This document shows, piece after piece, positions 1 through 64,000 of a DNA stretch of 64,000 nucleotides. How positions within the stretch are numbered: the first letter of the stretch is position 1; each line of letters begins with the position of its first letter. A program made the translations under genes and the position numbers. Below the pieces are notes generated by a model, which had not been told where the DNA came from, made no database searches, and was given only the letters and a program-made list of their open reading frames with translations. This DNA is from Leifsonia shinshuensis. GTDB lineage: Bacteria; Actinomycetota; Actinomycetes; Actinomycetales; Microbacteriaceae. The DNA lies in contig NZ_JAHHZQ010000003.1 in assembly GCF_022606355.1 (NCBI RefSeq), positions 682,001 through 746,000 on the forward strand. Reading direction: 5' to 3'.

Positions 1-757
1 GGTCGACGACGAGGACGACGTGATCGTCCCGGCGCGGAAGGGCACGGTACGGGTGGTGCGGGCGGCACGCGAGGCCGGTGTTCCGCGGGTGGTGCTGACG
101 TCGGCGTTCCACGCGGTCGGCTTCGGGCATCCGCCCCTCGACCGCGCGTTCACCGAGGACGACTGGTCACCGCTCGACGGCCCTGGCATGGACGCATACG
201 GCCGGAGCAAGGTTCTGGCCGAGCGCGCGGCCTGGGAGGCCGTGGCCGGGCAGGGCCGCACCGAGCTCGTCGCCATGCTGCCTGTCGCGGTCGTCGGCCC
301 GCTGATCGGAGGCGGGATCTCCGGGGCCAACCACCTCGTGCGGCGCGTCCTCACCGGCGGGCTGCCGGCCTATCCCGACTTCGCCGTGCCGTTCGTCGAC
401 GTGCGCGATGTCGCCGCCGCGCACATCGCGGCGCTGACCGCGGACCGTGCGGGCGGCGAGCGGTTCCTGCTCTCCGCCCAGGAGGACGCCGTCCCGCTCG
501 CCGAGGTGGGCGCGGCGCTGCGCGAGAGGCTCGGCGACCGTGCCGACCGGGTTCCGCCGCCCACCGCGCTGCTTCCGGACGCCGCCGTGCGCGCGGCGGC
601 GGAGGCCGACCCGGGCATGCGGCCGATGGCGGCCGAGCTCGGCTACCGCAAGAAGGTCTCGACAGAGAAGGCGCGCCGACTGCTCGGCTTCTCCCCGCGA
701 CCGTGGCAGGAGGCGGTCACCGCTGCCGCCGAGAGCATGCTCGCCGCGGGCGCGTAG
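1..757 (+). CDS. NAD-dependent epimerase/dehydratase, 5' truncated
   Basis: The reading frame is open from the window edge (frame beginning at base 2), so the N-terminal Rossmann glycine motif lies outside the window. What remains, about 250 residues, looks like the extended SDR family (dihydroflavonol reductase/epimerase type): a VVLTSAF strand, the catalytic YGRSK (YxxxK), a substrate-binding P-VVGP segment, and a PFVDVRDVAAAH segment typical of these enzymes. The substrate cannot be told. The gene is convergent with the ABC exporter on the other strand. An internal GTG at 20 is in frame but is not a convincing start, because coding sequence continues upstream of it. Confidence 0.85.
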   Translation, partial: VDDEDDVIVPARKGTVRVVRAAREAGVPRVVLTSAFHAVGFGHPPLDRAFTEDDWSPLDGPGMDAYGRSKVLAERAAWEAVAGQGRTELVAMLPVAVVGPLIGGGISGANHLVRRVLTGGLPAYPDFAVPFVDVRDVAAAHIAALTADRAGGERFLLSAQEDAVPLAEVGAALRERLGDRADRVPPPTALLPDAAVRAAAEADPGMRPMAAELGYRKKVSTEKARRLLGFSPRPWQEAVTAAAESMLAAGA

Positions 758-812
758 CCCACCCGCGCTTTCCGCCTACCCCGCCACGGCCGCACTCGCC
801 GGAGGTCAGCGC

Positions 813-1628
813 TCAGCGGCCGTCTTTGCGGATCCAGCGGAAGGTGAGGCGGCAGGCGATCAGACCGGCCACCAGCCAGATCAGCAGCACCACCGCGATC
901 CAGCCGAGCTGCCAGCTGCCGCTCGGCTCCGCCGACTCGAAGCCCGCAGGCAGGAACACGCTGCGCATGCCCTGCGCGATCCACTTGAGCGGGAATAGGC
1001 TCGCGATGTTCTGCAGCCAGGTCGGCAGCAGGTTGAACGCCAGGTACACGCCCGAGATGAACTGCAGCACCAGCACGATCGGGATGATCACCGCCGTGGC
1101 GCTCTTGCCCGTTCGCGGCACCGCCGACAGCGCGATGCCGAGCACGGCGGAGGTCACGATCCCGAGCGCGTAGATCCAGGCGAATCGCAGCCAGAGCGCC
1201 GGGTCGGTCGGCAGCGCGACGCCGAAGGCCACGCGGGCCATCAGCAGGAGCAGGCCGATCTGGAGGATGCTCGTGGCGATGACCTGCCCCATCTTGCCGA
1301 GGAAGTACGACACGACCGGCAGTGGCGTCCCGCCCAGCCGCTTGAGCGTCCCGTCGCTCTTCTCCACGGCGATGTCGACGGCGAGGTTCTGCACACCGCT
1401 GAGCAGGATGCCCGCGGCGATCATCCCGGGCAGGTAGTACGCGGCCTGGGAGATCCCTCCGCTGCCGTCGGGTGCGGCGCCGACCTTGCCGAGCCCCTGG
1501 AAGGCGACGGAGAAGATCCCGAGCATGACGACGGGGAACAGGAACGTGAAGAAGATCGTGTCCGACTGCCGGAAGTACACGAGCACCTCGTAGCGGATGC
1601 GCGACCAGCCCAGGGCGACGGAGGTCAT
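813..1628 (-). CDS. ABC-2 type transporter permease
   Basis: The 271-residue integral membrane protein has about six hydrophobic segments and a conserved soluble stretch EKSDGTLKRLGGTPL after the second, which is typical of ABC-2/DrrB-type export permeases. Its ATG overlaps the stop of the ATPase gene (ATGA), so the two products should be made together as an exporter. Families of this kind export drugs, lipids or polysaccharides; nothing here fixes the substrate. No accessory regulator sits in the pair itself, but a LacI-type palindrome lies upstream of the ATPase gene. Confidence 0.9.
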   Translation of the reverse strand: MTSVALGWSRIRYEVLVYFRQSDTIFFTFLFPVVMLGIFSVAFQGLGKVGAAPDGSGGISQAAYYLPGMIAAGILLSGVQNLAVDIAVEKSDGTLKRLGGTPLPVVSYFLGKMGQVIATSILQIGLLLLMARVAFGVALPTDPALWLRFAWIYALGIVTSAVLGIALSAVPRTGKSATAVIIPIVLVLQFISGVYLAFNLLPTWLQNIASLFPLKWIAQGMRSVFLPAGFESAEPSGSWQLGWIAVVLLIWLVAGLIACRLTFRWIRKDGR

Positions 1629-2521
1629 GCCGCGACCTCCTCTGCACCGGCACCGGTGCCCGCCCGTTCGTCGGCCTCCCGGACCAGCGCGAGATAGATG
1701 TCCTCGAGGCTCGGCCGGATGACCTCCAGGTCACGTGGCTCGCCGCCGAGCTCGGCCGTCAGCCGGGCGACCAGCGCACCCGGCGCCTCGGTGCGCTCGT
1801 CGTGCGGCGCACCGGTCGCGTCGCGCCAGCGGACGATCGGGACGCGCGCCGCCGACCCGCCGATCTCGTCGACGGCGCCGATGTCGAGCAGCGAGCCGTG
1901 GGCGATGACCGCCGCCCGGTCGCTCAGCTGGGCCGCCTCGTCGAGATAGTGGGTGGTGAGGAGGATGGTCGTCCCCTCCCGCTTCAGGGAGCGCACCAGC
2001 TCCCAGAACTGGCGCCGCGCCTCCGGGTCGAAGCCGGTGGTCGGCTCGTCGAGGAAGAGCAGCTCCGGCCGGCCGATCACGCCGAGCGCGACGTCCAGCC
2101 TGCGGCGCTGGCCGCCGGAGAGGTTGCGGATGCGCGTCTTCGCCTTCTCCTCCAGCCCGACGGAGACGATGACCTCCTCGACGTCCCGGCTGTTCGGGTA
2201 GTAGCGGGCGAACTGGGTGAGCTGTTCGCGCACCGTCACGTTCGCGGCCTCCGAACCGGACTGGAGCACGATGCCGAGCCGCGCCTTCCACGCGGTGCCG
2301 GCCTTGCCGGGATCTTCACCGAGCACGCTCACGTCGCCGCCGTCGCGGTCGCGGTACCCCTCGAGGATCTCGATCGTCGTGCTCTTGCCTGCGCCGTTCG
2401 GCCCGAGCAGCGCGAACGTCTCGCCATCGGCGATCTCGAAATCGACGCCGCGCACGGCTTCGAACGAGCCGTACGACTTGCGGAGCCCGCGGACAACCAC
2501 AGCGGGAGGGCGAACACTCAT
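1625..2521 (-). CDS. ABC transporter ATP-binding protein (DrrA type)
   Basis: The 298-residue ATPase carries all nucleotide-binding motifs: Walker A GPNGAGKST near residue 40, the signature LSGGQRRRLDVALG near residue 140, Walker B LLFLDEPTTGFD, and the switch histidine in LLTTHYLDEA. The C-terminal 80 residues form the extension usual in DrrA-like export ATPases. It is first in a two-gene unit with the ABC-2 permease (4 nt overlap). A near-perfect 14 bp LacI-type palindrome at 2601-2614 sits 80 nt upstream of its ATG, so this exporter may belong to the regulon of the neighbouring LacI protein. Export is inferred from the family; the substrate is unknown. Confidence 0.92.
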   Translation of the reverse strand: MSVRPPAVVVRGLRKSYGSFEAVRGVDFEIADGETFALLGPNGAGKSTTIEILEGYRDRDGGDVSVLGEDPGKAGTAWKARLGIVLQSGSEAANVTVREQLTQFARYYPNSRDVEEVIVSVGLEEKAKTRIRNLSGGQRRRLDVALGVIGRPELLFLDEPTTGFDPEARRQFWELVRSLKREGTTILLTTHYLDEAAQLSDRAAVIAHGSLLDIGAVDEIGGSAARVPIVRWRDATGAPHDERTEAPGALVARLTAELGGEPRDLEVIRPSLEDIYLALVREADERAGTGAGAEEVAA

Positions 2522-2600
2522 GCGCTCATCATCCCGCGCGTCGCCGCTCGGCCGCAGCAGCGCCGGGCGCGAGGCGGGACCGTCGGGGAGCGTTCCGCCA

Positions 2601-2614
2601 TGTCATCGATAACA
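2601..2614. promoter_or_regulatory. candidate LacI-family operator (second site)
   Basis: TGTCATCGATAACA is a palindrome with one mismatched pair and a central CG, the form typical of LacI-family operators. It shares TGTyATCG with the site at 3729-3742 in front of the sugar operon. It lies just beyond the stop codon of the lacI-type gene and 80 nt before the ABC exporter ATPase. Confidence 0.5.
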
Positions 2615-2618
2615 TCCG

Positions 2619-3653
2619 TCAGCGCACCGGCGCGGGCCCGGTGGACGCGCGCACGACGAGCACCGGCTCGACGGAGGCCGGCGCCAGCGTCGTCTGCGGG
2701 TCGGCGATGTAGCGCAGCAGGTGCTCCACGGCGAGGCGGCCCATGTCGCCGAAGGGCTGCGCGACGGTCGTCAGCGACGGCGAGCAGTACTCCGCGAGGG
2801 TGATGTCGTCGACGCCGACCACCGAGATGTCCTCCGGCACGCGCCTCCCGAGCTCGTGGAACGCGCGGATGACGCCGAACGCCATCTCGTCGCTCGAGAC
2901 GAAGACCGCGGTGACCTCGGGGATGCGCGCCAGGATCAGCCCGTTGTGATAGCCCGAGGCCGGCGACCAGTCGCCCTTCAGCTCCGGAGGAGGAGTGACC
3001 CCCGCCGCCTCGAGAGTGCTGCGCCAGCCCTCGCTGCGGCTCACGGCATCCAGCCACTCGGCCGGTCCGGAGACGTGCCACACGGTCTCGTGGCCGAGGT
3101 CGAGCAGGTGCTGGGTGGCCAGGCGCGCGGCCTGGGACTGGTCGACGGCGACGATCTCGGTCGTCGAGGTGCGAGAGCCGTCGATGGTGATCGTCGGGAT
3201 CGCCGTGGTCAGCTCTTCGATGCGCTTGGTCACCTGGATGAGCGGCAGCGCGAGCACGATGCCGTCGACGCCCTGGTCGGCCAGCCGCGACATCGCCTCC
3301 TCCACCGCGGCGGGCTCCAGCGACGGACTGGTGGCGGAGCTCACCGCGTAGCCGGCGTCGCGGGCGGCCTCCTCGACCCCGAGGGTCACGGCCGTGCGCG
3401 AATAGAAGCCGGTCTGCAGCAGCACGATGCCGATCGTCCTGCTGTGACCGGACGACAGCATCCGTGCGGCGTTGTTCATGCGATAGCCGAGCTGCTCGAC
3501 GGCGGCGAGCACCTTCGCGCGCGTCTTCTCCTGCACATTGGGATGGCCGCTGAGCGCACGGGAGACCGTCTGCGCTGAGACGCCGGCGACCCGTGCGACG
3601 TCGGCCATGCCGGGCGGCTTCGCCGACGCGTCTCGTTCCTGGGTGCTCGACAT
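2619..3653 (-). CDS. LacI family transcriptional regulator of the beta-galactoside locus
   Basis: The 344-residue protein has an N-terminal LacI helix-turn-helix (MADVARVAGVSAQTVSRAL, residues about 14-32) and hinge, followed by a periplasmic-binding-protein-like sensor domain (TIGIVLLQTGFYSR; later SVVGVDDITLAEYC). It is divergent from the sugar-binding protein, permeases and GH35 beta-galactosidase, so it probably represses them and is released by a galactoside; the ligand is inference. The ATG is preceded by TAGCAT at 3660-3665 with a 6 nt gap and no ribosome-binding site, which suggests a leaderless mRNA. Candidate operators are at 3729-3742 and 2601-2614. Confidence 0.93.
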   Translation of the reverse strand: MSSTQERDASAKPPGMADVARVAGVSAQTVSRALSGHPNVQEKTRAKVLAAVEQLGYRMNNAARMLSSGHSRTIGIVLLQTGFYSRTAVTLGVEEAARDAGYAVSSATSPSLEPAAVEEAMSRLADQGVDGIVLALPLIQVTKRIEELTTAIPTITIDGSRTSTTEIVAVDQSQAARLATQHLLDLGHETVWHVSGPAEWLDAVSRSEGWRSTLEAAGVTPPPELKGDWSPASGYHNGLILARIPEVTAVFVSSDEMAFGVIRAFHELGRRVPEDISVVGVDDITLAEYCSPSLTTVAQPFGDMGRLAVEHLLRYIADPQTTLAPASVEPVLVVRASTGPAPVR

Positions 3654-3678
3654 GAAGCCATGCTAGCGCGCGCATCGC

Positions 3679-3705
3679 CGAACACACGCGGATTCGCGGT
3701 GTTCG
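3679..3705. promoter_or_regulatory. inverted repeat in the lacI/sugar operon intergenic region
   Basis: CGAACAC (3679-3685) and GTGTTCG (3699-3705) form an inverted repeat that continues inward through CGCG/CGCG with one bulged base. It overlaps the expected upstream promoter region of the lacI-type gene. It could be a second regulator site or an RNA hairpin; I cannot tell which. Confidence 0.35.
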
Positions 3706-3728
3706 CTCTCTCGAACGAGAATCGCAAT

Positions 3729-3742
3729 TGTTATCGGTATCA
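3729..3742. promoter_or_regulatory. candidate LacI-family operator of the sugar operon
   Basis: TGTTATCGGTATCA is an imperfect 14 bp palindrome (five of seven pairs) with central CG, in the most AT-rich part of the intergenic region and 60 nt before the binding-protein start. It matches the common LacI-family form TGTTATCGATAACA closely and resembles the 2601-2614 site. Confidence 0.6.
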
Positions 3743-3801
3743 TTCTGTGCGAGACTCTCCTCCTGAACCCAATGAGGGTGTCTGCGATCAAAGGAGAGGC
3801 A

Positions 3802-5097
3802 GTGAAGAAGTCAGCAGCAATCCGCCTGGCGGGCGCGGCGGGGGCGGTCGCCCTCGGCATCATGGGCTTGACCGGCTGTTCCGGAGGGTCCGGCACCTCG
3901 TCCGAGCCCGCCGCCGTGACGTTCTGGGGCTGGGCCCCCGGATACGCCGACGCGGTGAAGGCGTTCAACACCTCGCACAAGGACGTGAAGGTCACCTACC
4001 AGGAAGTGCAGCCGGGCTCCAAGGGCGGCTACCAGAAGATGCTCAACGCGGTCACCGCCGGCAACGCGCCGTGCCTCGCGCAGGTCGGCTACGAGACCCT
4101 CCCGAGCTTCGCCGCCCAGGGAGCACTCGAAGACGTCGCGTCCACCGCGAAGGCCGACGAGAAGGACTTCCAGCCCGCCGCCTGGAAATCGGTCACCATC
4201 GGCGACGCCGTCTACGGAGCACCCGTCGACACCGGCCCCATGGGGCTGTTCTACAACAAGCAGCTGTTCGACTCGCTCGGGCTGAGCGCGCCGACCACCT
4301 GGGCGGAGTACAAGGCCGACGCCGAGAAGATCCACGCGTCCGACCCGACCAAATTCATCTCCTCCCCCTACCTCGACTACGACTACGCCGGCCTCGCCTG
4401 GCAGACCGGGGCCGCGTGGTTCGGTGTCGACGGCGACGCCTGGAAGGTCAGCCTGGCCTCCGACGCCAACCTGAAGATCGCGGACTACTGGCAGGGACTC
4501 GTCTCCGAGGGCCTGATCAGCAGCGCCCCGATGTACGACCAGGCCTGGTACACGGGTCTCGGCAACGGGAGCATCGCCACTGTGGTCGGCGCGGTCTGGC
4601 AGGCGGGCGTCATCAAGGGCGGCGCGGCCGACGGCTCCGGCAAGTGGGCCGTCGAACCGATGCCCCAGTGGTCCGCCGGCGACGACCAGGTCGGCAACGC
4701 CGGAGGCTCGGCGACCGCCGTGCTCAAGGGCTGCTCCGACCCCAAGGCCGCGTGGGAGTTCGCGCACTGGCTGAGCACCGACAAGACCACCTTCGACATG
4801 CTGGTGAAGAAGGCCGGACTCTACCCTGCTGCGACCGGGCTCGCCGACCTCCCGGCGCTCACCGAGGGCGACGCGTACTTCGGCGGCCAGAAGATCTTCG
4901 ATGTGTTCGCGAAGGCGGCGCCGAAGGTCAACCCCGACTGGACCTGGGGACCGGTCATGACGAAGACCGCAGCCGACCTCGACGACGGGCTGGGCAAGGC
5001 CTGGTCTGGTCAGGGGACGATCGCCGACGCGCTGAAGACGGCGCAAGACAAGACGATCGCCGAACTGAAGAAGCAGGGTCTGAAGGTCAGCCAGTAG
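3802..5097 (+). CDS. extracellular sugar-binding lipoprotein of an ABC importer
   Basis: The 431-residue protein starts with a lysine-rich signal peptide ending in the lipobox LTGC, so it should be a membrane-anchored lipoprotein. The mature part is a family 1 solute-binding protein (VTFWGWAPGYADAVKAFN at the start, then a typical periplasmic-binding fold). GTG at 3802 is chosen because AAGGAG lies 7 nt upstream; the in-frame GTG at 3772 would place extra residues before the signal peptide and has no ribosome-binding site. The gene is followed by two permeases and a GH35 beta-galactosidase, so its ligand is probably a beta-galactoside or galacto-oligosaccharide. No ATPase is encoded here; a shared MsiK-like ATPase elsewhere would be needed. 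Confidence 0.93.
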   Translation: MKKSAAIRLAGAAGAVALGIMGLTGCSGGSGTSSEPAAVTFWGWAPGYADAVKAFNTSHKDVKVTYQEVQPGSKGGYQKMLNAVTAGNAPCLAQVGYETLPSFAAQGALEDVASTAKADEKDFQPAAWKSVTIGDAVYGAPVDTGPMGLFYNKQLFDSLGLSAPTTWAEYKADAEKIHASDPTKFISSPYLDYDYAGLAWQTGAAWFGVDGDAWKVSLASDANLKIADYWQGLVSEGLISSAPMYDQAWYTGLGNGSIATVVGAVWQAGVIKGGAADGSGKWAVEPMPQWSAGDDQVGNAGGSATAVLKGCSDPKAAWEFAHWLSTDKTTFDMLVKKAGLYPAATGLADLPALTEGDAYFGGQKIFDVFAKAAPKVNPDWTWGPVMTKTAADLDDGLGKAWSGQGTIADALKTAQDKTIAELKKQGLKVSQ

Positions 5098-5111
5098 CGA
5101 CCTCCCGGACC

Positions 5112-5150
5112 GGGATGCGGCGGTCGACCCCGAGTGGACCGCCGCATCCC
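5112..5150 (+). terminator. intercistronic hairpin between binding protein and permease
   Basis: GGGATGCGGCGGTC (5112-5125) and its exact complement (5137-5150) make a perfect 14 bp stem with an 11 nt loop, 15 nt after the binding-protein stop. There is no T-tract. Such hairpins often lower expression of the permeases relative to the abundant binding protein by partial termination or mRNA protection. Confidence 0.7.
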
Positions 5151-5193
5151 GCCGCACAACGCACCACGAACGCCCGCAGGAGAGAAGGAACCC

Positions 5194-6156
5194 GTGACCG
5201 ACCTGGCCGTCGCCGAACCCCCGGCGACCTCAGCGGCGAGACCCGCCGGCCCGCGCGCGCAGCGAAAGCCGCGCCGCTGGATCGGGTGGCGGGCGCCGCT
5301 GCTCTTCCTCGGGCCGTTCGTCGTGCTGTTCGCGGCGATGAACATCGCCCCGATCGTCTACGCGTTCGTGAGCAGCCTGTTCACGGTGAAGCGGTCGGGT
5401 CTCGGCCTCACCGCACCGGAACAGGTCTTCGATCCGATCGCGAACTACCTGCACGCCTTCAGCGACTCCGACTTCGTCGCGTCGCTCGGCCGGGTCCTCC
5501 TGTTCGGTGTGGTGCAGGTTCCGGTCATGCTCGGCCTCGCCCTGGCGCTCGCGCTGCTCATCGACTCGAAGTCGGCGCGAGGCAAGGGCTTCTTCCGGCT
5601 GTCGAGCTTCCTCCCCTACGCGATCCCCGGCGTGAGCGCTGCGCTCGTCTGGTCGTTCATGTACTCGACCACCTCGAGCCCGATCAACCACCTCCTGGAG
5701 CCGATCGGCATCCAACTGCCGTTCTTCGACGACGGCACGGTGCTCTGGTCGGTGGCGAACATCGTCACCTGGAGCTGGACCGGGTACAACATGATCATCA
5801 TCTACGCGGCCCTGCAGTCCATCCCGGCCGAGGTGCTGGAGGCCGCCAGACTCGACGGCGCGTCCGCCTTCCGCACCGCCTGGAGCGTCAAGATCCCGAT
5901 GGTGCGCAGCGCGATCGTGCTCACCGCCGTCTTCTCGATCATCGGCTCGGCGCAGCTCTACAACGAACCGACGGTGCTCCAACCCATCTCTGGCGGCTCC
6001 ATCCCGTCGACCTTCACCCCCATCATGTCGGCCCAGGCCGCCGTCGGCGCGGGCAACTACCCCTACGCCGCCGCCCAGTCGGTCATCCTCGCGGTGCTCG
6101 TCGGCGTGATCTCGTTCGTCTTCTTCCGACTCACCAGCAAAGGGGACGCGGCGTGA
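5194..6156 (+). CDS. sugar ABC transporter permease (MalF type)
   Basis: The protein has 320 residues with about six membrane segments and the EAA loop of binding-protein-dependent permeases (ALQSIPAEVLEAARLDGASA) that docks onto the ATPase. GTG at 5194 follows AGAAGGAA and is preferred to the in-frame GTG at 5134, which lies inside the intercistronic hairpin. The stop overlaps the GTG of the next permease (GTGA), giving tight coupling. It should pair with the downstream MalG-type permease to form the channel of a carbohydrate importer in the CUT1 family. Confidence 0.93.
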   Translation: MTDLAVAEPPATSAARPAGPRAQRKPRRWIGWRAPLLFLGPFVVLFAAMNIAPIVYAFVSSLFTVKRSGLGLTAPEQVFDPIANYLHAFSDSDFVASLGRVLLFGVVQVPVMLGLALALALLIDSKSARGKGFFRLSSFLPYAIPGVSAALVWSFMYSTTSSPINHLLEPIGIQLPFFDDGTVLWSVANIVTWSWTGYNMIIIYAALQSIPAEVLEAARLDGASAFRTAWSVKIPMVRSAIVLTAVFSIIGSAQLYNEPTVLQPISGGSIPSTFTPIMSAQAAVGAGNYPYAAAQSVILAVLVGVISFVFFRLTSKGDAA

Positions 6157-7007
6157 CCCTCCTCAGCCCGCGGCGCGACACGACACCGCTCAGCCGAACC
6201 ATCGTGACGGTGCTGCTCGCCGTCTCGACCGTCTACTTCCTCTTCCCGCTCTGGTGGCTGCTGGTGTCGGCGACCAAGCCGTTCGGCGAGCAGTTCTCGG
6301 GCAACGGCCTGTGGTTCGACGGCTTCGGGCTGTTCGACAACCTCGCCAGGCTCACCGCCCAGAACAACGGCATCTTCTGGCAGTGGATGCTCAACAGCCT
6401 GATCTACTGCGGACTCGGCGCCGCGATCGGCACCCTGCTGTCGGCGATGGGCGGCTATGCGCTGGCCAAGTACGACTTCCCGGGACGCGGCGCGCTGTTC
6501 GGGCTGATCCTCGCGGCCGTGCTGGTGCCGAAGATCCTGTTCACCCTGCCGCTCTATCTGATGTTCTCGGGAGTCCACCTGATCGACAACCCGCTCGCCG
6601 TGCTGCTGCCGAGCGTCGTCAGCCCGTTCGGCGTGTACCTGGCCCGGGTCTTCGCCGCCCAGTCGGTGCCGGACGAGGTGATCGAGGCCGGCAGGCTCGA
6701 CGGCGCGGGCGAGTTCCGCATCTTCCGCGCGATCTCGACCCGGATGATGCTGCCGGCCCTCGTGACGATCTTCCTCTTCCAGTTCGTCGAGATCTGGAAC
6801 AACTACCTCCTCCCCGCGATGGTGCTGGGCGACGACCGCCTGCAGCCGGTGACCGTGGGACTCGTCGGCTGGAACGCCAGCCATGTCGCAGTCCCCCCGC
6901 CGCTGGTGGTGATCGGCTCGCTCGTCTCGATCGTGCCTCTGGTCATCGCGTTCCTCGCCCTGCAGCGGTTCTGGCGCGCCGGGATGACCGCGGGAGCCGT
7001 GAAGTGA
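6153..7007 (+). CDS. sugar ABC transporter permease (MalG type)
   Basis: This 284-residue permease has about six membrane segments and an EAA loop (VPDEVIEAGRLDGAGEFRIF) typical of MalG-type subunits. The start GTG overlaps the upstream stop by 4 nt. The reading frame is open far upstream, to about 3660, but only because it runs as a shadow through the upstream genes. Its own stop overlaps the GTG of the beta-galactosidase gene, so uptake and hydrolysis are coupled in one transcript. Confidence 0.93.
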   Translation: MTLLSPRRDTTPLSRTIVTVLLAVSTVYFLFPLWWLLVSATKPFGEQFSGNGLWFDGFGLFDNLARLTAQNNGIFWQWMLNSLIYCGLGAAIGTLLSAMGGYALAKYDFPGRGALFGLILAAVLVPKILFTLPLYLMFSGVHLIDNPLAVLLPSVVSPFGVYLARVFAAQSVPDEVIEAGRLDGAGEFRIFRAISTRMMLPALVTIFLFQFVEIWNNYLLPAMVLGDDRLQPVTVGLVGWNASHVAVPPPLVVIGSLVSIVPLVIAFLALQRFWRAGMTAGAVK

Positions 7008-8818
7008 CGCTGACGGCGACCTCCGCTCTGCTGACGTTCGACGACGGGCGACTGTTCCGCGACGGCGTGCCGCACCAGGTGCTGTCGGGCTCGCTGCACT
7101 ACTTCCGGGTGCATCCCGCGCAGTGGCGCGACCGGCTGGAGCGGCTCGCGGCCCTCGGGCTCAACACGGTCGACACCTATGTCGCTTGGAACTTCCACCA
7201 GGGCCGCCCGGACCGTGCGGCCTCCTTCGAGGGCTGGCGGGATCTCGAGGCCTTCGTCACGATCGCGGGCGAGCTCGGACTCGACGTCATCGTGCGTCCG
7301 GGTCCGTACATCTGCGCCGAGTGGGACAACGGAGGCCTGCCCGCCTGGCTCACGGCGATCGTGGGAACGCGTGCCCGCACCTCCGACCCGACCTATCTCG
7401 CCGCCGTCGCAGCCTGGTTCGACGACCTCATGCCGCGGCTGGCCGCCCTCCAGGCGTCCAACGGCGGACCGATCGTCGCCTTCCAGGTCGAGAACGAGTA
7501 CGGCAGTTATGGCGACGACGCTTCGTACCTGGCCTGGCTGCGCGAGGCGCTGGTCGACCGCGGTGCGTCCGAGCTGCTCTACACGGCGGACGGTCCCACC
7601 GATCTGATGCTCGACGGCGGCTCCCTCCCCGGCACGCTCGCGACCGCGACGTTCGGCTCCCGCGCGGCAGACGCGTTCCGGCTGCTGCGCTCCCGCCGCG
7701 CGGACGAGCCGCTCCTGTGCGCGGAGTTCTGGAACGGCTGGTTCGATCACTGGGGCGAGCGGCACCACGTGCGCTCGGTGCCGAGCGCCGACGCGACGCT
7801 GGGCGACATCCTCGACGCCGGAGGGTCGGTCAGCCTCTACATGGCGCACGGGGGAACGAACTTCGGGCTGTGGGCCGGCGCCAACCACGACGGGAGGTTG
7901 CAGCCGACGATCACGAGCTACGACTCCGACGCGCCGATCGCCGAGCACGGGGCCGTCACCGCCAAGTTCCACGCGTTCCGGTCGCGATTCGTGGCGGCGG
8001 GAGGTCGGGAGCTCCCCGTTCCCGCCGACCCGGTGATCCTCCCGGCGCGCAGCATCCCGGTCGTCCGGGGCTCCGGGCTGCTCCCGGCGCTCGGCTCGAT
8101 CGCGCCGCGCGGTGCGCGCCCGACGCCTCCGAGCTTCGAAGAGCTGGGCATCGCCTCAGGTCTCGTGCTCTACGCCGCGACGCCCCGCGTGCCGCTGGGC
8201 GAGCTCGAGCTCAGCGTTCGAGGGCTGCACGACCGGGCGCAGGTCTTCGTCGACGGGGAGCCGATCGGCGTGCTCGACGGCGACGGCTCGCTGCCCGTGC
8301 GGGGAACGGGGACGCGGGTCGACCTCCGGATCCTTGTGGAGAACCAGGGCCGCATCAACTACGGGCCGCTGCTCGGACAGGGCAAGGGGATCCTGGGCGG
8401 GGTGCAGCTCGGGCGCCGGCTCGTGCACGGCTGGACGACGACGCCGCTGCCGCTCGACGAGTGGTCGGCGGCGGAGCTGGGAGCGCTGGCGTCGGGCGGC
8501 GCGACGGGCGCTGCCGGCGCGGCCGACGATGCGGCGGCGGGCTTCTCGACGGCGGGCTTCGTACTCGGCGACGGCGAGCCGGCGGATGCCTTCCTCGCTC
8601 TGCCCGGCTTCGGCAAGGGGTTCGTGTGGGTGAACGGATTCCTGCTCGGCCGCTACTGGGAGGTGGGGCCGCAGTCGACGCTGTATGTGCCTGCTCCCGT
8701 GCTCGAGGTCGGCGTGAACACCGTCACGGTGCTGGAGCTGCTGCACTCGGGCACGCACCTCGCGTTCCGCGACCGGCCGGAGCTCGGCCCTCCCGAAGAG
8801 TACGTCGAGACCTTCTGA
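7004..8818 (+). CDS. glycoside hydrolase family 35 beta-galactosidase
   Basis: The 604-residue enzyme has the GH35 catalytic barrel at residues about 10-320 and C-terminal jelly-roll domains. The N-terminal signature GSLHYFRVHPAQWRDRL is clear. The acid/base is expected to be Glu165 in VENEYGSYG and the nucleophile Glu241 in CAEFWNGWFDHWG. RPGPYICAEWDNGGLPAWL is present. There is no signal peptide, so it acts inside the cell on beta-galactosides brought in by the upstream importer. GTG at 7004 overlaps the permease stop (GTGA). There is an Ala/Gly-rich, low-complexity insert at about residues 495-515. Confidence 0.93.
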   Translation: MTLTATSALLTFDDGRLFRDGVPHQVLSGSLHYFRVHPAQWRDRLERLAALGLNTVDTYVAWNFHQGRPDRAASFEGWRDLEAFVTIAGELGLDVIVRPGPYICAEWDNGGLPAWLTAIVGTRARTSDPTYLAAVAAWFDDLMPRLAALQASNGGPIVAFQVENEYGSYGDDASYLAWLREALVDRGASELLYTADGPTDLMLDGGSLPGTLATATFGSRAADAFRLLRSRRADEPLLCAEFWNGWFDHWGERHHVRSVPSADATLGDILDAGGSVSLYMAHGGTNFGLWAGANHDGRLQPTITSYDSDAPIAEHGAVTAKFHAFRSRFVAAGGRELPVPADPVILPARSIPVVRGSGLLPALGSIAPRGARPTPPSFEELGIASGLVLYAATPRVPLGELELSVRGLHDRAQVFVDGEPIGVLDGDGSLPVRGTGTRVDLRILVENQGRINYGPLLGQGKGILGGVQLGRRLVHGWTTTPLPLDEWSAAELGALASGGATGAAGAADDAAAGFSTAGFVLGDGEPADAFLALPGFGKGFVWVNGFLLGRYWEVGPQSTLYVPAPVLEVGVNTVTVLELLHSGTHLAFRDRPELGPPEEYVETF

Positions 8819-8834
8819 CCGCTCGGCGATCCGG

Positions 8835-8872
8835 TTGACAGTTTGAGTTCTAACTATTAGAGTTCTAACTAT
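8835..8872 (+). promoter_or_regulatory. consensus promoter and operator of the marR-type gene
   Basis: TTGACA (8835-8840), a 17 nt spacer and TAGAGT (8858-8863) form a near-consensus promoter whose start point coincides with the ATG at 8871, so the mRNA should be leaderless. The 13 nt sequence GAGTTCTAACTAT occurs twice (8845-8857 and 8860-8872). Overlapping it is the palindrome TTAGAGTTCTAA (8857-8868), five of six pairs matched. Binding there would block the promoter, so MarR autoregulation is likely. Confidence 0.7.
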
Positions 8873-9359
8873 GACATCGAGGATCGACCGGTTGACCGAG
8901 CTCGTCCGCAGCGTCGCCTTCGCCGGGCGCGCGGCGGCCGAGGAGTGGGTGCGCGACAGCGGGCTCACCCGGCAGCAGGCGTTCACGCTCGGCTACCTCG
9001 AGCAGAACCAGGATCGCGACGTGATCGCCCGCGAACTGGCCGAGATGTCCGGCACCACCGCCGCCAGTGTCACCAGCCTCCTGCAGGGGCTGGAGGAGCG
9101 CGGCTACGTCACACGCACCTCGTCACCGAACGACGCCCGCATCAAGATCGTCCGCGTCACCGCGGAAGGAGCGCGGGTCGTCGCCGGCTTCGACGAGTCG
9201 ATGGCGGCCGAGCAGCGCAAGCTGTTCGACGCCCTCGACGAGAACGAGCAGGATCAGCTGATCGCGCTGCTCGAACGCGTGGTCGACGCCGATCCGTCCG
9301 CCACAGCTCCTTCCGGAGGCGGACCGTCCCGCACAGCGCCACCCTCCGGCCGCCGCTAG
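8871..9359 (+). CDS. MarR family transcriptional regulator
   Basis: The 162-residue protein has the MarR winged helix (MSGTTAASVTSLLQGLEERG for the recognition region, then the wing RTSSPNDARIKIVRVT) and flanking dimerisation helices. The C-terminal 20 residues are Ser/Pro/Gly-rich and probably disordered. It lies 75 nt upstream of a MATE efflux pump on the same strand, so the usual role would be drug-responsive repression of itself and the pump. There is no ribosome-binding site before the ATG. The ligand is unknown. Confidence 0.9.
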   Translation: MTSRIDRLTELVRSVAFAGRAAAEEWVRDSGLTRQQAFTLGYLEQNQDRDVIARELAEMSGTTAASVTSLLQGLEERGYVTRTSSPNDARIKIVRVTAEGARVVAGFDESMAAEQRKLFDALDENEQDQLIALLERVVDADPSATAPSGGGPSRTAPPSGRR

Positions 9360-9434
9360 TCGGCTGCCACCGGCGCACTCCGCACCCTCACTTCTTCTCT
9401 CATCGAAAGCCGTTCACGGAACGGAGGCCCCGTC

Positions 9435-10841
9435 ATGTCCTCGAACCGCCACTATCTCTCGTCCGCGCCGATCTGGCGCTCGCTGGTCCACCTGTGTGTG
9501 CCCATGATCGCCGGCTTCTCAGTCGGCAGCGTCTACAACATCATCAACGCCGGCTTCGTCGGCTCGCTGCACTCCACCCCGCTGCTCGCAGCGCTCACCT
9601 TCTCCCTGCCGGTGTTCGCCCTCCTGATGGCGATCGGCGGCGTCTTCGGCGTCGGCGGCGGCACGTACGTGTCCCGCCTGCTCGGCTCGCAGGATCAGGA
9701 GGGCGCCGACACCGCCGCGTCCGCGGCGCGCATCAAGCAGGTCTCGTCGTTCACTCTGTGGGGCGCCCTCATCGCCGGCGCGGTGATCGGCGTCGTCGGA
9801 CTGATCTTCGCCACTCCCCTGGCCATCGCCGTCGGCGCCTCGGGCGCGTCCGTCGCCCCGACCGCGCTCTACATCGGCGCGATGTTCGCCTTCACACCGG
9901 TGTACGTCGCCGCGTTCGCGCTGGAGCAGCTGGTCAGGGCGGAGGGCGCGGCCGTGGCCTCCATGACCGGGCTGATCGCGTCCACCATCGCGAACCTCCT
10001 GTTCGACGTGCTGTTCATCCTGGTACTCGGCTGGGGCGTGCTCGGCGCGGGCATCGCGCTCGGGCTGTCCAACCTGGTCACCGTCGGCTACTACGTCTGG
10101 TGGCTGACGGCGCGCAGCGAGACGATCTCGCTGGCACCGCGGCACTTCCGCGCCGATCGGGAGATGCTGACCTCGGTGTTCGGCGTCGGCGTCTCCGAGC
10201 TGCTGATGTCGTCGTTCCTGATCGTCACCACGCTGGTCATGAACTGGATCGCGATCGGCTACGGCGCGTCCCTGCTGGCCGCGATGGGTGTGGCCCTGCG
10301 GATCTCGCAGCTGCCCGAGATGATCTGCATGGGCGTCTTCATGGGTGCGATCCCACTGCTGGCCTACGCGTTCGGAGCACGGGACCACGCCAGGCTGACG
10401 AAGGCGATCACCGGATGCGCGATCGCCATCGCGGGGATCACCGCGGTCTTCTCGACCATCGTGTTCCTGTTCCGCGACCAGGTGTTCGCACTGTTCAGCG
10501 CCGACCCGTCGGTCATCGCCGACGGCACGCTCATCCTGACGGCCATGCTCGTCTCGACCCTGTTCAACGGGTTCACCGGGCTGATCATCGCGGTCTTCCA
10601 GGCCACCGAGCAGATGCGGAACGCCACCATCATGTCGGTCGCGCAGGGCGTGCTGTTCATCCCGATCGTGCTGCTGGGCAACGCGGTGTTCGGGATGGCC
10701 GGCGTGATCTGGTCGATGACCGTCACCGAGGCGCTGTGCTTCGCCGCGGGCGCCCTGCTCTTCGCCCGCTCCCGCCGCGCGCTGAACGCCCCCTCCCCCG
10801 AGGCCGCCGCCCAGGCCGAGGCCGCCCTCACCGCCGCCTGA
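9435..10841 (+). CDS. MATE family multidrug efflux transporter
   Basis: The 468-residue protein has about twelve membrane segments in two MATE repeats (first: HLCVPMIAGFSVGSVYNIIN; second beginning near FGVGVSELLMSSFLIVTTL). It resembles MepA/DinF-type sodium- or proton-driven drug exporters. GGAACGGAGG lies upstream of the ATG. Its position directly after a MarR regulator supports an inducible drug-efflux role. The C-terminus is Ala-rich, and a long perfect-stem palindrome follows the stop codon. Confidence 0.92.
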   Translation: MSSNRHYLSSAPIWRSLVHLCVPMIAGFSVGSVYNIINAGFVGSLHSTPLLAALTFSLPVFALLMAIGGVFGVGGGTYVSRLLGSQDQEGADTAASAARIKQVSSFTLWGALIAGAVIGVVGLIFATPLAIAVGASGASVAPTALYIGAMFAFTPVYVAAFALEQLVRAEGAAVASMTGLIASTIANLLFDVLFILVLGWGVLGAGIALGLSNLVTVGYYVWWLTARSETISLAPRHFRADREMLTSVFGVGVSELLMSSFLIVTTLVMNWIAIGYGASLLAAMGVALRISQLPEMICMGVFMGAIPLLAYAFGARDHARLTKAITGCAIAIAGITAVFSTIVFLFRDQVFALFSADPSVIADGTLILTAMLVSTLFNGFTGLIIAVFQATEQMRNATIMSVAQGVLFIPIVLLGNAVFGMAGVIWSMTVTEALCFAAGALLFARSRRALNAPSPEAAAQAEAALTAA

Positions 10842-10848
10842 CAGCCGC

Positions 10849-10906
10849 CGAGACGTGAGTATTCGCGGGAATCCGAGGTCGGATTCCCGCGAATACTCAC
10901 ATCTCG
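10849..10906. terminator. 58 bp near-perfect palindrome between convergent genes
   Basis: Two 28 nt arms (10849-10876 and 10879-10906) are complementary with one mismatch and only 2 nt between them; the core is GAGTATTCGCGGGAATCCGA. It follows the MATE gene and covers the last codons and the stop of the convergent small membrane gene. No T-run follows, so it may be a bidirectional terminator, a mobile REP-like palindrome, or both. Confidence 0.7.
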
Positions 10907-11316
10907 GGGTGGGTGAGGGCCGATCGCACGTCGTCGCGGTCGAGGTGGTTGCGCTCCAGCCAGCGCTCGAAGCCGGCGACGGTCGCGACCGGCGGCGTTG
11001 TCTCGAAGCGGAGGCCGGCATCCGTGAGGCGGGTCCGGAGCTGCTCCCGGATGCGGGAACCTCGCAGGAGGGCGAGCGGGCTGGCGTACGCGACGGCGAG
11101 GGCGAGCAGCAGCAGCACCCAGCCGAACCCGGACGTCATGTCCAGCGGGACGCCGAGGATCGCGATCCCGACCGCTGACGCGGCCATGACCGCGGTCACG
11201 ACCACGAGAGCTCGCGCCAGGACGGACGCGGCCGCGATGCGCGAGCCCAGCACCTCGCCGACGAGAGGCGCCCACGCCGACGCACCGCGTCGCGGCGTGC
11301 GCTGCTGCCTCATCAC
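10897..11316 (-). CDS. small membrane protein of unknown function
   Basis: The 139-residue protein has two membrane segments (about residues 35-57 and 63-85) followed by a basic cytoplasmic region and an alpha-helical tail (GFERWLERNHLDRDDV). I do not recognise the family. The start GTG at 11316 is preceded at 6 nt by TAGATT (11323-11328), fitting a leaderless mRNA; the next codon is ATG. The stop codon and the last two codons lie inside the 10849-10906 palindrome, so the natural C-terminus may have been altered by insertion of that element. Confidence 0.7.
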   Translation of the reverse strand: MMRQQRTPRRGASAWAPLVGEVLGSRIAAASVLARALVVVTAVMAASAVGIAILGVPLDMTSGFGWVLLLLALAVAYASPLALLRGSRIREQLRTRLTDAGLRFETTPPVATVAGFERWLERNHLDRDDVRSALTHPEM

Positions 11317-11330
11317 GGCACGAATCTAGT

Positions 11331-11388
11331 CGAGAGGTGACATGTTGTCGCCCCTCGCACCGAGAGGTGACATGTTGTCGCCCCTCGC
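11331..11388. repeat. tandem duplication of a 28 bp hairpin-forming unit
   Basis: The unit CGAGAGGTGACATGTTGTCG plus 8 further bases occurs twice with identical sequence (11331-11358 and 11361-11388, period 30). Each unit folds into a 12 bp stem with one mismatch and one G-U pair around a 3 nt loop. The pair sits between the DUF1905 gene end and the promoter of the small membrane gene, overlapping the likely -35 region of the latter. Confidence 0.75.
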
Positions 11389-11397
11389 GGGCGGGGC

Positions 11398-11661
11398 TCA
11401 GCGGTCGGGGTCGACGACCAGCTCCACCTCGATCTCGTCGCCCGCGCCGCGGCCGGTCTTCTTGCGGGTGTCGGCGTTGAACGAGACCAGGTAGCGACCT
11501 CCCATCACGCCGATCGTCGTCGCGTAGCTGTAACCGCCATCAATGGTTACGACGACGGGGACGCGCTTGCCGCGATCGAAGGCGAGCACGACCTCCTCGG
11601 GCACCACGATGCCGACGTTGTTGCCGCCGGTGGACTCGAGCACAGTGCGGAAGACGGCCAT
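11398..11661 (-). CDS. DUF1905 domain protein
   Basis: The 87-residue protein consists of a single DUF1905 beta-barrel-like domain: VPEEVVLAFDRGKRVPVVVTI followed by GRYLVSFNADTRKKTGRGAG and a D-E-I-E-V-E-L strand. This domain is common in actinobacteria alone or fused to OmdA-type (PF13376) domains; its biochemical role is not established. The usual C-terminal partner domain is absent. It is divergent from the large phosphoesterase gene, and the intervening 330 bp hold both promoters. Confidence 0.8.
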   Translation of the reverse strand: MAVFRTVLESTGGNNVGIVVPEEVVLAFDRGKRVPVVVTIDGGYSYATTIGVMGGRYLVSFNADTRKKTGRGAGDEIEVELVVDPDR

Positions 11662-11993
11662 CGGACCTCCAGCGTCGGGGTGGTGCGCGGGTGGGACGGG
11701 GCGAGCCTACTCCCGCACCACCCTGAGAGTCCGTACAGACCCGTCGGCCGGCGCTCGGCGGGCGTTCACCTTCGGTTCCCGCCTCCCACCAGGGATGCCG
11801 CCCGCCGACACGCCGTGCCGTCGCCGCGACCGTAACCGTCGATTCATGAACCGTTTGGTTGACCCCCTCACGGGGGCCACACCAGTCTCGACCCTGTGAC
11901 CTCCCTCTGAGGTCGCTCAACCGGTCGACACACCCTCGCATCGTGCCACCGGTCTGCCTTCTCACCACATCACCTCGGGAAAGGTCTCGGCAG
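11662..11993. other. 332 bp intergenic region with no gene
   Basis: This region separates the DUF1905 gene from the secreted phosphoesterase gene. It holds a candidate Pho box (11764-11785), a 5 bp CCCCC/GGGGG hairpin (11863-11876) and the 6 bp hairpin GACCTC/GAGGTC (11898-11914). I see no supported coding sequence here. The frame of the downstream gene is open back to 11859 but has no ribosome-binding site there. Confidence 0.5.
11764..11785 (+). promoter_or_regulatory. candidate Pho box before the phosphoesterase gene
   Basis: GTTCACCTTCG (11764-11774) is followed directly by GTTCCCGCCTC (11775-11785): two 11 nt direct repeats beginning GTTC, the spacing known for actinobacterial PhoP boxes. 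The second unit is weak. It is 209 nt upstream of a secreted phosphoesterase. A role in phosphate control is inference. Confidence 0.3.
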
Positions 11994-14870
11994 ATGAACG
12001 GCAACATCCCCCGACGCTCCACACTCACCACACGACAGCGCGTCCTAGCGGTCACCGCGACCGCCTGCGCGCTCGCCCTCCTCGGCGGCGGGATCGCCGC
12101 CGCCTCGACGATCGGCTTCGGCGACCAGCAGGTCGGCCAGAACTACCCGAACGGCGAGCAGGTCTCCGACAACCAGGTGATCCAGCCCGTCGGCACCCGC
12201 CTGATGACGCCGTTCGGAAAGCTGATGGGGTCCACCGTGAGCCCCGACGGCCGCTACCTCGTCGGCACGAGCACCGATCGCTCGGTCGACCTGCAGGTCT
12301 TCGACCTCGACTCGTACCAGCCCGTCGCCGCAGCCGGCACGCTCGCGGCCGCGTCGTTCGCGACCGCGGCCTCCAATGCGGGTTACGGCGCCATGAAGTA
12401 CCTCAAGATCAGCGACGGCACCGTCGGGCAGGAGGGCCCCGTCTTCTCCCCCGACGGCAAGTTCCTGTTCGAGCCGGTCGCGACAGGGATCGTCCGCTAC
12501 CCGTTCAACCCGGACGGCTCGCTCGGCGCCGGCACGAAGATCGCCATCCCGAACTCCGCAGCAGGCCAGCAGGCGCTGACCGCCGGGATGACGTTCTCGG
12601 CCGACGGCTCCACGCTGTACGCCGCGGTCAACGGCCAGAACACCGTCGTCGCGATCGACCCGGTCGCCGGCACGATCACGCAGACCTTCGCGGTCGGCAT
12701 CGCGCCGCGCCAGCTGACCTTCGTCGGCTCGCACCTCTTCGTGTCGAACGAGGGAGGCCGCCAGGCGGTCGCCGGCGACACCACGATGGGCTCCTACGGC
12801 ACCGCGGTCCCGGCCGACACGAACCTCGGCACCAGCACGACGGGCACCGTCAGCGTCATCGACACCGCGAACCAGGCGAGCGCCGTCGGGACGATCCCGG
12901 TGCAGCTGCACCCCACCGCGATGCACCTCGACGGCACGACGCTGTACGTGGCCAACACCAACAGCGACACCGTCTCGGTCGTCGACACCCGCACCGACCG
13001 TGTCGTGCAGACGTTCGCGACCCAGCCGTGGGCCTCCTCGACGACCGGCTACGAGCCGACCGCGATCACCCAGCAGGGCGACCACCTGCTCGTCTCGCTC
13101 GGCCGCGCCAACGCCATCGCGGTCTACAAGATCGACCGCAAGGACCCGCGCGACCCGGCGAGCTTCATCGGACTCCTTCCGACCGACTACTTCCCGGAGA
13201 ACGTCACCGCGGTGAAGGGCAGCATCGTCGTCACCAACACGCGGGGTATCGACGCACGCGGCCCGCTGCTGACCTTCACCAAGGGCCAGGGCACCACCCC
13301 GGCGACCGGGCACGGCACCCACTCCACGACGGCCTCGCTCACGAAGTTCACGCTGCCGGACGACAAGAAGATCCAGAAGTACACCGCGACCGTCTTCGCC
13401 CAGAACGGCTGGACCAGGAGCCCGCTCCAGAGCCAGGGAGACCAGGGCGAGAACCAGGACGGTCAGGGTCAGGACCAGCAGGCCAACGCCATCCCGAAGC
13501 GGATCGGCGAGCCGTCTCCGATCAAGCACGTGTTCCTCCTGGTCAAGGAGAACCGCAGCTACGACCAGTTGTACGGCGACATGAAGCAGGGCAACGGCGA
13601 TCCGACGCTGACGCAGTTCGGCGCCAAGGTCACGCCGAACCAGCACGCCCTCGCCACCCAGTTCGGGCTGTACGACAACACCTACGACATCGGCACGAAC
13701 TCGGCCGAAGGCCACAACTGGCTGATGCAGGGCGACAACCCGGCGTACACCGAGACCAGCGCCGGCGAGTACACCCGCTCGTACGACACCGAGGAGGATG
13801 TGCTCGGCCACCAGCGTTCCGGCTTCCTGTGGACGTCGGTGCAGTCCGCGGGCAAGACGGCGAAGAACTTCGGCGAGTTCGAGTACGGCGAGGGCAAGCC
13901 GGCCGGGGCGACCTGGCAGCAGTACTACTGCACGGCGCAGGGCGTGATGGCGGGCGGGAACCCGTCGACCCTGTTCGACCCGTCGCTCCAGTTGCACGCG
14001 AGCTCGGCCATCCCGTCGCTGAACGCGATCACCGACCCGAACGCTGCGCCGTTCGACCTCGCGGTGCCGGACATCTACCGGTACGAGACCTGGAAGCAGG
14101 ACTTCGAGAAGAACGGTCCGTCGAACCTCAACATGGTCTGGCTCTCGAGCGACCACACCGGAGGCACGGCCGACCCGGAGGCGCAGGTCGCCGACAACGA
14201 CCTCGCGGTCGGGAAGATCGTGGACGAGATCTCGCACTCCCGGTACTGGAAGGACTCGGCCATCTTCGTGGCGGAGGACGACACCCAGGACGGCGCCGAC
14301 CACGTCGACGGCCACCGCGCGCCCATCCAGGTGATCAGCCCGTACGCCGCCCACGGCAAGACCGTGAGCACGTTCTACTCGCAGATCAACCTGGTCCGCA
14401 CCATCGAGCAGATCCTCGGCGCCCAGCCGATGAACCAGAAGCTCGCCGCGGCGACGCCGATGACCGATGCGTTCACGAACAAGCCCGACCTGACCCCCTA
14501 CGCCGCGGTGCCCAACCAGGTGCCGCTGACGGAGGGCGTCGTCACCGCACCCGCGTGCGGCTACGACACGATGGGCGCGACCGGGCCCGCCGCCACGGCG
14601 ATCAACGCGGCCGCGGCGAAGGCAGCGGAGGTCCCGGCGGCCGAGCAGGCGACGGCGGCGAAGTGGCAGAAGTGGGCGGGGAAGCAGCACTTCACCGGAA
14701 CCGCCGGCCACCCCGCCATCCCCGACTACGACAACCCGCTGCTCATGAACCGATGGACCTGGTACCAGACGCACCACTGGACCTCGCCCTACCCGGGCGA
14801 CGCGAAGATCTACGGCCCGGACGACGTGCCCGGGATCGCCCCGGGGTCGACGAACCACGACGACCAGTGA
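11994..14870 (+). CDS. secreted YncE-like beta-propeller / phosphoesterase fusion
   Basis: The 958-residue protein has a basic N-terminus and signal peptide (VTATACALALLGGGIAAAS). Residues about 60-460 form YncE/SMP-30-like beta-propeller repeats (VSPDGRYLVGTSTDRSVDLQ, FSADGSTLYAAVNGQNTVVA, LDGTTLYVANTNSDTVSVVD). Residues about 508-870 are a phosphoesterase-family domain related to phospholipase C and acid phosphatases, beginning HVFLLVKENRSYDQLYGD and containing FVAEDDTQDGADHVDGHRAP with metal-binding residues. The two are joined by a Gln/Gly-rich linker. ATG 11994 follows GGGAAAGG. It is expected outside the cell, probably releasing phosphate or choline from phospholipids or phosphoesters; the substrate is not shown. 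Confidence 0.9.
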   Translation: MNGNIPRRSTLTTRQRVLAVTATACALALLGGGIAAASTIGFGDQQVGQNYPNGEQVSDNQVIQPVGTRLMTPFGKLMGSTVSPDGRYLVGTSTDRSVDLQVFDLDSYQPVAAAGTLAAASFATAASNAGYGAMKYLKISDGTVGQEGPVFSPDGKFLFEPVATGIVRYPFNPDGSLGAGTKIAIPNSAAGQQALTAGMTFSADGSTLYAAVNGQNTVVAIDPVAGTITQTFAVGIAPRQLTFVGSHLFVSNEGGRQAVAGDTTMGSYGTAVPADTNLGTSTTGTVSVIDTANQASAVGTIPVQLHPTAMHLDGTTLYVANTNSDTVSVVDTRTDRVVQTFATQPWASSTTGYEPTAITQQGDHLLVSLGRANAIAVYKIDRKDPRDPASFIGLLPTDYFPENVTAVKGSIVVTNTRGIDARGPLLTFTKGQGTTPATGHGTHSTTASLTKFTLPDDKKIQKYTATVFAQNGWTRSPLQSQGDQGENQDGQGQDQQANAIPKRIGEPSPIKHVFLLVKENRSYDQLYGDMKQGNGDPTLTQFGAKVTPNQHALATQFGLYDNTYDIGTNSAEGHNWLMQGDNPAYTETSAGEYTRSYDTEEDVLGHQRSGFLWTSVQSAGKTAKNFGEFEYGEGKPAGATWQQYYCTAQGVMAGGNPSTLFDPSLQLHASSAIPSLNAITDPNAAPFDLAVPDIYRYETWKQDFEKNGPSNLNMVWLSSDHTGGTADPEAQVADNDLAVGKIVDEISHSRYWKDSAIFVAEDDTQDGADHVDGHRAPIQVISPYAAHGKTVSTFYSQINLVRTIEQILGAQPMNQKLAAATPMTDAFTNKPDLTPYAAVPNQVPLTEGVVTAPACGYDTMGATGPAATAINAAAAKAAEVPAAEQATAAKWQKWAGKQHFTGTAGHPAIPDYDNPLLMNRWTWYQTHHWTSPYPGDAKIYGPDDVPGIAPGSTNHDDQ

Positions 14871-14896
14871 CCTCCGCACGCTGAGCTCCTGACGCC

Positions 14897-14952
14897 GAGG
14901 AGCACGCAGACGCCCTCATCCCGCGCGGATGAGGGCGTTCTGCGTGTCCTCC
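14897..14952. terminator. terminator-like palindrome, diverged copy A
   Basis: The arms 14897-14922 and 14925-14952 pair around GACGCCCTCATC/GATGAGGGCGT with one extra T on the right. The sequence is a diverged member of the family at 15848, 23448 and 29985 (shared GCACGCA-GACGCCC and GGGCGTTnTGCGTG). It lies between the convergent phosphoesterase and PEBP genes. Confidence 0.7.
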
Positions 14953-14973
14953 GGGGCTCCGGGGCTCCGGGGC

Positions 14974-15537
14974 TCAGGGGTTCTCGTACGTGCCGTCGAG
15001 GCGCGCCCGGGCGATGACATGGTCGCGCATCGCGCGGACCACGTCCTCCAGGCCGAACGACGCGGGGAGGTCGAGGCGGCGATCCACGGCGAAGAGCTGG
15101 AAGACATACGAGTGCGGCCCGTGCGACGGCACGGGCATGGGGCCGTGCCAGCCGCGCGAGCCGAGCGAGCCTCGGCCGTACGTCACGCCGACCGGCGGGG
15201 TACGGCGGCTGAGCGCGGCCTCGGGGAGGCCACCGAGCGCCGGGTCGATGCCGCGCGCGATCGTGTGGACCGCCGGTTGCCTCCGCGGAGCGTCGGGGTC
15301 CTCCACGACCAGCACCAGCTCCTCGGTCGCGACCGGCGGCGCCGTCCACGCGAGCGCCGGAGACAGATCCTGTCCGAACAGCCGCCCCTTGTACTCGGCA
15401 GGGATGGGAGCGCCGCTGTCGAAGGCGGGACTCGTCAGGGTGAACGACTCGGGCGCCTGGAGGCCGGGACGCTCCCAGACGACTTTGTCGTGACCGGCGC
15501 GGCGGTCGCGCAGCGCGCGTCCGATGGGGTTCGGCAT
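14974..15537 (-). CDS. YbhB/YbcL family PEBP protein
   Basis: The 187-residue protein is a phosphatidylethanolamine-binding-protein-like fold: FTLTSPAFDSGAPIPAEYKG, then LVLVVEDPDAP (the DPDAP anion-site motif), GWHGPMPVPSHGPHSYVFQL (the GxHxY/F-type segment) and a C-terminal helix. Bacterial YbhB/YbcL proteins have no settled function. ATG at 15537 is chosen because the fold starts there and GAGAGG precedes it; the frame is open upstream to 15723 but that part overlaps the next gene and is not protein-like. Confidence 0.88.
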   Translation of the reverse strand: MPNPIGRALRDRRAGHDKVVWERPGLQAPESFTLTSPAFDSGAPIPAEYKGRLFGQDLSPALAWTAPPVATEELVLVVEDPDAPRRQPAVHTIARGIDPALGGLPEAALSRRTPPVGVTYGRGSLGSRGWHGPMPVPSHGPHSYVFQLFAVDRRLDLPASFGLEDVVRAMRDHVIARARLDGTYENP

Positions 15538-15596
15538 GGTGGTGCGGCCTCTCGGTCGGGAGTGGCGGGTGCGGGACTTACCGAATATACGTCGCG

Positions 15597-15815
15597 CTAG
15601 CCGATGAAGGACGCATCCGGTCCGGTCTCCCCCGTGTTCTCGTGCGTCGGGTCGCGCAGCTCGCTGAGCTCGGCGACCGCGCTCTCGATCGCATCGAGCG
15701 CGAGTCGCACCGGCTCGACCCACGCGTCGGCCGCGACGGCTGTCGCGCCCGCTGCTGCGGCGAGCTTCGCGCGTGCGACGCGGATGGCCTCTTCAGCCGT
15801 CTCCAGATTGTCCAT
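15597..15815 (-). CDS. small hypothetical protein, 72 residues
   Basis: The predicted product (beginning MDNLETAEEAIRVARAKLAA) is alpha-helical and alanine-rich with an acidic tail ending in DASFIG. I do not recognise a family. ATG at 15815 is preferred over the upstream in-frame start at 15863 because the extra residues would be encoded within the 15848-15907 palindrome. It lies between the PEBP gene and the phosphatidyltransferase gene on the same strand. Codon use matches the neighbours, which is the main support. Confidence 0.55.
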   Translation of the reverse strand: MDNLETAEEAIRVARAKLAAAAGATAVAADAWVEPVRLALDAIESAVAELSELRDPTHENTGETGPDASFIG

Positions 15816-15847
15816 GTGCGTATTGTCGCCCGGCCGCCGTCGAGCGT

Positions 15848-15907
15848 CGAGGGGCACGCACACGCCCCTATTCCTGGGTTTTGAGGGCGTTTGCGTGCCC
15901 CTCGGCG
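15848..15907. repeat. terminator-like palindrome, copy B, running into a coding 3' end
   Basis: The left arm starts CGAGGGGCACGCACACGCCC and the right arm ends GGGCGTTTGCGTGCCCCTCG, with an imperfect centre. It is one of four related palindromes in the window. Here the element overlaps the end of the phosphatidyltransferase gene, so the final residues HANALKTQE are encoded by the repeat. Confidence 0.75.
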
Positions 15908-16644
15908 GGTTCGGGCAGCGCGGCGGGCGCGGCGGGCGCGGCGTGCCTGCGGCGCGCGAGCCAGAGCGTGTCCCGGGCGAAGGACTCGAGGAGGAGGGCG
16001 AGGGCCAGGGCGACCAGCAGGCTGTCGAGACCGGGCAGGAGGCCGCTGGCGGCGACCGCCAGCGCGATCCCCGCGTACGCGGTCACCACCTTGCGCCAGT
16101 AGCGGTACGGCAGCGTCGCCCGCATCCACGGCAGCATCCACCCGGTCACGACGAACGCGTAGCGCAGCGCCCCGATCGCGATCGTCCAGAACCCGAGGGC
16201 GGGCGCGACGTACACGCTCAGCACCAGCAGGAGGAACGCATCGACCTCCATGTCGAAGCGCGCGCCGAGCTCGCTCGTCGACCCGGTGCGGCGCGCGACC
16301 CAGCCGTCCACCGCGTCGAGTGCCAGCGTGGGAACCACCAGGCCCACCAGCAGCGCGACCGGGATCGGGTCCGTGAACGACGCCACGACCAGCCCGGTGA
16401 TCAGCCCGACCAGGGCGGACCGCATCGAGGTCACCATGTTCGCCGGCCCGAACCGCTCCGACCTGCGGCGCTGGAGGCCGCGGATCAGCAGCGCGTTCGA
16501 GACCGCCAGATAGGCGACGACGGCGAGCCAGCCGGAGGCCGGAAGCGGCATCGTCCACCAGGCCGCCCCCAGGACCCCGGCGAGCAGCACCACCATCGCA
16601 CCCGCACCGGCCCAGCCGATCGCCGCGAGTTGAACCCTTTTCAC
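15868..16644 (-). CDS. CDP-alcohol phosphatidyltransferase family protein
   Basis: The 258-residue membrane protein carries a complete CDP-alcohol phosphotransferase motif at residues 110-135: D-AV-DG-WV-AR, then eight residues, G-ARF-D-MEV-D. About six membrane segments follow. These enzymes transfer a phospho-alcohol from CDP-diacylglycerol or a CDP-alcohol. GTG 16644 follows GAGG at 8 nt; the frame is open to 16773 without a better start. It is divergent from the seven-gene PTPS/GT4/sulfatase operon and probably contributes a lipid or polar-head transfer to the same pathway. Its last nine residues come from a palindromic repeat. Confidence 0.88.
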   Translation of the reverse strand: MKRVQLAAIGWAGAGAMVVLLAGVLGAAWWTMPLPASGWLAVVAYLAVSNALLIRGLQRRRSERFGPANMVTSMRSALVGLITGLVVASFTDPIPVALLVGLVVPTLALDAVDGWVARRTGSTSELGARFDMEVDAFLLLVLSVYVAPALGFWTIAIGALRYAFVVTGWMLPWMRATLPYRYWRKVVTAYAGIALAVAASGLLPGLDSLLVALALALLLESFARDTLWLARRRHAAPAAPAALPEPAEGHANALKTQE

Positions 16645-16754
16645 CTGCGCCTCGTGTCTCGTCTGTGAACGCGGCCGCGCTGTCAACCCTTGTGTCGACC
16701 GGCCTTGTCTTAACACGCTGCACGTGGACGGATGGTTCAGGAAGGGGTGATGAC

Positions 16755-17732
16755 GTGCTCGAAGCCATGGCATTCTGGGTCGAGGAACCCGGGGTCGGCG
16801 CTCTGCGACGCCTCCCCCTCGCCGCCCCCGCTCACGGAGAGGTGCTCGTCCGCACCCTGTTCACCGGTGTCAGCCGGGGCACCGAGTCGACGGTCTTCGC
16901 CGGCCGCGTGCCCGAGGGCCAGCGTGCGCTGATGCGCGCGCCGTTCCAGGAGGGCGAGTTCCCCGGTCCGGTGAAGTACGGCTACCTGAACGTCGGCGTC
17001 GTCGAGCAGGGACCTCCCGAGCTCACCGGCCGAACGGTGTTCACGCTGTTCCCGCACCAGTCGGTCTTCGTGGCGCCGGCCTCCGCCGTCGTGCCGGTGC
17101 CGGAGGCGGTGCCGCCTCGTCGGGCGGTGCTCGCGGGCGTGGTCGAGACGGCGGTGAACATCCTCTGGGACGCGGCGCCGCTCGTCGGCGACCGGATCAC
17201 GGTCGTGGGCGCCGGGATGGTCGGCTGCTGCGTCGCCCGGCTCGCCCGCGGCCTCCCTGGCACCGATGTGACGCTGGTCGACGTCGAGCCGTCGCGACGA
17301 CGGATCGCCGACGCGCTCGGCGTGCACGTCAGCGCACCGGAGTCCGCGCCGCACGACCGCGACCTCGTCATCAACACGAGCGGTTCGGAGGCCGGGCTGC
17401 GGCTCGCGCTCCAGACGGTCGTGACCGAGGGAGTGATCATCGAGGCGAGCTGGTACGGCGACCGCGGCGTGAGCCTGCCGCTGGGCGAGGACTTCCACTC
17501 GCGCCGGCTCACCATCCGCTCGAGCCAGGTGGGAGTCGTGCCGCCGGCCCGGCGTGATCGCCGCAGCACGACGGACCGGCTCGCGCTCGCGCTCGACCTG
17601 CTGCGGGATCCGGCGTTCGACGACCTGCTCACCGGGGAGTCGTCGTGGCGGACGCTGCCCGACATGCTCGCGCAGCTGTCCGCCGACCCGGGCGACACGA
17701 TCTGCCACACGATCGACTGGAGGGATGCCTGA
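16755..17732 (+). CDS. MDR-family dehydrogenase, first gene of PTPS/GT4 operon
   Basis: The 325-residue protein is a medium-chain dehydrogenase: an N-terminal GroES-like domain with the segment [13 protein letters not shown], then an NAD(P) Rossmann fold ([17 protein letters not shown]). The position of the catalytic zinc cysteine carries Ser-Arg-Gly-Thr-Glu instead, as in BchC-like members, so zinc-dependent alcohol oxidation is not assured. GTG 16755 follows AGGAAGGGG at 8 nt. The stop overlaps the next start by one base (TGATG). As the first gene of a seven-gene coupled operon it may oxidise or reduce the pathway intermediate handled by the PTPS and RibD-like proteins. Confidence 0.88.
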
Positions 17733-18130
17733 TGCCGTACACGGTCACCGTGCGCGACCACCTGATGGTGGCGCACAGCTTCACCGGGGAGGTCTTCGGC
17801 CCCGCCCAGCGCCTCCACGGTGCGACGTTCGTCGTGGACGCGACTTTCGGCGCCGACGAACTCGACGCGGACGGGCTGGTCGTCGACATCGGCCGGGCGA
17901 CCGCCGCGCTCGCGGAGATCACCGGTGCGCTGACGTACCGCAACCTCGACGACGAGCCGGAGTTCGCGGGGACGAACACGACGACGGAGGTGCTCTGCCG
18001 GGTGATCGCCGACCGGCTGGCGGCGCGCGCGGCGGCCGGGGAGCTCGGCCGCCCCACCGGGCTGACCTCCGTGTCGGTCACCCTGCACGAGTCGCACATC
18101 GCGTGGGCCGGCTATTCGAGGCCGCTGTGA
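17732..18130 (+). CDS. degenerate 6-pyruvoyl-tetrahydropterin synthase fold protein
   Basis: The 132-residue protein aligns with PTPS/QueD along its length (MVAHSF for the first zinc His, QRLHGATF for the HGH motif, [14 protein letters not shown], and Glu in [11 protein letters not shown]). Key residues differ. His15 and His29 are kept, but the third zinc ligand is Ala31 (HGA for HGH), the catalytic Cys four residues before His29 is Ala25, and the Asp-His of the LDHxxLN motif is Thr-Tyr (LTYRNL). The C-terminal Glu that binds the pterin-type ring remains. It is therefore unlikely to catalyse the standard reaction; it may bind a pterin-like ligand or do different chemistry. GGAGGG precedes the ATG. 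Confidence 0.85.
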
Positions 18131-19191
18131 ACGGCGGCCGGGCGGTCTTCTTCGTCGTCCCCGACGCGATCGACGACCCCGACCGCGTCAGCGGCGGGAA
18201 CCGCTACGACCAGCGCGTGCGCGACGGCCTCCGCGCCGACGGCTGGGCGGTGCGGATGGTGCTCGTCACCGACCGCGGCGCCGGCCCGACCGCCGGGGCG
18301 CTCGCGCAGCTGCCCGAGAACGCGCTGGTGCTCGTCGACGGGCTGCTCGCCACGCGCGAACCGGCGGCGCTGACGGTGCACGGCGCACGCCTGCGCCTCG
18401 TCGTCCTCGTGCACCTGGTCGCCGACGCGCCGACCGACGACCAGACCGCGGCCCTGCGCGCCGCGCGACGCATCATCGCCACCAGCGACTGGACGCGATC
18501 CGAACTGCTGGAGCAGGACGCCGCCGACCCGCACCGCATCGTCGTCGCCCATCCCGGAACCGACCCGGCGCCCGCGACCCGGCCATCCGCCTCGGGAGGC
18601 CGCCTGCTGTGCGTCGCGACGGTCGCGCCGCACAAGGGCCAGGACCTTCTCGTGCGCACGCTGATCGGCTTCGCCGACCGCGACGACTGGACGTGCAACG
18701 TCGTCGGCTCGCTGCGCGTCGACCCCGACTTCGTGGAGGCGCTCCGCGCGGAGATCGACGCCGTCGGACTGGCCGGCAGAGTGCGGTTCACCGGTGTGCT
18801 CACGGGTCGAGCGCTGGAGGCCGCGTACGCCGACGCCGACCTGATGGTGCTGCCCTCCCGCACCGAGAGTTACGGCATGGCGGTCGCGGAGGCGCTCGCG
18901 CACGGCGTCCCCGTGCTCGCGACGGCGGTCGGAGGTCTCCCCGAGGCGATCGCGGTGCCGGGAGCCGCGGTGCTCGTGCCGCCCGACGATGTCTGGGCGC
19001 TGCACGTCGTGCTGCAGCAGTGGTGGACCGACCCCGCGCTGCGGAGCGCCAGGGCGACCGCCGCGTTCCAGGCGCGTGCGGCCGGGCGGTCGTGGAGTAC
19101 GACGACGTCGATCGTCGCTGCAGCCCTCGACGCGGCGCTCGCGGACGTCGGGCGGACCGACCCTGGCCGAACGGAGGCCGTGCCCTCATGA
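18127..19191 (+). CDS. glycosyltransferase family 4 (GT-B)
   Basis: The 354-residue enzyme has the GT-B two-domain layout, with [22 protein letters not shown] opening the nucleotide-sugar domain and the family E-x7-E motif in [16 protein letters not shown] at about residues 256-264. GTG 18127 overlaps the PTPS stop (GTGA). It should transfer a sugar from a nucleotide donor to the pathway intermediate at the cytoplasmic face. No signal or membrane segment is seen. Donor and acceptor are unknown. Confidence 0.9.
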
Positions 19192-20006
19192 GCGAACTCC
19201 TGGAGGTCAGCGTCGACTGGCTCGCGTTGCGCGAGGCGGAGGACGCCCGCGCGCGGTCGGCCGCGCTCGCGGACGCCGTGCCCGGACTGCTCGGCGCCGG
19301 TCCCGTCACGGTGCACGACCTCGGCAGCGGCACAGGATCCATGATGCGCTGGCTCGCACCGCGCCTCCCCGGGCCGCAGACCTGGGTGCTGCACGACTGG
19401 AACGCGAGCCTCACGGCGCGCGCGTCGGAGGGGCCGCGCCCGAACGACCGGTCGGGGCGGCCGGTCGAGCTCCGCTCGCGCATCGGCGAGCTCGACCGGC
19501 TCGACACGTCCGCGCTGAGCGGGGCGTCGCTCGTGACCGCCTCCGCACTGCTGGATGTGCTGACGGCGGCCGAGGCGCACGCCATCGTCGATGCGTGCCT
19601 GGTGGCGGGCGCGCCCGTGCTCCTGTCCCTCAGCGTCACGGGCGACGTCGCGCTCACGCCGTGGGACCCGCGCGACGTCCGATTCGCGCGCGCGTTCAAC
19701 GCGCACCAGCGCCGGGAGGTCGCCGGCCGCCGGCTCCTCGGCCGCTACGGCGCCACCCTGGTCGGCGGGCTGTTCGGGATGGCCGGCTGGCGCGTCCGCA
19801 CGGCGCTCACGACCTGGCGGCTCGATCGGCGGGAGCCGCTCCTCCTCGAGGAGTGGTTCGACGGCTGGACCGGCGCAGCGGTCGAGCAGGAGCCCGGGCT
19901 GCTCCGCGAGGCCGCAGAGTACCGGGAGCTGCGGTGGGCGCAGCGGTCGCGCGGGGAGCTCGTGGCGACGGTGTACCACCTCGATCTGCTGGCGTGGCCG
20001 CGATGA
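19188..20006 (+). CDS. class I SAM-dependent methyltransferase
   Basis: The 272-residue protein has SAM motif I in VHDLGSGTGSMMRWLAPRL (residues about 40-58), an acidic strand-2 end in WVLHDWN, and ASLVTASALLDVLTAAEAHA for motif IV. Later residues (RGELVATVYHLDLLAWPR) complete the fold. It overlaps the glycosyltransferase stop by 4 nt and the next start by 4 nt, so it belongs to the same operon product. The methyl acceptor (sugar, pterin or lipid head) is not predictable. Confidence 0.87.
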   Translation: MSELLEVSVDWLALREAEDARARSAALADAVPGLLGAGPVTVHDLGSGTGSMMRWLAPRLPGPQTWVLHDWNASLTARASEGPRPNDRSGRPVELRSRIGELDRLDTSALSGASLVTASALLDVLTAAEAHAIVDACLVAGAPVLLSLSVTGDVALTPWDPRDVRFARAFNAHQRREVAGRRLLGRYGATLVGGLFGMAGWRVRTALTTWRLDRREPLLLEEWFDGWTGAAVEQEPGLLREAAEYRELRWAQRSRGELVATVYHLDLLAWPR

Positions 20007-21088
20007 CCCTGCACGCGGCGGAGGCCGGGACGGCGGGCGCGGCCGGGACGGCAGGCGCGGCCCGAAGAGCAGGCGCGGCCCGGAGAGCAGGCGCGGCCGT
20101 GAAGCCGCGCAGCGCCGAGAGCACGACCCTGCCGGCGGCGGTCCGCCTCCGGCGGCTGGTCGCCTCCCACCGGGCGCGTGTCGTCGTCCGGACGCTCGTC
20201 GGCGCGGCGGTGCTCGTCGCGATCGTCGCGCGGGTCGGCGCCGGGCCGTTCCTCCACGGCCTCCTCAGTCTCGACGCCTCCGCCGTCGCCGCATCGCTCG
20301 CGCTCTTCGCCGTCGCGACCGCGGCCGCGGCGTGGCGCTGGACGCTGATCGCCCGCCGGCTCGGCGCCTCCCTGCGCTGGCGGACCGCCGTCGGAATGTA
20401 CTACCGATCCCAGCTGGTCAACACGGTGCTCCCGGGCGGAGTGATCGGGGACGTGCAGCGGGCGGTCGATCACGGCCGTGCGTCCGCGCAGGCCGGGGGC
20501 GCGGGAGTCGGCGCGGCGGCCCGCGCCGTCGCGATCGAGCGCATCCTGGGTCAGAGCGTGCAGGTCGTGCTCTCCCTCGCCGTGCTGGCCGTGGTCGGCG
20601 ACGAGTACGAGGGCGTGCTGCTCCCCACCGTCGGCATCGCGCTCACCGCGGTCGCGGTCGGCGGCGTCGCCGTGACGATCGGCAGCCGGCGGGTCCGCAG
20701 CCTCCTGCGCAGGGAGGCCGGCGAGCTCCGCGCCGGGCTCGGCTCGCTGCGCGTCGGCGCGCAGGCCGTCGTCGCCTCCATCGTCGTCTTCGGCTGCCAC
20801 CTCGCCATCTTCGCGATCGCGGCGACCGCCGTCGGAGCGTCCGTCCCGCCCGATCGCCTGCTCGCTCTCGCGATGGTCGTCCTGCTCGCCGCCTCCCTCC
20901 CGTTCAACGTCGGCGGCTGGGGGCCGCGCGAGGGCGCGGCCGGCTGGGCGTTCGCGGTCGCCGGGCTCGGAGCGGCGACGGGGGTGTCGGCGGCCACGCT
21001 GTACGGCATCCTCGCCTTCGTCGGCATCCTGCCCGGAGCGATCGCCGCAGTGTCGTCTGCCATCGTGCGGAGGAGACTGCGGTCATGA
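20003..21088 (+). CDS. LPG-synthase-TM / UPF0104 family membrane protein
   Basis: The 361-residue protein has about eight membrane segments and the family hallmarks NTVLPGGVIGDVQRA and LPFNVGGWGPREGAAGWAF. Proteins of this family act as flippases or as the membrane part of lipid aminoacylation enzymes; no soluble transferase domain is present here. The N-terminal 35 residues are a low-complexity Ala/Gly/Arg tract encoded by four 18 bp repeats (20027-20098). Placement after a glycosyltransferase and methyltransferase and before an extracellular sulfatase-like enzyme suggests it moves a lipid-linked product across the membrane. Confidence 0.87.
   Translation: MTLHAAEAGTAGAAGTAGAARRAGAARRAGAAVKPRSAESTTLPAAVRLRRLVASHRARVVVRTLVGAAVLVAIVARVGAGPFLHGLLSLDASAVAASLALFAVATAAAAWRWTLIARRLGASLRWRTAVGMYYRSQLVNTVLPGGVIGDVQRAVDHGRASAQAGGAGVGAAARAVAIERILGQSVQVVLSLAVLAVVGDEYEGVLLPTVGIALTAVAVGGVAVTIGSRRVRSLLRREAGELRAGLGSLRVGAQAVVASIVVFGCHLAIFAIAATAVGASVPPDRLLALAMVVLLAASLPFNVGGWGPREGAAGWAFAVAGLGAATGVSAATLYGILAFVGILPGAIAAVSSAIVRRRLRS
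20027..20098 (+). repeat. four 18 bp tandem repeats inside a coding sequence
   Basis: Units at 20027, 20045, 20063 and 20081 share the core GCaGGCGCGGCC and differ in the first six bases. Each adds six residues (GTAGAA or RRAGAA) to the N-terminus of the membrane protein. The length is a multiple of three, so changes in copy number would not break the frame. Confidence 0.85.
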
Positions 21089-21780
21089 ACGACCTGCCGT
21101 ACGTCACCCTCAGCTGCTGCGTCTCGCTCGACGGCTACCTGGACACCGCGCGGCCGCCCAAGCTCGCGCTGTCGAACGACGCGGACTTCGATCGGGTGGA
21201 CGAAGTGCGCGCCCAGAACGACGTCATCCTGGTCGGCGCGCGGACCGTGCGGCGCGACGATCCGCGCCTCCTGGTCCGCAGCAGCGAGCGGCAGGATCGG
21301 CGGGAGGCTGCAGGGAGGTCGCGCACACCGTGGAAGGCGACCGTCACCGTGTCGGGCGACCTGGACCCCTCGGCTCGGTTCTTCACCCTGGGCGACACCA
21401 CGAAGCTCGTCTACAGCCCGCGCCGTGCGGCGGACGGCCTCCGTCGGCGGCTCGGCGACCTGGCGACCGTCGTCGCGCTCGACGACGACGTCCGGATGGT
21501 CGACCTCCTCGGCGACCTCGGCGCCCGCGGTGTCCAGCGGCTCATGGTGGAGGGCGGCGGCACGACCCTCACCGAGTTCCTCGCCGCCGAGCTCGTCGAC
21601 GAGCTGCAGGTCGCGATCGCACCGTTCTTCGTCGGCGACCCCGCCGCTCCGCGGTTCGTCGGGCCCGCGGACTTCCCCTGGACCAGCGACCGGAGGGCCC
21701 GGCTCGCGGAGGCGCGGCCGATCGGTGACGTCGTGCTGCTGCGCTACGCGCTCTCCGGGCGGTTCGTCGAGTCGCCATGA
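21085..21780 (+). CDS. RibD C-terminal / DHFR-like reductase
   Basis: The 231-residue protein is a RibD reductase-domain relative: SCCVSLDGYLDT at the start, VGARTVRRDDPRL (the TVRxDDPxL NADPH/substrate segment) and VQRLMVEGGGTTLTEFL. Such enzymes reduce the ribose of ribosylamino-pyrimidines on the way to riboflavin or methanopterin. It is coupled by ATGA to both neighbours. Together with a PTPS-fold protein in the same operon it suggests a pyrimidine- or pterin-derived building block. It lacks the deaminase domain of full-length RibD, so it is not a housekeeping ribD. Confidence 0.88.
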   Translation: MNDLPYVTLSCCVSLDGYLDTARPPKLALSNDADFDRVDEVRAQNDVILVGARTVRRDDPRLLVRSSERQDRREAAGRSRTPWKATVTVSGDLDPSARFFTLGDTTKLVYSPRRAADGLRRRLGDLATVVALDDDVRMVDLLGDLGARGVQRLMVEGGGTTLTEFLAAELVDELQVAIAPFFVGDPAAPRFVGPADFPWTSDRRARLAEARPIGDVVLLRYALSGRFVESP

Positions 21781-23438
21781 TCCGCCGGACGAGCAGCACA
21801 CCCCGCAGGGGCCGGGCGCGGCGCCCGCGCTCTCGAGCGTGGTCCGCTGTCGTGACGGTGCTCAGTGCCGTCACCGTGTTCGTCGCCGCCGTCGCACCGG
21901 GGCTGATCGACTCCGGTTCGCCGCTGGCGCTCGCGCGCCTGCCGCTCGAGTGCCTGCTCGCGCTGGTGGCGTTGATCCTGCTGCCGTGGCGCTGGGTGCG
22001 CCGCGCGATCGCGGTCCTGGCGGCTGTGCTCCTCGTGGCGGCGGCGATCCTCGCAGCACTGGACCGCGTCTTCCTCTCGACAGTCGGGAGGCCGTTCGAC
22101 GTCGTGTCCGGCTGGTCGGAGCTCGTGGACGGTTACGGCGTCGTCAGCGACTCCGCCGGATCCCTCGGGGCACTCGCCCTCCTCGTCCTCATCGGCCTCC
22201 TGATCGTCGCCGCGGTCGTCGCCGTCGCGGCCTCCCTGCTGCACCTGGCCCGTGTGCTCGGCCGGCGTCGGAGGGCCAGCCTGATCGGAGCGTCGGTCCT
22301 CACCGCCGGCTGGCTGGTGCTCGCGCTCGTGGGCGCGCAGGTGGTCGCGGGCGAGCCCGTCGCCGCGGCGGACTCGATCACGGCAGCGGCCTCCACCGTC
22401 GCCCAGGTGGAGGTCTCGGCGCGCGACCGTGCGGTCTTCGACCGGTCGGCGGCGAGCGACCCGTACTCGCGGCTGCCCGCCTCCGACCTCCTCACCGGCC
22501 TGAAGGGCAAGGACGTCCTCGTGGTGTTCGTCGAGAGCTACGGGCAGGTGGCCGTGCAGGGCACACCGTTCGCTTCCGGAGTGGACTCCGTCCTCCGCAG
22601 CGGTGACGCGGAGCTCGCGGCACACGGGTACTCCGAGCGCAGCGCCTTCCTCACCTCCTCGACGTTCGGCGGCATCAGCTGGCTCGCGCACTCGACGCTG
22701 CAGACCGGACTCTGGGTCGACTCGCAGCAGAAGTACGACCAGGTCACGGCCACGACGCGGTTCACGCTCAGCGACGCCTTCCGCAAGGCCGGCTGGCGGA
22801 CCCTCAGCGACGTGCCGTCGGACACCCGGCCGTGGTCGATCGGGAGCTCGTTCTACCACTTCGGCACGCAGCTGAACGCGAAGAACGTCGGCTACCGCGG
22901 CCCCGCCTTCAGCTACGCGCGGGTGCCGGACCAGTACACGTGGGCGTACCTCCAGAAGCACGAGCTCGGGGTGCCGCACGCCCCGCTGATGGCCGAGATC
23001 GACCTGGTGTCGTCGCACACCCCGTGGACGCCGCTGCCCCGGCTGGTCCCGTGGGACGCCGTCGGCGACGGCTCGGTCTACGACCCGCAGCCCGCGGAGG
23101 GCCTCCCGCCGAGCGTCGTCTGGCAGAGCCCGCAGCACGTGCAGCAGCTCTACGGCCAGTCGATCGAGTACACGATGGGTTCGCTGTTCTCGTTCCTGAC
23201 CACGTTCGACGACCCCGACCTGGTGCTCGTCGTGCTGGGCGACCACCAGCCGGCCACCGTCGTCAGCGGCGTCGGCGCGAACCACCAGGTGCCGATCAGC
23301 ATCATCTCGAAGGACCCGACGGTGATCGACCGGATCGGCTCCTGGAAGTGGGAGCCCGGGATGCTGCCGTCGCCGCGCGCGCCGGTGTGGCGGATGGACG
23401 CGTTCCGCGACCGATTCCTGGCCGCCTACGGACCGTGA
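21777..23438 (+). CDS. membrane-anchored sulfatase/LtaS-like enzyme
   Basis: The 553-residue protein has four to five N-terminal membrane segments (residues about 25-190) and an extracellular alkaline-phosphatase-superfamily domain. VLVVFVESYGQVAV supplies the first metal site, SSTFGGISWLAHST the likely nucleophile region, and LGDHQPATVV the second metal-binding Asp-His. This layout matches LtaS and other phosphoglycerol or phosphoethanolamine transferases rather than soluble sulfatases. As last gene of the coupled operon it may add or remove a phospho-head group on the exported product. The start overlaps the reductase stop by 4 nt. Confidence 0.87.
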   Translation: MIRRTSSTPRRGRARRPRSRAWSAVVTVLSAVTVFVAAVAPGLIDSGSPLALARLPLECLLALVALILLPWRWVRRAIAVLAAVLLVAAAILAALDRVFLSTVGRPFDVVSGWSELVDGYGVVSDSAGSLGALALLVLIGLLIVAAVVAVAASLLHLARVLGRRRRASLIGASVLTAGWLVLALVGAQVVAGEPVAAADSITAAASTVAQVEVSARDRAVFDRSAASDPYSRLPASDLLTGLKGKDVLVVFVESYGQVAVQGTPFASGVDSVLRSGDAELAAHGYSERSAFLTSSTFGGISWLAHSTLQTGLWVDSQQKYDQVTATTRFTLSDAFRKAGWRTLSDVPSDTRPWSIGSSFYHFGTQLNAKNVGYRGPAFSYARVPDQYTWAYLQKHELGVPHAPLMAEIDLVSSHTPWTPLPRLVPWDAVGDGSVYDPQPAEGLPPSVVWQSPQHVQQLYGQSIEYTMGSLFSFLTTFDDPDLVLVVLGDHQPATVVSGVGANHQVPISIISKDPTVIDRIGSWKWEPGMLPSPRAPVWRMDAFRDRFLAAYGP

Positions 23439-23447
23439 GCGCGGGCT

Positions 23448-23507
23448 CGAAGGGCACGTAAGCGCCCCTTCCCGCGGGTTTTAGGGGCGTTTGCGTGCCC
23501 CTCGGCG
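23448..23507. terminator. terminator-like palindrome, copy C
   Basis: The left arm CGAAGGGCACGTAAGCGCCC pairs with a right arm ending GGGGCGTTTGCGTGCCCCTCG, with a short GGGTTTT centre. It follows the sulfatase gene and precedes the convergent MFS gene. The right arm is identical to that of copy D at 29985-30047. Confidence 0.8.
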
Positions 23508-23536
23508 TCCGGACGTGGGCGTCCGGACGTCGGCGG

Positions 23537-24718
23537 CTACGGGTCCGCGGGGAAGGAGCGGCGCGCGGTGAGCACGACGACGAGGCCCGCGAGCACGAGC
23601 ACCGCACCCGAGAACGGCAGCCAGCCCAGCCCCGGGCCGGCGAGCACGGCAGCGCCCACGGCGGCGCCGGCGCCGATGCCGATGTTCGCCGTCGAGTTGA
23701 TGAGCGCGCCGATCACCTCCGGTGTCGCTCCCCGCGTGCGGATCGCGGCCGTCTGGAACACGGACGCCACCCCTCCGAAGCCCGCGCCCCACACGACGGC
23801 GGCGGCCAGGACCCCGGCCGGCGCAGGGAAGGCCAGGCCCACACCGATCAGTCCGAGCGTCACCGCGGAGAGCAGGATCAGCACGGTCGCACGCGGACGG
23901 CGATCGAGAGTGGCGGCGGCGAACCAGGTGCCGACCAGGCCGACCGCGCCCATCCCCAGCAGCACAGGACCGACGGACGCGGCCGGGAGGCCCGTCGCCA
24001 GCAGCAGGACCGAGACGAAGGTGTAGACGGTGAACTGCCCGAGGTAGACCACGGCGTTGGCGGTCGACACGACGGCCAACCGGGTACGGCGCGCACCGAC
24101 GCCCTCCCCCCTGTGTGCGGAACCGCCTCCCGGCACCGGGGGCAGCAGCACGGCGACGATCACGACGGCGAGCGCACACACCCCGGCGAGCACACCGAAC
24201 GCGGCACGCCAGCCCAGGGCGGTGCCGAGCGAGGTCGACACCGGCACGCCCAGCACGAAGCCGGCGGAGGCGCCCGCTGTGACCAGCGCCAGCGCCCGGC
24301 CCGTGTACGCGGTCGCGACGAGCCGGGAGGCGTAGCCGATGCTGACGGAGAAGAAGAGGGCGTGCGCGACCCCGCCGAACGCCCGGCCGGCCGCCAGCAC
24401 GGCGAAGTCCGGTGCGACGGCGACGACGGCGTTGCCCACGGTGTACGCGACGAGCGTGGCGACCAGCAGGCCCTTGCGCGAGAACCGCGCGGTCAAGAGC
24501 GTCAACGGAACGGCCAGCACCGCGACCATGAACGCGTACACGGTGACGAGCAGGCCCGCGATCGAGTCGGACACCTGCATGTCGTGCCCGATGGCCGGCA
24601 GCAGGCCGACCGGCAGCATCTCGGTCGTCACCGCGAGGAAGGTCGCGAGCGTCAGCGCGACCAGGCCGCCGGCGGCATCGCGAACGGTACCGGGGGTCCA
24701 GGCCGACGCAGGAGGCAT
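23537..24718 (-). CDS. MFS transporter, drug efflux type
   Basis: The 393-residue protein has twelve membrane segments and the loop 2-3 motif ARFSRKG typical of DHA1 exporters related to chloramphenicol-resistance pumps (Cmx/CmlR group). TTEMLPVGLLPAIGHDM in the first segment is characteristic of that group. ATG 24718 has no ribosome-binding site but lies 7 nt after TAGCAT (24726-24731 on the minus strand), so the mRNA should be leaderless. The frame is open to 24784 without a better start. The substrate is not determinable. Confidence 0.88.
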   Translation of the reverse strand: MPPASAWTPGTVRDAAGGLVALTLATFLAVTTEMLPVGLLPAIGHDMQVSDSIAGLLVTVYAFMVAVLAVPLTLLTARFSRKGLLVATLVAYTVGNAVVAVAPDFAVLAAGRAFGGVAHALFFSVSIGYASRLVATAYTGRALALVTAGASAGFVLGVPVSTSLGTALGWRAAFGVLAGVCALAVVIVAVLLPPVPGGGSAHRGEGVGARRTRLAVVSTANAVVYLGQFTVYTFVSVLLLATGLPAASVGPVLLGMGAVGLVGTWFAAATLDRRPRATVLILLSAVTLGLIGVGLAFPAPAGVLAAAVVWGAGFGGVASVFQTAAIRTRGATPEVIGALINSTANIGIGAGAAVGAAVLAGPGLGWLPFSGAVLVLAGLVVVLTARRSFPADP

Positions 24719-24816
24719 GAGTGCGATGCTAGACGCGATTGAACCCATCCCCGTGTTCGTTCGTGTTCCCGATGAGGCCTTCACGCGGGAGGCCCGGACC
24801 GGAAGCGGGTAACACC

Positions 24817-25215
24817 ATGACCGAAAGCCGACAGGGTCCCCTGTGGCTCCTGCGCATCCTCAGTGCGATCATCCTCGCCGCCACCGGCGGCATCCACCTG
24901 TTCCTCATCTTCGACGGCGTCGGCGGGCTGCTGGGCACGCTCTTCGTCCTGAACGCCATCGCAGCCTTCGTGCTGGCGGTCGGCATGCTGGTGCTGCACG
25001 GCACGTGGCTGCGCGTGGCCACCGTCCTCTCGCTGCTCTTCCTGATCGCGAGCCTCGTGGCACTGCTCCTCGCCCTCACGGTCGGCCTGTTCGGCATCAC
25101 CGAGGTGTGGAGCTTCACCCTCGTGCCGGAGACCGTGGTGATCGAGGCTCTCGGGATCGTGGTGCTGGCGGTCACGTCGGGGGTGGCGATCCGGCGGGGG
25201 GCTCGGGTGGCGTAG
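24817..25215 (+). CDS. small four-helix membrane protein
   Basis: The 132-residue protein is made almost entirely of four hydrophobic helices (ILSAIILAATGGIHLFLI; LGTLFVLNAIAAFVLAVG; VATVLSLLFLIASLVALLL; VVIEALGIVVLAVTSG). The single His in TGGIHL is conserved in a widespread group of actinobacterial membrane proteins, but I know no function. ATG 24817 fits the first helix; the upstream in-frame ATG at 24739 would add a non-protein-like stretch. It is divergent from the MFS gene and convergent with the toxin gene. Confidence 0.75.
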   Translation: MTESRQGPLWLLRILSAIILAATGGIHLFLIFDGVGGLLGTLFVLNAIAAFVLAVGMLVLHGTWLRVATVLSLLFLIASLVALLLALTVGLFGITEVWSFTLVPETVVIEALGIVVLAVTSGVAIRRGARVA

Positions 25216-25218
25216 TCG

Positions 25219-25623
25219 CTAATCGAGCAGGCGCAGCGGAAGCAGGCCGTGGCCCGTCACACTGAAGATGTACGGGCCCTGCTTCGAGTCCGAGCGCCGG
25301 AAGATCGCGCGATCGTGGTCGAGCAGCCTCTTGGCTTTCGCCTCGCCGGTAAGCTGACTGCTCCCGAGAGCGAACACACGCGCTCCCGCCGCGACGACCG
25401 CCCGCGCTTCGAGGGGCCGCTTCGCGATCGCCTTGTCGCCCGTGAGTAAGATCTCGCCCTCCGAAGTGGCGTCCTCGATCCAGTCGATGTCCGCGAGCTG
25501 CTGCGCTGTCACGGAGCCATACCGCTCACGCATACTCACGACAACCCATCCTGCGGACCGCAGAGCCTCAGGGACGAGATGGTCTCCGAGACTCCTGTCG
25601 CAGAAGAACCGACGGCCCGACAT
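25219..25623 (-). CDS. PIN-like domain toxin (VapC45-like)
   Basis: The 134-residue protein begins with RRFFCDRSLGDHLVPEALR and contains DWIEDATSEGEILLTGDKAIAKRP. The spaced acidic residues and the LLTGDKAI segment are those of DUF5615/PIN-like nucleases, of which Mycobacterium tuberculosis VapC45 is an example. It follows the DUF433 gene by 8 nt, so the pair is a probable type II toxin-antitoxin system in which this protein cleaves RNA. The order is antitoxin then toxin. Codons such as TTA-free but AAG/TCG-mixed use and a lower GC content than the surroundings suggest acquisition by transfer. Confidence 0.75.
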   Translation of the reverse strand: MSGRRFFCDRSLGDHLVPEALRSAGWVVVSMRERYGSVTAQQLADIDWIEDATSEGEILLTGDKAIAKRPLEARAVVAAGARVFALGSSQLTGEAKAKRLLDHDRAIFRRSDSKQGPYIFSVTGHGLLPLRLLD

Positions 25624-25631
25624 CCTATGGC

Positions 25632-26297
25632 TTAGGCAGCCGCGAGGGCCAGATTCTCTACGGTCGCGTTCGGGAGGTCGAAGTCGGCGGCGACGTCCTG
25701 CATCGACTCGCCCGCCGCAATGCGCGCGAGGATGTCGTCGACCCGGACGCCGTAGTCGGTGAGCGTGGGCTGTCCGAAGTTGATCGCCGGATCGAGCGTC
25801 CAGTCCGCACCGGCCGCTCGGGGGATGCGCAACTGCCCGATGAAGCCGTCCCGGTAGTCCACGTGCTTGAGGTGCTCTCGCACGATCTCACCGAACATCG
25901 CATGACCGTTGCGGACGACGACCAACCGGTTGTCATCGAAGGCGCTGTCCCTCTCTCGAAGATCCCAGAGGATATCGGCGCCGTCTGTCTTAAGCCGGTC
26001 GCTCGCTAGTGCGTGCTCGAGCCCTATCTGCGTGCGGAGTTGCTCGAGCGCAGGTCGGATCCGCGCCACCGGCACGCCCGCTCTCGTGAAAGCACGGACG
26101 ATCCAGGCCTCCGCAAGACCGACGAACGGGACGGTGTAACCACGGCCCGGACGCTCGACGGTGATGAACGGCGACATACGATTGCCCGCCGTGGTCGTGT
26201 ATCCGGTCGCCCAGTGATTGAATGTCGACCGAGGCATCCCGATCAAGTCAGCCGCCTCGCCTTGCGCGTAGAGCGGGGTCATCAGCAGCTCATCCAC
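25632..26297 (-). CDS. DUF433 antitoxin (VapB45-like)
   Basis: The 221-residue protein has an N-terminal helix-turn-helix-like stretch (GEAADLIGMPRSTFNHWATG, residues about 12-31), a middle domain, and a C-terminal DUF433 domain from about residue 160 (DPAINFGQPTLTDYGVRVDD, then AGESMQDVAADFDLPNATV). DUF433 proteins pair with PIN-like nucleases. GTG 26297 follows GGAGGGG; an ATG five codons later is an alternative. The frame is open to 26624, but that part has poor coding character. It should bind its own promoter and neutralise the downstream PIN-like protein. Confidence 0.75.
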   Translation of the reverse strand: MDELLMTPLYAQGEAADLIGMPRSTFNHWATGYTTTAGNRMSPFITVERPGRGYTVPFVGLAEAWIVRAFTRAGVPVARIRPALEQLRTQIGLEHALASDRLKTDGADILWDLRERDSAFDDNRLVVVRNGHAMFGEIVREHLKHVDYRDGFIGQLRIPRAAGADWTLDPAINFGQPTLTDYGVRVDDILARIAAGESMQDVAADFDLPNATVENLALAAA

Positions 26298-26648
26298 AAT
26301 GTCCCCTCCCGGAGTCGGCTCAATGAGAAATACTACCGGAGCGCGCACCTGCCGAGACGCGTCGCCGCTCCGAAAGGTGCCGAGACGTGCTCGACGAAGC
26401 GGAAGGCTCCCCGGGGCGCAGGATGCAGCACACCTCCGCAGGAACGGCGTCCGCGTCGGTGACCGTGCAGAGCACGAGCGATGAGATGACGGTGTCGGCC
26501 GGTGCTCTCGGCCATCCGCTCGCGAAGGTCGAGGCGAACGCCATGTCGGGCGGCCGACGCGCGCATGCAGCGGTTGGCTCCATCGCGTCGGCCTGCGGTG
26601 CGGAGCTGCACCCGTCCTCAGCACTGCCGCCGACTACGATGGCCCGAC
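26298..26648. other. 351 bp region without a supported gene
   Basis: Overlapping frames exist on both strands (for example 26387-26752 plus and 26320-26583 minus), but none has a ribosome-binding site, a recognisable fold or consistent third-position GC. The sequence is less GC-rich than its surroundings near 26300-26400, consistent with the promoter of the toxin-antitoxin unit. A -10-like TACGAT lies at 26635-26640, before the hydrolase gene. Confidence 0.4.
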
Positions 26649-27431
26649 ATGGACGACCTCACGCTGACCCGACCCGGTGCGACCCTCGCCTACGACAGCT
26701 CGGGCGATGGACCGCTCGTGGTGCAAGCCCATGGCCTGACCTCGAGCCGTGACGCGGAGCTGGAGCTGCTCGATGTGCGGGCCCTGGCGGACGACGGCCA
26801 CCGGCTGGTCCGCTACGACGCGGCCGGGCACGGGCGGTCTCCCGGCTCCGACGACCCGGAGCGCTACCGCTGGACCACGCTCGCGGACGACCTGATCGCC
26901 CTGCTCGACGAGGTCGGCGGGCAGGAGCCCGTCGACGCCATCGGCATCTCGATGGGAACGGGCACGATCCTGACGGCGGCCGTGCGGCATCCCGAACGCT
27001 TCCGTCGGCTCGTGCTGGGGCTGCCGCCGACGGCGTGGGACACCCGTCCGGCGCAGGCCGCCCTCTACGGGCAGATGGCGGACATCATCGAGACGCGAGG
27101 CTGGGAGGGGCTGGAGCAGTTGCTGGCCGCCGCGCCCGTGACGCTGCCGCCGGTGATGGCGGAGCGGGAGCTGACACCGCGATTCGAGCTGCGGCCGGAG
27201 ACAGCGCCGACGGTGCCGCGCGGTGCCGCGCTCTCCGACCTCCCGGCGCCGGACGAGCTCGCGACCCTGCGGATGCCGGTGCTGCTGCTGCCGTGGGCCG
27301 GCGACCCGGGCCACCCGCTCGCGACCGCCGAGCGGCTGCGCGAGCTCCTGCCCGGCTCGCAGCTGTTCGTCGCCGAACACGCCGCCGACGCCGACACCTG
27401 GCCGGAGCGGATCGCCGCGTTCCTCCGCTGA
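26649..27431 (+). CDS. alpha/beta hydrolase
   Basis: The 260-residue protein has the alpha/beta hydrolase order: VVQAHGLTSSRDAE (oxyanion-hole HG), RYDAAGHGRSPGSDDPERY, the nucleophile elbow GISMGTG with Ser near residue 102, and a late acid in LPWAGDPGHPLATA with a His in VAEHAADADTWPE. Closest in style to haloperoxidase/lactonase-like hydrolases, but the substrate is unknown. The ATG comes 8 nt after TACGAT and lacks a ribosome-binding site, so the mRNA may be leaderless. Confidence 0.87.
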   Translation: MDDLTLTRPGATLAYDSSGDGPLVVQAHGLTSSRDAELELLDVRALADDGHRLVRYDAAGHGRSPGSDDPERYRWTTLADDLIALLDEVGGQEPVDAIGISMGTGTILTAAVRHPERFRRLVLGLPPTAWDTRPAQAALYGQMADIIETRGWEGLEQLLAAAPVTLPPVMAERELTPRFELRPETAPTVPRGAALSDLPAPDELATLRMPVLLLPWAGDPGHPLATAERLRELLPGSQLFVAEHAADADTWPERIAAFLR

Positions 27432-27487
27432 GGAGCGGTCGAGGGGCAGCTGAGGCGTCGACCTCGATGCACGCTAGGGTGAGGCCG

Positions 27488-27907
27488 ATGGCCGCCCTCC
27501 GGTATGTGCGATTCCGCTCGCCCACTCCCAACGCCCGCGGCGTGCAGGTCGGCATGTTCGCCCTGGCCAACGGGCTCGAGCGCGTCGGCGCGTTCACCCC
27601 GGAGGAGAGCGAACGGTGGAGGCGCGCCAACGCCTGGTTCGAGGCCGCGTATCCGGAGCCCACGTCGATCGACCCGTGTGTGTACGATCGCACCGCGAAC
27701 CCGGGGGCGGTGGCCTGGTTCAGACGCACGGCCGTCGAGCTGATCGAGATGACGACGCTCTACGCGGAACTGCTTGACGCGCATCAGGTGGCATGGGAGC
27801 GGGTCGAGACGGACGACCCGGGGCGGGTGATCTACGAGGACGCTGTTCAGGCGATCGCGGTACCACGCTCCGGCACCGCAGGCGTCGCGGGATCTCACTG
27901 GATCTGA
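27488..27907 (+). CDS. hypothetical protein, 139 residues
   Basis: I do not recognise the family. The protein is compact and mixed alpha/beta, beginning AALRYVRFRSPTPNARGVQV, followed by a helix (PEESERWRRANAWFEAAYPE), a CVYDRTANPGAVAWF segment and a helix carrying ELIEMTTLYAELLDAH. The ATG lies 7 nt after TAGGGT (27475-27480), which could be the -10 of a leaderless mRNA; AGGGTGAGG could also serve as a ribosome-binding site. The 3' end overlaps the convergent GNAT gene by 13 nt. Confidence 0.75.
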   Translation: MAALRYVRFRSPTPNARGVQVGMFALANGLERVGAFTPEESERWRRANAWFEAAYPEPTSIDPCVYDRTANPGAVAWFRRTAVELIEMTTLYAELLDAHQVAWERVETDDPGRVIYEDAVQAIAVPRSGTAGVAGSHWI

Positions 27908-28584
27908 GGCAGCCGGATCCCCAGGTTCCTGCCGTAGCGCTGCAGCCCCAGGCTCCCGGCGAGAGCGACCGAGGCCGCGTTGTCCTCGCGGCAGCGCCAC
28001 CGCGCGATCCCGGCCTCCCGGGTCGCCGCGCTCAACGCGACGGACGCCACCGCCCTGCCGAGGCCGAGACCGCGGACTTCGGGAGCGACGAGGAGGCCGA
28101 CATCCGTATGGCCGCCGACCCATCCGCCCAGTGCGGACACGGCGACGAGAGTCTTTCCGTGCCAGAGCCCGAACCGGATGGCGTCGGGCTCCACGACGCC
28201 GGACTCCTCGACCTCCTCCGGCTCGATGCGCTCGACCATCCGCAGCACCTCGGCGGGATCGGGGTGGACCTCCGCGATGGTCGGCGCCACGCTCGCGCTC
28301 CCGAGATAGTGGGCGGCAGGGCCGAGGACGACCGGCGATGCATCACCGAGCACCTCTCGCCAGGCACGGGGGTCCAACGCGACATCGTGGGAGATCTCCT
28401 CGACCTCTGGGCGGCGCAGGCTCGGTGCGCGCACGCGGACCGTCCCGCCGAGGCTCAGCACGTAGATGCCGGCTCCGGGGTCGTCGACGTAGGTCGTGTG
28501 CAGGCCGGGCCGCCGCAGCTCACGCGTCTCGACGCCGAAGACGCCCGCCCAGTATTCGTCGGCGCGGTCGGTCGGAGCGCTCAC
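27895..28584 (-). CDS. GNAT family N-acetyltransferase
   Basis: The 229-residue protein has an N-terminal domain of about 110 residues and a C-terminal GNAT fold with the acetyl-CoA motif LLVAPEVRGLGLGRAVASVAL (R/Q-x-x-G-x-G/A form VRGLGLG). The last strand ends LGLQRYGRNLGIRL. The acceptor is unknown. The gene starts 6 nt after the stop of the TfoX-like gene on the same strand, so the two are probably one transcript. It overlaps the convergent 139-residue gene at its 3' end. Confidence 0.87.
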   Translation of the reverse strand: MSAPTDRADEYWAGVFGVETRELRRPGLHTTYVDDPGAGIYVLSLGGTVRVRAPSLRRPEVEEISHDVALDPRAWREVLGDASPVVLGPAAHYLGSASVAPTIAEVHPDPAEVLRMVERIEPEEVEESGVVEPDAIRFGLWHGKTLVAVSALGGWVGGHTDVGLLVAPEVRGLGLGRAVASVALSAATREAGIARWRCREDNAASVALAGSLGLQRYGRNLGIRLPQIQ

Positions 28585-28590
28585 GCCACC

Positions 28591-28914
28591 TCAGGAGTCC
28601 ATCCCGACCGCGGGCTCGCCGACGAACTGGTGCGCCTCGCCGGCGAGCTCCGGCCAGTCCTCGGCCTCGGAGACGGCGACCCAGGCGCCCTTCGGCTCGG
28701 CCCGGCCGGCGGCGACGGCGGACGCGACTCCGCGGCCGACGAGGTCGGCGGCGCGCGAGGGCGGCAGGTCGGTCACGAGGGCGTCGTCGTCGAGATACGC
28801 GAAGAGCCGGCCGCGCACGTGGAGGCCGGTGACCGTCAGCGACACGTCCAGGTCGGGGTCGTTGAGCAGTTGGGTGGAGAGCAGGTCGAAGGCGACGTCG
28901 GGGCGGTCGGTCAT
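28591..28914 (-). CDS. TfoX/YjbR-like small protein
   Basis: The 107-residue protein has the sequence style of TfoX-N-terminal/MmcQ-YjbR folds: GRLFAYLDDDALVTDLPPSR, then an AADLVGRG helix and GAWVAVSEAEDW before a final helix EAHQFVG. These small proteins have no established enzymatic role outside competence regulators, and the match is by pattern only. It is the upstream partner of the GNAT gene, separated by 6 nt. Confidence 0.7.
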   Translation of the reverse strand: MTDRPDVAFDLLSTQLLNDPDLDVSLTVTGLHVRGRLFAYLDDDALVTDLPPSRAADLVGRGVASAVAAGRAEPKGAWVAVSEAEDWPELAGEAHQFVGEPAVGMDS

Positions 28915-29073
28915 GGCGATCCTCTCGATCGGGTCAGGATCCTATCGAACCGGAATCGTCGCCACACCGCTAGGTGCGATCCGTTCGTGGCGACGGCTGT
29001 CGATTTCGGGCCGGTCGGCACGTCGTAGGGGTGAACAGCTGCCGACCGGCAGCGCGAGACGAGGAGGACGACG

Positions 29074-29370
29074 ATGACGAAATTCGTTCTGCTGTACCAG
29101 GGCGGTGCGGCACCCCAGAGCCCCGAAGAGGGCGAACAGCTGACGAAGGCGTGGGTGGAGTGGTTCGGCAGGGCCGGTGACGCCATCCTCGACCGCGGCA
29201 ACGCCTTCGGCGCGTCGACCGCCGAGGGGGCCGACCTGCCCGCGAGCGGAGTCAACGGATACTCGGTCGTCGAGGCCGGCTCGGCCGCCGCGGTGGACGG
29301 GCTGCTCGTGGGGCATCCGCACCTGGCCTCCGGTGGCCGGATCGAGATCCACGAGACCATCGACATGTGA
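29074..29370 (+). CDS. YCII-related domain protein
   Basis: The 98-residue protein is a YciI-like ferredoxin-fold domain (KFVLLYQGGAAPQSPEEGEQ at the start, GYSVVEAGSAAAVDGLLVGH, and the C-terminal strand GGRIEIHETIDM). Proteins of this family often accompany ECF sigma factors or have dehalogenase-like chemistry; neither context is present here. GAGGAGGACGACG precedes the ATG. The next gene on the same strand starts 72 nt later. Confidence 0.87.
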   Translation: MTKFVLLYQGGAAPQSPEEGEQLTKAWVEWFGRAGDAILDRGNAFGASTAEGADLPASGVNGYSVVEAGSAAAVDGLLVGHPHLASGGRIEIHETIDM

Positions 29371-29442
29371 GCAGGCGTGCGCGCCGGACGCGCGGTCGCG
29401 TCCGGCGCGCCGCGTAGGGTGGCCTCAGCCGAGGAGGTTCCG

Positions 29443-29979
29443 ATGCGGAAGATCGTGGTCTACGAGTTGCTGTCCCTCGACGGGGTGGCCGAGGACCCCG
29501 ACGCGTTCATCGTCGGCTGGGACGACGACATGGACGCCGAGCTCGGCGCCGTGATCGGGACGCAGGGTGACGTGATCCTGGGGCGCCGCAGCTACGACGA
29601 GTGGTCCCGGTTCTGGCCGACGAGCACGATCGAGCCGTTCGCCACGTTCATCAACGGGGTGGCGAAGCACATCGTCACGTCGACGCCGCTCGACGGGCGG
29701 TGGGCGAACGCCACTGCCGTCGACGGCGACCCTGTCGCGTTCGCGCGGCGGCTGAAGGAGGGCGACGGCGGCGACATCGGGGTGCACGCCAGCATCTCGG
29801 TCGCGCGCACGCTGCTGGCGGCCGGCGTTGTCGACGAGCTGCGGCTCGTGATCGCGCCCCGGATCGCCGGGGCCGGACGCCGGCTTCTCGACGGCCTCCC
29901 GCCGCTGCGGCTCGAGACGATCCGCAACGTCACCTCGGCGACGGGGTATCTGCTCGTGGACTACCGCATCGCGCACTGA
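29443..29979 (+). CDS. DHFR/RibD-like family reductase
   Basis: The 178-residue protein has the DHFR-like opening RKIVVYELLSLDGVAEDPDA, the phosphate/nicotinamide segment VILGRRSYDEW and a late GVHASISVARTLLAAGVVDEL followed by a LLVDYRI strand. Members of this family (YwjB/YyaP-like) are presumed NADPH-dependent reductases of unknown substrate. GAGGAGG precedes the ATG, and TAGGGT at 29414-29419 may be its -10. It is distinct from the RibD-like gene at 21085 and has no operon partner downstream. Confidence 0.87.
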   Translation: MRKIVVYELLSLDGVAEDPDAFIVGWDDDMDAELGAVIGTQGDVILGRRSYDEWSRFWPTSTIEPFATFINGVAKHIVTSTPLDGRWANATAVDGDPVAFARRLKEGDGGDIGVHASISVARTLLAAGVVDELRLVIAPRIAGAGRRLLDGLPPLRLETIRNVTSATGYLLVDYRIAH

Positions 29980-29984
29980 CCACC

Positions 29985-30047
29985 CGCCGAGGGGCACGCA
30001 AACGCCCCTAAGTGCGTGTTTTAGGGGCGTTTGCGTGCCCCTCGGCG
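29985..30047. terminator. perfect palindrome, copy D, between convergent genes
   Basis: Two exact 27 nt arms (29985-30011 and 30021-30047) flank a 9 nt loop. The inner ends TAA/TTA and the GGGGCGTTTGCGTGCCCC block make it a strong bidirectional hairpin. It is the most perfect of the four related palindromes and lies 6 nt after the reductase stop and 12 nt before the HxlR stop. Confidence 0.85.
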
Positions 30048-30058
30048 TCAGGTGCGCG

Positions 30059-30700
30059 TCAGGCGGCCAGATGGAAGGTGCTCGCGAAGCGCGACAGGAG
30101 GTCGCCGGAGCCGCGGAGCACCTCCACCACTCCCGTCTCGATGGCGCGGGCCGGGGCGAGTTCGCCCGAGATGAGCCGATGGAGGCCCGGGCCGCTCGCG
30201 AAGGCGAAGTCGACGGGACCCTCGCCGCGCGCCACCGCGAGCGTCGGACCGTCCACCCGGATGAACAGGCTGCCCTCGCCGAAGCGGGCACCGTACGCCG
30301 TCGACGGGAGCGTGGCGGCGACCTGCGGCTGGAACGCGGTGCGCAGCGAGATCGCCATCGAGTCCGGGGTGACGATCTGCTCCTGGCGCGGATCCTCCAT
30401 CGCCTTGAACCCCCAGGCGCCGAGCGCGAGCACGATCGGTTCGAGCTCCCGGCCGTAGGGCGTCAGCTCGTAGAGGATGATGCGGGAGCGCGGCGCCCGG
30501 CGGATGATGCCGGCCGCCTGCAGCTCCTTGAGCCGCGCCGCCAGGATGTTGCTCGGGATGCGGGGCAGTCCCGCCGCGAGCTCCCCGTAGCGGCGCGGCC
30601 CGACGAGCAGGTCACGGACGATGAGCAGGGCCCAGCGCTCCCCCACCAGCTCCAGGCCGCGCGTGATGCCGTCGTACTGGCCGTAGTCTCGCGCGACCAT
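30059..30700 (-). CDS. HxlR family transcriptional regulator
   Basis: The 213-residue protein has an HxlR winged helix in its first 110 residues (ELVGERWALLIVRDLLVGPRRYGELAAG, then ILAARLKELQAAGIIRR and the wing). It continues with an extra C-terminal domain of about 100 residues resembling SCP2-type sterol-carrier folds (FIRVDGPTLAVARGEG), as in other long HxlR proteins. ATG 30700 lies 5 nt after the VOC stop, so the regulator is the second gene of that transcript. Long upstream reading-through of this frame (to 31969) is a shadow. Confidence 0.87.
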   Translation of the reverse strand: MVARDYGQYDGITRGLELVGERWALLIVRDLLVGPRRYGELAAGLPRIPSNILAARLKELQAAGIIRRAPRSRIILYELTPYGRELEPIVLALGAWGFKAMEDPRQEQIVTPDSMAISLRTAFQPQVAATLPSTAYGARFGEGSLFIRVDGPTLAVARGEGPVDFAFASGPGLHRLISGELAPARAIETGVVEVLRGSGDLLSRFASTFHLAA

Positions 30701-30705
30701 CGGCC

Positions 30706-31143
30706 TCAGGCCTGCTGGTTCAGGTACGCCTCGGGGCCCTGCTGCGCCGCGACCGGGTCCATCCAGCCGAACTCGAGGATGTTGCCGTCGGGGTCGGCCA
30801 GCTGACGCTGGTACATGAAGCCGTAGTCGGCGGCCGGACGCTCCTCGACGCCACCGGCGGCGACGCCGTCGGCGATCGTCTTGTCGACGACCTCGCGGCT
30901 GTCGAGCATGATCGAGGTGGATGCCGACACGGTCTTGGAGGGCTCGCCGACCGGGCGGTCGGAGAACGTCGAGAAGAACTCGCGCGTGACGATCATGAAG
31001 TAGTTGTGGTCTTCGTCGACGACGACGCAGGCGGCGTTGTGGTCGGTGAAGAGCGGGTTGATGGTGAAACCGACGGCCGTGTAGAACGCCTTCGCGCGCT
31101 CCAGATCGGTCACCGGCAGGTTGACGAACATCATCGCGGTCAT
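30706..31143 (-). CDS. VOC family (glyoxalase-like) protein
   Basis: The 145-residue protein is a single VOC module: MFVNLPVTDLERAKAFYTAV at the start, HNYFMIVTREFFSTF, and the DPDGNILEFGWMD end. This form is close to the PhnB/glyoxalase-like lactoylglutathione-lyase relatives that are often of unknown substrate. AAGGGAGAACC precedes ATG 31143. It is followed at 5 nt by the HxlR regulator, which may respond to the compound this protein acts on. Confidence 0.88.
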   Translation of the reverse strand: MTAMMFVNLPVTDLERAKAFYTAVGFTINPLFTDHNAACVVVDEDHNYFMIVTREFFSTFSDRPVGEPSKTVSASTSIMLDSREVVDKTIADGVAAGGVEERPAADYGFMYQRQLADPDGNILEFGWMDPVAAQQGPEAYLNQQA

Positions 31144-31251
31144 CGTGGTTCTCCCTTGTCGTGGATCGCTGTTGTTGAGACCCATACTTGCAAAAAACAA
31201 GTGGGTCGTCAAGACCCGGATCCCCCTGCCGTGCGGGACGTGCGGGACGCC

Positions 31252-32052
31252 CTATTCGGTCAGCCGCCGCACCGTGAGCGCCTGCTCGGCGAAGCCCACG
31301 GCTCCGTCCCGATCGTGCAGCACCGAGTGCGTGACACCCAGGCCGGTGGCCCCGAACACGACCTCCGTGTCGAGCCCGAGCCAGCCTCCGCTCGGCGCCC
31401 GGTGCAGGTGGATGGTCAAATCGACGTTCGGGAACATCCACCGGGTCGGATGCTCGCGCACGGCGACGCCGTTCGCGGTGTCGACCAGGGTGATCCAGGC
31501 GGCGACCGGGTCGACCTCCTCGCCGTCGACGAGGGCGCAGTGCGTCGACAGCCACGCGATCCCGCGCCCGGCCTGCGGCGGCTGCACGGCACGCGAGTCG
31601 AGGGAGGCGACGTAGCCGCCGATCCAGTCGTCCGACATCGACCACGGCACAGCGGTCTCCGGCGACGGCAGCGCGGCGGGCGCTCCGCCGGCGACCTCCG
31701 CGGTGTCGAACGCGGAGAGCAGCCAGGCGCGCGCCCGCACGGCCGTGCGCCCGTGGATGACGACCGTCGCTTCGAGGAGCTCGATGGTGCGGCCGGGCCG
31801 GATGGTCTGGACGGCGACCTCCACGTCCGCGAGGGCGAGGAAGCCGAGGATGTCGAAGCTGATCCGCGCGAGCTGGAGCTCCGGTCCGTCGGAGTTCGCG
31901 GCGAAGCGCAGGATCTCGTGGGTGATCAGACCGCCCAGCGGGCTGAAGTGCATCTCGTCGTCGGCCCACGCACCGCCCGCGTGCCGGGTCGGGGCGTACC
32001 TCCCGTCGCCGAGGGGGACGAAGTAGGCATCGGGGGTCGTCTGAGCATCCAC
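31252..32052 (-). CDS. acyl-CoA thioesterase (TesB-like double hotdog)
   Basis: The 266-residue protein has two hotdog halves: an N-terminal one (YAPTRHAGGAWADDEMHFSP, then ISFDILGFLALADVEVAVQT) and a C-terminal one (PNVDLTIHLHRAPSGGWLGL, GVTHSVLHDRDGAVGFAEQA). This is the actinobacterial acyl-CoA thioesterase/thioesterase-family protein architecture. The fatty-acyl substrate is not known. A TAGGTT hexamer lies 10 nt upstream of the ATG, with GGAGA between as a possible ribosome-binding site. It is divergent from the tiny acidic gene at 32098. Confidence 0.85.
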   Translation of the reverse strand: MDAQTTPDAYFVPLGDGRYAPTRHAGGAWADDEMHFSPLGGLITHEILRFAANSDGPELQLARISFDILGFLALADVEVAVQTIRPGRTIELLEATVVIHGRTAVRARAWLLSAFDTAEVAGGAPAALPSPETAVPWSMSDDWIGGYVASLDSRAVQPPQAGRGIAWLSTHCALVDGEEVDPVAAWITLVDTANGVAVREHPTRWMFPNVDLTIHLHRAPSGGWLGLDTEVVFGATGLGVTHSVLHDRDGAVGFAEQALTVRRLTE

Positions 32053-32097
32053 GTCTCCAACCTAGGCGCAGTGGGTGGAACGGGAGAGACTGTGGGC

Positions 32098-32235
32098 ATG
32101 AACAGAGAGAAGCGGCAGCGGGAGGCCGACGCCGAAGCCCGCGCGCAAGCGGCGGAAGCAGTGGAGGCCACGGAGACGGACGACGGCTTCGTCGACGCCG
32201 ACGAGACGCTGGAGGCGGAGGAGGAACCGGGCTAA
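32098..32235 (+). CDS. small acidic protein, 45 residues
   Basis: A short frame encodes a highly charged peptide (MNREKRQREADAEARAQAAE, then Glu/Asp-rich to the end). Start ATG 32098 has GGGAGAG upstream at a long spacing. Third positions are GC-rich, and the protein is coherent, basic at the start and acidic at the end. No family is recognised. It sits between the divergent thioesterase gene and the convergent Pnkp gene. Confidence 0.45.
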   Translation: MNREKRQREADAEARAQAAEAVEATETDDGFVDADETLEAEEEPG

Positions 32236-32251
32236 CGCCCGGCCGCGCCGC

Positions 32252-34792
32252 TCACAACCGCGGGTCGACCGGCTCGGACTCCATCGCGAGCACGGCGAAG
32301 ACGGCCTCGTGCACGCGCCACAGCGGCTCGTGCTCCACGAACCGGTGCAGCGACTCGAGGCCGAGCGCGTACTCGCGCAGTGCCATCGACCGCTTGTGGC
32401 CGACGTTGCGGTCGCGCAGCCGCTCCAGGTTCGACTCCTCGGTGTACTCCGGTCCGTAGATGATGCGCAGGTACTCCCGTCCACGCACCTTGATGCCCGG
32501 CTGAGCCAGCCCGCGCTCGTTCCTCACGAGGCCGGCCGCCGGCTTGACGACCATCCCCTCGCCGCCGGCGTCGGTGAGCGCCGACCACCAGGCCACCGCG
32601 GCGTCGACCGACCCGGGGTCGTCCAGGTCGATGGCGATGCACCGTGTCGCGCGGATCAGGACGGGGTCGGCCTCGACCAGCCGGTCGGCGAGCGCGAGGT
32701 GCCACGCGTGCTCGCGCTCGGCGTAGACGGCGCCCTCGCCCGCGAGCACCTGGAACGGCGCGAGCTGCACGCCGTCGATGCCGTCCGTGCGCCGCACATA
32801 CCGGCCGTACGCTTCGGTGTACAGGGCGGCATCGGCCTCCCGCCGACGGGTCCGGTCGAGGATCGACGCGACGTCGAGTCCGCGCGCGGCAGCCTGCTCC
32901 AGCGTCGCCACCGCGGCGGGAAGCGCCGAGGAGGCGGCGGCGCCGACGGCGGCGTACTGCTCGCGGATGAGCGCTCCGGCCTTCAGCGACCAGGGGAGGA
33001 TCTCGCCGTCGAACAGCAGCCAGTCGGTGCCCAGTTCGCTCCACAGCCCGGCGCGGGAGACCGCGTCGTGCAGGCGCGACAGGAAGAGGGTCTCGTCGTC
33101 GGCGCTGGGGAAGAACCGGCGTCCGGTACGGGTGTGGACGATCCCGGGCCAATCCGGGTCCGCGCCGAACCGGGCACCGTCGCGCGTCACGAGCGTGACC
33201 GCGCGCGAGCCCATGTGCTTCTCCTCGGCGAGGAGGCTCGTGACTCCGCTCTTGCGGTACGCGGCGAACGCCTCGTCGGGGTGCTCCAGCATCCCGGGCC
33301 GCGAGGACGGCGCGGGCGGCGACATCGTCGGCGGCAGGTAGAGCAGCCGGCGGGGATCCACCGCCCACCTGCTCATGGTCTCCAGCGCACCGAGGGCGAA
33401 CTCCGGGCGCAGCCGGATCTTGCCCGACGTGCGCGTCTCCACGATCGGTGTGTCCAGCACGTCGTCGATCCGGAGGACGTCGCCCTCGCGCTCCGCGGAG
33501 GCGTCCACGGCGAGCGCGAACGGCCGTGCCGGCTCGCTCCACACCTGCTCGGCCGCCACCGAAACCAGCTCCTTCTCGGGATACCGCAGCGCCGTGAGCG
33601 CGCCGCCGAAGACGCAGCCGGTGTCGAGGCACATCGTGTTGTTGACCCACTCGGCGCGCGGCACCGGCGTGTGCCCGTAGAGCACGGTGGCCGCCCCGCG
33701 GTAGTCGCGCGCCCAGTCGAGGCGCACCGGGAGGCCGTACTCGTCCTTCTCGCCGGTGACGTCACCGTAGAGCGCGAACGCCCTGACGCGTCCCGACGCC
33801 CTGCCGTGGTACTGCTCGGGGAGTCCCGCGTGCGCGACCACGAGCCTGCCGTCGTCCAGCACGAAGTGCGAGACCAGCTCGCGGCAGAACCGCTGCACCT
33901 CGTCCCGGAACTCCGGGGTCTCCGCCGCCAGCTGCGCCAGGGAGACCTCCAGGCCGTGCGCCACCGTCACCGTGTCGCCGCGCAGCGCACGGGCGAGCTT
34001 GTCCTCGTGGTTGCCGGCGACGGCGACCGCGTGACCGGCGCCGACCATCCCCATCACGAGTCGCAGGACGCCAGGGGTGTCGGGACCGCGGTCGACCAGG
34101 TCGCCCAGGAAGAGCGCGCGGCGGCCCTCCGGGTGCACCGCGTCGATCGGCCGGCCCCGGTCGTCGCGCTGGAGGTCGTAGCCGAGCCGTTCGAGCAGCG
34201 CTTCCAGCTCGGACCGGCAGCCGTGCACGTCGCCGATGACGTCGAACGGCCCGTGGTCGTCGGTGCGGTCGTTGAGCAGGCGGGTGCGGACGATGGTCGC
34301 CTCGTCGATCTCGGCCTGGTCGCGGAGGATGTGCACCGTCCGGAAGCCCTCGCGGCGCAGCCCCGCCAGTCCCCTGCGCAGTTGCGTGGACTGCCGGCGG
34401 ATGACTTCCGCTCCGAAGCCGCGGTCGTCGCGTGCCTCGGTGCGCTCGATGGCGACGCGCTCCGGCACGTCGAGGACGATCGCGACGGGCAGCACGTCGT
34501 GCTCCTTGGCCAGCGCGACCATCGATTTGCGGGCCGCTGGCTGCACGTTCGTCGCGTCGATGACGGTGAGCAGGCCGTTCCGCAGCCGGGTGCCGGCGAC
34601 GTAGCGCAGGGCGTCGAAGGCGTCGCCCGTTGCGCTCTGGCTGTTCTCGTCGTTGGAGACCAGCCCGCGGAAGGCGTCGCTCGACAGCGTCTCCCACGCG
34701 CCGAACTTCTCGCGCGCGAAGGTCGACTTGCCCGAGCCGCTGACGCCGACGAGCACGACGAGCGAGGTGGCGGGGACGGCGAGCTCGGTCAT
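32252..34792 (-). CDS. pnkp: polynucleotide kinase-phosphatase-ligase (bacterial Pnkp)
   Basis: The 846-residue protein has the three Pnkp modules in order. The 5' kinase (about 1-175) has P-loop GVSGSGKST. The metallophosphatase (about 185-450) has DVIGDVHGCRSELE, GDLVDRGPDT and AGNHEDK. The C-terminal adenylyltransferase/ligase-like module (about 470-846) has nucleotidyl Lys in EEKHMGSRAV. Bacterial Pnkp heals and, with Hen1, seals broken RNA such as ribotoxin-cleaved tRNA. Its ATG overlaps the stop of Hen1 (ATGA), so the complex is made from one transcript. Length is close to the 870 residues of the Clostridium thermocellum protein. Confidence 0.95.
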   Translation of the reverse strand: MTELAVPATSLVVLVGVSGSGKSTFAREKFGAWETLSSDAFRGLVSNDENSQSATGDAFDALRYVAGTRLRNGLLTVIDATNVQPAARKSMVALAKEHDVLPVAIVLDVPERVAIERTEARDDRGFGAEVIRRQSTQLRRGLAGLRREGFRTVHILRDQAEIDEATIVRTRLLNDRTDDHGPFDVIGDVHGCRSELEALLERLGYDLQRDDRGRPIDAVHPEGRRALFLGDLVDRGPDTPGVLRLVMGMVGAGHAVAVAGNHEDKLARALRGDTVTVAHGLEVSLAQLAAETPEFRDEVQRFCRELVSHFVLDDGRLVVAHAGLPEQYHGRASGRVRAFALYGDVTGEKDEYGLPVRLDWARDYRGAATVLYGHTPVPRAEWVNNTMCLDTGCVFGGALTALRYPEKELVSVAAEQVWSEPARPFALAVDASAEREGDVLRIDDVLDTPIVETRTSGKIRLRPEFALGALETMSRWAVDPRRLLYLPPTMSPPAPSSRPGMLEHPDEAFAAYRKSGVTSLLAEEKHMGSRAVTLVTRDGARFGADPDWPGIVHTRTGRRFFPSADDETLFLSRLHDAVSRAGLWSELGTDWLLFDGEILPWSLKAGALIREQYAAVGAAASSALPAAVATLEQAAARGLDVASILDRTRRREADAALYTEAYGRYVRRTDGIDGVQLAPFQVLAGEGAVYAEREHAWHLALADRLVEADPVLIRATRCIAIDLDDPGSVDAAVAWWSALTDAGGEGMVVKPAAGLVRNERGLAQPGIKVRGREYLRIIYGPEYTEESNLERLRDRNVGHKRSMALREYALGLESLHRFVEHEPLWRVHEAVFAVLAMESEPVDPRL

Positions 34793-36201
34793 GCGGCGAC
34801 CTCCACACGGAACAGTGCGAGCTGCGTCGGTGGCCCCAGCACGGGATCGGGGTCACCGACCGCGCGGAACTCCACCCGGTAGCCGTAGCGGTCCGCGACC
34901 CCGCCGGCCCATGCGGCGAGTTCCGCCCGCGTCCACTCGAAGCGGTGATCCGGATGGCGGAACGCACCGGCCGCCAGGGACGGATACCGCGCGTTGTACT
35001 CGGCGTTCGGCGTGGTGAGAACGACGGCCGCGGGCTTCGCGAGGCCGAACACAGACCGGGCCACCGCGTCCAGGCGCTCGGGCTCGATGTGCTCGACGAC
35101 CTCCATCAGCACGATCGCGTCGAGCCCGGCGATGCGGTCGTCCTGATACGTGACGGACGAGGGATGCAGCGTGATGCGGTCGCGCTGGGCGTCGCTGCGC
35201 TCGGAGAGGTCGAGCCTCCTGGCCGCCGTCTCGAGGGCAGCGGGCGAGACGTCCGTCCCGATGATCCTGGTGTACCGAGGGTCGGCCGCGAGGCGGGAGA
35301 GGAGGGCGCCGGGGCCGCATCCCACGTCGGCGACCGAGCGCGCACCGACGTCGTCGAGTGCGGCGAGGACGGCGTCGGCGCGGAGCCGGTTGAGGGGACG
35401 CGCGGCCTCCGCGACCGTGGCGTCCTCCGCCTCGCCTCCCGGCTCGGTGAGTGTCCCGGCATCCTGGTCGAGCTCGGCCAGCCGCGCGGTCGCGGCGGCG
35501 ACGTACTCGCGCTGGTGCACGAGGTACCGCCGCGAGATCAGCTCGCGCTCGGGATGCTGCGGCAGCCAGCCCTCGCCCGCGCGCAGGAGCTTGTCGACCT
35601 CGGCGTCGGCGACCCAGTAGTGCTTGGCATCGTCGAGCACCGGGAGGAGGACGTACAGCTGCCGCAGTGCCTCGCCGAGCCGCAGCGAGCCGCGCAGGGT
35701 GATCGACGCGTACGGCGACGCTCCCCACTCGGGAAACCGGTCGTCGAGCAGCCCCGTCGACTCCTCCAGCCGCCAGCCGAGCGGCTCGAAGAGGCGGCGA
35801 GGGAGGTCGGCGCCTCCGCGCAACGGCACCGCGTGCAGGCCGATCCGCAGGTCGAGCGGCGAGGCGGCGAGTTCGGGGCGCGCATCGCTGCGGCCGGTCA
35901 TCGCGGTCCGGAAGACCGAGCCGAGCGCGACCGCGAGCATCGACCCCGACGCGTACGGCCGATCGTTGACGTAGTGCCCGAGCGTCCCCGCGTCTCCGCG
36001 GAACCGCTTGCTGCGGACCAGCTCGATCGGGTCCACCTCCAGCAGCAGCGCGGCCGTGCAGCTGTGCTCGTCGAGCTCCGGATAGAACACGTGCGCCTGC
36101 CCGACGGCCAGGTCGAAGTCGTGGACGCGATCGGGGTGCTTGTGCAGGAGGTAGCCGAGATCGCCCGGGTCGGCACCGCGGTAGGACACGGTCATCAGCA
36201 T
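34789..36201 (-). CDS. hen1: 3'-terminal RNA ribose 2'-O-methyltransferase Hen1
   Basis: The 470-residue protein has the bacterial Hen1 N-terminal domain (first 240 residues; the region that activates Pnkp ligation) and a C-terminal SAM methyltransferase: VADVGCGPGALLSRLAAD, then the metal-binding motif EVVEHIEPERLD (Glu-x-x-Glu-His) and a late His in the PDHRFEWTRAEL segment. It methylates the 2'-OH at the break before Pnkp seals it, protecting repaired RNA from renewed cleavage. ATG 36201 begins the operon; Pnkp follows with a 4 nt overlap. Confidence 0.95.
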   Translation of the reverse strand: MLMTVSYRGADPGDLGYLLHKHPDRVHDFDLAVGQAHVFYPELDEHSCTAALLLEVDPIELVRSKRFRGDAGTLGHYVNDRPYASGSMLAVALGSVFRTAMTGRSDARPELAASPLDLRIGLHAVPLRGGADLPRRLFEPLGWRLEESTGLLDDRFPEWGASPYASITLRGSLRLGEALRQLYVLLPVLDDAKHYWVADAEVDKLLRAGEGWLPQHPERELISRRYLVHQREYVAAATARLAELDQDAGTLTEPGGEAEDATVAEAARPLNRLRADAVLAALDDVGARSVADVGCGPGALLSRLAADPRYTRIIGTDVSPAALETAARRLDLSERSDAQRDRITLHPSSVTYQDDRIAGLDAIVLMEVVEHIEPERLDAVARSVFGLAKPAAVVLTTPNAEYNARYPSLAAGAFRHPDHRFEWTRAELAAWAGGVADRYGYRVEFRAVGDPDPVLGPPTQLALFRVEVAA

Positions 36202-36305
36202 GCGGAGTCCCCCTCGGCTTCCGGATCACGGCGAGCAGGGTGCGCTCGACGAACGGATGGCGCAAGCAGCCTACCGGCCCGCGACGCGCGATACCCGTCC
36301 CGAAC

Positions 36306-36334
36306 GGTCCCTTTACGGGACCCGAACATTCGGG
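36306..36334. promoter_or_regulatory. overlapping inverted repeats in the hen1/secreted-protein intergenic region
   Basis: GGTCCC-tttac-GGGACC (36306-36322) overlaps CCCGAA-ca-TTCGGG (36321-36334). The intergenic stretch of 189 bp holds the divergent promoters of hen1 and of the secreted protein gene. The repeats could be protein-binding sites or alternate RNA hairpins. Confidence 0.4.
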
Positions 36335-36390
36335 AGCGACGCTGAGGGAGGCCGGAAAGACTCCGGCATCCACCTCTGAACGGGAGAACC

Positions 36391-37125
36391 ATGCCAACAC
36401 GCATCACCGGCCTCGTCGTCGCCGCGGCCGCCGGAATCACCGGCCTCGCCCTGATCGGCTCACCCGCGCTCGCGGACACCACGGCGACCCCGACGCCGAG
36501 CCCGAGCGCGAAGTCGCACGCGCCGCGCACCCTGGCCGAGATCCAGGCGGCCGGCGCGAAGGCGACCAGCGACCGCGAGGCGAAGCTCGGCGCCGCGATC
36601 ACGAAGGTGACCGCCGACAAGGCGCTCAGTTCGAGCGACCGCTCCACGATCCTCGGCACGCTGAACGCCGACCTCGCCGCGATGAAGTCGTCGGCCTCCG
36701 CCATCGCAGGCGACACCACGAGGACCCAGGCCGAGGCCGACCTGAAGGCGGTGTATTCGAAGTACCGCGTCTACGCCGTCGCCCTCCCCCAGGCCCGCCT
36801 CGCCTCCGACGCCGACCGGCTGACCGGGACGACCCTCCCGAAGCTCACGAAGGAGCAGTCGACGCTGTCCGGGCTGCTCTCCGGCAAGGACAAGGCGAAG
36901 TCGACCGCCGCACTGCAGTCCGATCTGAGCGACCTGAGCGCGCAGCTCGCGACAGCCTCCCACGACGCGAGCGGCCAGGCGCCGGCGGCCCTCGCCGTCA
37001 CACCGAGCGCCTACGACTCGAACCACTCGGCGCTGTCGTCCGTGAAGTCGTCGCTGCAGTCGGCGCGGACGGCGGCCAAGAAGGCGGAGGCGGACGCGAA
37101 GGCGATCCGGCAGGCGCTGAAGTAG
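36391..37125 (+). CDS. secreted helical protein of unknown function
   Basis: The 244-residue protein has a signal peptide (about 1-28, GLVVAAAAGITGLALIGSPA, cleavage after ALA), a Thr/Pro/Ser linker (TTATPTPSPSAKSH), then a nearly all-helical domain rich in Ala, Lys, Ser and Asp with several leucine-zipper-like heptads (TLGTLNADLAAMK..., QSDLSDLSAQL...). No enzyme motif or cell-wall anchor is seen. GGGAGAA precedes the ATG. Its location in the envelope and coiled-coil character suggest a structural or wall-associated role, but no function can be assigned. Confidence 0.8.
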   Translation: MPTRITGLVVAAAAGITGLALIGSPALADTTATPTPSPSAKSHAPRTLAEIQAAGAKATSDREAKLGAAITKVTADKALSSSDRSTILGTLNADLAAMKSSASAIAGDTTRTQAEADLKAVYSKYRVYAVALPQARLASDADRLTGTTLPKLTKEQSTLSGLLSGKDKAKSTAALQSDLSDLSAQLATASHDASGQAPAALAVTPSAYDSNHSALSSVKSSLQSARTAAKKAEADAKAIRQALK

Positions 37126-37161
37126 GGGGCGCCGCTGACCGAGGCACAACCCGACGTGGAA

Positions 37162-37203
37162 GGCGCCGGCAGCGGGGCACTGGGGACGCCCACCGCCGGC
37201 GCC
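37162..37203. terminator. long-loop hairpin after the secreted protein gene
   Basis: GGCGCCGGC (37162-37170) and GCCGGCGCC (37195-37203) are exact complements with a 24 nt loop, 37 nt after the stop codon and 36 nt before the stop of the convergent membrane gene. It could serve as a weak terminator. Confidence 0.4.
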
Positions 37204-37238
37204 TGCGAACACCGTAGGAGGACCGAACCCAGGAAGGG

Positions 37239-38591
37239 CTAAGAATCCGGGTCGGAGCCGGCCGGGAGGAGATACCGGCAGGGCACCGTGACCTTCCAGC
37301 CGATGGTCTCGTGGAGGTTCACGAACGCGAGCTCGTCGTCGCGCCGGCACTGCTCGCCGGCCGCCGCGAGCTGAGGTGTCCACGCGGGGCCTTCCGACCG
37401 CCGCGTCCACTGCGGCCCGGCCTGCGCCAGCACGAGGACGAGCGAGAGCGCCGCCACCGCGGCCGCCGTCCACCGGAGCGCGACGTGCTCCCGGCGCCTC
37501 GCCAGTGCGATCGACACCGCGACCAACGGCACGACCGCGAGCAGCATCGACGGGATCACGCCGTACCGGGTCAGCCACGCGTCGCGCAGCTGGCCCGGCG
37601 CGAGCGCCGCATAGTCGTAGAAGCCGTTGGGGTTCGTCTCGACGTCGGCCGCGAAGATCAGCGCGGCTCCGCTCAGCGCCGCCACGACGAGCATCCGCTG
37701 CGCGCGTGAGCCCCGCACGCCCGCGTACACCGCTGCGGCGAGGAGGACGGCCAGCACGGTCAGGCCCGCGAGCGGCCCGCTCGCGGCGAGCACGGCACCG
37801 AGCTGCGACTGCGGGACGGCCAGCGGCATGACCGCGTTGATCAGGAACCCGTAGCCCAGCGACAGCGGGTCGATCCCGGGGTTCGTGTTGTGGGCGCGCG
37901 GCCAGCCCAGCGTCACGGCGATCTGGATGAGGAGGCCGGCGACGAGTCCCGCCCTGGCGGCCCAGACCAGCCGATCCCGCCGGTGCAACAGGAGGAGCGG
38001 CGTCAGGAACACCGCCTGGATCTCCGTCAGCGCGCCGAAGAATCCCACGATCGAGAGCGCGACTGCGGTCCGCAGTCTGCGGGGACGCGACAGCACGATC
38101 CAGAACAGCGCCCACAGGAACAGCGAATGGAGGTTCGCCAGGTTCCCCAGCACCTCGCGCGGCGCGAACGGCGCGAGGACGGTGAGTGCGGCGACCGCGA
38201 CCCTGGCCGGAAGCCACGGCACGAGGTCGCGGGCGCAGACGAACACGACGACCGCCAGCCCTCCGGCGATCGCGCACGCCGCCGCGGTCGTCGCGAGCGC
38301 CCACCAGCCCACGGGCAGCAGCACGACCAGGGCGGCCACCAGGCGGGGCACGGTGTGCAGGTAGCCCGCGTAGGGCTGAACGATCACACCCGGTCCGCCG
38401 ATGGCCGCGGCGGAGACGAACGTCCTCCCGTCCTCCGCCCAGAAGGTGTCGCGGGCGATCTCCGGCAGCCGGAGCCACGCGATCACGGCACAGCTCGCGC
38501 CGAGCAGCAGGAGCAGCAGCCCCGGCCGTCGGGCCAGCGCCTCCGGGAGGCGGAGCCGCCGGGAGCGGGGGACGACCGGAGCGATCGTCAT
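37239..38591 (-). CDS. GT-C-like polytopic membrane protein
   Basis: The 450-residue protein has about ten to eleven membrane segments and a first extracellular loop with FWAEDGRTFV, in which the acidic pair resembles the catalytic loop of GT-C glycosyltransferases that use polyprenol-phosphate sugars. The C-terminal 60 residues, including VNLHETIGWKVTVPCRYLLP, would lie outside. It is 13 nt downstream of a GT2 gene of the polyprenol-phosphate mannose synthase type, so the pair probably makes and uses a lipid-linked sugar donor to glycosylate a surface acceptor. The acceptor is unknown. Confidence 0.82.
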   Translation of the reverse strand: MTIAPVVPRSRRLRLPEALARRPGLLLLLLGASCAVIAWLRLPEIARDTFWAEDGRTFVSAAAIGGPGVIVQPYAGYLHTVPRLVAALVVLLPVGWWALATTAAACAIAGGLAVVVFVCARDLVPWLPARVAVAALTVLAPFAPREVLGNLANLHSLFLWALFWIVLSRPRRLRTAVALSIVGFFGALTEIQAVFLTPLLLLHRRDRLVWAARAGLVAGLLIQIAVTLGWPRAHNTNPGIDPLSLGYGFLINAVMPLAVPQSQLGAVLAASGPLAGLTVLAVLLAAAVYAGVRGSRAQRMLVVAALSGAALIFAADVETNPNGFYDYAALAPGQLRDAWLTRYGVIPSMLLAVVPLVAVSIALARRREHVALRWTAAAVAALSLVLVLAQAGPQWTRRSEGPAWTPQLAAAGEQCRRDDELAFVNLHETIGWKVTVPCRYLLPAGSDPDS

Positions 38592-38604
38592 CGTCGCCGC
38601 CCGG

Positions 38605-39354
38605 TCAGCCGATCCCGGCCGGCACGCGCAACCGGAGCGCGACGAGCTGACGCAGGTAGGCCGCGCCGTTGGCGAAGGTCGCCTTCGAGACTCCGGCCGT
38701 CCTGGTGCCGAACACGAAGGGGACCTCGATGAGCGACAGGCGGTGCCGGAGGAGGACCTCCAGGAGGATCTTGAACCCCTGGGGATGCATCGAATCGAGC
38801 ACCAGCGTCTCGCGCCGCACGGCGAAGAACCCGGTCATCGGGTCGGTGCAGTCGCGCAGGCGGCGCGGAAACATCGCGCGCGCGGCGACCGTGCTGGCGG
38901 CGGAGACGATGCGGCGCAGCAGGCCGTCGAGGCCGCCGGCGCTGCCGCCGTCGAGGTGACGGGAGGCCACGACGATGTCGGCACCGCGGTCGCGAGCCGC
39001 GCCGATCATCCGGGGGAGGTCCTCCGGAGGGTGCTGCAAGTCGCCGTCCATCACGACGACCCAGGGCTGCGTCGCGAGCTCCATGCCGACGAGGACCGCG
39101 CCGGACAGACCGCCGACGGGGGTCTCCCGGTGGACGACGGTGATGCGGTGAGGGAGCAGGGCGGCGCGGGTCGACGCCACCAGGGCGGTGTCGTCGGCGG
39201 AGTCGTCGACGATCACGATCTCGCTGAGCTCCGGGTCGAGCAGTCGGGCCAGCCGGTCGACGAGTTCACCGATGTTGCCCGCCTCGTCGAAGGTCGGCAC
39301 CACGACGGAGACCCCCGCCAGGAGGGTGCCCTCGTCGACCTCGCTCAGTTCCAT
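38605..39354 (-). CDS. polyprenol-phosphate glycosyltransferase (GT2, DPM1-like)
   Basis: The 249-residue enzyme is a soluble GT2 with VSVVVPTFDEAGNIGELVDRL, the nucleotide-binding VIVDDSADDT and the metal-binding DxD region VVVMDGDLQHPPEDLPRMI. The acceptor region DPMTGFFAVRRE, typical of dolichyl/polyprenyl-phosphate mannose synthases, is clear. ATG 39354 follows GAAGGGCCGGG; the upstream in-frame ATG at 39378 is a weaker choice. It should transfer a sugar from a nucleotide donor onto polyprenyl phosphate for the neighbouring GT-C-like protein. No membrane segment is present. Confidence 0.88.
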   Translation of the reverse strand: MELSEVDEGTLLAGVSVVVPTFDEAGNIGELVDRLARLLDPELSEIVIVDDSADDTALVASTRAALLPHRITVVHRETPVGGLSGAVLVGMELATQPWVVVMDGDLQHPPEDLPRMIGAARDRGADIVVASRHLDGGSAGGLDGLLRRIVSAASTVAARAMFPRRLRDCTDPMTGFFAVRRETLVLDSMHPQGFKILLEVLLRHRLSLIEVPFVFGTRTAGVSKATFANGAAYLRQLVALRLRVPAGIG

Positions 39355-39509
39355 TCCCGGCCCTTCTCTCCCCTCCATTCAAGCTCGCGGGCTCCAATAT
39401 TCGACACAGAAATCGGGACATATCCTGAATGTCTGCTATGGGTATCCGATCGATCCGCCGGGGTCGTGTGCGTGCGTCGATGGAGGTTCACAGAAACGCC
39501 TCCACCTGG

Positions 39510-39550
39510 GCGTCGGCATCGGCGTCGGCATCGGTATCGCGTCGGCGTCG
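39510..39550 (+). repeat. hexanucleotide tandem repeat before the SDR gene
   Basis: Alternating GGCGTC and GGCATC units (about six) run immediately upstream of the TAGAGT hexamer at 39551-39556 and the SDR start. The tract lies where the -35 element would be. Copy-number change would alter promoter spacing. Confidence 0.65.
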
Positions 39551-39559
39551 TAGAGTCGG

Positions 39560-40258
39560 ATGGTGGCCGCCACCGAATCCCCGTCCCGCCCTGTCGTCCT
39601 CGTGACCGGAGCCTCGCGCGGCATCGGCCGCGCCATCGCCGAAGAGCTCGGCCGCACGCATCACGTGGTGGTCGGCGGCCGCGATGCCGACGCCGTCGCC
39701 GCGGTGGTGGCTGCCCTGCCGTCCGCCGAGCCGTTCGTCGGCGACCTGACCGGGGAGACGCTCCCGCCGCTGCCGGACCGCCTCGACGTGATCGTGCTGT
39801 CCGCCGGCGTGGAGGACGGCGGCACGATCGCCGACACCGACGACGCCACCTGGCGCCGTGTGTTCGAGGTGAACGTGTTCTCGATCGCCGCACTCCTGCG
39901 CCGGGCGCTCCCCGCCCTGCGGTCGGCGCAGGGGCTCGTGGTCGCCATCAACAGCGGGTCGGGACTCGCCAGTGGAGCGGGCGGTGGTGTGTATTCCGGC
40001 TCGAAGTTCGCGCTCCGCGCCCTCACCGACGCCCTGCGCGAGGAGGAACGGCCGAACGGCGTCCGGGTCACCAGCATCCACCCGGGCCGGGTCGACACCG
40101 ACATGCAGCGAGCCCTCGTCGCCCGGGAGGGCCACGCCTACGACCCGGCCTACGCGATCACCCCCGAGATGGTCGCGGCGACCGTGCGCGTCGCTGTGGA
40201 CCTCCCTCCCACCGGCGCGATCGAGTCGCTCACCGTGCGGCCGATGCGCCGGCGGTGA
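39560..40258 (+). CDS. SDR family oxidoreductase
   Basis: The 232-residue protein is a classical short-chain dehydrogenase: VLVTGASRGIGRAIAEELG, VLSAGVED (NAG position), the catalytic Ser in INSGSGLASGAG and YSGSKFALRALTDAL (YxxxK), then HPGRVDTDM. The substrate is not known. ATG 39560 lies only 3 nt after TAGAGT; the next codon, GTG 39563, is 6 nt after it and may be the real start of a leaderless mRNA. The gene is convergent with the response regulator, with a palindrome cluster between them. Confidence 0.88.
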   Translation: MVAATESPSRPVVLVTGASRGIGRAIAEELGRTHHVVVGGRDADAVAAVVAALPSAEPFVGDLTGETLPPLPDRLDVIVLSAGVEDGGTIADTDDATWRRVFEVNVFSIAALLRRALPALRSAQGLVVAINSGSGLASGAGGGVYSGSKFALRALTDALREEERPNGVRVTSIHPGRVDTDMQRALVAREGHAYDPAYAITPEMVAATVRVAVDLPPTGAIESLTVRPMRRR

Positions 40259-40270
40259 GGCCGCTGCCAG

Positions 40271-40329
40271 CTCGACATTCGTGACGAATGTCGAGATTCG
40301 TGGCACGAATGTCGACATTCGTCACGAAT
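40271..40329. terminator. cluster of three ATTCGT/ACGAAT palindromes between convergent genes
   Basis: Three inverted repeats follow each other: CTCGACATTCG-tga-CGAATGTCGAG (40271-40295), ATTCGTG-g-CACGAAT (40296-40310) and ATTCGT-c-ACGAAT (40317-40329). All are built from the same hexamer. The cluster separates the SDR gene from the response regulator gene and may be a bidirectional terminator or a protein-binding array. Confidence 0.65.
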
Positions 40330-40359
40330 CTTCGGGAATGCCGGGGGTGGGGGCGCCTC

Positions 40360-40980
40360 CTACCGCAGCATCCCCCGCTCCCGCGCCGCGTTCACGGCCG
40401 CGGTGCGCGACGCCACCCCGAGTTTGGTGAACACGTGCACCAGGTGCGACTTCACCGTCGCGTCGGCGATGTGCAGGCGGCGGGCGATCTCGGCGTTGCC
40501 CGCTCCCTGCGCCACCAGTTCGAGCACTTCGAGCTCGCGGGACGACAGGGTGATCTGCGGTGAGCGCATCCGGGCCATCAGCCGGCTCGCGATCACGGGC
40601 GCGAGGGCGCTCTCGCCCGCGGCGGCGGCCCGCACGGCCGCGACCAGCTCGTCGGGCGGCGCGTCCTTCAGGAGGTAGCCGCTCGCGCCGGCCTCGATGG
40701 CCGAGAGGATGTCGGTGTCGGTGTCGTAGTTGGTCAGCACCAGCACGTGCGGCGGCGAAGGCAGCGCGCGGATCAGGCGCGTGGCCTCCACACCGCGCGG
40801 GCCGTCGGCGAACTGCAGGTCCATCAGCACCAGATCGGGGGTGGAGGCCGACGCGAGCGTCACCGCCTCATCCGCGGTCGGCGCCTCGCCGACGACCTCG
40901 AGGTCGTCCTCCCCGTCGAGGAGGGCGCGGATGCCGGCGCGGACCACCGGGTGGTCGTCGGCGATGAGGATGCGGATCAC
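40360..40980 (-). CDS. NarL/FixJ family response regulator
   Basis: The 206-residue protein has a receiver domain (ILIADDHPVVRAGIRALLDG; the phospho-acceptor Asp in DLVLMDLQFADG near residue 54; Lys in GYLLKDAPPDEL) and a C-terminal LuxR-type helix-turn-helix (LSSRELEVLELVAQGAGNAE, then ATVKSHLVHVFTKLG). It overlaps the sensor kinase by 4 nt (ATGA). The two are divergent from an HrtB/HrtA-like ABC transporter, which it likely controls. The arrangement matches the ChrSA/HrtBA haem-response loci of corynebacteria. Confidence 0.92.
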   Translation of the reverse strand: MIRILIADDHPVVRAGIRALLDGEDDLEVVGEAPTADEAVTLASASTPDLVLMDLQFADGPRGVEATRLIRALPSPPHVLVLTNYDTDTDILSAIEAGASGYLLKDAPPDELVAAVRAAAAGESALAPVIASRLMARMRSPQITLSSRELEVLELVAQGAGNAEIARRLHIADATVKSHLVHVFTKLGVASRTAAVNAARERGMLR

Positions 40981-42155
40981 GTCGCGTCCTTCCTCAGCGT
41001 GACCGTCACCGAGGTCCCCTCCCCTGGGGCGCTCTCGACGGAGAGGTGGCCGCCCAGCTGGGCCACGCGCTCGGCGATGGCACGCAGGCCGAACGAATCG
41101 GCTCCGCCGGCACCGGACCCGACGGAGTCGGGGTCGAAGCCCACGCCGTCGTCGGCGATGCGCAGCACCGTCCCGTCGTCGCTCGACCGCAGCAGGATGC
41201 GCGCGTGCGTCGCGCCGGAGTGCGTCCGCACGTTCGCCATCGCGCCCTGCGCGATCCGCAGGAACGCCGTCTGCACGTCCATCGGCAGGTCGATCGCCGG
41301 CGGCGTCTCGACGTCCACGCGCAGCGAGCCCGGAACGGCCTGCGCGGCGCCGAGGCGCTGGAGGGCCTCCCCGAGGCCGCCGTCGAGCGACGGCGGCGTC
41401 AGCTCGCGGATGATGTGCCTGGTCTCGGCGAGGCTGTCGGCCGCTGTCGTCCTGGCGAGTCGGATCTGCTCGATCCCCGGGCCGTCAGGGTCGGCCCGCT
41501 CCGCGGCGTGCAGCAGCAGCTGGATGCTCGACAGGCCCTGCGCGACGGTGTCGTGGATGTCGCGGGCGAGGCGACCGCGCTCCGCCAGCGCGCCCTGCTC
41601 CCGCTCGGTCGCGGCGAGCCGGTCGCGCGTCGCCATGAGCTCCGTGAGCAGCGCCTCGCGCTCCACGGCCTCCCGCGCCAGCGCCCGGTAGCCGAGACCC
41701 AGGAGGATCGCCACGGCCGCGCCGATCAGCGGGCCGATCACGACCCCGGCCGAGAAGCCTTGATGGAGGCTCAGAGCGACGATCGCGACGACGGTCAGCG
41801 CCACGACGGCGACAGGGCCGACCCAGCGCGGCAGCAGGTGCAGGCAGAGGAAGAACAGCGGGAACGCGAGGTAGGCCGCTTCGGGGACCACGATGACCAG
41901 CCCCACCCAGACCAGGCCCAGCGCGCTGATCCAGACGACGCCCGCGCGCCTCCTGCTCTGCGGGGGGACGGCCCGCATCAGCAGGCTCGTGAGGTACACC
42001 ACGGCGAACAGCACGGCGAGGACCAGCCCGGCGACCGCTGCCTGCGGCTCCAGCCCGGGCAGCCGGACGACCACGAGGACGAGCAGTCCCGCGATGAGGA
42101 CGTGCAGCCCGACTCGCAGTCCGACGAAGACCGGGGTGAGTGCGCTGTGGGACAT
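40977..42155 (-). CDS. sensor histidine kinase (HisKA_3 type)
   Basis: The 392-residue membrane kinase has about five to six N-terminal membrane segments (residues 10-165), a coiled-coil linker, the HisKA_3 phospho-acceptor region with His in GRLARDIHDTVAQGLSSIQL, and a HATPase domain with N-box near QGAMANVRTHSGATHA and GFDPDSVGSG plus SFGLRAIAERVAQLGG. It should phosphorylate the NarL-type regulator encoded next. The absence of an extracellular domain suggests that it senses a ligand within the membrane, such as a lipophilic compound or haem. Confidence 0.92.
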   Translation of the reverse strand: MSHSALTPVFVGLRVGLHVLIAGLLVLVVVRLPGLEPQAAVAGLVLAVLFAVVYLTSLLMRAVPPQSRRRAGVVWISALGLVWVGLVIVVPEAAYLAFPLFFLCLHLLPRWVGPVAVVALTVVAIVALSLHQGFSAGVVIGPLIGAAVAILLGLGYRALAREAVEREALLTELMATRDRLAATEREQGALAERGRLARDIHDTVAQGLSSIQLLLHAAERADPDGPGIEQIRLARTTAADSLAETRHIIRELTPPSLDGGLGEALQRLGAAQAVPGSLRVDVETPPAIDLPMDVQTAFLRIAQGAMANVRTHSGATHARILLRSSDDGTVLRIADDGVGFDPDSVGSGAGGADSFGLRAIAERVAQLGGHLSVESAPGEGTSVTVTLRKDAT

Positions 42156-42272
42156 GACGACTCCAGCCTAGGGATCGGCCGCGCCCGTGGCATCAATGGA
42201 AAGTCGGAGACGAGGTTGGACCGTGCTGACGATGTGACCGCTGGGGATCACGAGAAGGCTGGAGGAACGAAA

Positions 42273-42289
42273 GGCGGAACCGTTCCGCC
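42273..42289. promoter_or_regulatory. 17 bp perfect palindrome before the HrtBA-like operon
   Basis: GGCGGAAC-C-GTTCCGCC lies 18 nt upstream of the GTG at 42307, just before the GGAAAGGA ribosome-binding site. It is in the 151 bp region between the two-component genes and the ABC exporter and is a candidate operator or leader hairpin. Confidence 0.45.
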
Positions 42290-42306
42290 CTCGGAAAGGA
42301 CTCCTC

Positions 42307-43389
42307 GTGTTCGTCGCCTGGCGAGACCTGCGCCACGCCCGCGGCCGGTTCCTCCTCATCGGGACCGTCGTCGCGCTCATCACCGTCCTCGTCGGCTTCC
42401 TGGCCGGCCTCACCGGCGGACTCGCCGCCCAGAACATCTCCGCGGTGCTCGGGCTCCCCGGCGACCACCTCGTGCTCGAGAAACCGGCCACCGGGAGCGC
42501 GAGCTTCAGCGAGTCGTCGCTGTCCCCCGCGACGGTCGAGCACTGGCGGAAGGCCGACGGGGTCGACACGGTCGTCCCGATCGGGATCGCGCAGACCCGC
42601 GCCCAGTCGGGCTCGGCCTCCTCCGGGGTCGCGCTGTTCGGACTCCCCGACACCGGCGCACCCAGGGAGACGGACCTCACCGCCCTCGCCCCGAGCACCG
42701 ACGACACCGTCGGCCTCTCGGCCGGCGCCGCGAAGGAACTGCACGCGTCCGCGGGCGACACCGTCACGATCCTGGGCACCGACTACCGCGTGGCCTCCGT
42801 CGGCGGCGACGCCTGGTACAGCCACACCGCGGTGGTCGCGCTGACGCCCGCCGCCTGGGCGCAGGCCGACAAGCGGATGGGCGGGGACGGCGACGCCACC
42901 GTGCTCGCCGTGACCGGCAGCCCGAACTGGGACGCCGTCGCGTCGGCGACGGGCACGAGCGCCCAGCCGACCCTGCTCAGCCTGACGGCGCTGGAGGCTT
43001 TCAAGAGCGAGATCGGCTCCCTCGGCCTGATGGTCGCGATGCTGTTCGGGATCTCCGCCCTCGTCGTCGGCGCCTTCTTCACCGTCTGGACCATGCAGCG
43101 CTCCGCCGACATCGCGGTGCTGAAAGCCCTGGGCGCCACCCAGCGCTCGCTCGTGCTCGACGCCCTCGGCCAGGCGCTCGTCGTGCTGGTGGGCGGCATC
43201 GGGATCGGGATGCTGGCCGTCGTCGGACTCGGCGCTCTCGCCGGAAACGCCTTGCCGTTCCTCGTGGCGCCGATCACGACGCTCGTCCCCGCGGCGGCGA
43301 TGACCGTCCTCGGGCTCGCGGGCGCCGCCGTCGCCCTCCGCACCGTCACCCACGCCGACCCCCTCACCGCACTCGGGAGCAACCGATGA
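42307..43389 (+). CDS. ABC exporter permease, HrtB/DevC-FtsX type
   Basis: The 360-residue protein has one membrane segment at residues 15-40, a large extracellular domain, and three more segments at about 238-350 (LGLMVAMLFGISALVVGAFF; LVVLVGGIGIGMLAVVGLG; AAMTVLGLAGAAVALRT). This is the FtsX/MacB-type fold of HrtB-like permeases. GGAAAGGA precedes the GTG start. The ATPase start overlaps the stop (ATGA). Probably exports a toxic compound from the membrane, such as haem or a drug; that is inferred from the layout with a divergent two-component system. Confidence 0.88.
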   Translation: MFVAWRDLRHARGRFLLIGTVVALITVLVGFLAGLTGGLAAQNISAVLGLPGDHLVLEKPATGSASFSESSLSPATVEHWRKADGVDTVVPIGIAQTRAQSGSASSGVALFGLPDTGAPRETDLTALAPSTDDTVGLSAGAAKELHASAGDTVTILGTDYRVASVGGDAWYSHTAVVALTPAAWAQADKRMGGDGDATVLAVTGSPNWDAVASATGTSAQPTLLSLTALEAFKSEIGSLGLMVAMLFGISALVVGAFFTVWTMQRSADIAVLKALGATQRSLVLDALGQALVVLVGGIGIGMLAVVGLGALAGNALPFLVAPITTLVPAAAMTVLGLAGAAVALRTVTHADPLTALGSNR

Positions 43390-44081
43390 TCACCCTCGAC
43401 GACGTCACCCTGACCTTCCCCGACGGCGCCGGCCGCATCACCGCGGTCGACAGCGTCACCCTTTACGGCCGGCCCGGTGTGGTCACCGGCATCACCGGTC
43501 CGTCCGGCTCCGGCAAGTCGAGCATCCTCGCCCTCGCCGCGACCCTCATCCGCCCCGACAGCGGGCGGGTGCTGATCGATGGAGAAGACGCGAGCGGACT
43601 GTCCGCTGAGCAGGCCACCCGGTTGCGCCGCGAGAGGATCGGCATCGTCTTCCAGCAGTCCAACCTGCTGCCGTCGCTGACCGCACGCGAGCAGCTGCAG
43701 GTCATGGGCGAGCTCGGCGGAAGCCGCAGGAAGTCGGCGCGGGCCGCGGTCCGCGACCGCGTCGACGGGCTGCTCGACGCGGTCGGGCTCGCCGAGCACG
43801 CCGACAAGCGACCGGCCCAGCTCTCCGGAGGCCAGCGCCAGCGGGTCGCGATCGCACGAGCGCTCGTGCGGCAGCCCTCTGTGCTGCTGGTCGACGAGCC
43901 GACCAGCGCACTCGACCAGGAGCGCGGCGCGGCGATCATGGACCTCATCGCGCGGCTCACGCACGGCCAGGAGACCGCCACCCTGCTCGTCACGCACGAC
44001 CTGGTCCACTCGCCCACCCTCGACGAGATCGTCACCGTGGTGGACGGCCGGATCGCGACCGGGAGCCGCGCCGGGCGGTAG
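43386..44081 (+). CDS. ABC exporter ATP-binding protein, HrtA type
   Basis: The 231-residue ATPase has Walker A TGPSGSGKSSILALAAT, the Q-loop FQQSNLLPSL, signature LSGGQRQRVAIARAL, Walker B LLVDEPTSALD and the switch His in LLVTHDLVHS. It is of the LolD/MacB/HrtA class that works with FtsX-type permeases, here the gene before it. The final codons and stop lie in a tandem 16 bp duplication (44067-44098). Confidence 0.92.
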   Translation: MITLDDVTLTFPDGAGRITAVDSVTLYGRPGVVTGITGPSGSGKSSILALAATLIRPDSGRVLIDGEDASGLSAEQATRLRRERIGIVFQQSNLLPSLTAREQLQVMGELGGSRRKSARAAVRDRVDGLLDAVGLAEHADKRPAQLSGGQRQRVAIARALVRQPSVLLVDEPTSALDQERGAAIMDLIARLTHGQETATLLVTHDLVHSPTLDEIVTVVDGRIATGSRAGR

Positions 44082-44098
44082 GCGCGCCGGGCGGTAGG
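44067..44098 (+). repeat. 16 bp tandem duplication covering a stop codon
   Basis: CGCGCCGGGCGGTAGG occurs twice in direct succession (44067-44082 and 44083-44098). The first copy contains the TAG stop of the ATPase gene. The second copy pairs with CGCCCGGCGCG at 44101-44111. Confidence 0.75.
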
Positions 44099-44111
44099 CG
44101 CGCCCGGCGCG
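44083..44111. terminator. GC-rich hairpin between convergent genes
   Basis: CGCGCCGGGCG (44083-44093) and its complement (44101-44111) form an 11 bp stem with a 7 nt loop, located between the convergent ATPase and DUF916 genes, whose stops are 34 bp apart. Confidence 0.6.
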
Positions 44112-44115
44112 CGGG

Positions 44116-45210
44116 TCAGGCGCCCGCCGCCGGTTCGCCCTCCACGCCCTTCAGCGCCTCCTCGACCGCCTTCTTGACGCGCTCGTCCTCGCGCTCCGCG
44201 CTCGAGCGCCGGCGACGGCGGAGCAGCAGCACGGTCCCGACGACCGCGGCCGCGATCACGAGCAGGAGCACCAGCAGCGGCCACGGCACGGCCAGGGCGC
44301 CGGCCTCGGCCGCGACGCCGTCGACGCCCGGCGTCGATCCCGTGACAGCGGGCAGCTTCGGGCTCAGCACGGCCTTCGCTGTCAGCCAGAAGGCGGGGAT
44401 GACGCCGCGGACCGGCACGGACACACTCCACGACTCGCCCGGCAGCAGCTCGGGGACGGCGGTGACCGTTCCCGCTTCGACGGGGAACCAGCCGAACGGC
44501 CCGCTGAGCGCCACCGTCTGACCGGCCGAGAGCCGCACGTTGCCGGTGTTGCGAACGGTGTAGGTCACCGTGGCGTCACCTGTCCCGAAGGGGTTGAGCG
44601 TGCCGGTGTAGTCCACGCGCATCTTCTCGACGGCGACCGCGGGGGCGAGCTTCCCGTCCACCCGGAGGTGCATCCGGATCCCCAGACGGCGGTCCACGCT
44701 GATGCCGTTCTCTTGCGCGGCGTGCGGCAGCGACGTCAGGATGCCGCCCGCGTAGTCGCCGGGTGTCGCGTCCTTCGGAACGGTGACGGTGAACGGCACC
44801 TCCACCGCGCCGCCGGGGGCGATCGTGACCGTGTGGTCGCGCAGTGCGGTCCACGCGCCGACGGCCACCGCCTTCGCGTCGCGCTTCGCCACGTCGAGCT
44901 GACCACTGCTCGTGGTGAAGCCGTCCGCCGCATAGACGTCGAGTGTGATCGGTGTTGCCGCGTGGTTGCCGACGACGATCGCGTCGGTGATCGTGCCGCC
45001 CGGCGCGATCCGGTAGCCGAAGTTCTGGCGGTCGGCGCCGTTCTGGTTGGCGGCGGTGCGCACACCCCAGGTGACGTCACCGTCGCCCGCGGCGAGCGCC
45101 GGCGACGCGGAACCGCCGACGGCGACGGTCGCGGCGACGAGGAGGGCGGAGACCAGCGCGGCGGTGAGGCGCGCGAGCGGGGAGGCGGAGGGGAGGGTCG
45201 CGGTGCGCAT
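44116..45210 (-). CDS. DUF916 / WxL-interacting-type membrane protein
   Basis: The 364-residue protein has a signal peptide (about 1-41), two extracellular beta-sandwich domains, a membrane segment (about 310-332, PWPLLVLLLVIAAAVVGTVL), an Arg-rich stop-transfer and a Glu/Lys-rich cytoplasmic tail. The first domain (YRIAPGGTITDAIVVGN, TIAPGGAVEVPFTVTVPKDA, GDYAGGILTSL) is the DUF916 peptidoglycan-binding region of WxL-interacting proteins. It follows a secreted metallophosphatase with a WxL-like C-terminal domain on the same transcript, so it is likely the membrane partner that holds that protein at the wall. Confidence 0.85.
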   Translation of the reverse strand: MRTATLPSASPLARLTAALVSALLVAATVAVGGSASPALAAGDGDVTWGVRTAANQNGADRQNFGYRIAPGGTITDAIVVGNHAATPITLDVYAADGFTTSSGQLDVAKRDAKAVAVGAWTALRDHTVTIAPGGAVEVPFTVTVPKDATPGDYAGGILTSLPHAAQENGISVDRRLGIRMHLRVDGKLAPAVAVEKMRVDYTGTLNPFGTGDATVTYTVRNTGNVRLSAGQTVALSGPFGWFPVEAGTVTAVPELLPGESWSVSVPVRGVIPAFWLTAKAVLSPKLPAVTGSTPGVDGVAAEAGALAVPWPLLVLLLVIAAAVVGTVLLLRRRRRSSAEREDERVKKAVEEALKGVEGEPAAGA

Positions 45211-45236
45211 CGTTCTTCCTGGTGAGGTTCGTGGGA

Positions 45237-45267
45237 GTCCGGGCGGGCGGCGGCCGCCCGCCCGGAC
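45237..45267 (-). terminator. intercistronic 15 bp hairpin between phosphatase and DUF916 gene
   Basis: GTCCGGGCGGGCGGC and its exact complement surround a single G. The hairpin lies 15 nt after the phosphatase stop and before the DUF916 gene on the same strand. It can reduce downstream expression or stabilise the upstream mRNA, as expected when the secreted protein is needed in excess. Confidence 0.7.
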
Positions 45268-45282
45268 CAGTGGTGCGGTCGG

Positions 45283-47115
45283 CTAGCTGAGCGCGGTGAG
45301 CGTCAGGGTCGCCGTGTAGGTGCCGTTGGCGACGTCGACGGGGATGTCGAGCTCCAGGGCGGCGCCGAGCTTGGCGGAGCCCTTCGAGTGACCGCCGTCG
45401 GCGTGACCGAGCGTGGACGACGCGGAGAGACCGTTTCCGCCCGAGAACCCGGACTGCACGCGGTCGCCGGCCTTGGCGTCGCCGCCGGCCTGGGTGACCG
45501 CCGGCGTCCAGCCGAGGTACTTGCCCGAGAACTTCTTGTCACCCGCGGCGAAGTCGCTCACCTGGGCCGAGATCGACCACTGCGGTCCGGCGGCACGGGT
45601 GTCCGTGACGCGGATCGGGTTGATCGAGCCGACAGCGGCGTAGTGGTCGCCGGCCGCAACGGCCTTGCCGAGGTCGACGAGGCCGTTGGTGCCGTCGACG
45701 TTCCAGACGAACTCGCCGGGGGCGGCCTCCGGGACGGTGACCTGCAGCTGCTGCGCGTCGGTGTCCGGCTTCGCCTCGCGGGTCAGGGTGACCTGGTCGA
45801 CGATGCTGTTCACGGGCTTGTCCGAGCCGTTGGCCTGGCTGCGGAGCGTCTTGACCGTGATGGCGTTCGAGGTGATGTCGATCGCGCTGTAGTTGCGGAC
45901 CTTCTCCTGGTTCTGGACCGAGAGCCACCAGAAGCCCTTGTTCTGCAGGTCGTAGTACTTCGATCCGGACGCCGAGTTGGCCGTCACGTAGAGCACCCCG
46001 CCCGGGCCGGCGACCACCGAGTCGGCCCCGGCCGCCTCGGCCGCGTTCGCCTTCTCACCGTTGCGGATGAGGTAGCTGCGCGCGTAGCTGTGATCGTGTC
46101 CCTGCAGCACCAGGTCGATGCCGAGGTCGGAGATGGCCGTCGGCAGCACGTTGCGGCGGTCGAGGATGTCGCTGTCCGTGGCGTGCGGACCGGACGAGTA
46201 GATCGAGTGGTGGAAGGCGAGGACCTTCCACTTCGCCTTCGAGCCCTGCTCTGCGACGATCTTCTGCATCCACGCGATGTGCGAGGCGTCGCGGCTGTTC
46301 GAGTTGATGTCGAGGAACAGCACGTCCTTGTAGATGAACCAGTAGTCGCCGCCCGAGCCGGTGCCGGTGTTCGCGCCGGCGGTGCGGTCGACGTTCGGGG
46401 TGTTGAAGTGCTGCTCGTACGCCTTCGAGCCGACGTCGTGGTTGCCGTTGGTGGCGACGAACGGGATCTGGCGCAGCTTGTCGGACTGCAGGAACGCCTC
46501 GTACTGGGTCTCGTTGGCCGCGGTCTCGACCTGGTCGCCGGCCGAGAACAGCATCTCGGTGTCGGGGTAGGCCGCGGTGGCGACGTTGAGCGTGTCGACC
46601 CAGCCGGCCGCGTCGTTCGGCACGTTGCCGGACGAACCGATCTGCGGGTCGCCGAAGAACAGGAAGTTGAAGTCCCCCGTGAACTTCTGGGTGCGGAACG
46701 AGTAGGTCGCCGACCAGTCGCCCTCGGTGCCGACGCGGTACACGTAGGCCGTGTTCTCCTTGAGACCGGTGACGGTCGCGAAGCGGTTGAACTCACCGCT
46801 GGTGGTCGGGCCTCCCGTGGCGGGGATGCTCTTGGAGACCTGCGGGAACGCGCCCCCGACGACGTCGGACGCGTAGGCGACCTGGACGACCTGCGGCACG
46901 TCGGCCGCGGAGTACCAGGAGAAGTTGCGCTGAGACTGGTCGGAGCCGACGTGCAACACGATGTCGGTCTGGTTGGCGGAGGCCGCGAAGGCGGCCGGGG
47001 CGGCGATGGCGCCGCCTCCGAGCATCACGCCGATGCACACCGCTGCTGCGGCGAGGCGTGTTGTGGTGCGGCGATGGAGGGACGCGCTGGCGCGCCGGAT
47101 GTCGTCACTCGACAT
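45283..47115 (-). CDS. secreted metallophosphatase with WxL-like C-terminal domain
   Basis: The 610-residue protein has a long signal peptide (about 1-48), a fibronectin-like N-terminal domain of purple acid phosphatases (residues about 55-145), then a calcineurin-type catalytic domain: LFFGDPQIG, SAGDQVETAAN, NGNHDVG, LAFHHSIYSS and QGHDHSYARSY supply all metal ligands. Residues about 465-610 are a WxL-like wall-binding domain (GPQWSISAQVSDF, YLGWTPAVTQAG, ending GTYTATLTLTALS). ATG 47115 is preferred over 47175. It should release phosphate outside the cell and be held to the wall with the DUF916 protein. Confidence 0.9.
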   Translation of the reverse strand: MSSDDIRRASASLHRRTTTRLAAAAVCIGVMLGGGAIAAPAAFAASANQTDIVLHVGSDQSQRNFSWYSAADVPQVVQVAYASDVVGGAFPQVSKSIPATGGPTTSGEFNRFATVTGLKENTAYVYRVGTEGDWSATYSFRTQKFTGDFNFLFFGDPQIGSSGNVPNDAAGWVDTLNVATAAYPDTEMLFSAGDQVETAANETQYEAFLQSDKLRQIPFVATNGNHDVGSKAYEQHFNTPNVDRTAGANTGTGSGGDYWFIYKDVLFLDINSNSRDASHIAWMQKIVAEQGSKAKWKVLAFHHSIYSSGPHATDSDILDRRNVLPTAISDLGIDLVLQGHDHSYARSYLIRNGEKANAAEAAGADSVVAGPGGVLYVTANSASGSKYYDLQNKGFWWLSVQNQEKVRNYSAIDITSNAITVKTLRSQANGSDKPVNSIVDQVTLTREAKPDTDAQQLQVTVPEAAPGEFVWNVDGTNGLVDLGKAVAAGDHYAAVGSINPIRVTDTRAAGPQWSISAQVSDFAAGDKKFSGKYLGWTPAVTQAGGDAKAGDRVQSGFSGGNGLSASSTLGHADGGHSKGSAKLGAALELDIPVDVANGTYTATLTLTALS

Positions 47116-47184
47116 GGAGGTCCGATGCCTTTCTGGTGATCTGGTGAGGTGTCCGCGAAGCGCGGATGTGACCACCGTCTCGGG

Positions 47185-47206
47185 CCGTGATGAATCCTGA
47201 GTGAAC
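47185..47206 (-). promoter_or_regulatory. candidate Pho box before the metallophosphatase gene
   Basis: Read on the minus strand, GTTCACTCAGG is followed directly by ATTCATCACGG: two 11 nt units each containing TTCA and ending GG, the repeat length of actinobacterial PhoP boxes. It is 70 nt upstream of the phosphatase ATG. Phosphate-starvation control is inferred. Confidence 0.45.
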
Positions 47207-47240
47207 TCTCAGAGTTGTAAGCGTGGACTGGGCGCGAAAG

Positions 47241-48515
47241 TCACCCCCATTCGAGTCCCAGTATTCTGCCGACGAACCAGAACAGGGCGACGACGGTGAC
47301 CGCCGCGGCCACCACGATGCCGATCCACAGCGCCGTCCGTGGAGTGCGTCGGCGCAGCAGGAGGAGCAGTGGGAAGACGACGGCGATGATCCCGAGCTGC
47401 ACGGCCTCGATGCCGACGTTGAAGACCAGGAGCGACCACAGCAGCGTCCACGACCACGGCTCGTCGATGCCGAGCGCGCTCGCGAACCCGAGGCCGTGCA
47501 CGAGCCCGAAGAGGAAGACCACCGCGAGGCGCAGCCAGTCCGCGCGCCCGAGCCCGAGGGGCCCGGGCGGCGTGGGCACGAGCTCGGGCGCGAGCTCGGC
47601 GGACGGCAGGAGGATGCGGCGCCGCACGGTCCACAGGTACCAGGCCGCCACGACGGCGATCGACAGCGCGATCACCGGTTCGACGACGGCGGCCGGTACG
47701 GTGACGAGCCCGAGCGCGGCCAGCAGGAAGGTGATCGAGTGCGCGACCGTGAACGTCGTCGCGGCGAGCACCACATCCCGGAGGCGACGGGATCCGACGA
47801 TCAGCGCCAGCAGGAACAGGATGTGGTCGATCCCGCTCAGCAGGTGCTCGGCGCCGAGCAGGAAGAACTCCCCGAACCGCTCCCCCGCGGTCTGCTCGGT
47901 GGAGAACGACGGGTGCTCCGCGTCGAGCGCCGCGCTGCCGTCCTTGTCGTCGATCGCATAGGTGACGATGGTCTTGGTGTCCTTGACGTAGCCCTCCGCG
48001 TCGGGGAACAACCCGCTCCGCAACTCGTGACCGGAGCCTCCCGCGCAGGTGTGGTCGAGGACGAGCGTGGCGTAGGGCACCCCGTCGCGCTCGTGCACGG
48101 TGATGTCGCCGACGCGGGCCGGCCGGCAGGTGGCGCCGCCGGCGCTCACGGTGAAGCGATCGGTGACATAGGAGGTGACCGAGTCGGCGTGAGCGTTCAT
48201 CGCGGTCGCTTCCTCGCCGGTCTGGAAGAGCTCCGTCCCCTGGTCGAACAGCGCCCGGTCCTTCTCGCTCTCGGCCGCCGAGACCACGAGCAGGTCGTAC
48301 TCGAGGTCGAGGGCGGTGCGGACCACACCGTCGGCTCGTCCGGTCACGTCGACGTACGCCACGGACGAGAAGCCGTGCGCCCCGGCGGCCGCGGCGGGGA
48401 GGAGCACGGCGGCGGCGGCCAGCGCGACGGCGACGAGCGCCCGGATGCGGGCTCGTCGACCTGCTCGGCGGCGCGGTCGGAGGTCGGTCTGGAGGCGAGG
48501 GAGGGTCTGGATCAC
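47241..48515 (-). CDS. HupE/UreJ-2 family membrane protein
   Basis: The protein of about 424 residues has a basic N-terminus and signal peptide ending AAAAGAHG, an extracellular domain of about 170 residues, and six to seven membrane segments with the HupE/UreJ hallmark histidines (GAEHLLSGIDHILFLLALI; FTVAHSITFLLAAL; FLFGLVHGLGFASAL). Such proteins may carry nickel, cobalt or another metal, but the role of this two-domain subgroup is not established. The start is uncertain: GTG 48515 gives a normal signal peptide; the frame is open to GTG 48584. It is divergent from the lipoprotein gene and follows the WxL locus. Confidence 0.82.
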   Translation of the reverse strand: MIQTLPRLQTDLRPRRRAGRRARIRALVAVALAAAAVLLPAAAAGAHGFSSVAYVDVTGRADGVVRTALDLEYDLLVVSAAESEKDRALFDQGTELFQTGEEATAMNAHADSVTSYVTDRFTVSAGGATCRPARVGDITVHERDGVPYATLVLDHTCAGGSGHELRSGLFPDAEGYVKDTKTIVTYAIDDKDGSAALDAEHPSFSTEQTAGERFGEFFLLGAEHLLSGIDHILFLLALIVGSRRLRDVVLAATTFTVAHSITFLLAALGLVTVPAAVVEPVIALSIAVVAAWYLWTVRRRILLPSAELAPELVPTPPGPLGLGRADWLRLAVVFLFGLVHGLGFASALGIDEPWSWTLLWSLLVFNVGIEAVQLGIIAVVFPLLLLLRRRTPRTALWIGIVVAAAVTVVALFWFVGRILGLEWG

Positions 48516-48610
48516 CGCCACAACGTTTCGGAGCCGGGTGAACGGGTCGGGGCCGGGACGCGAACGCGGGGGAACGCGGGCCACCGGGGCGGCCCGGGGC
48601 CGTCACGAGT

Positions 48611-48632
48611 GTTTGCCTCCCGTTCACCCGCC
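48611..48632 (+). promoter_or_regulatory. weak candidate Pho box before the lipoprotein gene
   Basis: GTTTGCCTCCC is followed directly by GTTCACCCGCC, two 11 nt units beginning GTT. Only the second fits the Pho-box half-site well. It is 51 nt before the lipoprotein start. A further single GTTCACCCGGC lies on the minus strand at 48533-48543, before the HupE-like gene. Confidence 0.25.
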
Positions 48633-48682
48633 CACGGCCCCGTCGTCATTGTTCGGCTCGCCCTCTCGGGGAGCGTGGGGGC

Positions 48683-49357
48683 GTGCCTCGACTCCACCCA
48701 CGCGCGCCGCTCGTCGCTGCCGTGTGCGCCGCCGCTGCCCTTCTCTTCTCCGGCTGCGCGGCGCTCGCACCCGAGCCCGTGACGACGGGCGCCTCCGGCG
48801 TCCAGCCGCTCGGGAGCGGCTTTCTCGGCAGCGTCACCACGCCGACTCCGGAGGCGACGATCGAGCCGGAACGCGGATCGTGGGACGGCGTCGAGCCCCC
48901 GGCCGGCTACACCGTCGTCGTCGTCAGCGCGGGCGCCGACAGCGCGACCTCGACGTTGGTCTCCGGGGTCACGCGCTGGGCGCGGCAGCGCGGCGTGACG
49001 GTCACCGCGCTCACCGCGCGCGGCGACGACGAGGTCGAGGACCAGCTGCTCCGCGCGATCGAGACGTCACCGGACCTGGTGATCGGAGCCGGCCCGGACG
49101 TCGTCGACGTGTTCTCGCTGACCACCGCGCAGCACCTGCACCAGCAGTTCCTCATCGTCGGCGCGGAACTGCCGGAGCCGACGGCCAACGTCACCTCGGT
49201 GATCTGGGCCGGAGCCAGCTTCCGGGGCACCGGCATCAGCCAGGACGGCGACATCGATCCCACCGCCGTCACCGCCCGGCGCGCGACCGACGCGGTCTCG
49301 GCGGGGGTCGCGAGCGTGCTGCACGGCCTGACCGGGATCGTGCTGCACCTGAAGTGA
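48683..49357 (+). CDS. lipoprotein with BMP/periplasmic-binding-like fold
   Basis: The 224-residue protein has a signal peptide with lipobox LFSGC near residue 25 and then a Pro/Thr linker. From about residue 75 it shows alternating strands and helices of the periplasmic-binding type (YTVVVVSAGADSATSTLVSG, SPDLVIGAGPDVVDVFS, HQQFLIVGAELPEP), similar to half of a BMP-family protein. It is shorter than normal binding proteins, so it may be a one-lobe sensor or a reduced lipoprotein. No transporter genes are adjacent. Divergent from the HupE-like gene. Confidence 0.8.
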   Translation: MPRLHPRAPLVAAVCAAAALLFSGCAALAPEPVTTGASGVQPLGSGFLGSVTTPTPEATIEPERGSWDGVEPPAGYTVVVVSAGADSATSTLVSGVTRWARQRGVTVTALTARGDDEVEDQLLRAIETSPDLVIGAGPDVVDVFSLTTAQHLHQQFLIVGAELPEPTANVTSVIWAGASFRGTGISQDGDIDPTAVTARRATDAVSAGVASVLHGLTGIVLHLK

Positions 49358-49381
49358 GCCCTCGCTCCCGCCCGGCGGGTG

Positions 49382-49933
49382 TCAGCCTCGAGCGGCCTCC
49401 CACTCCCCCGCCAGCAGCGACCACACCTGCTTGTCGTGGAACACGCCGGCGACCGGCCACGCCTCCCTGAGCACGCCGTCCAGCGTCATCCCGAGGCGCC
49501 GGGCGACGGCGGAGCTGCGCTCGTTGTCGCTGCGGCACCGCCACTCGGCGCGGTGCATACCGCGCTCGTCGAACGCATACGCGAGCAGCACGCGCACGGC
49601 GGCGGTGATGTGGCCACGGCCCTCCGCACCCGGCTCGAGCCAGCAGCCGATCTCGAAGGAGCCGGTCGCCGGCGAGAAGTCGACGAACATGACGCCGCCG
49701 ACGAGCATCTCACCGACCCGGATCCCGTAGATGCCCGCACCCTCCCGAGCCGCACGCTCGGCGTAGCGGTCCAGCGTCGCCCGCGCGCCGTCGATGTCGG
49801 TGGTGACGAACGACGGCCCGACCCACGGCCGGATGTGCTCGCGCGCCCGATCGAGATGCGCGGCGAACTCCTCGGCCCGCCACGGTTCGAGGGGGCTGAG
49901 GGTGGCGCCGGACGGGAGGGTGGTGGAGAGCAT
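49382..49933 (-). CDS. GNAT acetyltransferase, RimJ/RimL type
   Basis: The 183-residue protein matches the RimL-type GNAT fold: SFVTTDIDGARATLDRYA, GGVMFVDFSPATGSFEIGCW, LEPGAEGRGHITAAVRVLLA (acetyl-CoA motif E-G-R-G-H-I), and CRSDNERSSAVARRLGMTLDGVLRE. Proteins of this group acetylate N-termini of ribosomal proteins or small-molecule amines; the target here is unknown. The gene is on the same strand as the next GNAT, 23 bp away. Confidence 0.9.
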   Translation of the reverse strand: MLSTTLPSGATLSPLEPWRAEEFAAHLDRAREHIRPWVGPSFVTTDIDGARATLDRYAERAAREGAGIYGIRVGEMLVGGVMFVDFSPATGSFEIGCWLEPGAEGRGHITAAVRVLLAYAFDERGMHRAEWRCRSDNERSSAVARRLGMTLDGVLREAWPVAGVFHDKQVWSLLAGEWEAARG

Positions 49934-49956
49934 GGAGTCACCCTATCGAGGGCGGG

Positions 49957-50502
49957 TCAGGTCGCCCAGGGCACGGGCGTGATGGTGCCTTCGGTCCAAT
50001 CGCTCCGCAGGATCGCGTACGCCACCGCGTCGAGCGGAGGCTTCCCCGCGACGGGCCAGCCTTCGCGATAGTGAGCCTCCTTGACGTACCCGGCCGCCGT
50101 GAACACGCGACGCATCGCCGCATTGTCGATGCGGGTGTTGCCCTCGATCCGGTTCAGCTCGGGATGCGCGCGGAAGACCGTCGCGGTGGCCAGCCGAAGG
50201 GCTGCCCGGCCGAGGCCGCGCCCGCGATGTGCTTCCGCGATTCGCAGATCGATCAGCGGAGTGCCGTCGGTGATCTCCTCGAAGACGATGAGCCCCACGC
50301 GATGGCCCTCCCCGATCGACGCATCCTGGATCCAGTACGCCTCGTTCGCCGGTCCGCTGAAGTCGCCCCGGGCGACACGTCTCGCCACCTCCTCGCGGGT
50401 GGGCTGCACGGAGCTGTGGAACGGGAACCGGTTGGTCGAGAGCAACGCGATGAGCTCGGCGGCATCCGCCACGGGATCGACGCGTGAAAGCGTGATGGTC
50501 AT
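49957..50502 (-). CDS. GNAT acetyltransferase
   Basis: The 181-residue protein has the GNAT acetyl-CoA segment LRIAEAHRGRGLGRAALRLA and NTRIDNAAMRRVFTAAGYVKEAHYREGWPV, typical of the RimJ/RimL-like group. The acceptor is not known. ATG 50502 lies 10 nt after the stop of the Doc toxin gene, so it is probably co-transcribed with the toxin-antitoxin pair. The frame reads further upstream to 50856 only as a shadow of the toxin gene. Confidence 0.87.
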   Translation of the reverse strand: MTITLSRVDPVADAAELIALLSTNRFPFHSSVQPTREEVARRVARGDFSGPANEAYWIQDASIGEGHRVGLIVFEEITDGTPLIDLRIAEAHRGRGLGRAALRLATATVFRAHPELNRIEGNTRIDNAAMRRVFTAAGYVKEAHYREGWPVAGKPPLDAVAYAILRSDWTEGTITPVPWAT

Positions 50503-50512
50503 GCGGGCGGAC

Positions 50513-50911
50513 TCAATCGTTGGTGACGCGTGTGAACCACAGCGCGAGCCGCTCGGCGATGTCCCCGATCTCCTGCAGCTCCCCCGCGGCGATCGCCACG
50601 ATGGTGTCGAACATCGCGTCTTCGTCGTAGTTCTCCTCGAACCCGTTGAGCTGGAAGAAGAGCACGCAGAGGATCCAGCCCGTGCGCTTGTTCCCGTCGA
50701 GCAGCGCGTGGTTGCGCAGGAGCGAGTGCAGCAGAGCCGCGCCTTTGGCGTAGACATCGGGATAGGCGTCGCGACCGAACAGTGTCGCCGCCGGCCGCTC
50801 GAGAGCGGACTGCAGGAGAACCGTGTCGCGAATGTAGTCGAGCGGCCTGCCGCCATGGACGGCCGCGATGCCCAGAAGCGCCTCCTCGAGCGTCAGGTAG
50901 CGGACGCTCAC
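50513..50911 (-). CDS. Doc-type (Fic-domain) toxin
   Basis: The 132-residue protein has the Doc form of the Fic motif, HALLDGNKRTGW (His68, then D-G-N-K-R), and the usual YLTLEEAL start and LFGRDAYPDVYAKGAALLHSL helix. Doc toxins phosphorylate EF-Tu with ATP and stop translation. The start GTG overlaps the stop of the small upstream gene (GTGA), giving the antitoxin-first order. The protein is complete in length and keeps the active-site residues, so it may be functional. Confidence 0.9.
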   Translation of the reverse strand: MSVRYLTLEEALLGIAAVHGGRPLDYIRDTVLLQSALERPAATLFGRDAYPDVYAKGAALLHSLLRNHALLDGNKRTGWILCVLFFQLNGFEENYDEDAMFDTIVAIAAGELQEIGDIAERLALWFTRVTND

Positions 50912-51135
50912 GCGTCGCGCAGCCGCTCGAGCAGGCCGGCGTTCTCCGTCACGATCCGGTCGATGGCCTGCTGCACCACCCTGTCGTGCGCCGCGATGTA
51001 GGCATCGACGGCGTCGAGCACCGTGGCAGTGAAGGTCGAGTGGGTGTCATCCGCGATCGCCGAGAGCATGGCCACTTGATCGTCGCGGAAGGCGATGAGC
51101 TTCTTGCTGCGGTGGACGGGTTCTGTCTGGGTCAC
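50908..51135 (-). CDS. antitoxin of the Doc pair, ribbon-helix-helix-like
   Basis: The 75-residue protein has an N-terminal KKLIAFRDDQVAMLSAIADD stretch that could form a ribbon-helix-helix DNA-binding unit, followed by TATVLDAVDAYIAAH and a C-terminal helix for toxin binding. It is not a clear Phd homologue. The GTG start is 3 nt after a run of nine G (minus strand), which must serve as the ribosome-binding site. Its stop overlaps the toxin start by 4 nt. Confidence 0.75.
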   Translation of the reverse strand: MTQTEPVHRSKKLIAFRDDQVAMLSAIADDTHSTFTATVLDAVDAYIAAHDRVVQQAIDRIVTENAGLLERLRDA

Positions 51136-51138
51136 AAG

Positions 51139-51183
51139 CCCCCCCCCTGTATATAGAGATGTGCGGCGAGTATATATCTCTTT
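51139..51183 (-). promoter_or_regulatory. AT-rich promoter/operator and G9 tract of the toxin-antitoxin unit
   Basis: The region has nine consecutive C on the plus strand (51139-51147), then an AT-rich stretch with two TATATA blocks and the inverted repeat AGAGAT (51155-51160)/ATCTCT (51176-51181). It is the most AT-rich spot nearby. The repeat is a likely autoregulation site for the antitoxin; the homopolymer lies between promoter and start codon. Confidence 0.55.
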
Positions 51184-51236
51184 AGCAGCGGATGAAACCC
51201 GCGTAACACTCCTCGCGCTCCCCGTCGACCCTCGCT

Positions 51237-51275
51237 ATGTTCAAATCGGAGTCACTTCCGACTCCCCCTGAACAT
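51237..51275 (+). promoter_or_regulatory. two-part hairpin upstream of the aquaporin gene
   Basis: ATGTTCA (51237-51243) pairs with TGAACAT (51269-51275), and GGAGTC (51248-51253) pairs with GACTCC (51260-51265) inside it. The structure ends 16 nt before the ATG at 51292, just ahead of the AAAGGA ribosome-binding site. It may be a leader structure or a binding site. Confidence 0.5.
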
Positions 51276-51291
51276 CCAGCAAAGGATCAGC

Positions 51292-52080
51292 ATGTCAGAA
51301 GCAGCACCGCCCGCCACCGTGTCGGCCGCGCCCGTCGCGCCCGCCTCCCCCGCGGTGGCCGCGCGTCTCGCCGCCGAGGTCGCCGGGACGTTCGTCCTGG
51401 TCTTCGGCGTCATCGGCACGGCGCTCTTCGCTGCCGGGTTCAACGGCGGCACCGCAGGGCTGAACGTCGGCTTCCTCGGCGTCGCGCTCGCCCTCGGCCT
51501 GAGCGTGCTGGTCTCCGCCTACGCCTTCGGGCCGGTCTCGGGAGGCCACTTCAACCCGGCCGTGACCATCGGCCTGGCGATCGCCGGCCGGTTCGCCTGG
51601 AAGGACGTCGCCGGCTACATCGTCGCGCAGCTCGTCGGCGGCATCGTCGCGTCGTCCCTCCTCGTCGCCATCGCGGCAGCCGGGCCGGACGGGTTCCTCG
51701 CCAACGCGCAGAAGGGCGGCTTCGCGTCGACCGGCTGGGGCGAGCTCTCCCCCGGCGGCTTCGGTCTGGTCTCCTCGCTGCTGGTGGAGATCATCGCGAC
51801 CGCGATCCTCGTCTACGTCATCCTCGGCGTCACGAGCAGCCGCGCGGCGGACGGCTTCGGCCCCCTCGCCATCGGGCTCACCCTCACCCTGGTCGCCCTG
51901 GTCGCGATCCCGATCTCGAACGGGTCGTTCAACCCGGCCCGCTCGATCGCGACCGCGATCTACGGCGGACCCACGGCTCTCGCCCAGCTCTGGCTGTCCA
52001 TCGTCGCGCCGATCGTCGGCGCGGCGATCGCCGGCATCACCTTCAAGCCGCTGTTCGACAAGCTGCGCCGCGCGAGCTGA
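51292..52080 (+). CDS. aqpZ: aquaporin, MIP family (AqpZ-like)
   Basis: The 262-residue channel has six membrane segments and both NPA boxes: SGGHFNPAVT near residue 84 and NGSFNPARS near residue 210. FNPARS with the preceding short loop is typical of water-selective AqpZ rather than glycerol facilitators. The first 24 residues are an Ala/Pro-rich extension outside the fold. AAAGGA precedes the ATG. A strong hairpin follows the stop. The gene probably serves osmotic water flow; no glycerol kinase or regulator is adjacent. Confidence 0.9.
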   Translation: MSEAAPPATVSAAPVAPASPAVAARLAAEVAGTFVLVFGVIGTALFAAGFNGGTAGLNVGFLGVALALGLSVLVSAYAFGPVSGGHFNPAVTIGLAIAGRFAWKDVAGYIVAQLVGGIVASSLLVAIAAAGPDGFLANAQKGGFASTGWGELSPGGFGLVSSLLVEIIATAILVYVILGVTSSRAADGFGPLAIGLTLTLVALVAIPISNGSFNPARSIATAIYGGPTALAQLWLSIVAPIVGAAIAGITFKPLFDKLRRAS

Positions 52081-52096
52081 TCCACGCGCGACGACA

Positions 52097-52129
52097 GGAG
52101 GCCGGTCCCGGATGGCGGGGCCGGCCTCC
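52097..52129 (+). terminator. aquaporin terminator hairpin
   Basis: GGAGGCCGGTCCC (52097-52109) pairs with GGGGCCGGCCTCC (52117-52129), 13 bp with one G-T mismatch and a 7 nt loop, starting 17 nt after the stop codon. No clear T-run follows. Confidence 0.65.
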
Positions 52130-52134
52130 CGTCG

Positions 52135-52173
52135 TCCACCGGCCTACTCCACCGGCCTACTCCACCGGCCGAC
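52135..52173. repeat. three 13 bp tandem repeats at a gene end
   Basis: TCCACCGGCCTAC occurs twice and a third time as TCCACCGGCCGAC. The third copy and part of the second encode the last residues (SRPVE) and stop of the VOC gene on the minus strand. Confidence 0.75.
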
Positions 52174-52531
52174 TGAAGAGATTGACCAGGTTCCCGTCCG
52201 GGTCGCGGAAGAGTGCCGACCGGTTGCCCCAGGGCATCGTCGTCGGCGCCAGCACGACCTCCCGCAGCCGTGACTCGATGCGGGCGAACTCGGCGTCGAC
52301 GTCGGCGACGACGAACTCGAGGATGACCGACGCGTTGCTTCCGGGCCGGGGCGCCGCCTCGCCGAGCATCGCCACGGTGGCCGTGCTCCCGATGGCGAGC
52401 GCGCCGGCCCGCGTGCGGAACTCGGCGAACACCGGGGCCGGCCGGGACGCGGGAGCGTTCAGGACGAGTTCGTAGAACGCGACGAGACCGTCGAGATCGT
52501 CGGTGATGATGCGGACGGATGCGAAGTCCAT
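52157..52531 (-). CDS. VOC family protein
   Basis: The 124-residue protein is a single glyoxalase/bleomycin-resistance-like module (VRIITDDLDGLVAFYELVLN; ILEFVVADVDAEFARIES; SALFRDPDGNLVNLFSRPVE). The substrate is unknown. ATG 52531 has GAGAGGATCACCC upstream. It lies downstream of the WYL regulator gene on the same strand, at 94 nt. Its 3' end runs into a 13 bp tandem repeat. Confidence 0.88.
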   Translation of the reverse strand: MDFASVRIITDDLDGLVAFYELVLNAPASRPAPVFAEFRTRAGALAIGSTATVAMLGEAAPRPGSNASVILEFVVADVDAEFARIESRLREVVLAPTTMPWGNRSALFRDPDGNLVNLFSRPVE

Positions 52532-52625
52532 GGGTGATCCTCTCTGCCGGGGCCGTTCGACCCCGCCATCCAGACTGCGGCGGCCGGGCGACACCGTCCT
52601 GTCGGTGTTTACGAGCGGACGGCGT

Positions 52626-53333
52626 TCAGGCTTGATCGTCGCCGAGCCGGAGGCTGCGGACCTCCCCGTACGCGATGTCGAGCTCCGCGATGGTGAGGGC
52701 GCGGCGGGGCGGGCGCTCGCCCGTGGTCTCCACCGAGGCGATCCGGTCGCCGCGGAAGGCGCGGATCCCGTCGCGCAGCCGGCACCAGGCGATGAGATAC
52801 CAGTCGCGCCCCTTGCCCACGTAGCCCAGGGGCTCCACCTCGCGCTCCGTCTCGGTACCGGCGCGGTCGCGGTAGACGATCCGCAGCACGCGTCCGGAGC
52901 GCAGCGCGCCGTCGAGGCCCGCCACGACCTCCGCCGCCCGGCCGTCGTCGAGGAGGTGGATGCGTGCCGCCAGCTCCGCCGTCTCGCGGAGCTTCGGCTC
53001 GTCCATCACGGCGACCACTTTGCGCAGCGCGGAGGCGGCGGACGTCGCGAACGGACTCGACGCCAGCATCCCGAGCGCCGTCGTGACGGCGAGCGCCTCG
53101 TCGACGGTGAACCCGAGCGGGGCCAGGGTGTGCGCGCGGTCGATCGTGTACCCGCCCGTCCTTCCGGACTCCGCCCAGATCGGCACGCCGGCCTGCTGCA
53201 GGGCGGACAGGTCCCGCTCGATCGTCCGCGAGCTGACCTCGAAACGCTCGGCGAGCCACCGGGCGCTGCGCGGGCGCGGCGCGACGGCGCGGAGCTCCTC
53301 GACCAGTGCGTAGAGACGGTCGGTGCGGTTCAC
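52626..53333 (-). CDS. WYL-domain transcriptional regulator
   Basis: The 235-residue protein has an N-terminal helix-turn-helix (RSARWLAERFEVSSRTIERDLSALQQ), a middle linker, and a C-terminal WYL domain (LGYVGKGRDWYLIAWCRLRDG with RAFRGDRIASVETTGERP). WYL regulators bind nucleotides or nucleic acid ligands. GTG 53333 is 6 nt after TAGAGT (53340-53345 on the minus strand), so the mRNA is probably leaderless. It may control the VOC gene downstream. It is unlikely to regulate the GH51 gene, which has its own LacI regulator. Confidence 0.9.
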   Translation of the reverse strand: MNRTDRLYALVEELRAVAPRPRSARWLAERFEVSSRTIERDLSALQQAGVPIWAESGRTGGYTIDRAHTLAPLGFTVDEALAVTTALGMLASSPFATSAASALRKVVAVMDEPKLRETAELAARIHLLDDGRAAEVVAGLDGALRSGRVLRIVYRDRAGTETEREVEPLGYVGKGRDWYLIAWCRLRDGIRAFRGDRIASVETTGERPPRRALTIAELDIAYGEVRSLRLGDDQA

Positions 53334-53374
53334 GCCTCGACTCTAGACGGCGGCCCGGGTCCCGCCCGCGTCGC

Positions 53375-54883
53375 TCACCCCAGCGACACCGCCGTCCACG
53401 ACACCGGCGGCAGTTCGACGCGCAGGACGCCATCGGCGATCGAGACCGCGGCGGCGCGCGGCGCCACCCGCTCGCGGTCCTCGAGCGTGTTCTTCGCGTT
53501 CACGTCGTCGTCGGTGAGGGTGTGCGACTCGAGGACGCCCACGTCGCCGAGCGCGCTGATGTCGGCGATCACCGTGATGGGCTCCGTCACGCTCCTGTTC
53601 ACCAGGAACAGGGCGGTCCGCCCCGACTCGGGGTCGTTCGTCGCGACCGCGTCGACCAGCGGCACCTCCCCGTAGACGGCGGTGGAGTGGGTCGGGCTCT
53701 CGATCGGGATCCGGAGCGCCTCGCCGCGGGCGAGCCGTGAAGTGATCGAGAACGGGAAGAACGTCGTCTGCCGCCAGGCGGGGCCTCCCGGCTCTGTCAT
53801 GATCGGCGCGATCACGTTCACCAGCTGGGCCAGCGACGCGCTCGTCACCCGGTCGGCGTGCTTGAGCAGCGAGATCAGCAGGCTGCCGAAGACGACCGCG
53901 TCGGCGACCGAGTACACGTCCTCCAGGAGGCGCGGCGCGACCGGCCAGTTGTCGATGCCCTCGATCTTGTCGACGCCCTGCCAGCGGTCCATGTACCAGA
54001 CGTTCCACTCGTCGAACGAGAGCTCGATGGTCTTGTCGCTTCCGCGGACGGCTTTCACGTGGTCCGCCGTGACGACCACCGACTCGATGAAGCGGTCCAT
54101 GTCGGTGGAGGACGCCAGGAAGCTGTCCAGGTCGCCGTTGCGCTCCTGGTAGTAGGCGTGCAGCGAGATGTAGTTCACGTCGTCGTACGTGTGGGTGAGC
54201 ACGACCCGCTCCCACTCGCCGAACGTGGGCATGGCGGCGCCCGACGAGCCGCACACCACCAGCTCGATCGACGGGTCGAGCTGGCGCATCCCCTTCGCGG
54301 TCTGCGCTGCGAGCTTGCCGTAGTCGTCGGCCGAGCGGTGGCCCAGCTGCCACGGGCCGTCCATCTCGTTGCCGAGGCACCAGATGCGCACGTCGAACGG
54401 CGCCGTTCGGCCGTTCGCGACGCGGCGGTCGCTGAGGGTGCTCCCGCCCGGCACGTTGGCGTACTCGAGCAGATCGATCGCTTCGAGCGTGCCCCGCGTC
54501 CCGAGGTTCACGGCCATCATCAGGTTGCTGCCGACCTTGTCGAGCCAGGAGGCGAACTCGTGGAGACCGACCTCGTTGGTCTCGGTCGAGTGCCAGGCCA
54601 GGTCGAGACGCCGCGGCCGGTCTTCGCGCGGACCGACGCTGTCCTCCCAGCGGAACCCGGAGACGAAGTTGCCCCCCGGGTAGCGGATGGTGGACACACC
54701 GAGCTCCTTCACGAGCTCGATCACGTCGCGGCGGAAGCCCTCGCCGTCGGCTTCCGGGTGGCCGGGCTCGTAGATGCCGTCGTAGACGTGGCGGCCGAGG
54801 TGCTCGACGAACCCGCCGAAGAGGCGGCGTCGCACGGCGCCGATCGCCGAACGCGGGTCGATGGTGAGGTGTGCACTGGTCAT
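53375..54883 (-). CDS. GH51 alpha-L-arabinofuranosidase
   Basis: The 502-residue enzyme has the GH51 layout: FGGFVEHLGRHVYDGIYEPG at the start, STIRYPGGNFVSGFRWEDSV, acid/base Glu173 in WCLGNEMDGPWQ and nucleophile Glu292 in LSFDEWNVWY, then a C-terminal beta-domain. There is no signal peptide, so it cleaves arabinofuranosyl side chains from imported oligosaccharides. ATG 54883 follows GAGAAGCCC; the frame is open to 54955 without a better start. Two operator-like sites lie just upstream, and a LacI regulator gene is next on the same strand. Confidence 0.93.
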   Translation of the reverse strand: MTSAHLTIDPRSAIGAVRRRLFGGFVEHLGRHVYDGIYEPGHPEADGEGFRRDVIELVKELGVSTIRYPGGNFVSGFRWEDSVGPREDRPRRLDLAWHSTETNEVGLHEFASWLDKVGSNLMMAVNLGTRGTLEAIDLLEYANVPGGSTLSDRRVANGRTAPFDVRIWCLGNEMDGPWQLGHRSADDYGKLAAQTAKGMRQLDPSIELVVCGSSGAAMPTFGEWERVVLTHTYDDVNYISLHAYYQERNGDLDSFLASSTDMDRFIESVVVTADHVKAVRGSDKTIELSFDEWNVWYMDRWQGVDKIEGIDNWPVAPRLLEDVYSVADAVVFGSLLISLLKHADRVTSASLAQLVNVIAPIMTEPGGPAWRQTTFFPFSITSRLARGEALRIPIESPTHSTAVYGEVPLVDAVATNDPESGRTALFLVNRSVTEPITVIADISALGDVGVLESHTLTDDDVNAKNTLEDRERVAPRAAAVSIADGVLRVELPPVSWTAVSLG

Positions 54884-54900
54884 AGGGCTTCTCGTCGCTC

Positions 54901-54925
54901 TCCAACGTTGTAGGTAAACGTTGTA
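54901..54925. promoter_or_regulatory. paired LacI-type operators before the arabinofuranosidase gene
   Basis: TCCAACGTTGTA (54901-54912, one mismatch) and GTAAACGTTGTA (54914-54925, good right half) share AACGTTGTA with the site at 56027-56038 before the regulator gene. They lie 17-42 nt upstream of the GH51 start and would block its promoter. Confidence 0.65.
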
Positions 54926-54967
54926 GAGAATATCGAGCGGTCCGGGTCCCGTCAAGGACGGGCCGGG

Positions 54968-55999
54968 TCAGGCGCCGCTGCCTCTGGCGCCCGCCGTCGC
55001 CGACTCGCGCTCGACGATGCGGAAATCGGCGAGCAGCAGCCGGGGCGGCCCCGCGGCCTCCGGCGCGGTGATCCGCTCCAGGAGGCGCCCCACCGCCGAA
55101 CGGGCGATCCAGGCGCGTCCCGGATCGACGCTCGTCAGCGAGGGGATGGAGTACTCGGCCTCGTCGACGTCGTCGAAGCCGATCACGGCGACGTCCTGGG
55201 GAACCCGGAGGCCGGCCTCGTCGAGCGCGCGCATCGCCCCGAACGCGAGGGCGTCGTTGAACGCGAAGACCGCGTCGAAGGCGACGCCCGTCTCGATGAG
55301 AGTCCGCACGCTGGCCGCGCCGTTGAACCGATGCCACGGATCGGCGTAGGTGATGAGGTCAGGGTCAGACGGGATCCCGGCCTCCTCGAGCGCCTCCCGG
55401 TAGCCGCGCAGCCGGAGCCCCGCCGAACCCACGACCTCGCCGCGGTGGGCGCCGACGACCGCGATGCGACGCCGAGCCGACCCCAGCAGGTACCGGGTTG
55501 CGGCCTGGGCGGCCTCGACGTTCCGCATGGTCACGTGGTCCACGTTCTCATCGAAGATCCGCTCGCCCAGCAGCACGAGCGGGTACGGCACGTCGAGCCG
55601 CGACGCGTCCTCCTGCCCCATGCCTCGGGCGCTGAAGATCAGACCGTCGGTGAGTTTCCGCCGCGGGCTCTGCAGCAGTTCCAGCTCCCGCTCCCGCTCG
55701 CCCCCGGTCTGCTCGACGAGAACGGCGAAGCCGGCGCTCTCGGCCTCCGCGATCACGGCGGCAGCCAGCTCGGCGAAGTAGTTCAACGCCAGATCGGGCA
55801 CTGCGAGCGCGATGGCGCCCGTGCGGCCCGACCGCAGGTTGCGGGCGGTCAGATTCGGCGTGTAGCCGAGCTCGGCGATCGCCTCCTCGACCCGGGTGCG
55901 GGTGGCCGGACGGATGTGGGGGTAGTCGTTGATGACGTTGGAGACCGTCTTGATCGAGACCCCGGCCCGCCGGGCCACGTCGTGCAGCGTCACCGCCAT
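54968..55999 (-). CDS. LacI family regulator of the arabinofuranosidase locus
   Basis: The 343-residue protein has the LacI helix-turn-helix (LHDVARRAGVSIKTVSNVIN) and hinge, then a sensor domain (AIALAVPDLALNYFAELAAA; VAVIGFDDVDEAEYSIPSLT). It is 84 nt upstream of the GH51 gene on the same strand, and identical operator cores precede both genes, so it most likely represses itself and the arabinofuranosidase until an arabinose-type sugar binds. The ligand is inferred from the neighbour only. Confidence 0.93.
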   Translation of the reverse strand: MAVTLHDVARRAGVSIKTVSNVINDYPHIRPATRTRVEEAIAELGYTPNLTARNLRSGRTGAIALAVPDLALNYFAELAAAVIAEAESAGFAVLVEQTGGERERELELLQSPRRKLTDGLIFSARGMGQEDASRLDVPYPLVLLGERIFDENVDHVTMRNVEAAQAATRYLLGSARRRIAVVGAHRGEVVGSAGLRLRGYREALEEAGIPSDPDLITYADPWHRFNGAASVRTLIETGVAFDAVFAFNDALAFGAMRALDEAGLRVPQDVAVIGFDDVDEAEYSIPSLTSVDPGRAWIARSAVGRLLERITAPEAAGPPRLLLADFRIVERESATAGARGSGA

Positions 56000-56026
56000 C
56001 GCTCCCCCTCCACGGGCCGCAGGTTT

Positions 56027-56038
56027 TACAACGTTATA
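56027..56038. promoter_or_regulatory. LacI-type operator before the regulator gene
   Basis: TACAACGTTATA is a 12 bp palindrome with one mismatched pair, 27 nt upstream of the LacI ATG. It shares CAACGTT with the sites at 54901-54925, which indicates autoregulation. Confidence 0.6.
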
Positions 56039-56110
56039 CCACCCGTGATCCGCGCGATCTCGGGGCGACGGGAACGGCCGGCGCAGCTGCCCCCGTCCGC
56101 TCCGCGCGGC

Positions 56111-56710
56111 CTACCCTCGCGGGCGGTCCGGCGGCAGGAAGGTGACCGCGGTCGCCGTGTCGCCTGCGCCGCCGCCGTAGTCGATCGTCGCGTCCAACTC
56201 GGCGGGCATGGGCATCCGGATCGCGGTCCGGACGATCCTCAGCGCTCCGCGGGCGAAGAACATGTCGACGTCCTGTTCGCTCGCATCGGTGAGCTGGCGC
56301 ACCCGCGCGACCAGGCGTGTCATCCGGACTCGGCAGATCCGCTCGATCTCGTCGTCGGCGCACGCCGCGGCCCACGCCTGGAGCTGGAACTGAAGGACGG
56401 ACTCGTCGGCGAGGAGGTGCGCGTACGCCGCACCCAGGGCGGCCAGCGTCAGCGTGCCACCGGTCGCCCCGGCCTCCTCCTCCAGCTCGTCGATGGTCGC
56501 CTCGATGAGGTCGTGACAGAGCTCGACGCACTCCACGAACAGGGCGTGCTTCGAGTCGAACAGCTGGAAGAGGTACGGCTGCGAGACGCCGAGCCGCTGA
56601 GCGACCTGGGTCATCGAGGTCCCGACGTATCCCGCATCGGCGAAGACGCTCAGCGCAGCGCGGGTGGCCAGCGGCCGCCGATCGGCAGCGGACATTCGCT
56701 CTCGGGCCAT
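56111..56710 (-). CDS. TetR family transcriptional regulator
   Basis: The 199-residue protein has a TetR helix-turn-helix (ALSVFADAGYVGTSMTQVAQ, then GVSQPYLFQLFDSKHALFVE) and a ligand-binding region of about 140 residues. ATG 56710 is 7 nt after TAGATT (56718-56723), so the mRNA is probably leaderless; an ATG five codons in is an alternative. The operator-like palindrome at 56736-56757 overlaps its promoter. It is divergent from the membrane-embedded hydrolase at 57206, its probable target. Confidence 0.9.
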   Translation of the reverse strand: MARERMSAADRRPLATRAALSVFADAGYVGTSMTQVAQRLGVSQPYLFQLFDSKHALFVECVELCHDLIEATIDELEEEAGATGGTLTLAALGAAYAHLLADESVLQFQLQAWAAACADDEIERICRVRMTRLVARVRQLTDASEQDVDMFFARGALRIVRTAIRMPMPAELDATIDYGGGAGDTATAVTFLPPDRPRG

Positions 56711-56735
56711 GGAGACAAATCTAGCGGAGTCCGCA

Positions 56736-56757
56736 ACTTAGTTAGCAGCCACTAAGT
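56736..56757. promoter_or_regulatory. candidate TetR operator
   Basis: ACTTAGT (56736-56742) and ACTAAGT (56751-56757) are exact 7 nt complements with an 8 nt spacer, placed upstream of the -10 of the tetR-type gene where the -35 should be. Size and form fit a TetR-family operator. Confidence 0.65.
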
Positions 56758-56892
56758 AAGGCCATCCGGCGGTGCGCTGCACATTTGTTCGCACGAAGAT
56801 CAGCCGGATTCCGCGGATCACTGTGGTCGATCCGCACAATTGTGCAGTCCTCCACGGCGAGAACCGCTCCGGGTTCTCGCTAGCATCTGGCT

Positions 56893-57168
56893 ATGTCGAG
56901 CGATTCGGAGCTCGACAGCACCCTGGTGATCGACCGTGACGTGGCCGTTCGATCGACCGAGGGCCGGACCGTGCGCGGAGACCTGCATCCGCGTCCACCA
57001 TTCCGAGGCCTCCACGGCCGATCCACGTCGGCTCGGTCTCGGATAGGGGAGACAGCTGCCGATATCAGCTGTCTCCCCGACCCTCGGCCCCCTGGGGATG
57101 GGCACGGGCGCAGCCGCCCACGTGCCCGCTGTCCGCCCGGAACGGCGAACACGCGCGACCTCCGCTGA
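56893..57168 (+). CDS. doubtful leader ORF, 91 codons
   Basis: ATG 56893 stands 6 nt after TAGCAT, like other leaderless genes here. The first 30 codons look protein-like (MSSDSELDSTLVIDRDVAVR) with GC-rich third positions; the rest, which crosses the 57046-57078 hairpin, is Arg/Pro-rich and unconvincing. It ends 37 nt before the hydrolase start. It may be a leader peptide, a remnant, or chance. Confidence 0.25.
   Translation: MSSDSELDSTLVIDRDVAVRSTEGRTVRGDLHPRPPFRGLHGRSTSARSRIGETAADISCLPDPRPPGDGHGRSRPRARCPPGTANTRDLR
57046..57078 (+). promoter_or_regulatory. perfect 13 bp hairpin in the hydrolase leader
   Basis: GGGGAGACAGCTG and its exact complement enclose a 7 nt loop, 128 nt before the hydrolase start. 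If the transcript begins near 56893, this would be in the leader and could act as an attenuator or terminator. No T-run follows. Confidence 0.5.
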
Positions 57169-57205
57169 CCGGTCGACCGGCTCAGTCACACAGAAAGAAG
57201 AAGCA

Positions 57206-59095
57206 GTGACGCTCACACCACCTCCGACATCCCCCACAGCCACCGCCCGCCCCGCACTGTTGCGCCGCGACGGGGTCTGGGTCATCATCGCGCTGGCGCT
57301 CTGCCTGATCTCCGCGGTCGGCGCCTTCTTCGTCCAGACGAACGGCGCCACGGTCGCGGTGAAGGATCTGCGGTGGGAGACCGCGTCCGGCATCGAGATG
57401 AGCGCCCTGCTCTACAAGCCCGACTCGGCCACCGCCACCGCCAAGGCGCCGGCGGTCGTGGTCAGCCACGGCTGGTGGAACAACCGCGAGATGCAGGACG
57501 CCAACTACGTCGAGCTCGCCAAGCGCGGCTACGTCGTCGTCTCGATCGACATGTACGGCCACGGCGACTCCGGTCCGCTTCCCCTCGGTAAGGAGGCCGA
57601 CGCCGGGACGGGCATGTACGACGCCGTCAAGCTCGTCGCCCAGCTGCCCTACGTCGACCACAGCAGGATCGGCGTCACCGGCCACTCGAACGGCGCCAGG
57701 GCGGCCAACTTCTCCCTGATGATCGACAACACCGCGAAGTCTCCGCTCATCGCCGCGGCCCTCCTGGTCGACAACGAAGGCTTCTACACCGACCTGAAGG
57801 ACCCGAAGAAGTACGTCAACAACTACGGCTCGCGCGACGTCGGGATCGTCGCGGACCAGTACGACGAGTTCTTCTTCCGCAGCTACGACGCCACCGGTAG
57901 GGAGCTCACCCCGCCGCGCGAGTTCATCCACACGCCCAACGCCCAGTCGTTCCTGGAGTTCGGGAGGAACCCCTCCGGAGCGCAGCGCACCGCCGCGACC
58001 TACTACACCTCGACCGTCGACGGGCGCGACGCCTTCCGGGTGATCTACACGCCCGCCCAGACGCACCCCTGGGGTCCCTTCTCGAAGCAGACCACCGAGT
58101 ACACGATCGACTTCTTCCAGCGGGCGTTCGGAGCGCCCGACCCCATCGCGGCCGGGTCGCAGACCTGGCAGTGGAAGGAGCTCTTCAACGCCGTCGGCCT
58201 CGTCGGCTTCGGGATCTTCCTGGTCGCGTTCGCCAAGCTCCTCCTCGCCACGCGCCCCTTCGCCGCCCTGCGCGCGACCGGTCCACTCGAGCTCAGGGCG
58301 AACACCCGCCGCGGGCTGTTCTGGTTCTGGGGCGCGCTCGTCGTGTCGGCCCTGTTCTCCGCGTGGAGCTACATCGCCCTCAGCCAGTGGAGCGCGATCC
58401 AGGGCGTCGTCTTCAACGCGGTGCCCACCTGGATCCCGCAGGGCGCGCCGTTCTTCATCGGGCTGTGGTCGGCGATCAACGGTGTGTTCGCCATCATCGT
58501 CATGACCGTCTCGTATCTGCTGTTCGGCCGCAAGAACGGGCAGGACCTGCGTGCGGTGGGGATCCTCCCCGGCTGGCGACGCTTCTTCCACGGGATCGGG
58601 CTGGGCGCCGTCGTGGTGATCGCGGCGTTCTCCATCGTCTTCGTCGTCGACTACTTCTTCACGACCGACTTCCGGCTCTGGGTGCTCGCGGTCAAGGCGT
58701 TCACCCCCGACAAGATCGGCATCGCGCTGCTCTACCTGCCGCTGTTCCTGATCTACTTCTTCGCGAACTCGGTGGCGATCAACGGCTTCAACCGCTTCAC
58801 CATCCGCGAGAAGGAGTGGGTCAACACGGCACTGCTCGCCGTGTTCAACGCGCTCGCCCCGGCGATCCTCGTCCTCGTGCAGTACTGGACCTTCTTCGCG
58901 ACCGGTGACCTGATCCCCGGTTTCGGCGGCATCTTCAGCATCTGGCTCTTCCCGGTCATCGTGATCCTCGCCGCCGCCGCGGTGATCACGAGGAAGATCT
59001 ACCGGGCGACCAACAACCCGTACATCGGCGGCTTCATCATGGCGGCGACCGTCACCATGATCTCCGTCAGCAACACCCTGACAGTGGCCAGCTAG
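57206..59095 (+). CDS. membrane-embedded alpha/beta hydrolase
   Basis: The 629-residue protein has a membrane segment at residues 24-46, an alpha/beta hydrolase domain at about 55-335 (VVSHGWWNNREM; SIDMYGHGDSGP; nucleophile Ser161 in VTGHSNGARAAN; late His in YTPAQTHPWGPF), and then eight or so membrane segments to the C-terminus. The topology places the hydrolase domain outside the membrane if the N-terminus is inside. GTG 57206 follows AGAAAGAAG. No function is known to me for this architecture; lipid or peptide hydrolysis at the membrane is possible. A TetR gene is divergent. Confidence 0.85.
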   Translation: MTLTPPPTSPTATARPALLRRDGVWVIIALALCLISAVGAFFVQTNGATVAVKDLRWETASGIEMSALLYKPDSATATAKAPAVVVSHGWWNNREMQDANYVELAKRGYVVVSIDMYGHGDSGPLPLGKEADAGTGMYDAVKLVAQLPYVDHSRIGVTGHSNGARAANFSLMIDNTAKSPLIAAALLVDNEGFYTDLKDPKKYVNNYGSRDVGIVADQYDEFFFRSYDATGRELTPPREFIHTPNAQSFLEFGRNPSGAQRTAATYYTSTVDGRDAFRVIYTPAQTHPWGPFSKQTTEYTIDFFQRAFGAPDPIAAGSQTWQWKELFNAVGLVGFGIFLVAFAKLLLATRPFAALRATGPLELRANTRRGLFWFWGALVVSALFSAWSYIALSQWSAIQGVVFNAVPTWIPQGAPFFIGLWSAINGVFAIIVMTVSYLLFGRKNGQDLRAVGILPGWRRFFHGIGLGAVVVIAAFSIVFVVDYFFTTDFRLWVLAVKAFTPDKIGIALLYLPLFLIYFFANSVAINGFNRFTIREKEWVNTALLAVFNALAPAILVLVQYWTFFATGDLIPGFGGIFSIWLFPVIVILAAAAVITRKIYRATNNPYIGGFIMAATVTMISVSNTLTVAS

Positions 59096-59116
59096 TCCGC
59101 GAGCCCCGCCTCAGCC

Positions 59117-59152
59117 GAAGCGGCGCCGGATGACCTCATCCGGCGCCGCTTC
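59117..59152 (+). terminator. strong terminator hairpin after the hydrolase gene
   Basis: GAAGCGGCGCCGGATGA (59117-59133) and its exact complement (59136-59152) form a perfect 17 bp stem with a 2 nt loop, 21 nt after the stop codon. It is followed by CGTCTTCG, with little T enrichment. Confidence 0.8.
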
Positions 59153-59190
59153 CGTCTTCGCCCCCTGCACCGAGGCGTAGACTGCCGTCC

Positions 59191-59265
59191 GTGGATCAGT
59201 TCGTCTCAGCCCCGCGATCGGGGCGTCTGGAGGTCGTCGGCGTCATCATCGCCGGCGCGAGATAG
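59191..59265 (+). CDS. 24-residue leader peptide before the FBP-domain gene
   Basis: GTG 59191 is 7 nt after TAGACT (59178-59183), matching the leaderless promoters of this window. The frame encodes MDQFVSAPRSGRLEVVGVII followed by AGAR and a TAG stop. The 9 nt around the stop and just after it (59265-59273, GTCCTGTCT) are exactly complementary to 59351-59359 (AGACAGGAC), next to the start of the FBP-domain gene. The design is that of a translation-attenuation leader: ribosome stalling on the peptide would keep the first segment from pairing with the ribosome-binding region. Expression is not shown. Confidence 0.5.
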   Translation: MDQFVSAPRSGRLEVVGVIIAGAR

Positions 59266-59359
59266 TCCTGTCTCCCCTCTCGTGATCCCGCGCTCCGCGC
59301 ATCCTTCCGGGCCGTTCGTCGTGCCCGCGCGCCCTGCGCACCCTTCAGACAGACAGGAC
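59265..59359 (+). promoter_or_regulatory. candidate attenuator pairing before the FBP-domain gene
   Basis: GTCCTGTCT (59265-59273) and AGACAGGAC (59351-59359) are exact complements 77 nt apart. The right arm covers the purine-rich AGGAC 9-13 nt before ATG 59368, the only plausible ribosome-binding site. Pairing would hide it. Confidence 0.5.
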
Positions 59360-59367
59360 ATCCACCC

Positions 59368-59853
59368 ATGCTTCCCCTCACCGACCCGCAGCTCCGCTCC
59401 TCCTTCGTGAACGCCTCCCAGCGCGAGCGCAAGGAGCTCACCCTCCCCGACCTGGACGCCGTCCGCTGGGACGACATCGACTACCTCGGCTGGCGCGACC
59501 GCAAGAACCCGAACCTCGGTTACGTCGTCGTGGAGGTCGACGGCGGACCCGTGGGCGTCCTCCTGCGCACGGCGGAGGGCGGCGTCCGCAGCCGGCCGCA
59601 GTGCTCGTGGTGCGAAGACGTCCACCTTCCCAACGAGGTCGTCTTCTTCATCGCCAAGCGCGCCGGAGCGGCCGGCCGCAAGGGCGACACGCTCGGCACG
59701 CTCGTCTGCGCGGAGTTCCAGTGCTCGGCCAACGTGCGCAAGCGGCCACCGCTCGCCTACGTCGGATTCGACGTGGAGGCCGCACGCCTGCAGCGGATCG
59801 AGGCGTTGCGAGAGCACGTCGGCATGTTCGTGCGGAGGGTGACGGCGGCCTAG
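59368..59853 (+). CDS. FBP-domain protein (EF-G-binding, FusB-like zinc finger)
   Basis: The 161-residue protein has an N-terminal helical half and a C-terminal treble-clef zinc domain with Cys79 and Cys82 (RPQCSWCEDVHLP) and Cys114 and Cys119 (TLVCAEFQCSANVRK). This is the FBP/FusB C-terminal fold, whose characterised members bind elongation factor G and rescue it from fusidic acid on the ribosome. It is shorter than FusB (213 residues) but keeps the zinc ligands. Behind a leader peptide with a sequestering hairpin, it may be induced by translation inhibitors; resistance is an inference. Confidence 0.82.
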   Translation: MLPLTDPQLRSSFVNASQRERKELTLPDLDAVRWDDIDYLGWRDRKNPNLGYVVVEVDGGPVGVLLRTAEGGVRSRPQCSWCEDVHLPNEVVFFIAKRAGAAGRKGDTLGTLVCAEFQCSANVRKRPPLAYVGFDVEAARLQRIEALREHVGMFVRRVTAA

Positions 59854-59896
59854 AGGAGGGCCGTACCAGGGCCGGTCGCCGAGCCGGCCGAGGGCC

Positions 59897-60035
59897 TCAG
59901 CGCGCAGCCCCGCGCAGGGTCCCCTCGGTCCGCTCGACGGCCGGGTCGCGCACGGCGCACACGATGTGGCGGTCGCCCGTCTTCCAGGACTCCTCCGCAG
60001 GAAAGTAGAGATTCAGGTTCAGCTTCGAGGCCTCG
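59897..60035 (-). pseudogene. out-of-frame 3' part of the septum-formation-type protein
   Basis: In the next frame over, EASKLNLNLYFPAEESWKTG is followed by DRHIVCAVRDPAVERTEG and a stop at 59897. This is the normal end of a septum-formation domain and directly continues the protein cut short at 60019. One base appears to be missing in the GGCCTCGCGGCG stretch at about 60028-60040: with an extra G the sequence would read through as GIAAEASKLNL. Confidence 0.75.
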
Positions 60036-60894
60036 CGGCGATTCCGAGGAATTCGGCCATCGGGCCGGAACACTGCACGGTCGCCAGTCTGCTGACCTCC
60101 TCCTCGCCCGGATACGCCGCCGGCACGGCCTCCCCGGTGAGCTCGCCGACGTAGAAGACCTCTGCGCGATGGGGTTCGTCGCACGGCACGATGATCGGGG
60201 TCTTGCCGTAGTCGATCACCGCGTCCTGCCGCACGTCCTCATCCAGACACTCGCCGACGACGGGAGCCTGCGCCGTGGCGGCCGCCGGGCTCGGGCGGCC
60301 GCCGATCAGACCGACGGCCGCGATCACGACGACGACCGCTCCGGCCGCCACGAACGGCCACACGAGTAGCAGCAGCCGCTGCCCGACCCGGAGCTGGGTG
60401 AGGTGGCGCGCGAGGGTCGGGATCGTGCCGATGGCACCGAGGAGCAGACCGATCCCGATGTTCCAGAACAGCGCCTGGCGCATCGACGGCGAGGTGAGGT
60501 ATCCGTCGCCGAACGACCTCCAGAACCCGGGGTCCGCCAGCACGGCGACGCCTGCGTCCGAGCCGCTGTAGCCGCGCACGGCGGCAGCGGTGTGCCCGAC
60601 GACCACGCCGGCGATGACCGTGCCCACCACCACGATCGAGACCGCGACTCCGCCTCGGGTCGACACCGGCCCGCCCGAGCCGTAGCGGAAGAGCAGACAG
60701 GCCAGGATCCCGACGCCGAACGGGATCACAGAGCTCATCCACCCGAGCTGCGAGAGGAGCAGCCAGGCGCCGACGCCCAGCGGGACGACGAGGAGCGACA
60801 GTGCGAGGCCGCGCCCGAAGGTCCCGCCTGCCGCGTGCGCCTGTCTCGTCCTCTCGTCCCACCCGTCGGGTCGCCAGTCGCGTGGTCCACTCAT
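60019..60894 (-). CDS. membrane protein with septum-formation-type domain, frameshifted
   Basis: The frame encodes 291 residues. A short N-terminal cytoplasmic part (beginning MSGPRDWRPDGWDER) is followed by about five membrane segments. Then comes an extracellular domain of the septum-formation/DUF4190 type (VGECLDEDVRQDAVIDYGK, then VPCDEPHRAEVFYVGE, with paired Cys), ending abruptly at GIAARPRS. The domain normally continues for another 40 residues, and those are found in the other frame down to 59897. ATG 60894 is taken over the in-frame 60984. The product would lose a conserved Cys (in HIVCAV) and probably misfold unless the frameshift is an assembly error. Confidence 0.78.
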   Translation of the reverse strand: MSGPRDWRPDGWDERTRQAHAAGGTFGRGLALSLLVVPLGVGAWLLLSQLGWMSSVIPFGVGILACLLFRYGSGGPVSTRGGVAVSIVVVGTVIAGVVVGHTAAAVRGYSGSDAGVAVLADPGFWRSFGDGYLTSPSMRQALFWNIGIGLLLGAIGTIPTLARHLTQLRVGQRLLLLVWPFVAAGAVVVVIAAVGLIGGRPSPAAATAQAPVVGECLDEDVRQDAVIDYGKTPIIVPCDEPHRAEVFYVGELTGEAVPAAYPGEEEVSRLATVQCSGPMAEFLGIAARPRS

Positions 60895-61046
60895 GGAGTC
60901 AGGACTATGCGCGGGGCGTGAACGTCCGGTGTCCCCCGGCTGCACAGGCTGCCAACCGGGCGGGGTGGAGCAAGCGGAGGACATCGGCGGCGAACGGAGG
61001 AGATCGGCCCGTGATGAGGCGCGATCTCCTCCGTTGCCGACAGGCG

Positions 61047-62015
61047 TCAGCGGACGGGGGACGCCGTTCTGCCGAGGATGCGCTCGAGCAGCTGCGGGGC
61101 GAGCGGCTCGGCCACCTCCAGGACGACCCGCACCGTCGCACCCTCCCGGTCGACGGGGCCGAGCCGCTGACCGCGCAGGTCGCAGACGGTCTGGCCGCGG
61201 CCGGGTCCGTCGGTGGTGTCCACCTCGACGGGCACGGCGGGCGCCACGGTCGCGACCGCGCCCCCGACCGCGAGAGCCGCGGCCAGCGGGTCGTGCAGCG
61301 CTGAGCTGCGCCGGCCGTAGACGTCGACGTAGAAGTCGAAGTAGTGGTCCAGCATGCCGCCCACCGCCACCGCGAGCGGATCGCCGGAGGCGACGAGGGC
61401 ATCCCGGTGCTCCTCCTCGAAGGTCTGCTCCATGGTGGCGTCCAGCGGCACGAGCACGACCCGCCAGCCGGCGGCGACGTGCAGGGCCGCCGCCTCCGGG
61501 TCGTTGCCGATGTTCGCCTCGGCGACCGGGGTGATGTTTCCGGGCACCAGGGCCGCCCCGCCCATCGTCGTCACGGCCGCGATGCGCCCGGGCAGCGACG
61601 GATCGCGCTGGAGGGCGATCCCGAGGTTGGTGAGCGGGCCGACCGTCAGCACCTCGAGCTCGCCCGCGTACTCGTGGGAGAGGCGGATGAGCATGTCGGC
61701 GGCGTCCTCGGCGACCGGACGGACGTCGGTCGCCGGAAGGGCGATGCCGCCGAGGCCGTTCTCACCGTGCACGTGCGGCGCTCCCCCGTGGAACGGGTGC
61801 GCGAGGTGGTCGTGCGCGCCGACCGCGACCGGGATGTCGGTGCGGCCGGCGAGCGCCAGCAGGCCGATGGTGTTGTCGGCGGCCGTGGCGGAGCTCACGT
61901 TGCCGCTGACGGTGCCGATTCCGACCAGGTCGACCTCCGGCGAGGAGAGCAGGTAGGCGAGGGCGACGGAGTCGTCGATGCCGGTGTCGCAGTCGAAGTA
62001 GAGGGGGCGGGCCAT
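61047..62015 (-). CDS. nucleoside hydrolase (inosine/uridine type)
   Basis: The 322-residue enzyme has the N-terminal calcium and ribose-binding motif DCDTGIDDSVAL, GTVSGNVSSATAADNT, a central EVLTVGPLTNLGIALQ and MGGAALVPGNITPVAEANIGND, and the late DPLAAALAVGG Asp ligand. It hydrolyses nucleosides to base and ribose in the cytoplasm. AGGAAAGG precedes the ATG. It lies 24 nt downstream of an MFS transporter gene on the same strand, which likely imports the substrate. A divergent GntR/HutC gene is the probable regulator. Confidence 0.92.
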   Translation of the reverse strand: MARPLYFDCDTGIDDSVALAYLLSSPEVDLVGIGTVSGNVSSATAADNTIGLLALAGRTDIPVAVGAHDHLAHPFHGGAPHVHGENGLGGIALPATDVRPVAEDAADMLIRLSHEYAGELEVLTVGPLTNLGIALQRDPSLPGRIAAVTTMGGAALVPGNITPVAEANIGNDPEAAALHVAAGWRVVLVPLDATMEQTFEEEHRDALVASGDPLAVAVGGMLDHYFDFYVDVYGRRSSALHDPLAAALAVGGAVATVAPAVPVEVDTTDGPGRGQTVCDLRGQRLGPVDREGATVRVVLEVAEPLAPQLLERILGRTASPVR

Positions 62016-62039
62016 GGTGTTTCCTTTCCTGGGGGCGCG

Positions 62040-63440
62040 TCAGGAGCGGCGCGGGACGATGAGGAGGCTCGCCAGCAGGGCGAGCACGGTGATGCAGACC
62101 GAGATCCACAGGGCGACGGAGTACCCGCCCGCCGTGCCGGCCGCTGCGAACGGGGCGACGATCCCGATGCCGAGGCTGGCACCGATGCCGAAGGCGGCAC
62201 CGTTGAGCCCGGGGAGGGCGGCGGGAGCCTCGGCCGGCGACTGCACGACGCCGAGCCCGTTGATCGTGGTCAGGACGAGTCCGTTGTACGTCACACCGAG
62301 CAGGGCGATCATAGCGAACACCGTCCAGAGGTTCTGCGGCAGCAGGGCGATCACGACGAGCGCCAGGATGCACAGCACCATGCCGACGCGCAGCACGGGG
62401 ATCCAGCCCCGGCGGCCGGCGAGCCAGCCCGACAGCGGTGCGGACACCACGCCGATCAGTGCGGGCGGGGCGAGGAACAGCAGCGCCCCCGTGGCCGCGT
62501 CGAGTCCGAAGCCGTGCTTCGCGTCCTGGCTGAGCAGGACGACGGTGAAGTTGATGACGGCGAAGACGCCGGACAGCGTCAGGACCGTGGTCGCCAGCAC
62601 CGGCCACACCTGCCGCGAGCGCAGGTGCTCGATGGCGATGAGCGGCGTCAGCCGGCGCTTCTCGATGAGCCAGAACGCGATCACGAACACGATGCTGCCC
62701 GCGAGGTAGCCGAGGGTCACCGGCGCCAGCCAGCCGGCGGAGGAGCCGTTGGACACGAAGTAGGTGATGGTGATGAGGGCCAGTGAGAGCGCGGCGGCGC
62801 CCCACCAGTCCATGCGCCCCGCCGACACCGCGCGCGCGGTCTTCGGCACCACCAGTTGCACGCAGAGCAGGGCGACCAGTCCGACGAGGAAGATCACGAC
62901 GAAGATCGAGCGGTAGCCGAACGTGTCGGCGAGGAGGCCGCCGAGGTAGCCGTCGACACCGCCGACGCCCCCGTTGACCGCGGTGATGACGCCCAGCGTC
63001 GTCCCGAACACCTTGGCGGTCATCGACTCGCTGAGGATGACGTACGACAGCTGGAAGGCGGCGCTCGACGCGCCCTGCAGCACCCGGCCGACGAGCAGCC
63101 AGGTGAGGTTCGGCGCGAACAGGCAGACCAGCGTGCCGACCGACAGCAGCGCGAGGACGATGAGGAGGGCGCGCTTGCGGCCGATGAAGTCGCTCCAGCG
63201 CGAGAGCACGACTCCCCCGACCGCTCCGGCGAGGAAGAACAGCGAAGAGACCTGCGACACGGCTCCGACGTTCTCGCCGAGCGAGCGGGCGATGTCGGGC
63301 AGGGCCGGCGTGATCATGCTGGCGTTGAGCTGATACGAGAGCACGCCGAGGATGAGCGTCGCGACGAGGCCGACGGCGCGGCCTCCTCGCAGGGTCGGAG
63401 TGACGGCGGCGTTCGCGCTGTCGACGGCTGGGATGTTCAC
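62040..63440 (-). CDS. MFS transporter of the nucleoside hydrolase operon
   Basis: The 466-residue protein has about fourteen membrane segments and the MFS loop motif SRWSDFIGRKRALLI. GRVLQGASSAAFQLSYVILS and NGGVGGVDGYLGGLLADTFG are further conserved segments. GTG 63440 follows GAAGGAG; the frame is open to 63617 with no better start. Usually annotated as drug exporter (DHA2-like), but its place directly before a nucleoside hydrolase makes nucleoside uptake at least as likely. It is divergent from the GntR/HutC gene. Confidence 0.88.
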   Translation of the reverse strand: MNIPAVDSANAAVTPTLRGGRAVGLVATLILGVLSYQLNASMITPALPDIARSLGENVGAVSQVSSLFFLAGAVGGVVLSRWSDFIGRKRALLIVLALLSVGTLVCLFAPNLTWLLVGRVLQGASSAAFQLSYVILSESMTAKVFGTTLGVITAVNGGVGGVDGYLGGLLADTFGYRSIFVVIFLVGLVALLCVQLVVPKTARAVSAGRMDWWGAAALSLALITITYFVSNGSSAGWLAPVTLGYLAGSIVFVIAFWLIEKRRLTPLIAIEHLRSRQVWPVLATTVLTLSGVFAVINFTVVLLSQDAKHGFGLDAATGALLFLAPPALIGVVSAPLSGWLAGRRGWIPVLRVGMVLCILALVVIALLPQNLWTVFAMIALLGVTYNGLVLTTINGLGVVQSPAEAPAALPGLNGAAFGIGASLGIGIVAPFAAAGTAGGYSVALWISVCITVLALLASLLIVPRRS

Positions 63441-63503
63441 GGGGAGACTCCTTCGTCTTCGGGATCGGGTTCGTCGTTGGGATCGGGACGATCGCGGTCC
63501 GAT

Positions 63504-63524
63504 GTTATACCTCTTCGGTACGAC
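63504..63524. promoter_or_regulatory. candidate GntR/HutC operator
   Basis: GTTATACC and GGTACGAC around TCTTC form an imperfect palindrome whose inner TACC/GGTA and outer GT/AC match exactly. It lies 64 nt before the MFS start and 66 nt before the GntR start, in the divergent intergenic region. Confidence 0.4.
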
Positions 63525-63589
63525 ATGTGCACTCCATCGTTCCGTGGTTGAATTGGTCGACCCTCCGACGACCGACAAGGAGCCAGCCG

Positions 63590-64000
63590 ATGCCCTCCCC
63601 GGACGACTTCTTCGCACGGCCGATCACGACCGCCGTCGGCCAGCCGCTGCGCGTCGCGGTCTACTCGCGCATCGCCGAGGGCATCCGCGACGCGGTGTTC
63701 CCGCTGGGTTCAGCGCTGCCGCGCGAGACCGAGCTCGGCGCCGCGCTGGGCGTCAGCCGAACAGTGGTGCGCGAGGCGCTCATGCTGCTCGAGGAGGACG
63801 GCCTGATCGTCACGCGCCGCGGTGTCGGCCGCTTCGTGGCGGAGGACATCCCCCGCGTCGGCCTCGAGGAGCTGCGCCCGTTCGAGCAGGCGCTCGCCGA
63901 CCAGGACGGCACGGTCACGGTGCGGCCCATCGAGTTCGTCATGCAGTCGTCGACAGACTTCACCTCCGCGCACCTGGGCATCGACGCGGAGGCGAACACC
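63590..64000 (+). CDS. GntR/HutC family regulator, 3' truncated by the window end
   Basis: The first 137 residues show a GntR winged helix (VAVYSRIAEGIRDAVFPLGS, then LPRETELGAALGVSRTVVREALMLL and EDGLIVTRRGVGRFV) and the beginning of a UTRA-like effector domain (VRPIEFVMQSSTDFTSAHLG). AAGGAG stands 9 nt before the ATG. The reading frame is open to the last base. As the neighbour of the MFS/nucleoside hydrolase operon it probably represses it in the absence of a nucleoside or base. Confidence 0.9.
   Translation, partial: MPSPDDFFARPITTAVGQPLRVAVYSRIAEGIRDAVFPLGSALPRETELGAALGVSRTVVREALMLLEEDGLIVTRRGVGRFVAEDIPRVGLEELRPFEQALADQDGTVTVRPIEFVMQSSTDFTSAHLGIDAEANT

Follow-up and report, generated by a model that had tools for sequence, protein, structure and literature searches.

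A conserved actinobacterial operon built around a catalytically altered PTPS-fold protein and linked to GTP cyclohydrolase II

The window, a 64,000-nucleotide stretch of the Leifsonia shinshuensis genome, carries seven plus-strand genes at 16755–23438 whose consecutive overlaps of 1–4 nt, claimed in an earlier note, are confirmed by start and stop coordinates read from the sequence. In order, the genes encode an MDR-type, BchC-like dehydrogenase (16755–17732, GTG start), an SCO6650-type protein with the PTPS fold, or T-fold (17732–18130), a GT4-family glycosyltransferase (18127–19191, GTG start), a class I SAM-dependent methyltransferase (19188–20006), an LPG_synthase_TM or flippase-like membrane protein (LPG-TM; 20003–21088), a RibD_C reductase (21085–21780) and a predicted membrane-anchored LtaS/EptA-type phosphotransferase of the alkaline phosphatase superfamily (21777–23438). 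The MDR/PTPS-like junction is a 1-nt overlap (TGATG) and the remaining five junctions overlap by 4 nt each. Divergent from the first operon gene, as had also been noted, is a minus-strand CDP-alcohol phosphatidyltransferase gene (15868 to ~16644, a start chosen by our script). A scan for promoter and terminator consensus sequences found none.

Pfam cut-offs were passed by the CDP-alcohol transferase (PF01066, 43.8 bits), the PTPS-like protein (PF01242, 83.2 bits), the GT4 enzyme (PF13692, 87 bits), LPG-TM (PF03706, 103.4 bits) and RibD_C (PF01872, 135.9 bits). The dehydrogenase scored below the Pfam threshold (23 versus 31.8 bits), with bchC as its best NCBIfam model (52.1 bits, far under cut-off), and the methyltransferase and LtaS-like proteins had no Pfam or NCBIfam match. 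Because profile searches against the PDB gave only weak matches for the methyltransferase and no LtaS match for a 4-sequence profile of the LtaS-like protein, we predicted structures for both with AlphaFold. The methyltransferase model (pLDDT 94.7) has a class I SAM methyltransferase fold by Foldseek. The model of the LtaS-like protein (pLDDT 86.4) begins with membrane helices, continues into a fold of the alkaline phosphatase superfamily and matches LtaP/LtaS best, followed by EptA and MCR-1 within the first nine hits, which bears out the LtaS-like assignment in the earlier note. Across 23 sequences E253, S294 and H414 are invariant and T296, D489 and H490 nearly so; the window protein shares its fold and candidate metal and nucleophile positions with LtaS/EptA phosphotransferases but differs in lacking a Pfam or NCBIfam match, and a Micromonospora homologue matches Pfam Sulfatase. 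The CDP-alcohol motif, D-x2-DG-x2-AR-x8-G-x3-D-x3-D, is intact in the divergently encoded enzyme, with D110, D113-G114, A117-R118, G127, D131 and D135 invariant in all seven aligned sequences.

The closest solved relative of the PTPS-like protein is Streptomyces coelicolor SCO6650 (PDB 3d7j, 181.6 bits over 130 residues). The window protein resembles QueD/PTPS enzymes (COG0720) in scoring above the Pfam T-fold cut-off and in retaining the pterin-anchoring Glu near the C terminus (Glu120), but differs in having the catalytic Cys, the Asp-His pair and the third zinc His replaced. Zinc ligands H15 and H29 are kept and the third is Ala31; the catalytic Cys has become Ala25, and the Asp-His pair corresponds to position 68 (Asn 35, Thr 32, Ser 13 and Asp 1; n = 81) and Tyr69. 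H15, A25, H29, A31, Y69 and E120 are each invariant in 81/81 sequences, and the lost catalytic positions were placed by alignment with the proteins of L017 and L029, which retain Cys and Asp-His. In total, 67 of 132 positions are conserved at ≥95%, including the residues of the SCO6650-type motif FGPAQxLHGAT. A plain QueD identity was ruled out by the absence of the QueD/PTPS active-site residues, and the catalytically altered PTPS fold proposed earlier is both fixed across the 81 sequences and represented by a solved homologue.

The PTPS-like protein is encoded in at least 575 stretches of the genome collection, and we tallied neighbouring genes in the best 80 actinobacterial loci, a choice that leans the tallies toward query-like sequences; several loci are truncated at contig ends but all 80 were counted, and gene borders in relatives, called with a simple codon-usage script, are approximate. 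At E 1e-4, these best 80 of at least 575 loci contain the dehydrogenase (80), the PTPS-like protein (80), GT4 (77), the CDP-alcohol transferase (72), the methyltransferase (72) and LPG-TM (71). Chance neighbourhood was rejected as an explanation, as eight control genes from the window outside the module gave, again at E 1e-4, matches in 0, 0, 0, 0, 1, 1, 3 and 5 loci out of 80, and at 1e-10 six of the eight matched none. In the best 80 loci, as judged from approximate starts in adjacent same-strand pairs, overlaps are frequent for PTPS-GT4 (53/70) and GT4-methyltransferase (51/63) and less so for methyltransferase-LPG-TM (33/63), MDR-PTPS (20/64), LPG-TM-RibD_C (10/30) and RibD_C-LtaS (3/6). 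In a set of 60 genomes that includes the window's own, the dehydrogenase (E 1e-30) and the PTPS-like protein (E 1e-3) share an identical distribution over 24 genomes, and a 25th (G413) holds PTPS as a broken remnant. Within the window's genus, both genes are carried by 15 of the 27 genomes other than its own.

These data confirm that the operon is real and conserved rather than a one-off, and the co-conservation and joint presence and absence support the idea of one coupled pathway; the earlier interpretation is partly supported. Two members fit less evenly. The LtaS-like gene, whose fold agrees with its assignment, is the least constant, being found in only 25 of the best 80 of at least 575 loci, and a strong RibD_C match is present in 46 of them. 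In a distant family (f18), RibD_C, MDR, PTPS and GT4 run together in 7/7 examined genomes and are accompanied by a methyltransferase; neighbours there include FolB with an acyltransferase beside it. The PTPS protein of this family, compared with QueD/PTPS, still has the zinc histidines and has lost Cys and the Asp-His pair.

The absence of the LtaS-like gene from most loci would suit a product that is not a lipid at all: a pterin or pyrimidine glycoside that is soluble and exported, comparable to limipterin-type and cyanobacterial pterin glycosides, with the membrane proteins acting in export or in a neighbouring function of the envelope. MDR, PTPS and GT4, which vary least in their presence, come from families of soluble enzymes, and the f18 run with its methyltransferase lies beside FolB. 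Against this stand the near-constant CDP-alcohol transferase with its intact motif and the near-constant LPG-TM, one locus (L071) whose called CDP-alcohol transferase gene directly abuts RibA on one side and MDR on the other, all three in the same orientation, and the acyltransferase beside FolB. We regard a soluble glycoside as possible but unlikely.

Beyond the genes of the window, the loci show a feature new to this analysis. RibA (GTP cyclohydrolase II, GCH II) is present in 55 of the best 80 of at least 575 loci, in two forms that differ in the switch residue and in their partners: all 30 loci with Tyr-switch RibA contain RibD_C and none contains creatininase, and all 25 loci with non-Tyr RibA contain creatininase, with strong RibD_C absent from 24 of them. 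The partition between RibA form and creatininase is sharp (Fisher 3e-16), although it tracks few clades and independence is therefore overstated. Eight of the best 80 loci, some cut by contig ends, have none of RibA, creatininase and RibD_C. In a tree built from 31 genome copies plus 11 added rows, a subset of the RibA copies found, the Tyr and non-Tyr forms are different RibA lineages. At least two RibA matches were found in 14/14 tested genomes with a cluster RibA and a single match in 5/5 tested Microbacteriaceae; the genome of the window likewise has one, a canonical RibBA, and cluster RibA was not found in it.

The RibD_C reductase gives a similar indication of substrate. Its best NCBIfam model is TIGR01508, the archaeal 2,5-diamino-6-ribosylamino-pyrimidinone 5'-phosphate reductase of the ArfC/Rib7 type, at 128.9 bits and thus under the equivalog cut-off of 186.45; the nearest solved chain is 5xux (109.3 bits), titled 'Conserved protein'. 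In one locus (L198), RibA and RibD_C are fused into a single 435-aa protein. Where the locus is without strong RibD_C (34 genomes, 16 tested), 13 of the 16 encode a homologue of 50–58% elsewhere in the genome, and the remaining three are those tested with a divergent RibD_C in the locus. Among six in-trans RibD_C regions examined, four carry a deaminase domain, either fused or in a neighbouring position, and two have another RibA adjoining or one called gene away; both of these RibA are Tyr-type and group with the cluster Tyr-RibA clade, so that a Tyr clade made of cluster genes alone was rejected. Both RibA forms coexist in at least one genome of the non-Tyr group (L073/L155). Since the RibA-RibD_C pair also occurs apart from the core and both forms can share a genome, the two routes need not share one intermediate, which slightly lowers our confidence in the pathway proposed below.

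The occurrence of this pair away from the core would also suit an ordinary phosphoglycolipid that involves no GTP-derived substrate. RibD_C would then be a DHFR-like reductase of general type, the PTPS-like protein would persist as a structural relic, and RibA and creatininase would be separate docking modules. Family membership places GT4, the CDP-alcohol transferase and LPG-TM among envelope-type proteins, its fold does so for the LtaS-like protein, and the window's genome is rich in RibD_C-family genes (18 matches). We consider this reading improbable, given the clean partner partition of RibA, the presence of RibD_C with MDR-PTPS-GT4 already in f18 and a PTPS-like protein that is strongly conserved, with no decay. 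The co-clustering of RibA suggests that the substrate is a pyrimidine formed by GCH II, and together with the RibA-RibD_C fusion and the RibA/creatininase partition it backs the ribosyl-pyrimidine origin that the earlier note had suggested.

The set has parallels in two known systems. Archaeal riboflavin and F420 synthesis begins with ArfA (GCH III), ArfB (creatininase family) and ArfC (RibD_C family), and the clusters follow the same predicted order from GTP to formamidopyrimidine (FAPy), deformylation and reduction of the ribosyl chain. They differ in using GCH II instead of GCH III, in a creatininase that falls below the ArfB cut-off and in later genes that are not riboflavin genes. NCBIfam models likewise name ArfB and the archaeal reductase. 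Four cluster creatininases scored 135–144 bits with the MftE model versus 30–40 bits (29.7–40.4) with ArfB (NF033501, equivalog cut-off 180 bits), none over cut-off; because MftE scores best, the deformylation step would follow from linkage. The same precursor chemistry could serve a new redox cofactor or a flavin- or deazaflavin-like vitamin variant, GCH II and an archaeal-type reductase being enzymes of riboflavin/F420 precursor synthesis. We think a cofactor very improbable: no deazaflavin or lumazine synthase appeared among the conserved families that were annotated (a subset), the glycosyltransferase, the CDP-alcohol transferase and the membrane proteins hardly vary in their presence across loci, and presence in only part of the genus suggests a dispensable product.

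The second parallel is S. coelicolor, where the cluster has presumably already been partly described. Spoonamore and colleagues (2006, 2008) reportedly found SCO6650 to be without zinc, triad and PTPS activity, and SCO6655 is said to make FAPy by virtue of a Met switch residue. Six Streptomyces loci (L073, L082, L100, L105, L107 and L109) share the order PTPS-GT4-methyltransferase-LPG-TM-creatininase-RibA, which would match the number span 6650–6655; in seven other loci of the best 80 of at least 575 a divergent RibD_C precedes creatininase. Compared with these SCO6650–6655-type clusters, to which it is tied by its PTPS-like protein, the window cluster has RibD_C and the LtaS-like gene and is without RibA or creatininase. 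SCO6655 is named in a genome-scale model paper (PMC2853524). Among the papers listed for the open-licence literature, from which subscription journals are mostly missing, so that absence is weak evidence, we found none on the cluster or its pathway, and neither the SCO6650-type reaction nor the cluster product turned up, although at least 575 stretches encode the protein. As the RibA switch residue and the partner gene suggest specific intermediates, the orphan SCO6650-type function becomes directly testable.

We put at roughly one in two the probability that the operon encodes a pathway, conserved among actinobacteria, whose starting point is ring-opened GTP, from which vitamin B2 is also made, and whose product is glycosylated, methylated and membrane-handled. 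We infer the first two steps from linkage and homology: GTP cyclohydrolase II would form 2,5-diamino-6-ribosylamino-4(3H)-pyrimidinone 5'-phosphate (DARP), for which housekeeping RibBA would be the only source in the window genome, and RibD_C, like the archaeal reductase, would convert the ribosyl chain by reduction into a ribityl chain. Judging from protein families only, the PTPS-fold protein may then use its invariant Glu120 to grip the pyrimidine by its 2-amino-4-oxo edge and, together with the MDR enzyme, remodel the side chain or close a ring by a chemistry independent of the PTPS zinc and Cys-Asp-His triad; glycosylation by GT4 and methylation by the methyltransferase would follow. Lipid attachment is plausible and is the weakest step: the CDP-alcohol transferase might link the product, or its polyol, to a phospholipid, LPG-TM carry it across the membrane and the LtaS/EptA-fold enzyme, where present, transfer a phospho-head group outside. 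FolB and the acyltransferase near the f18 run would also fit a pterin route, which counts against a pyrimidine pathway, and the sub-cut-off RibD_C score and the scarcity of the LtaS-like gene count against the scheme as a whole. More tentatively, the product may be an undescribed class of membrane glycolipid with a GTP-built, glycosylated and methylated ribityl-aminopyrimidine (or pterin) head group, for which two GCH II lineages would have been recruited, the window's lineage diverting the riboflavin-enzyme pool; should the product prove to be a lipid, bacteria that are common in soil would have a new type of head-group chemistry.

Among minor observations, L198 forms a long branch in the RibA tree. 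The sole creatininase of the window's genome was considered as a missing cluster member and rejected, since its score of 293.6 bits exceeds the MftE cut-off and marks it as a genuine MftE. A further family called in 10 loci ('Unk12') lies antisense to creatininase, and we treated it as a shadow of that gene.

The operon is a conserved module. Genes were assigned from Pfam, NCBIfam and PDB sequence searches together with two predicted structures, and the seven plus-strand genes (16755–23438: MDR, PTPS-like, GT4, methyltransferase, LPG-TM, RibD_C and LtaS-like) and the divergent CDP-alcohol transferase lie where the earlier note had placed them; the overlaps of 1–4 nt that it claimed are, in order, 1, 4, 4, 4, 4 and 4 nt. 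Overlapping junctions are usual in relatives (PTPS–GT4 in 53/70, GT4–methyltransferase in 51/63), but not at every junction. A profile of proteins of the type of SCO6650, the Streptomyces coelicolor homologue of the PTPS-like protein, identified at least 575 confirmed stretches in genome contigs, of which the best 80, all actinobacterial, were compared using tblastn (E 1e-4). Co-conservation across actinobacteria, on which the earlier note had made its reading depend, was borne out for the core genes, which recur in most of these best 80 of at least 575 loci: MDR (80/80), PTPS-like (80/80), GT4 (77/80), CDP-alcohol transferase (72/80), methyltransferase (72/80) and LPG-TM (71/80). RibD_C was found in 55/80 (46 strong by HMM) and LtaS-like in 25/80, and eight control genes of the window from outside the module, at the same E value, in 0, 0, 0, 0, 1, 1, 3 and 5 of the 80. 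MDR and PTPS-like were co-present in the same 24 of 60 genomes (own included), and within the genus in 15 of 27 other genomes. In one 2.6-Mb genome of the genus, all that is left is a PTPS-like remnant carrying two stops (C1:1923228–1923485), and no MDR match was found there.

The best solved relative of the PTPS-like protein is SCO6650 (PDB 3d7j). Six residues (H15, A25, H29, A31, Y69 and E120) are fixed in 81/81 sequences, E120 being the Glu that anchors the pterin in PTPS/QueD. In contrast, the sequences lack the Cys, the Asp–His pair and one of the zinc ligands found in working PTPS/QueD, with the Asp kept in 1/81. A distant family (f18), in which RibD_C, MDR, PTPS and GT4 occur together in 7/7 genomes examined, has a PTPS-like protein with the HGH zinc motif but without the Cys and Asp–His pair. 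Among 29 phylum-wide loci from other genomes, MDR adjoins the PTPS gene in 25, another (L012), truncated at a contig end, has GT4, and three encode Cys-bearing QueD-type proteins without MDR. Together, the f18 and phylum-wide loci suggest that the triad was lost early in the module, or was never there, and that the zinc site went later. Such an order would point to a changed function, not recent decay.

Neighbour clustering in the 80 loci revealed two further families, GTP cyclohydrolase II (GCH II, RibA) in 55 and creatininase in 27. RibAs were compared at what we take to be the switch position (E. coli Tyr105, Met120 in S. coelicolor SCO6655). All 30 loci with Tyr have RibD_C and none has creatininase, and all 25 with Met, His, Gln or Cys have creatininase, with strong RibD_C in one and divergent RibD_C in nine more. 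RibA was not found in 25 of the 80 loci (RibD_C alone in 15, creatininase alone in two, none of the three in eight). In GCH II, Tyr at the switch leads to 2,5-diamino-6-ribosylamino-4(3H)-pyrimidinone 5'-phosphate (DARP) and Met to the formamide FAPy; if this holds here, FAPy-type clusters would carry an amide hydrolase and DARP-type clusters would do without one. In a tree (seven rows of which are repeat copies of cluster genes), the Tyr-type cluster RibAs and the non-Tyr RibAs form different lineages, the latter grouping with the genomes' other RibA/RibBA copies. Because the two forms are separate lineages, the partition reflects few independent events, and its Fisher value of 3e-16 therefore cannot be read as a probability.

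The window RibD_C was searched in 17 genomes, of which 16 belong to the 34 loci that lack a strong in-locus copy. A 50–58% homologue lies elsewhere in 13 of the 16; the three without (L060, L070 and L117) are the three tested with a divergent in-locus RibD_C. Of six in-trans copies viewed, four are fused to a deaminase domain or lie next to one, and in two cases a further RibA adjoins the copy or is one called gene away; these neighbours count against a simple reading of the reduction step. Both neighbouring RibAs are Tyr-type and fall with the cluster Tyr-RibAs, and RibA–RibD_C therefore behaves as a pair able to reside in the cluster or elsewhere. Both this pair and the combination of non-Tyr RibA and creatininase occur in one Streptomyces genome (L073/L155). 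DARP may be the point at which the two routes converge; alternatively, a different pyrimidine may serve the non-Tyr clusters. RibA and RibD_C are fused in a single protein at L198:11496–12803. Other fusions join GT4 to methyltransferase (L198:8653–10557, L191:7394–9322) and RibD_C to a C-terminal deaminase domain, the opposite of the usual RibD order (L155:7867–9000, with a Tyr-type RibA one called gene away, and L157:7371–8486).

RibA occurs once in the window's own genome, as a Tyr-type RibBA fusion that lies next to a canonical RibD among riboflavin genes, and the genome's one creatininase is identified as MftE. A single RibA was likewise found in 5/5 Microbacteriaceae relatives tested, and the operon of this lineage would therefore draw on the riboflavin pool. 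At least two RibA matches were found in each of the 14 genomes tested that have a cluster RibA; f18 genomes have one in 6/7, the seventh having one full and two weak matches.

In the proposed pathway, a GCH II-derived diaminopyrimidine would first be reduced and then handled by the T-fold (PTPS-like) protein together with the dehydrogenase; after glycosylation and methylation it would be handed to membrane enzymes. Support for the lipid end comes from family membership: the CDP-alcohol motif is intact, one protein is flippase-like and 25 of the best 80 of at least 575 loci have an LtaS/EptA-fold enzyme. In f18 (L189–L195), FolB (dihydroneopterin aldolase) and acyltransferase genes lie divergently beside RibD_C-MDR-PTPS-GT4, as assigned by Pfam on the L189 copies and by BLAST homologues of these in the six other loci; a pterin ring and a lipid may each be compatible with this arrangement. 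The kind is partly known already from S. coelicolor SCO6650 and SCO6655; within the literature searched, what is added here is the conservation of the cluster, the partition of RibA, creatininase and RibD_C, and the window's form without a RibA.

A hairpin repeat of 43 bp, with 14-bp arms and a 15-bp loop, occurs at 15855–15897, 23455–23497 and 29995–30037 and bounds the divergent module on each outer side. Each arm of the 15855 copy differs from the searched arm by one mismatch, and this copy extends into the CDP-alcohol transferase gene at its 3' end. With a strict pattern, the hairpin was found at 14 sites in the own genome versus 0 for the control; it is possibly a dispersed terminator-like repeat. 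A second RibD_C-family gene of the window lies at 29443–29979 (49.7 bits; 18 RibD_C matches in the genome), and the 958-aa protein encoded at 11994–14870 combines a phosphoesterase domain with matches of beta-propeller-like type (lactonase, PD40).
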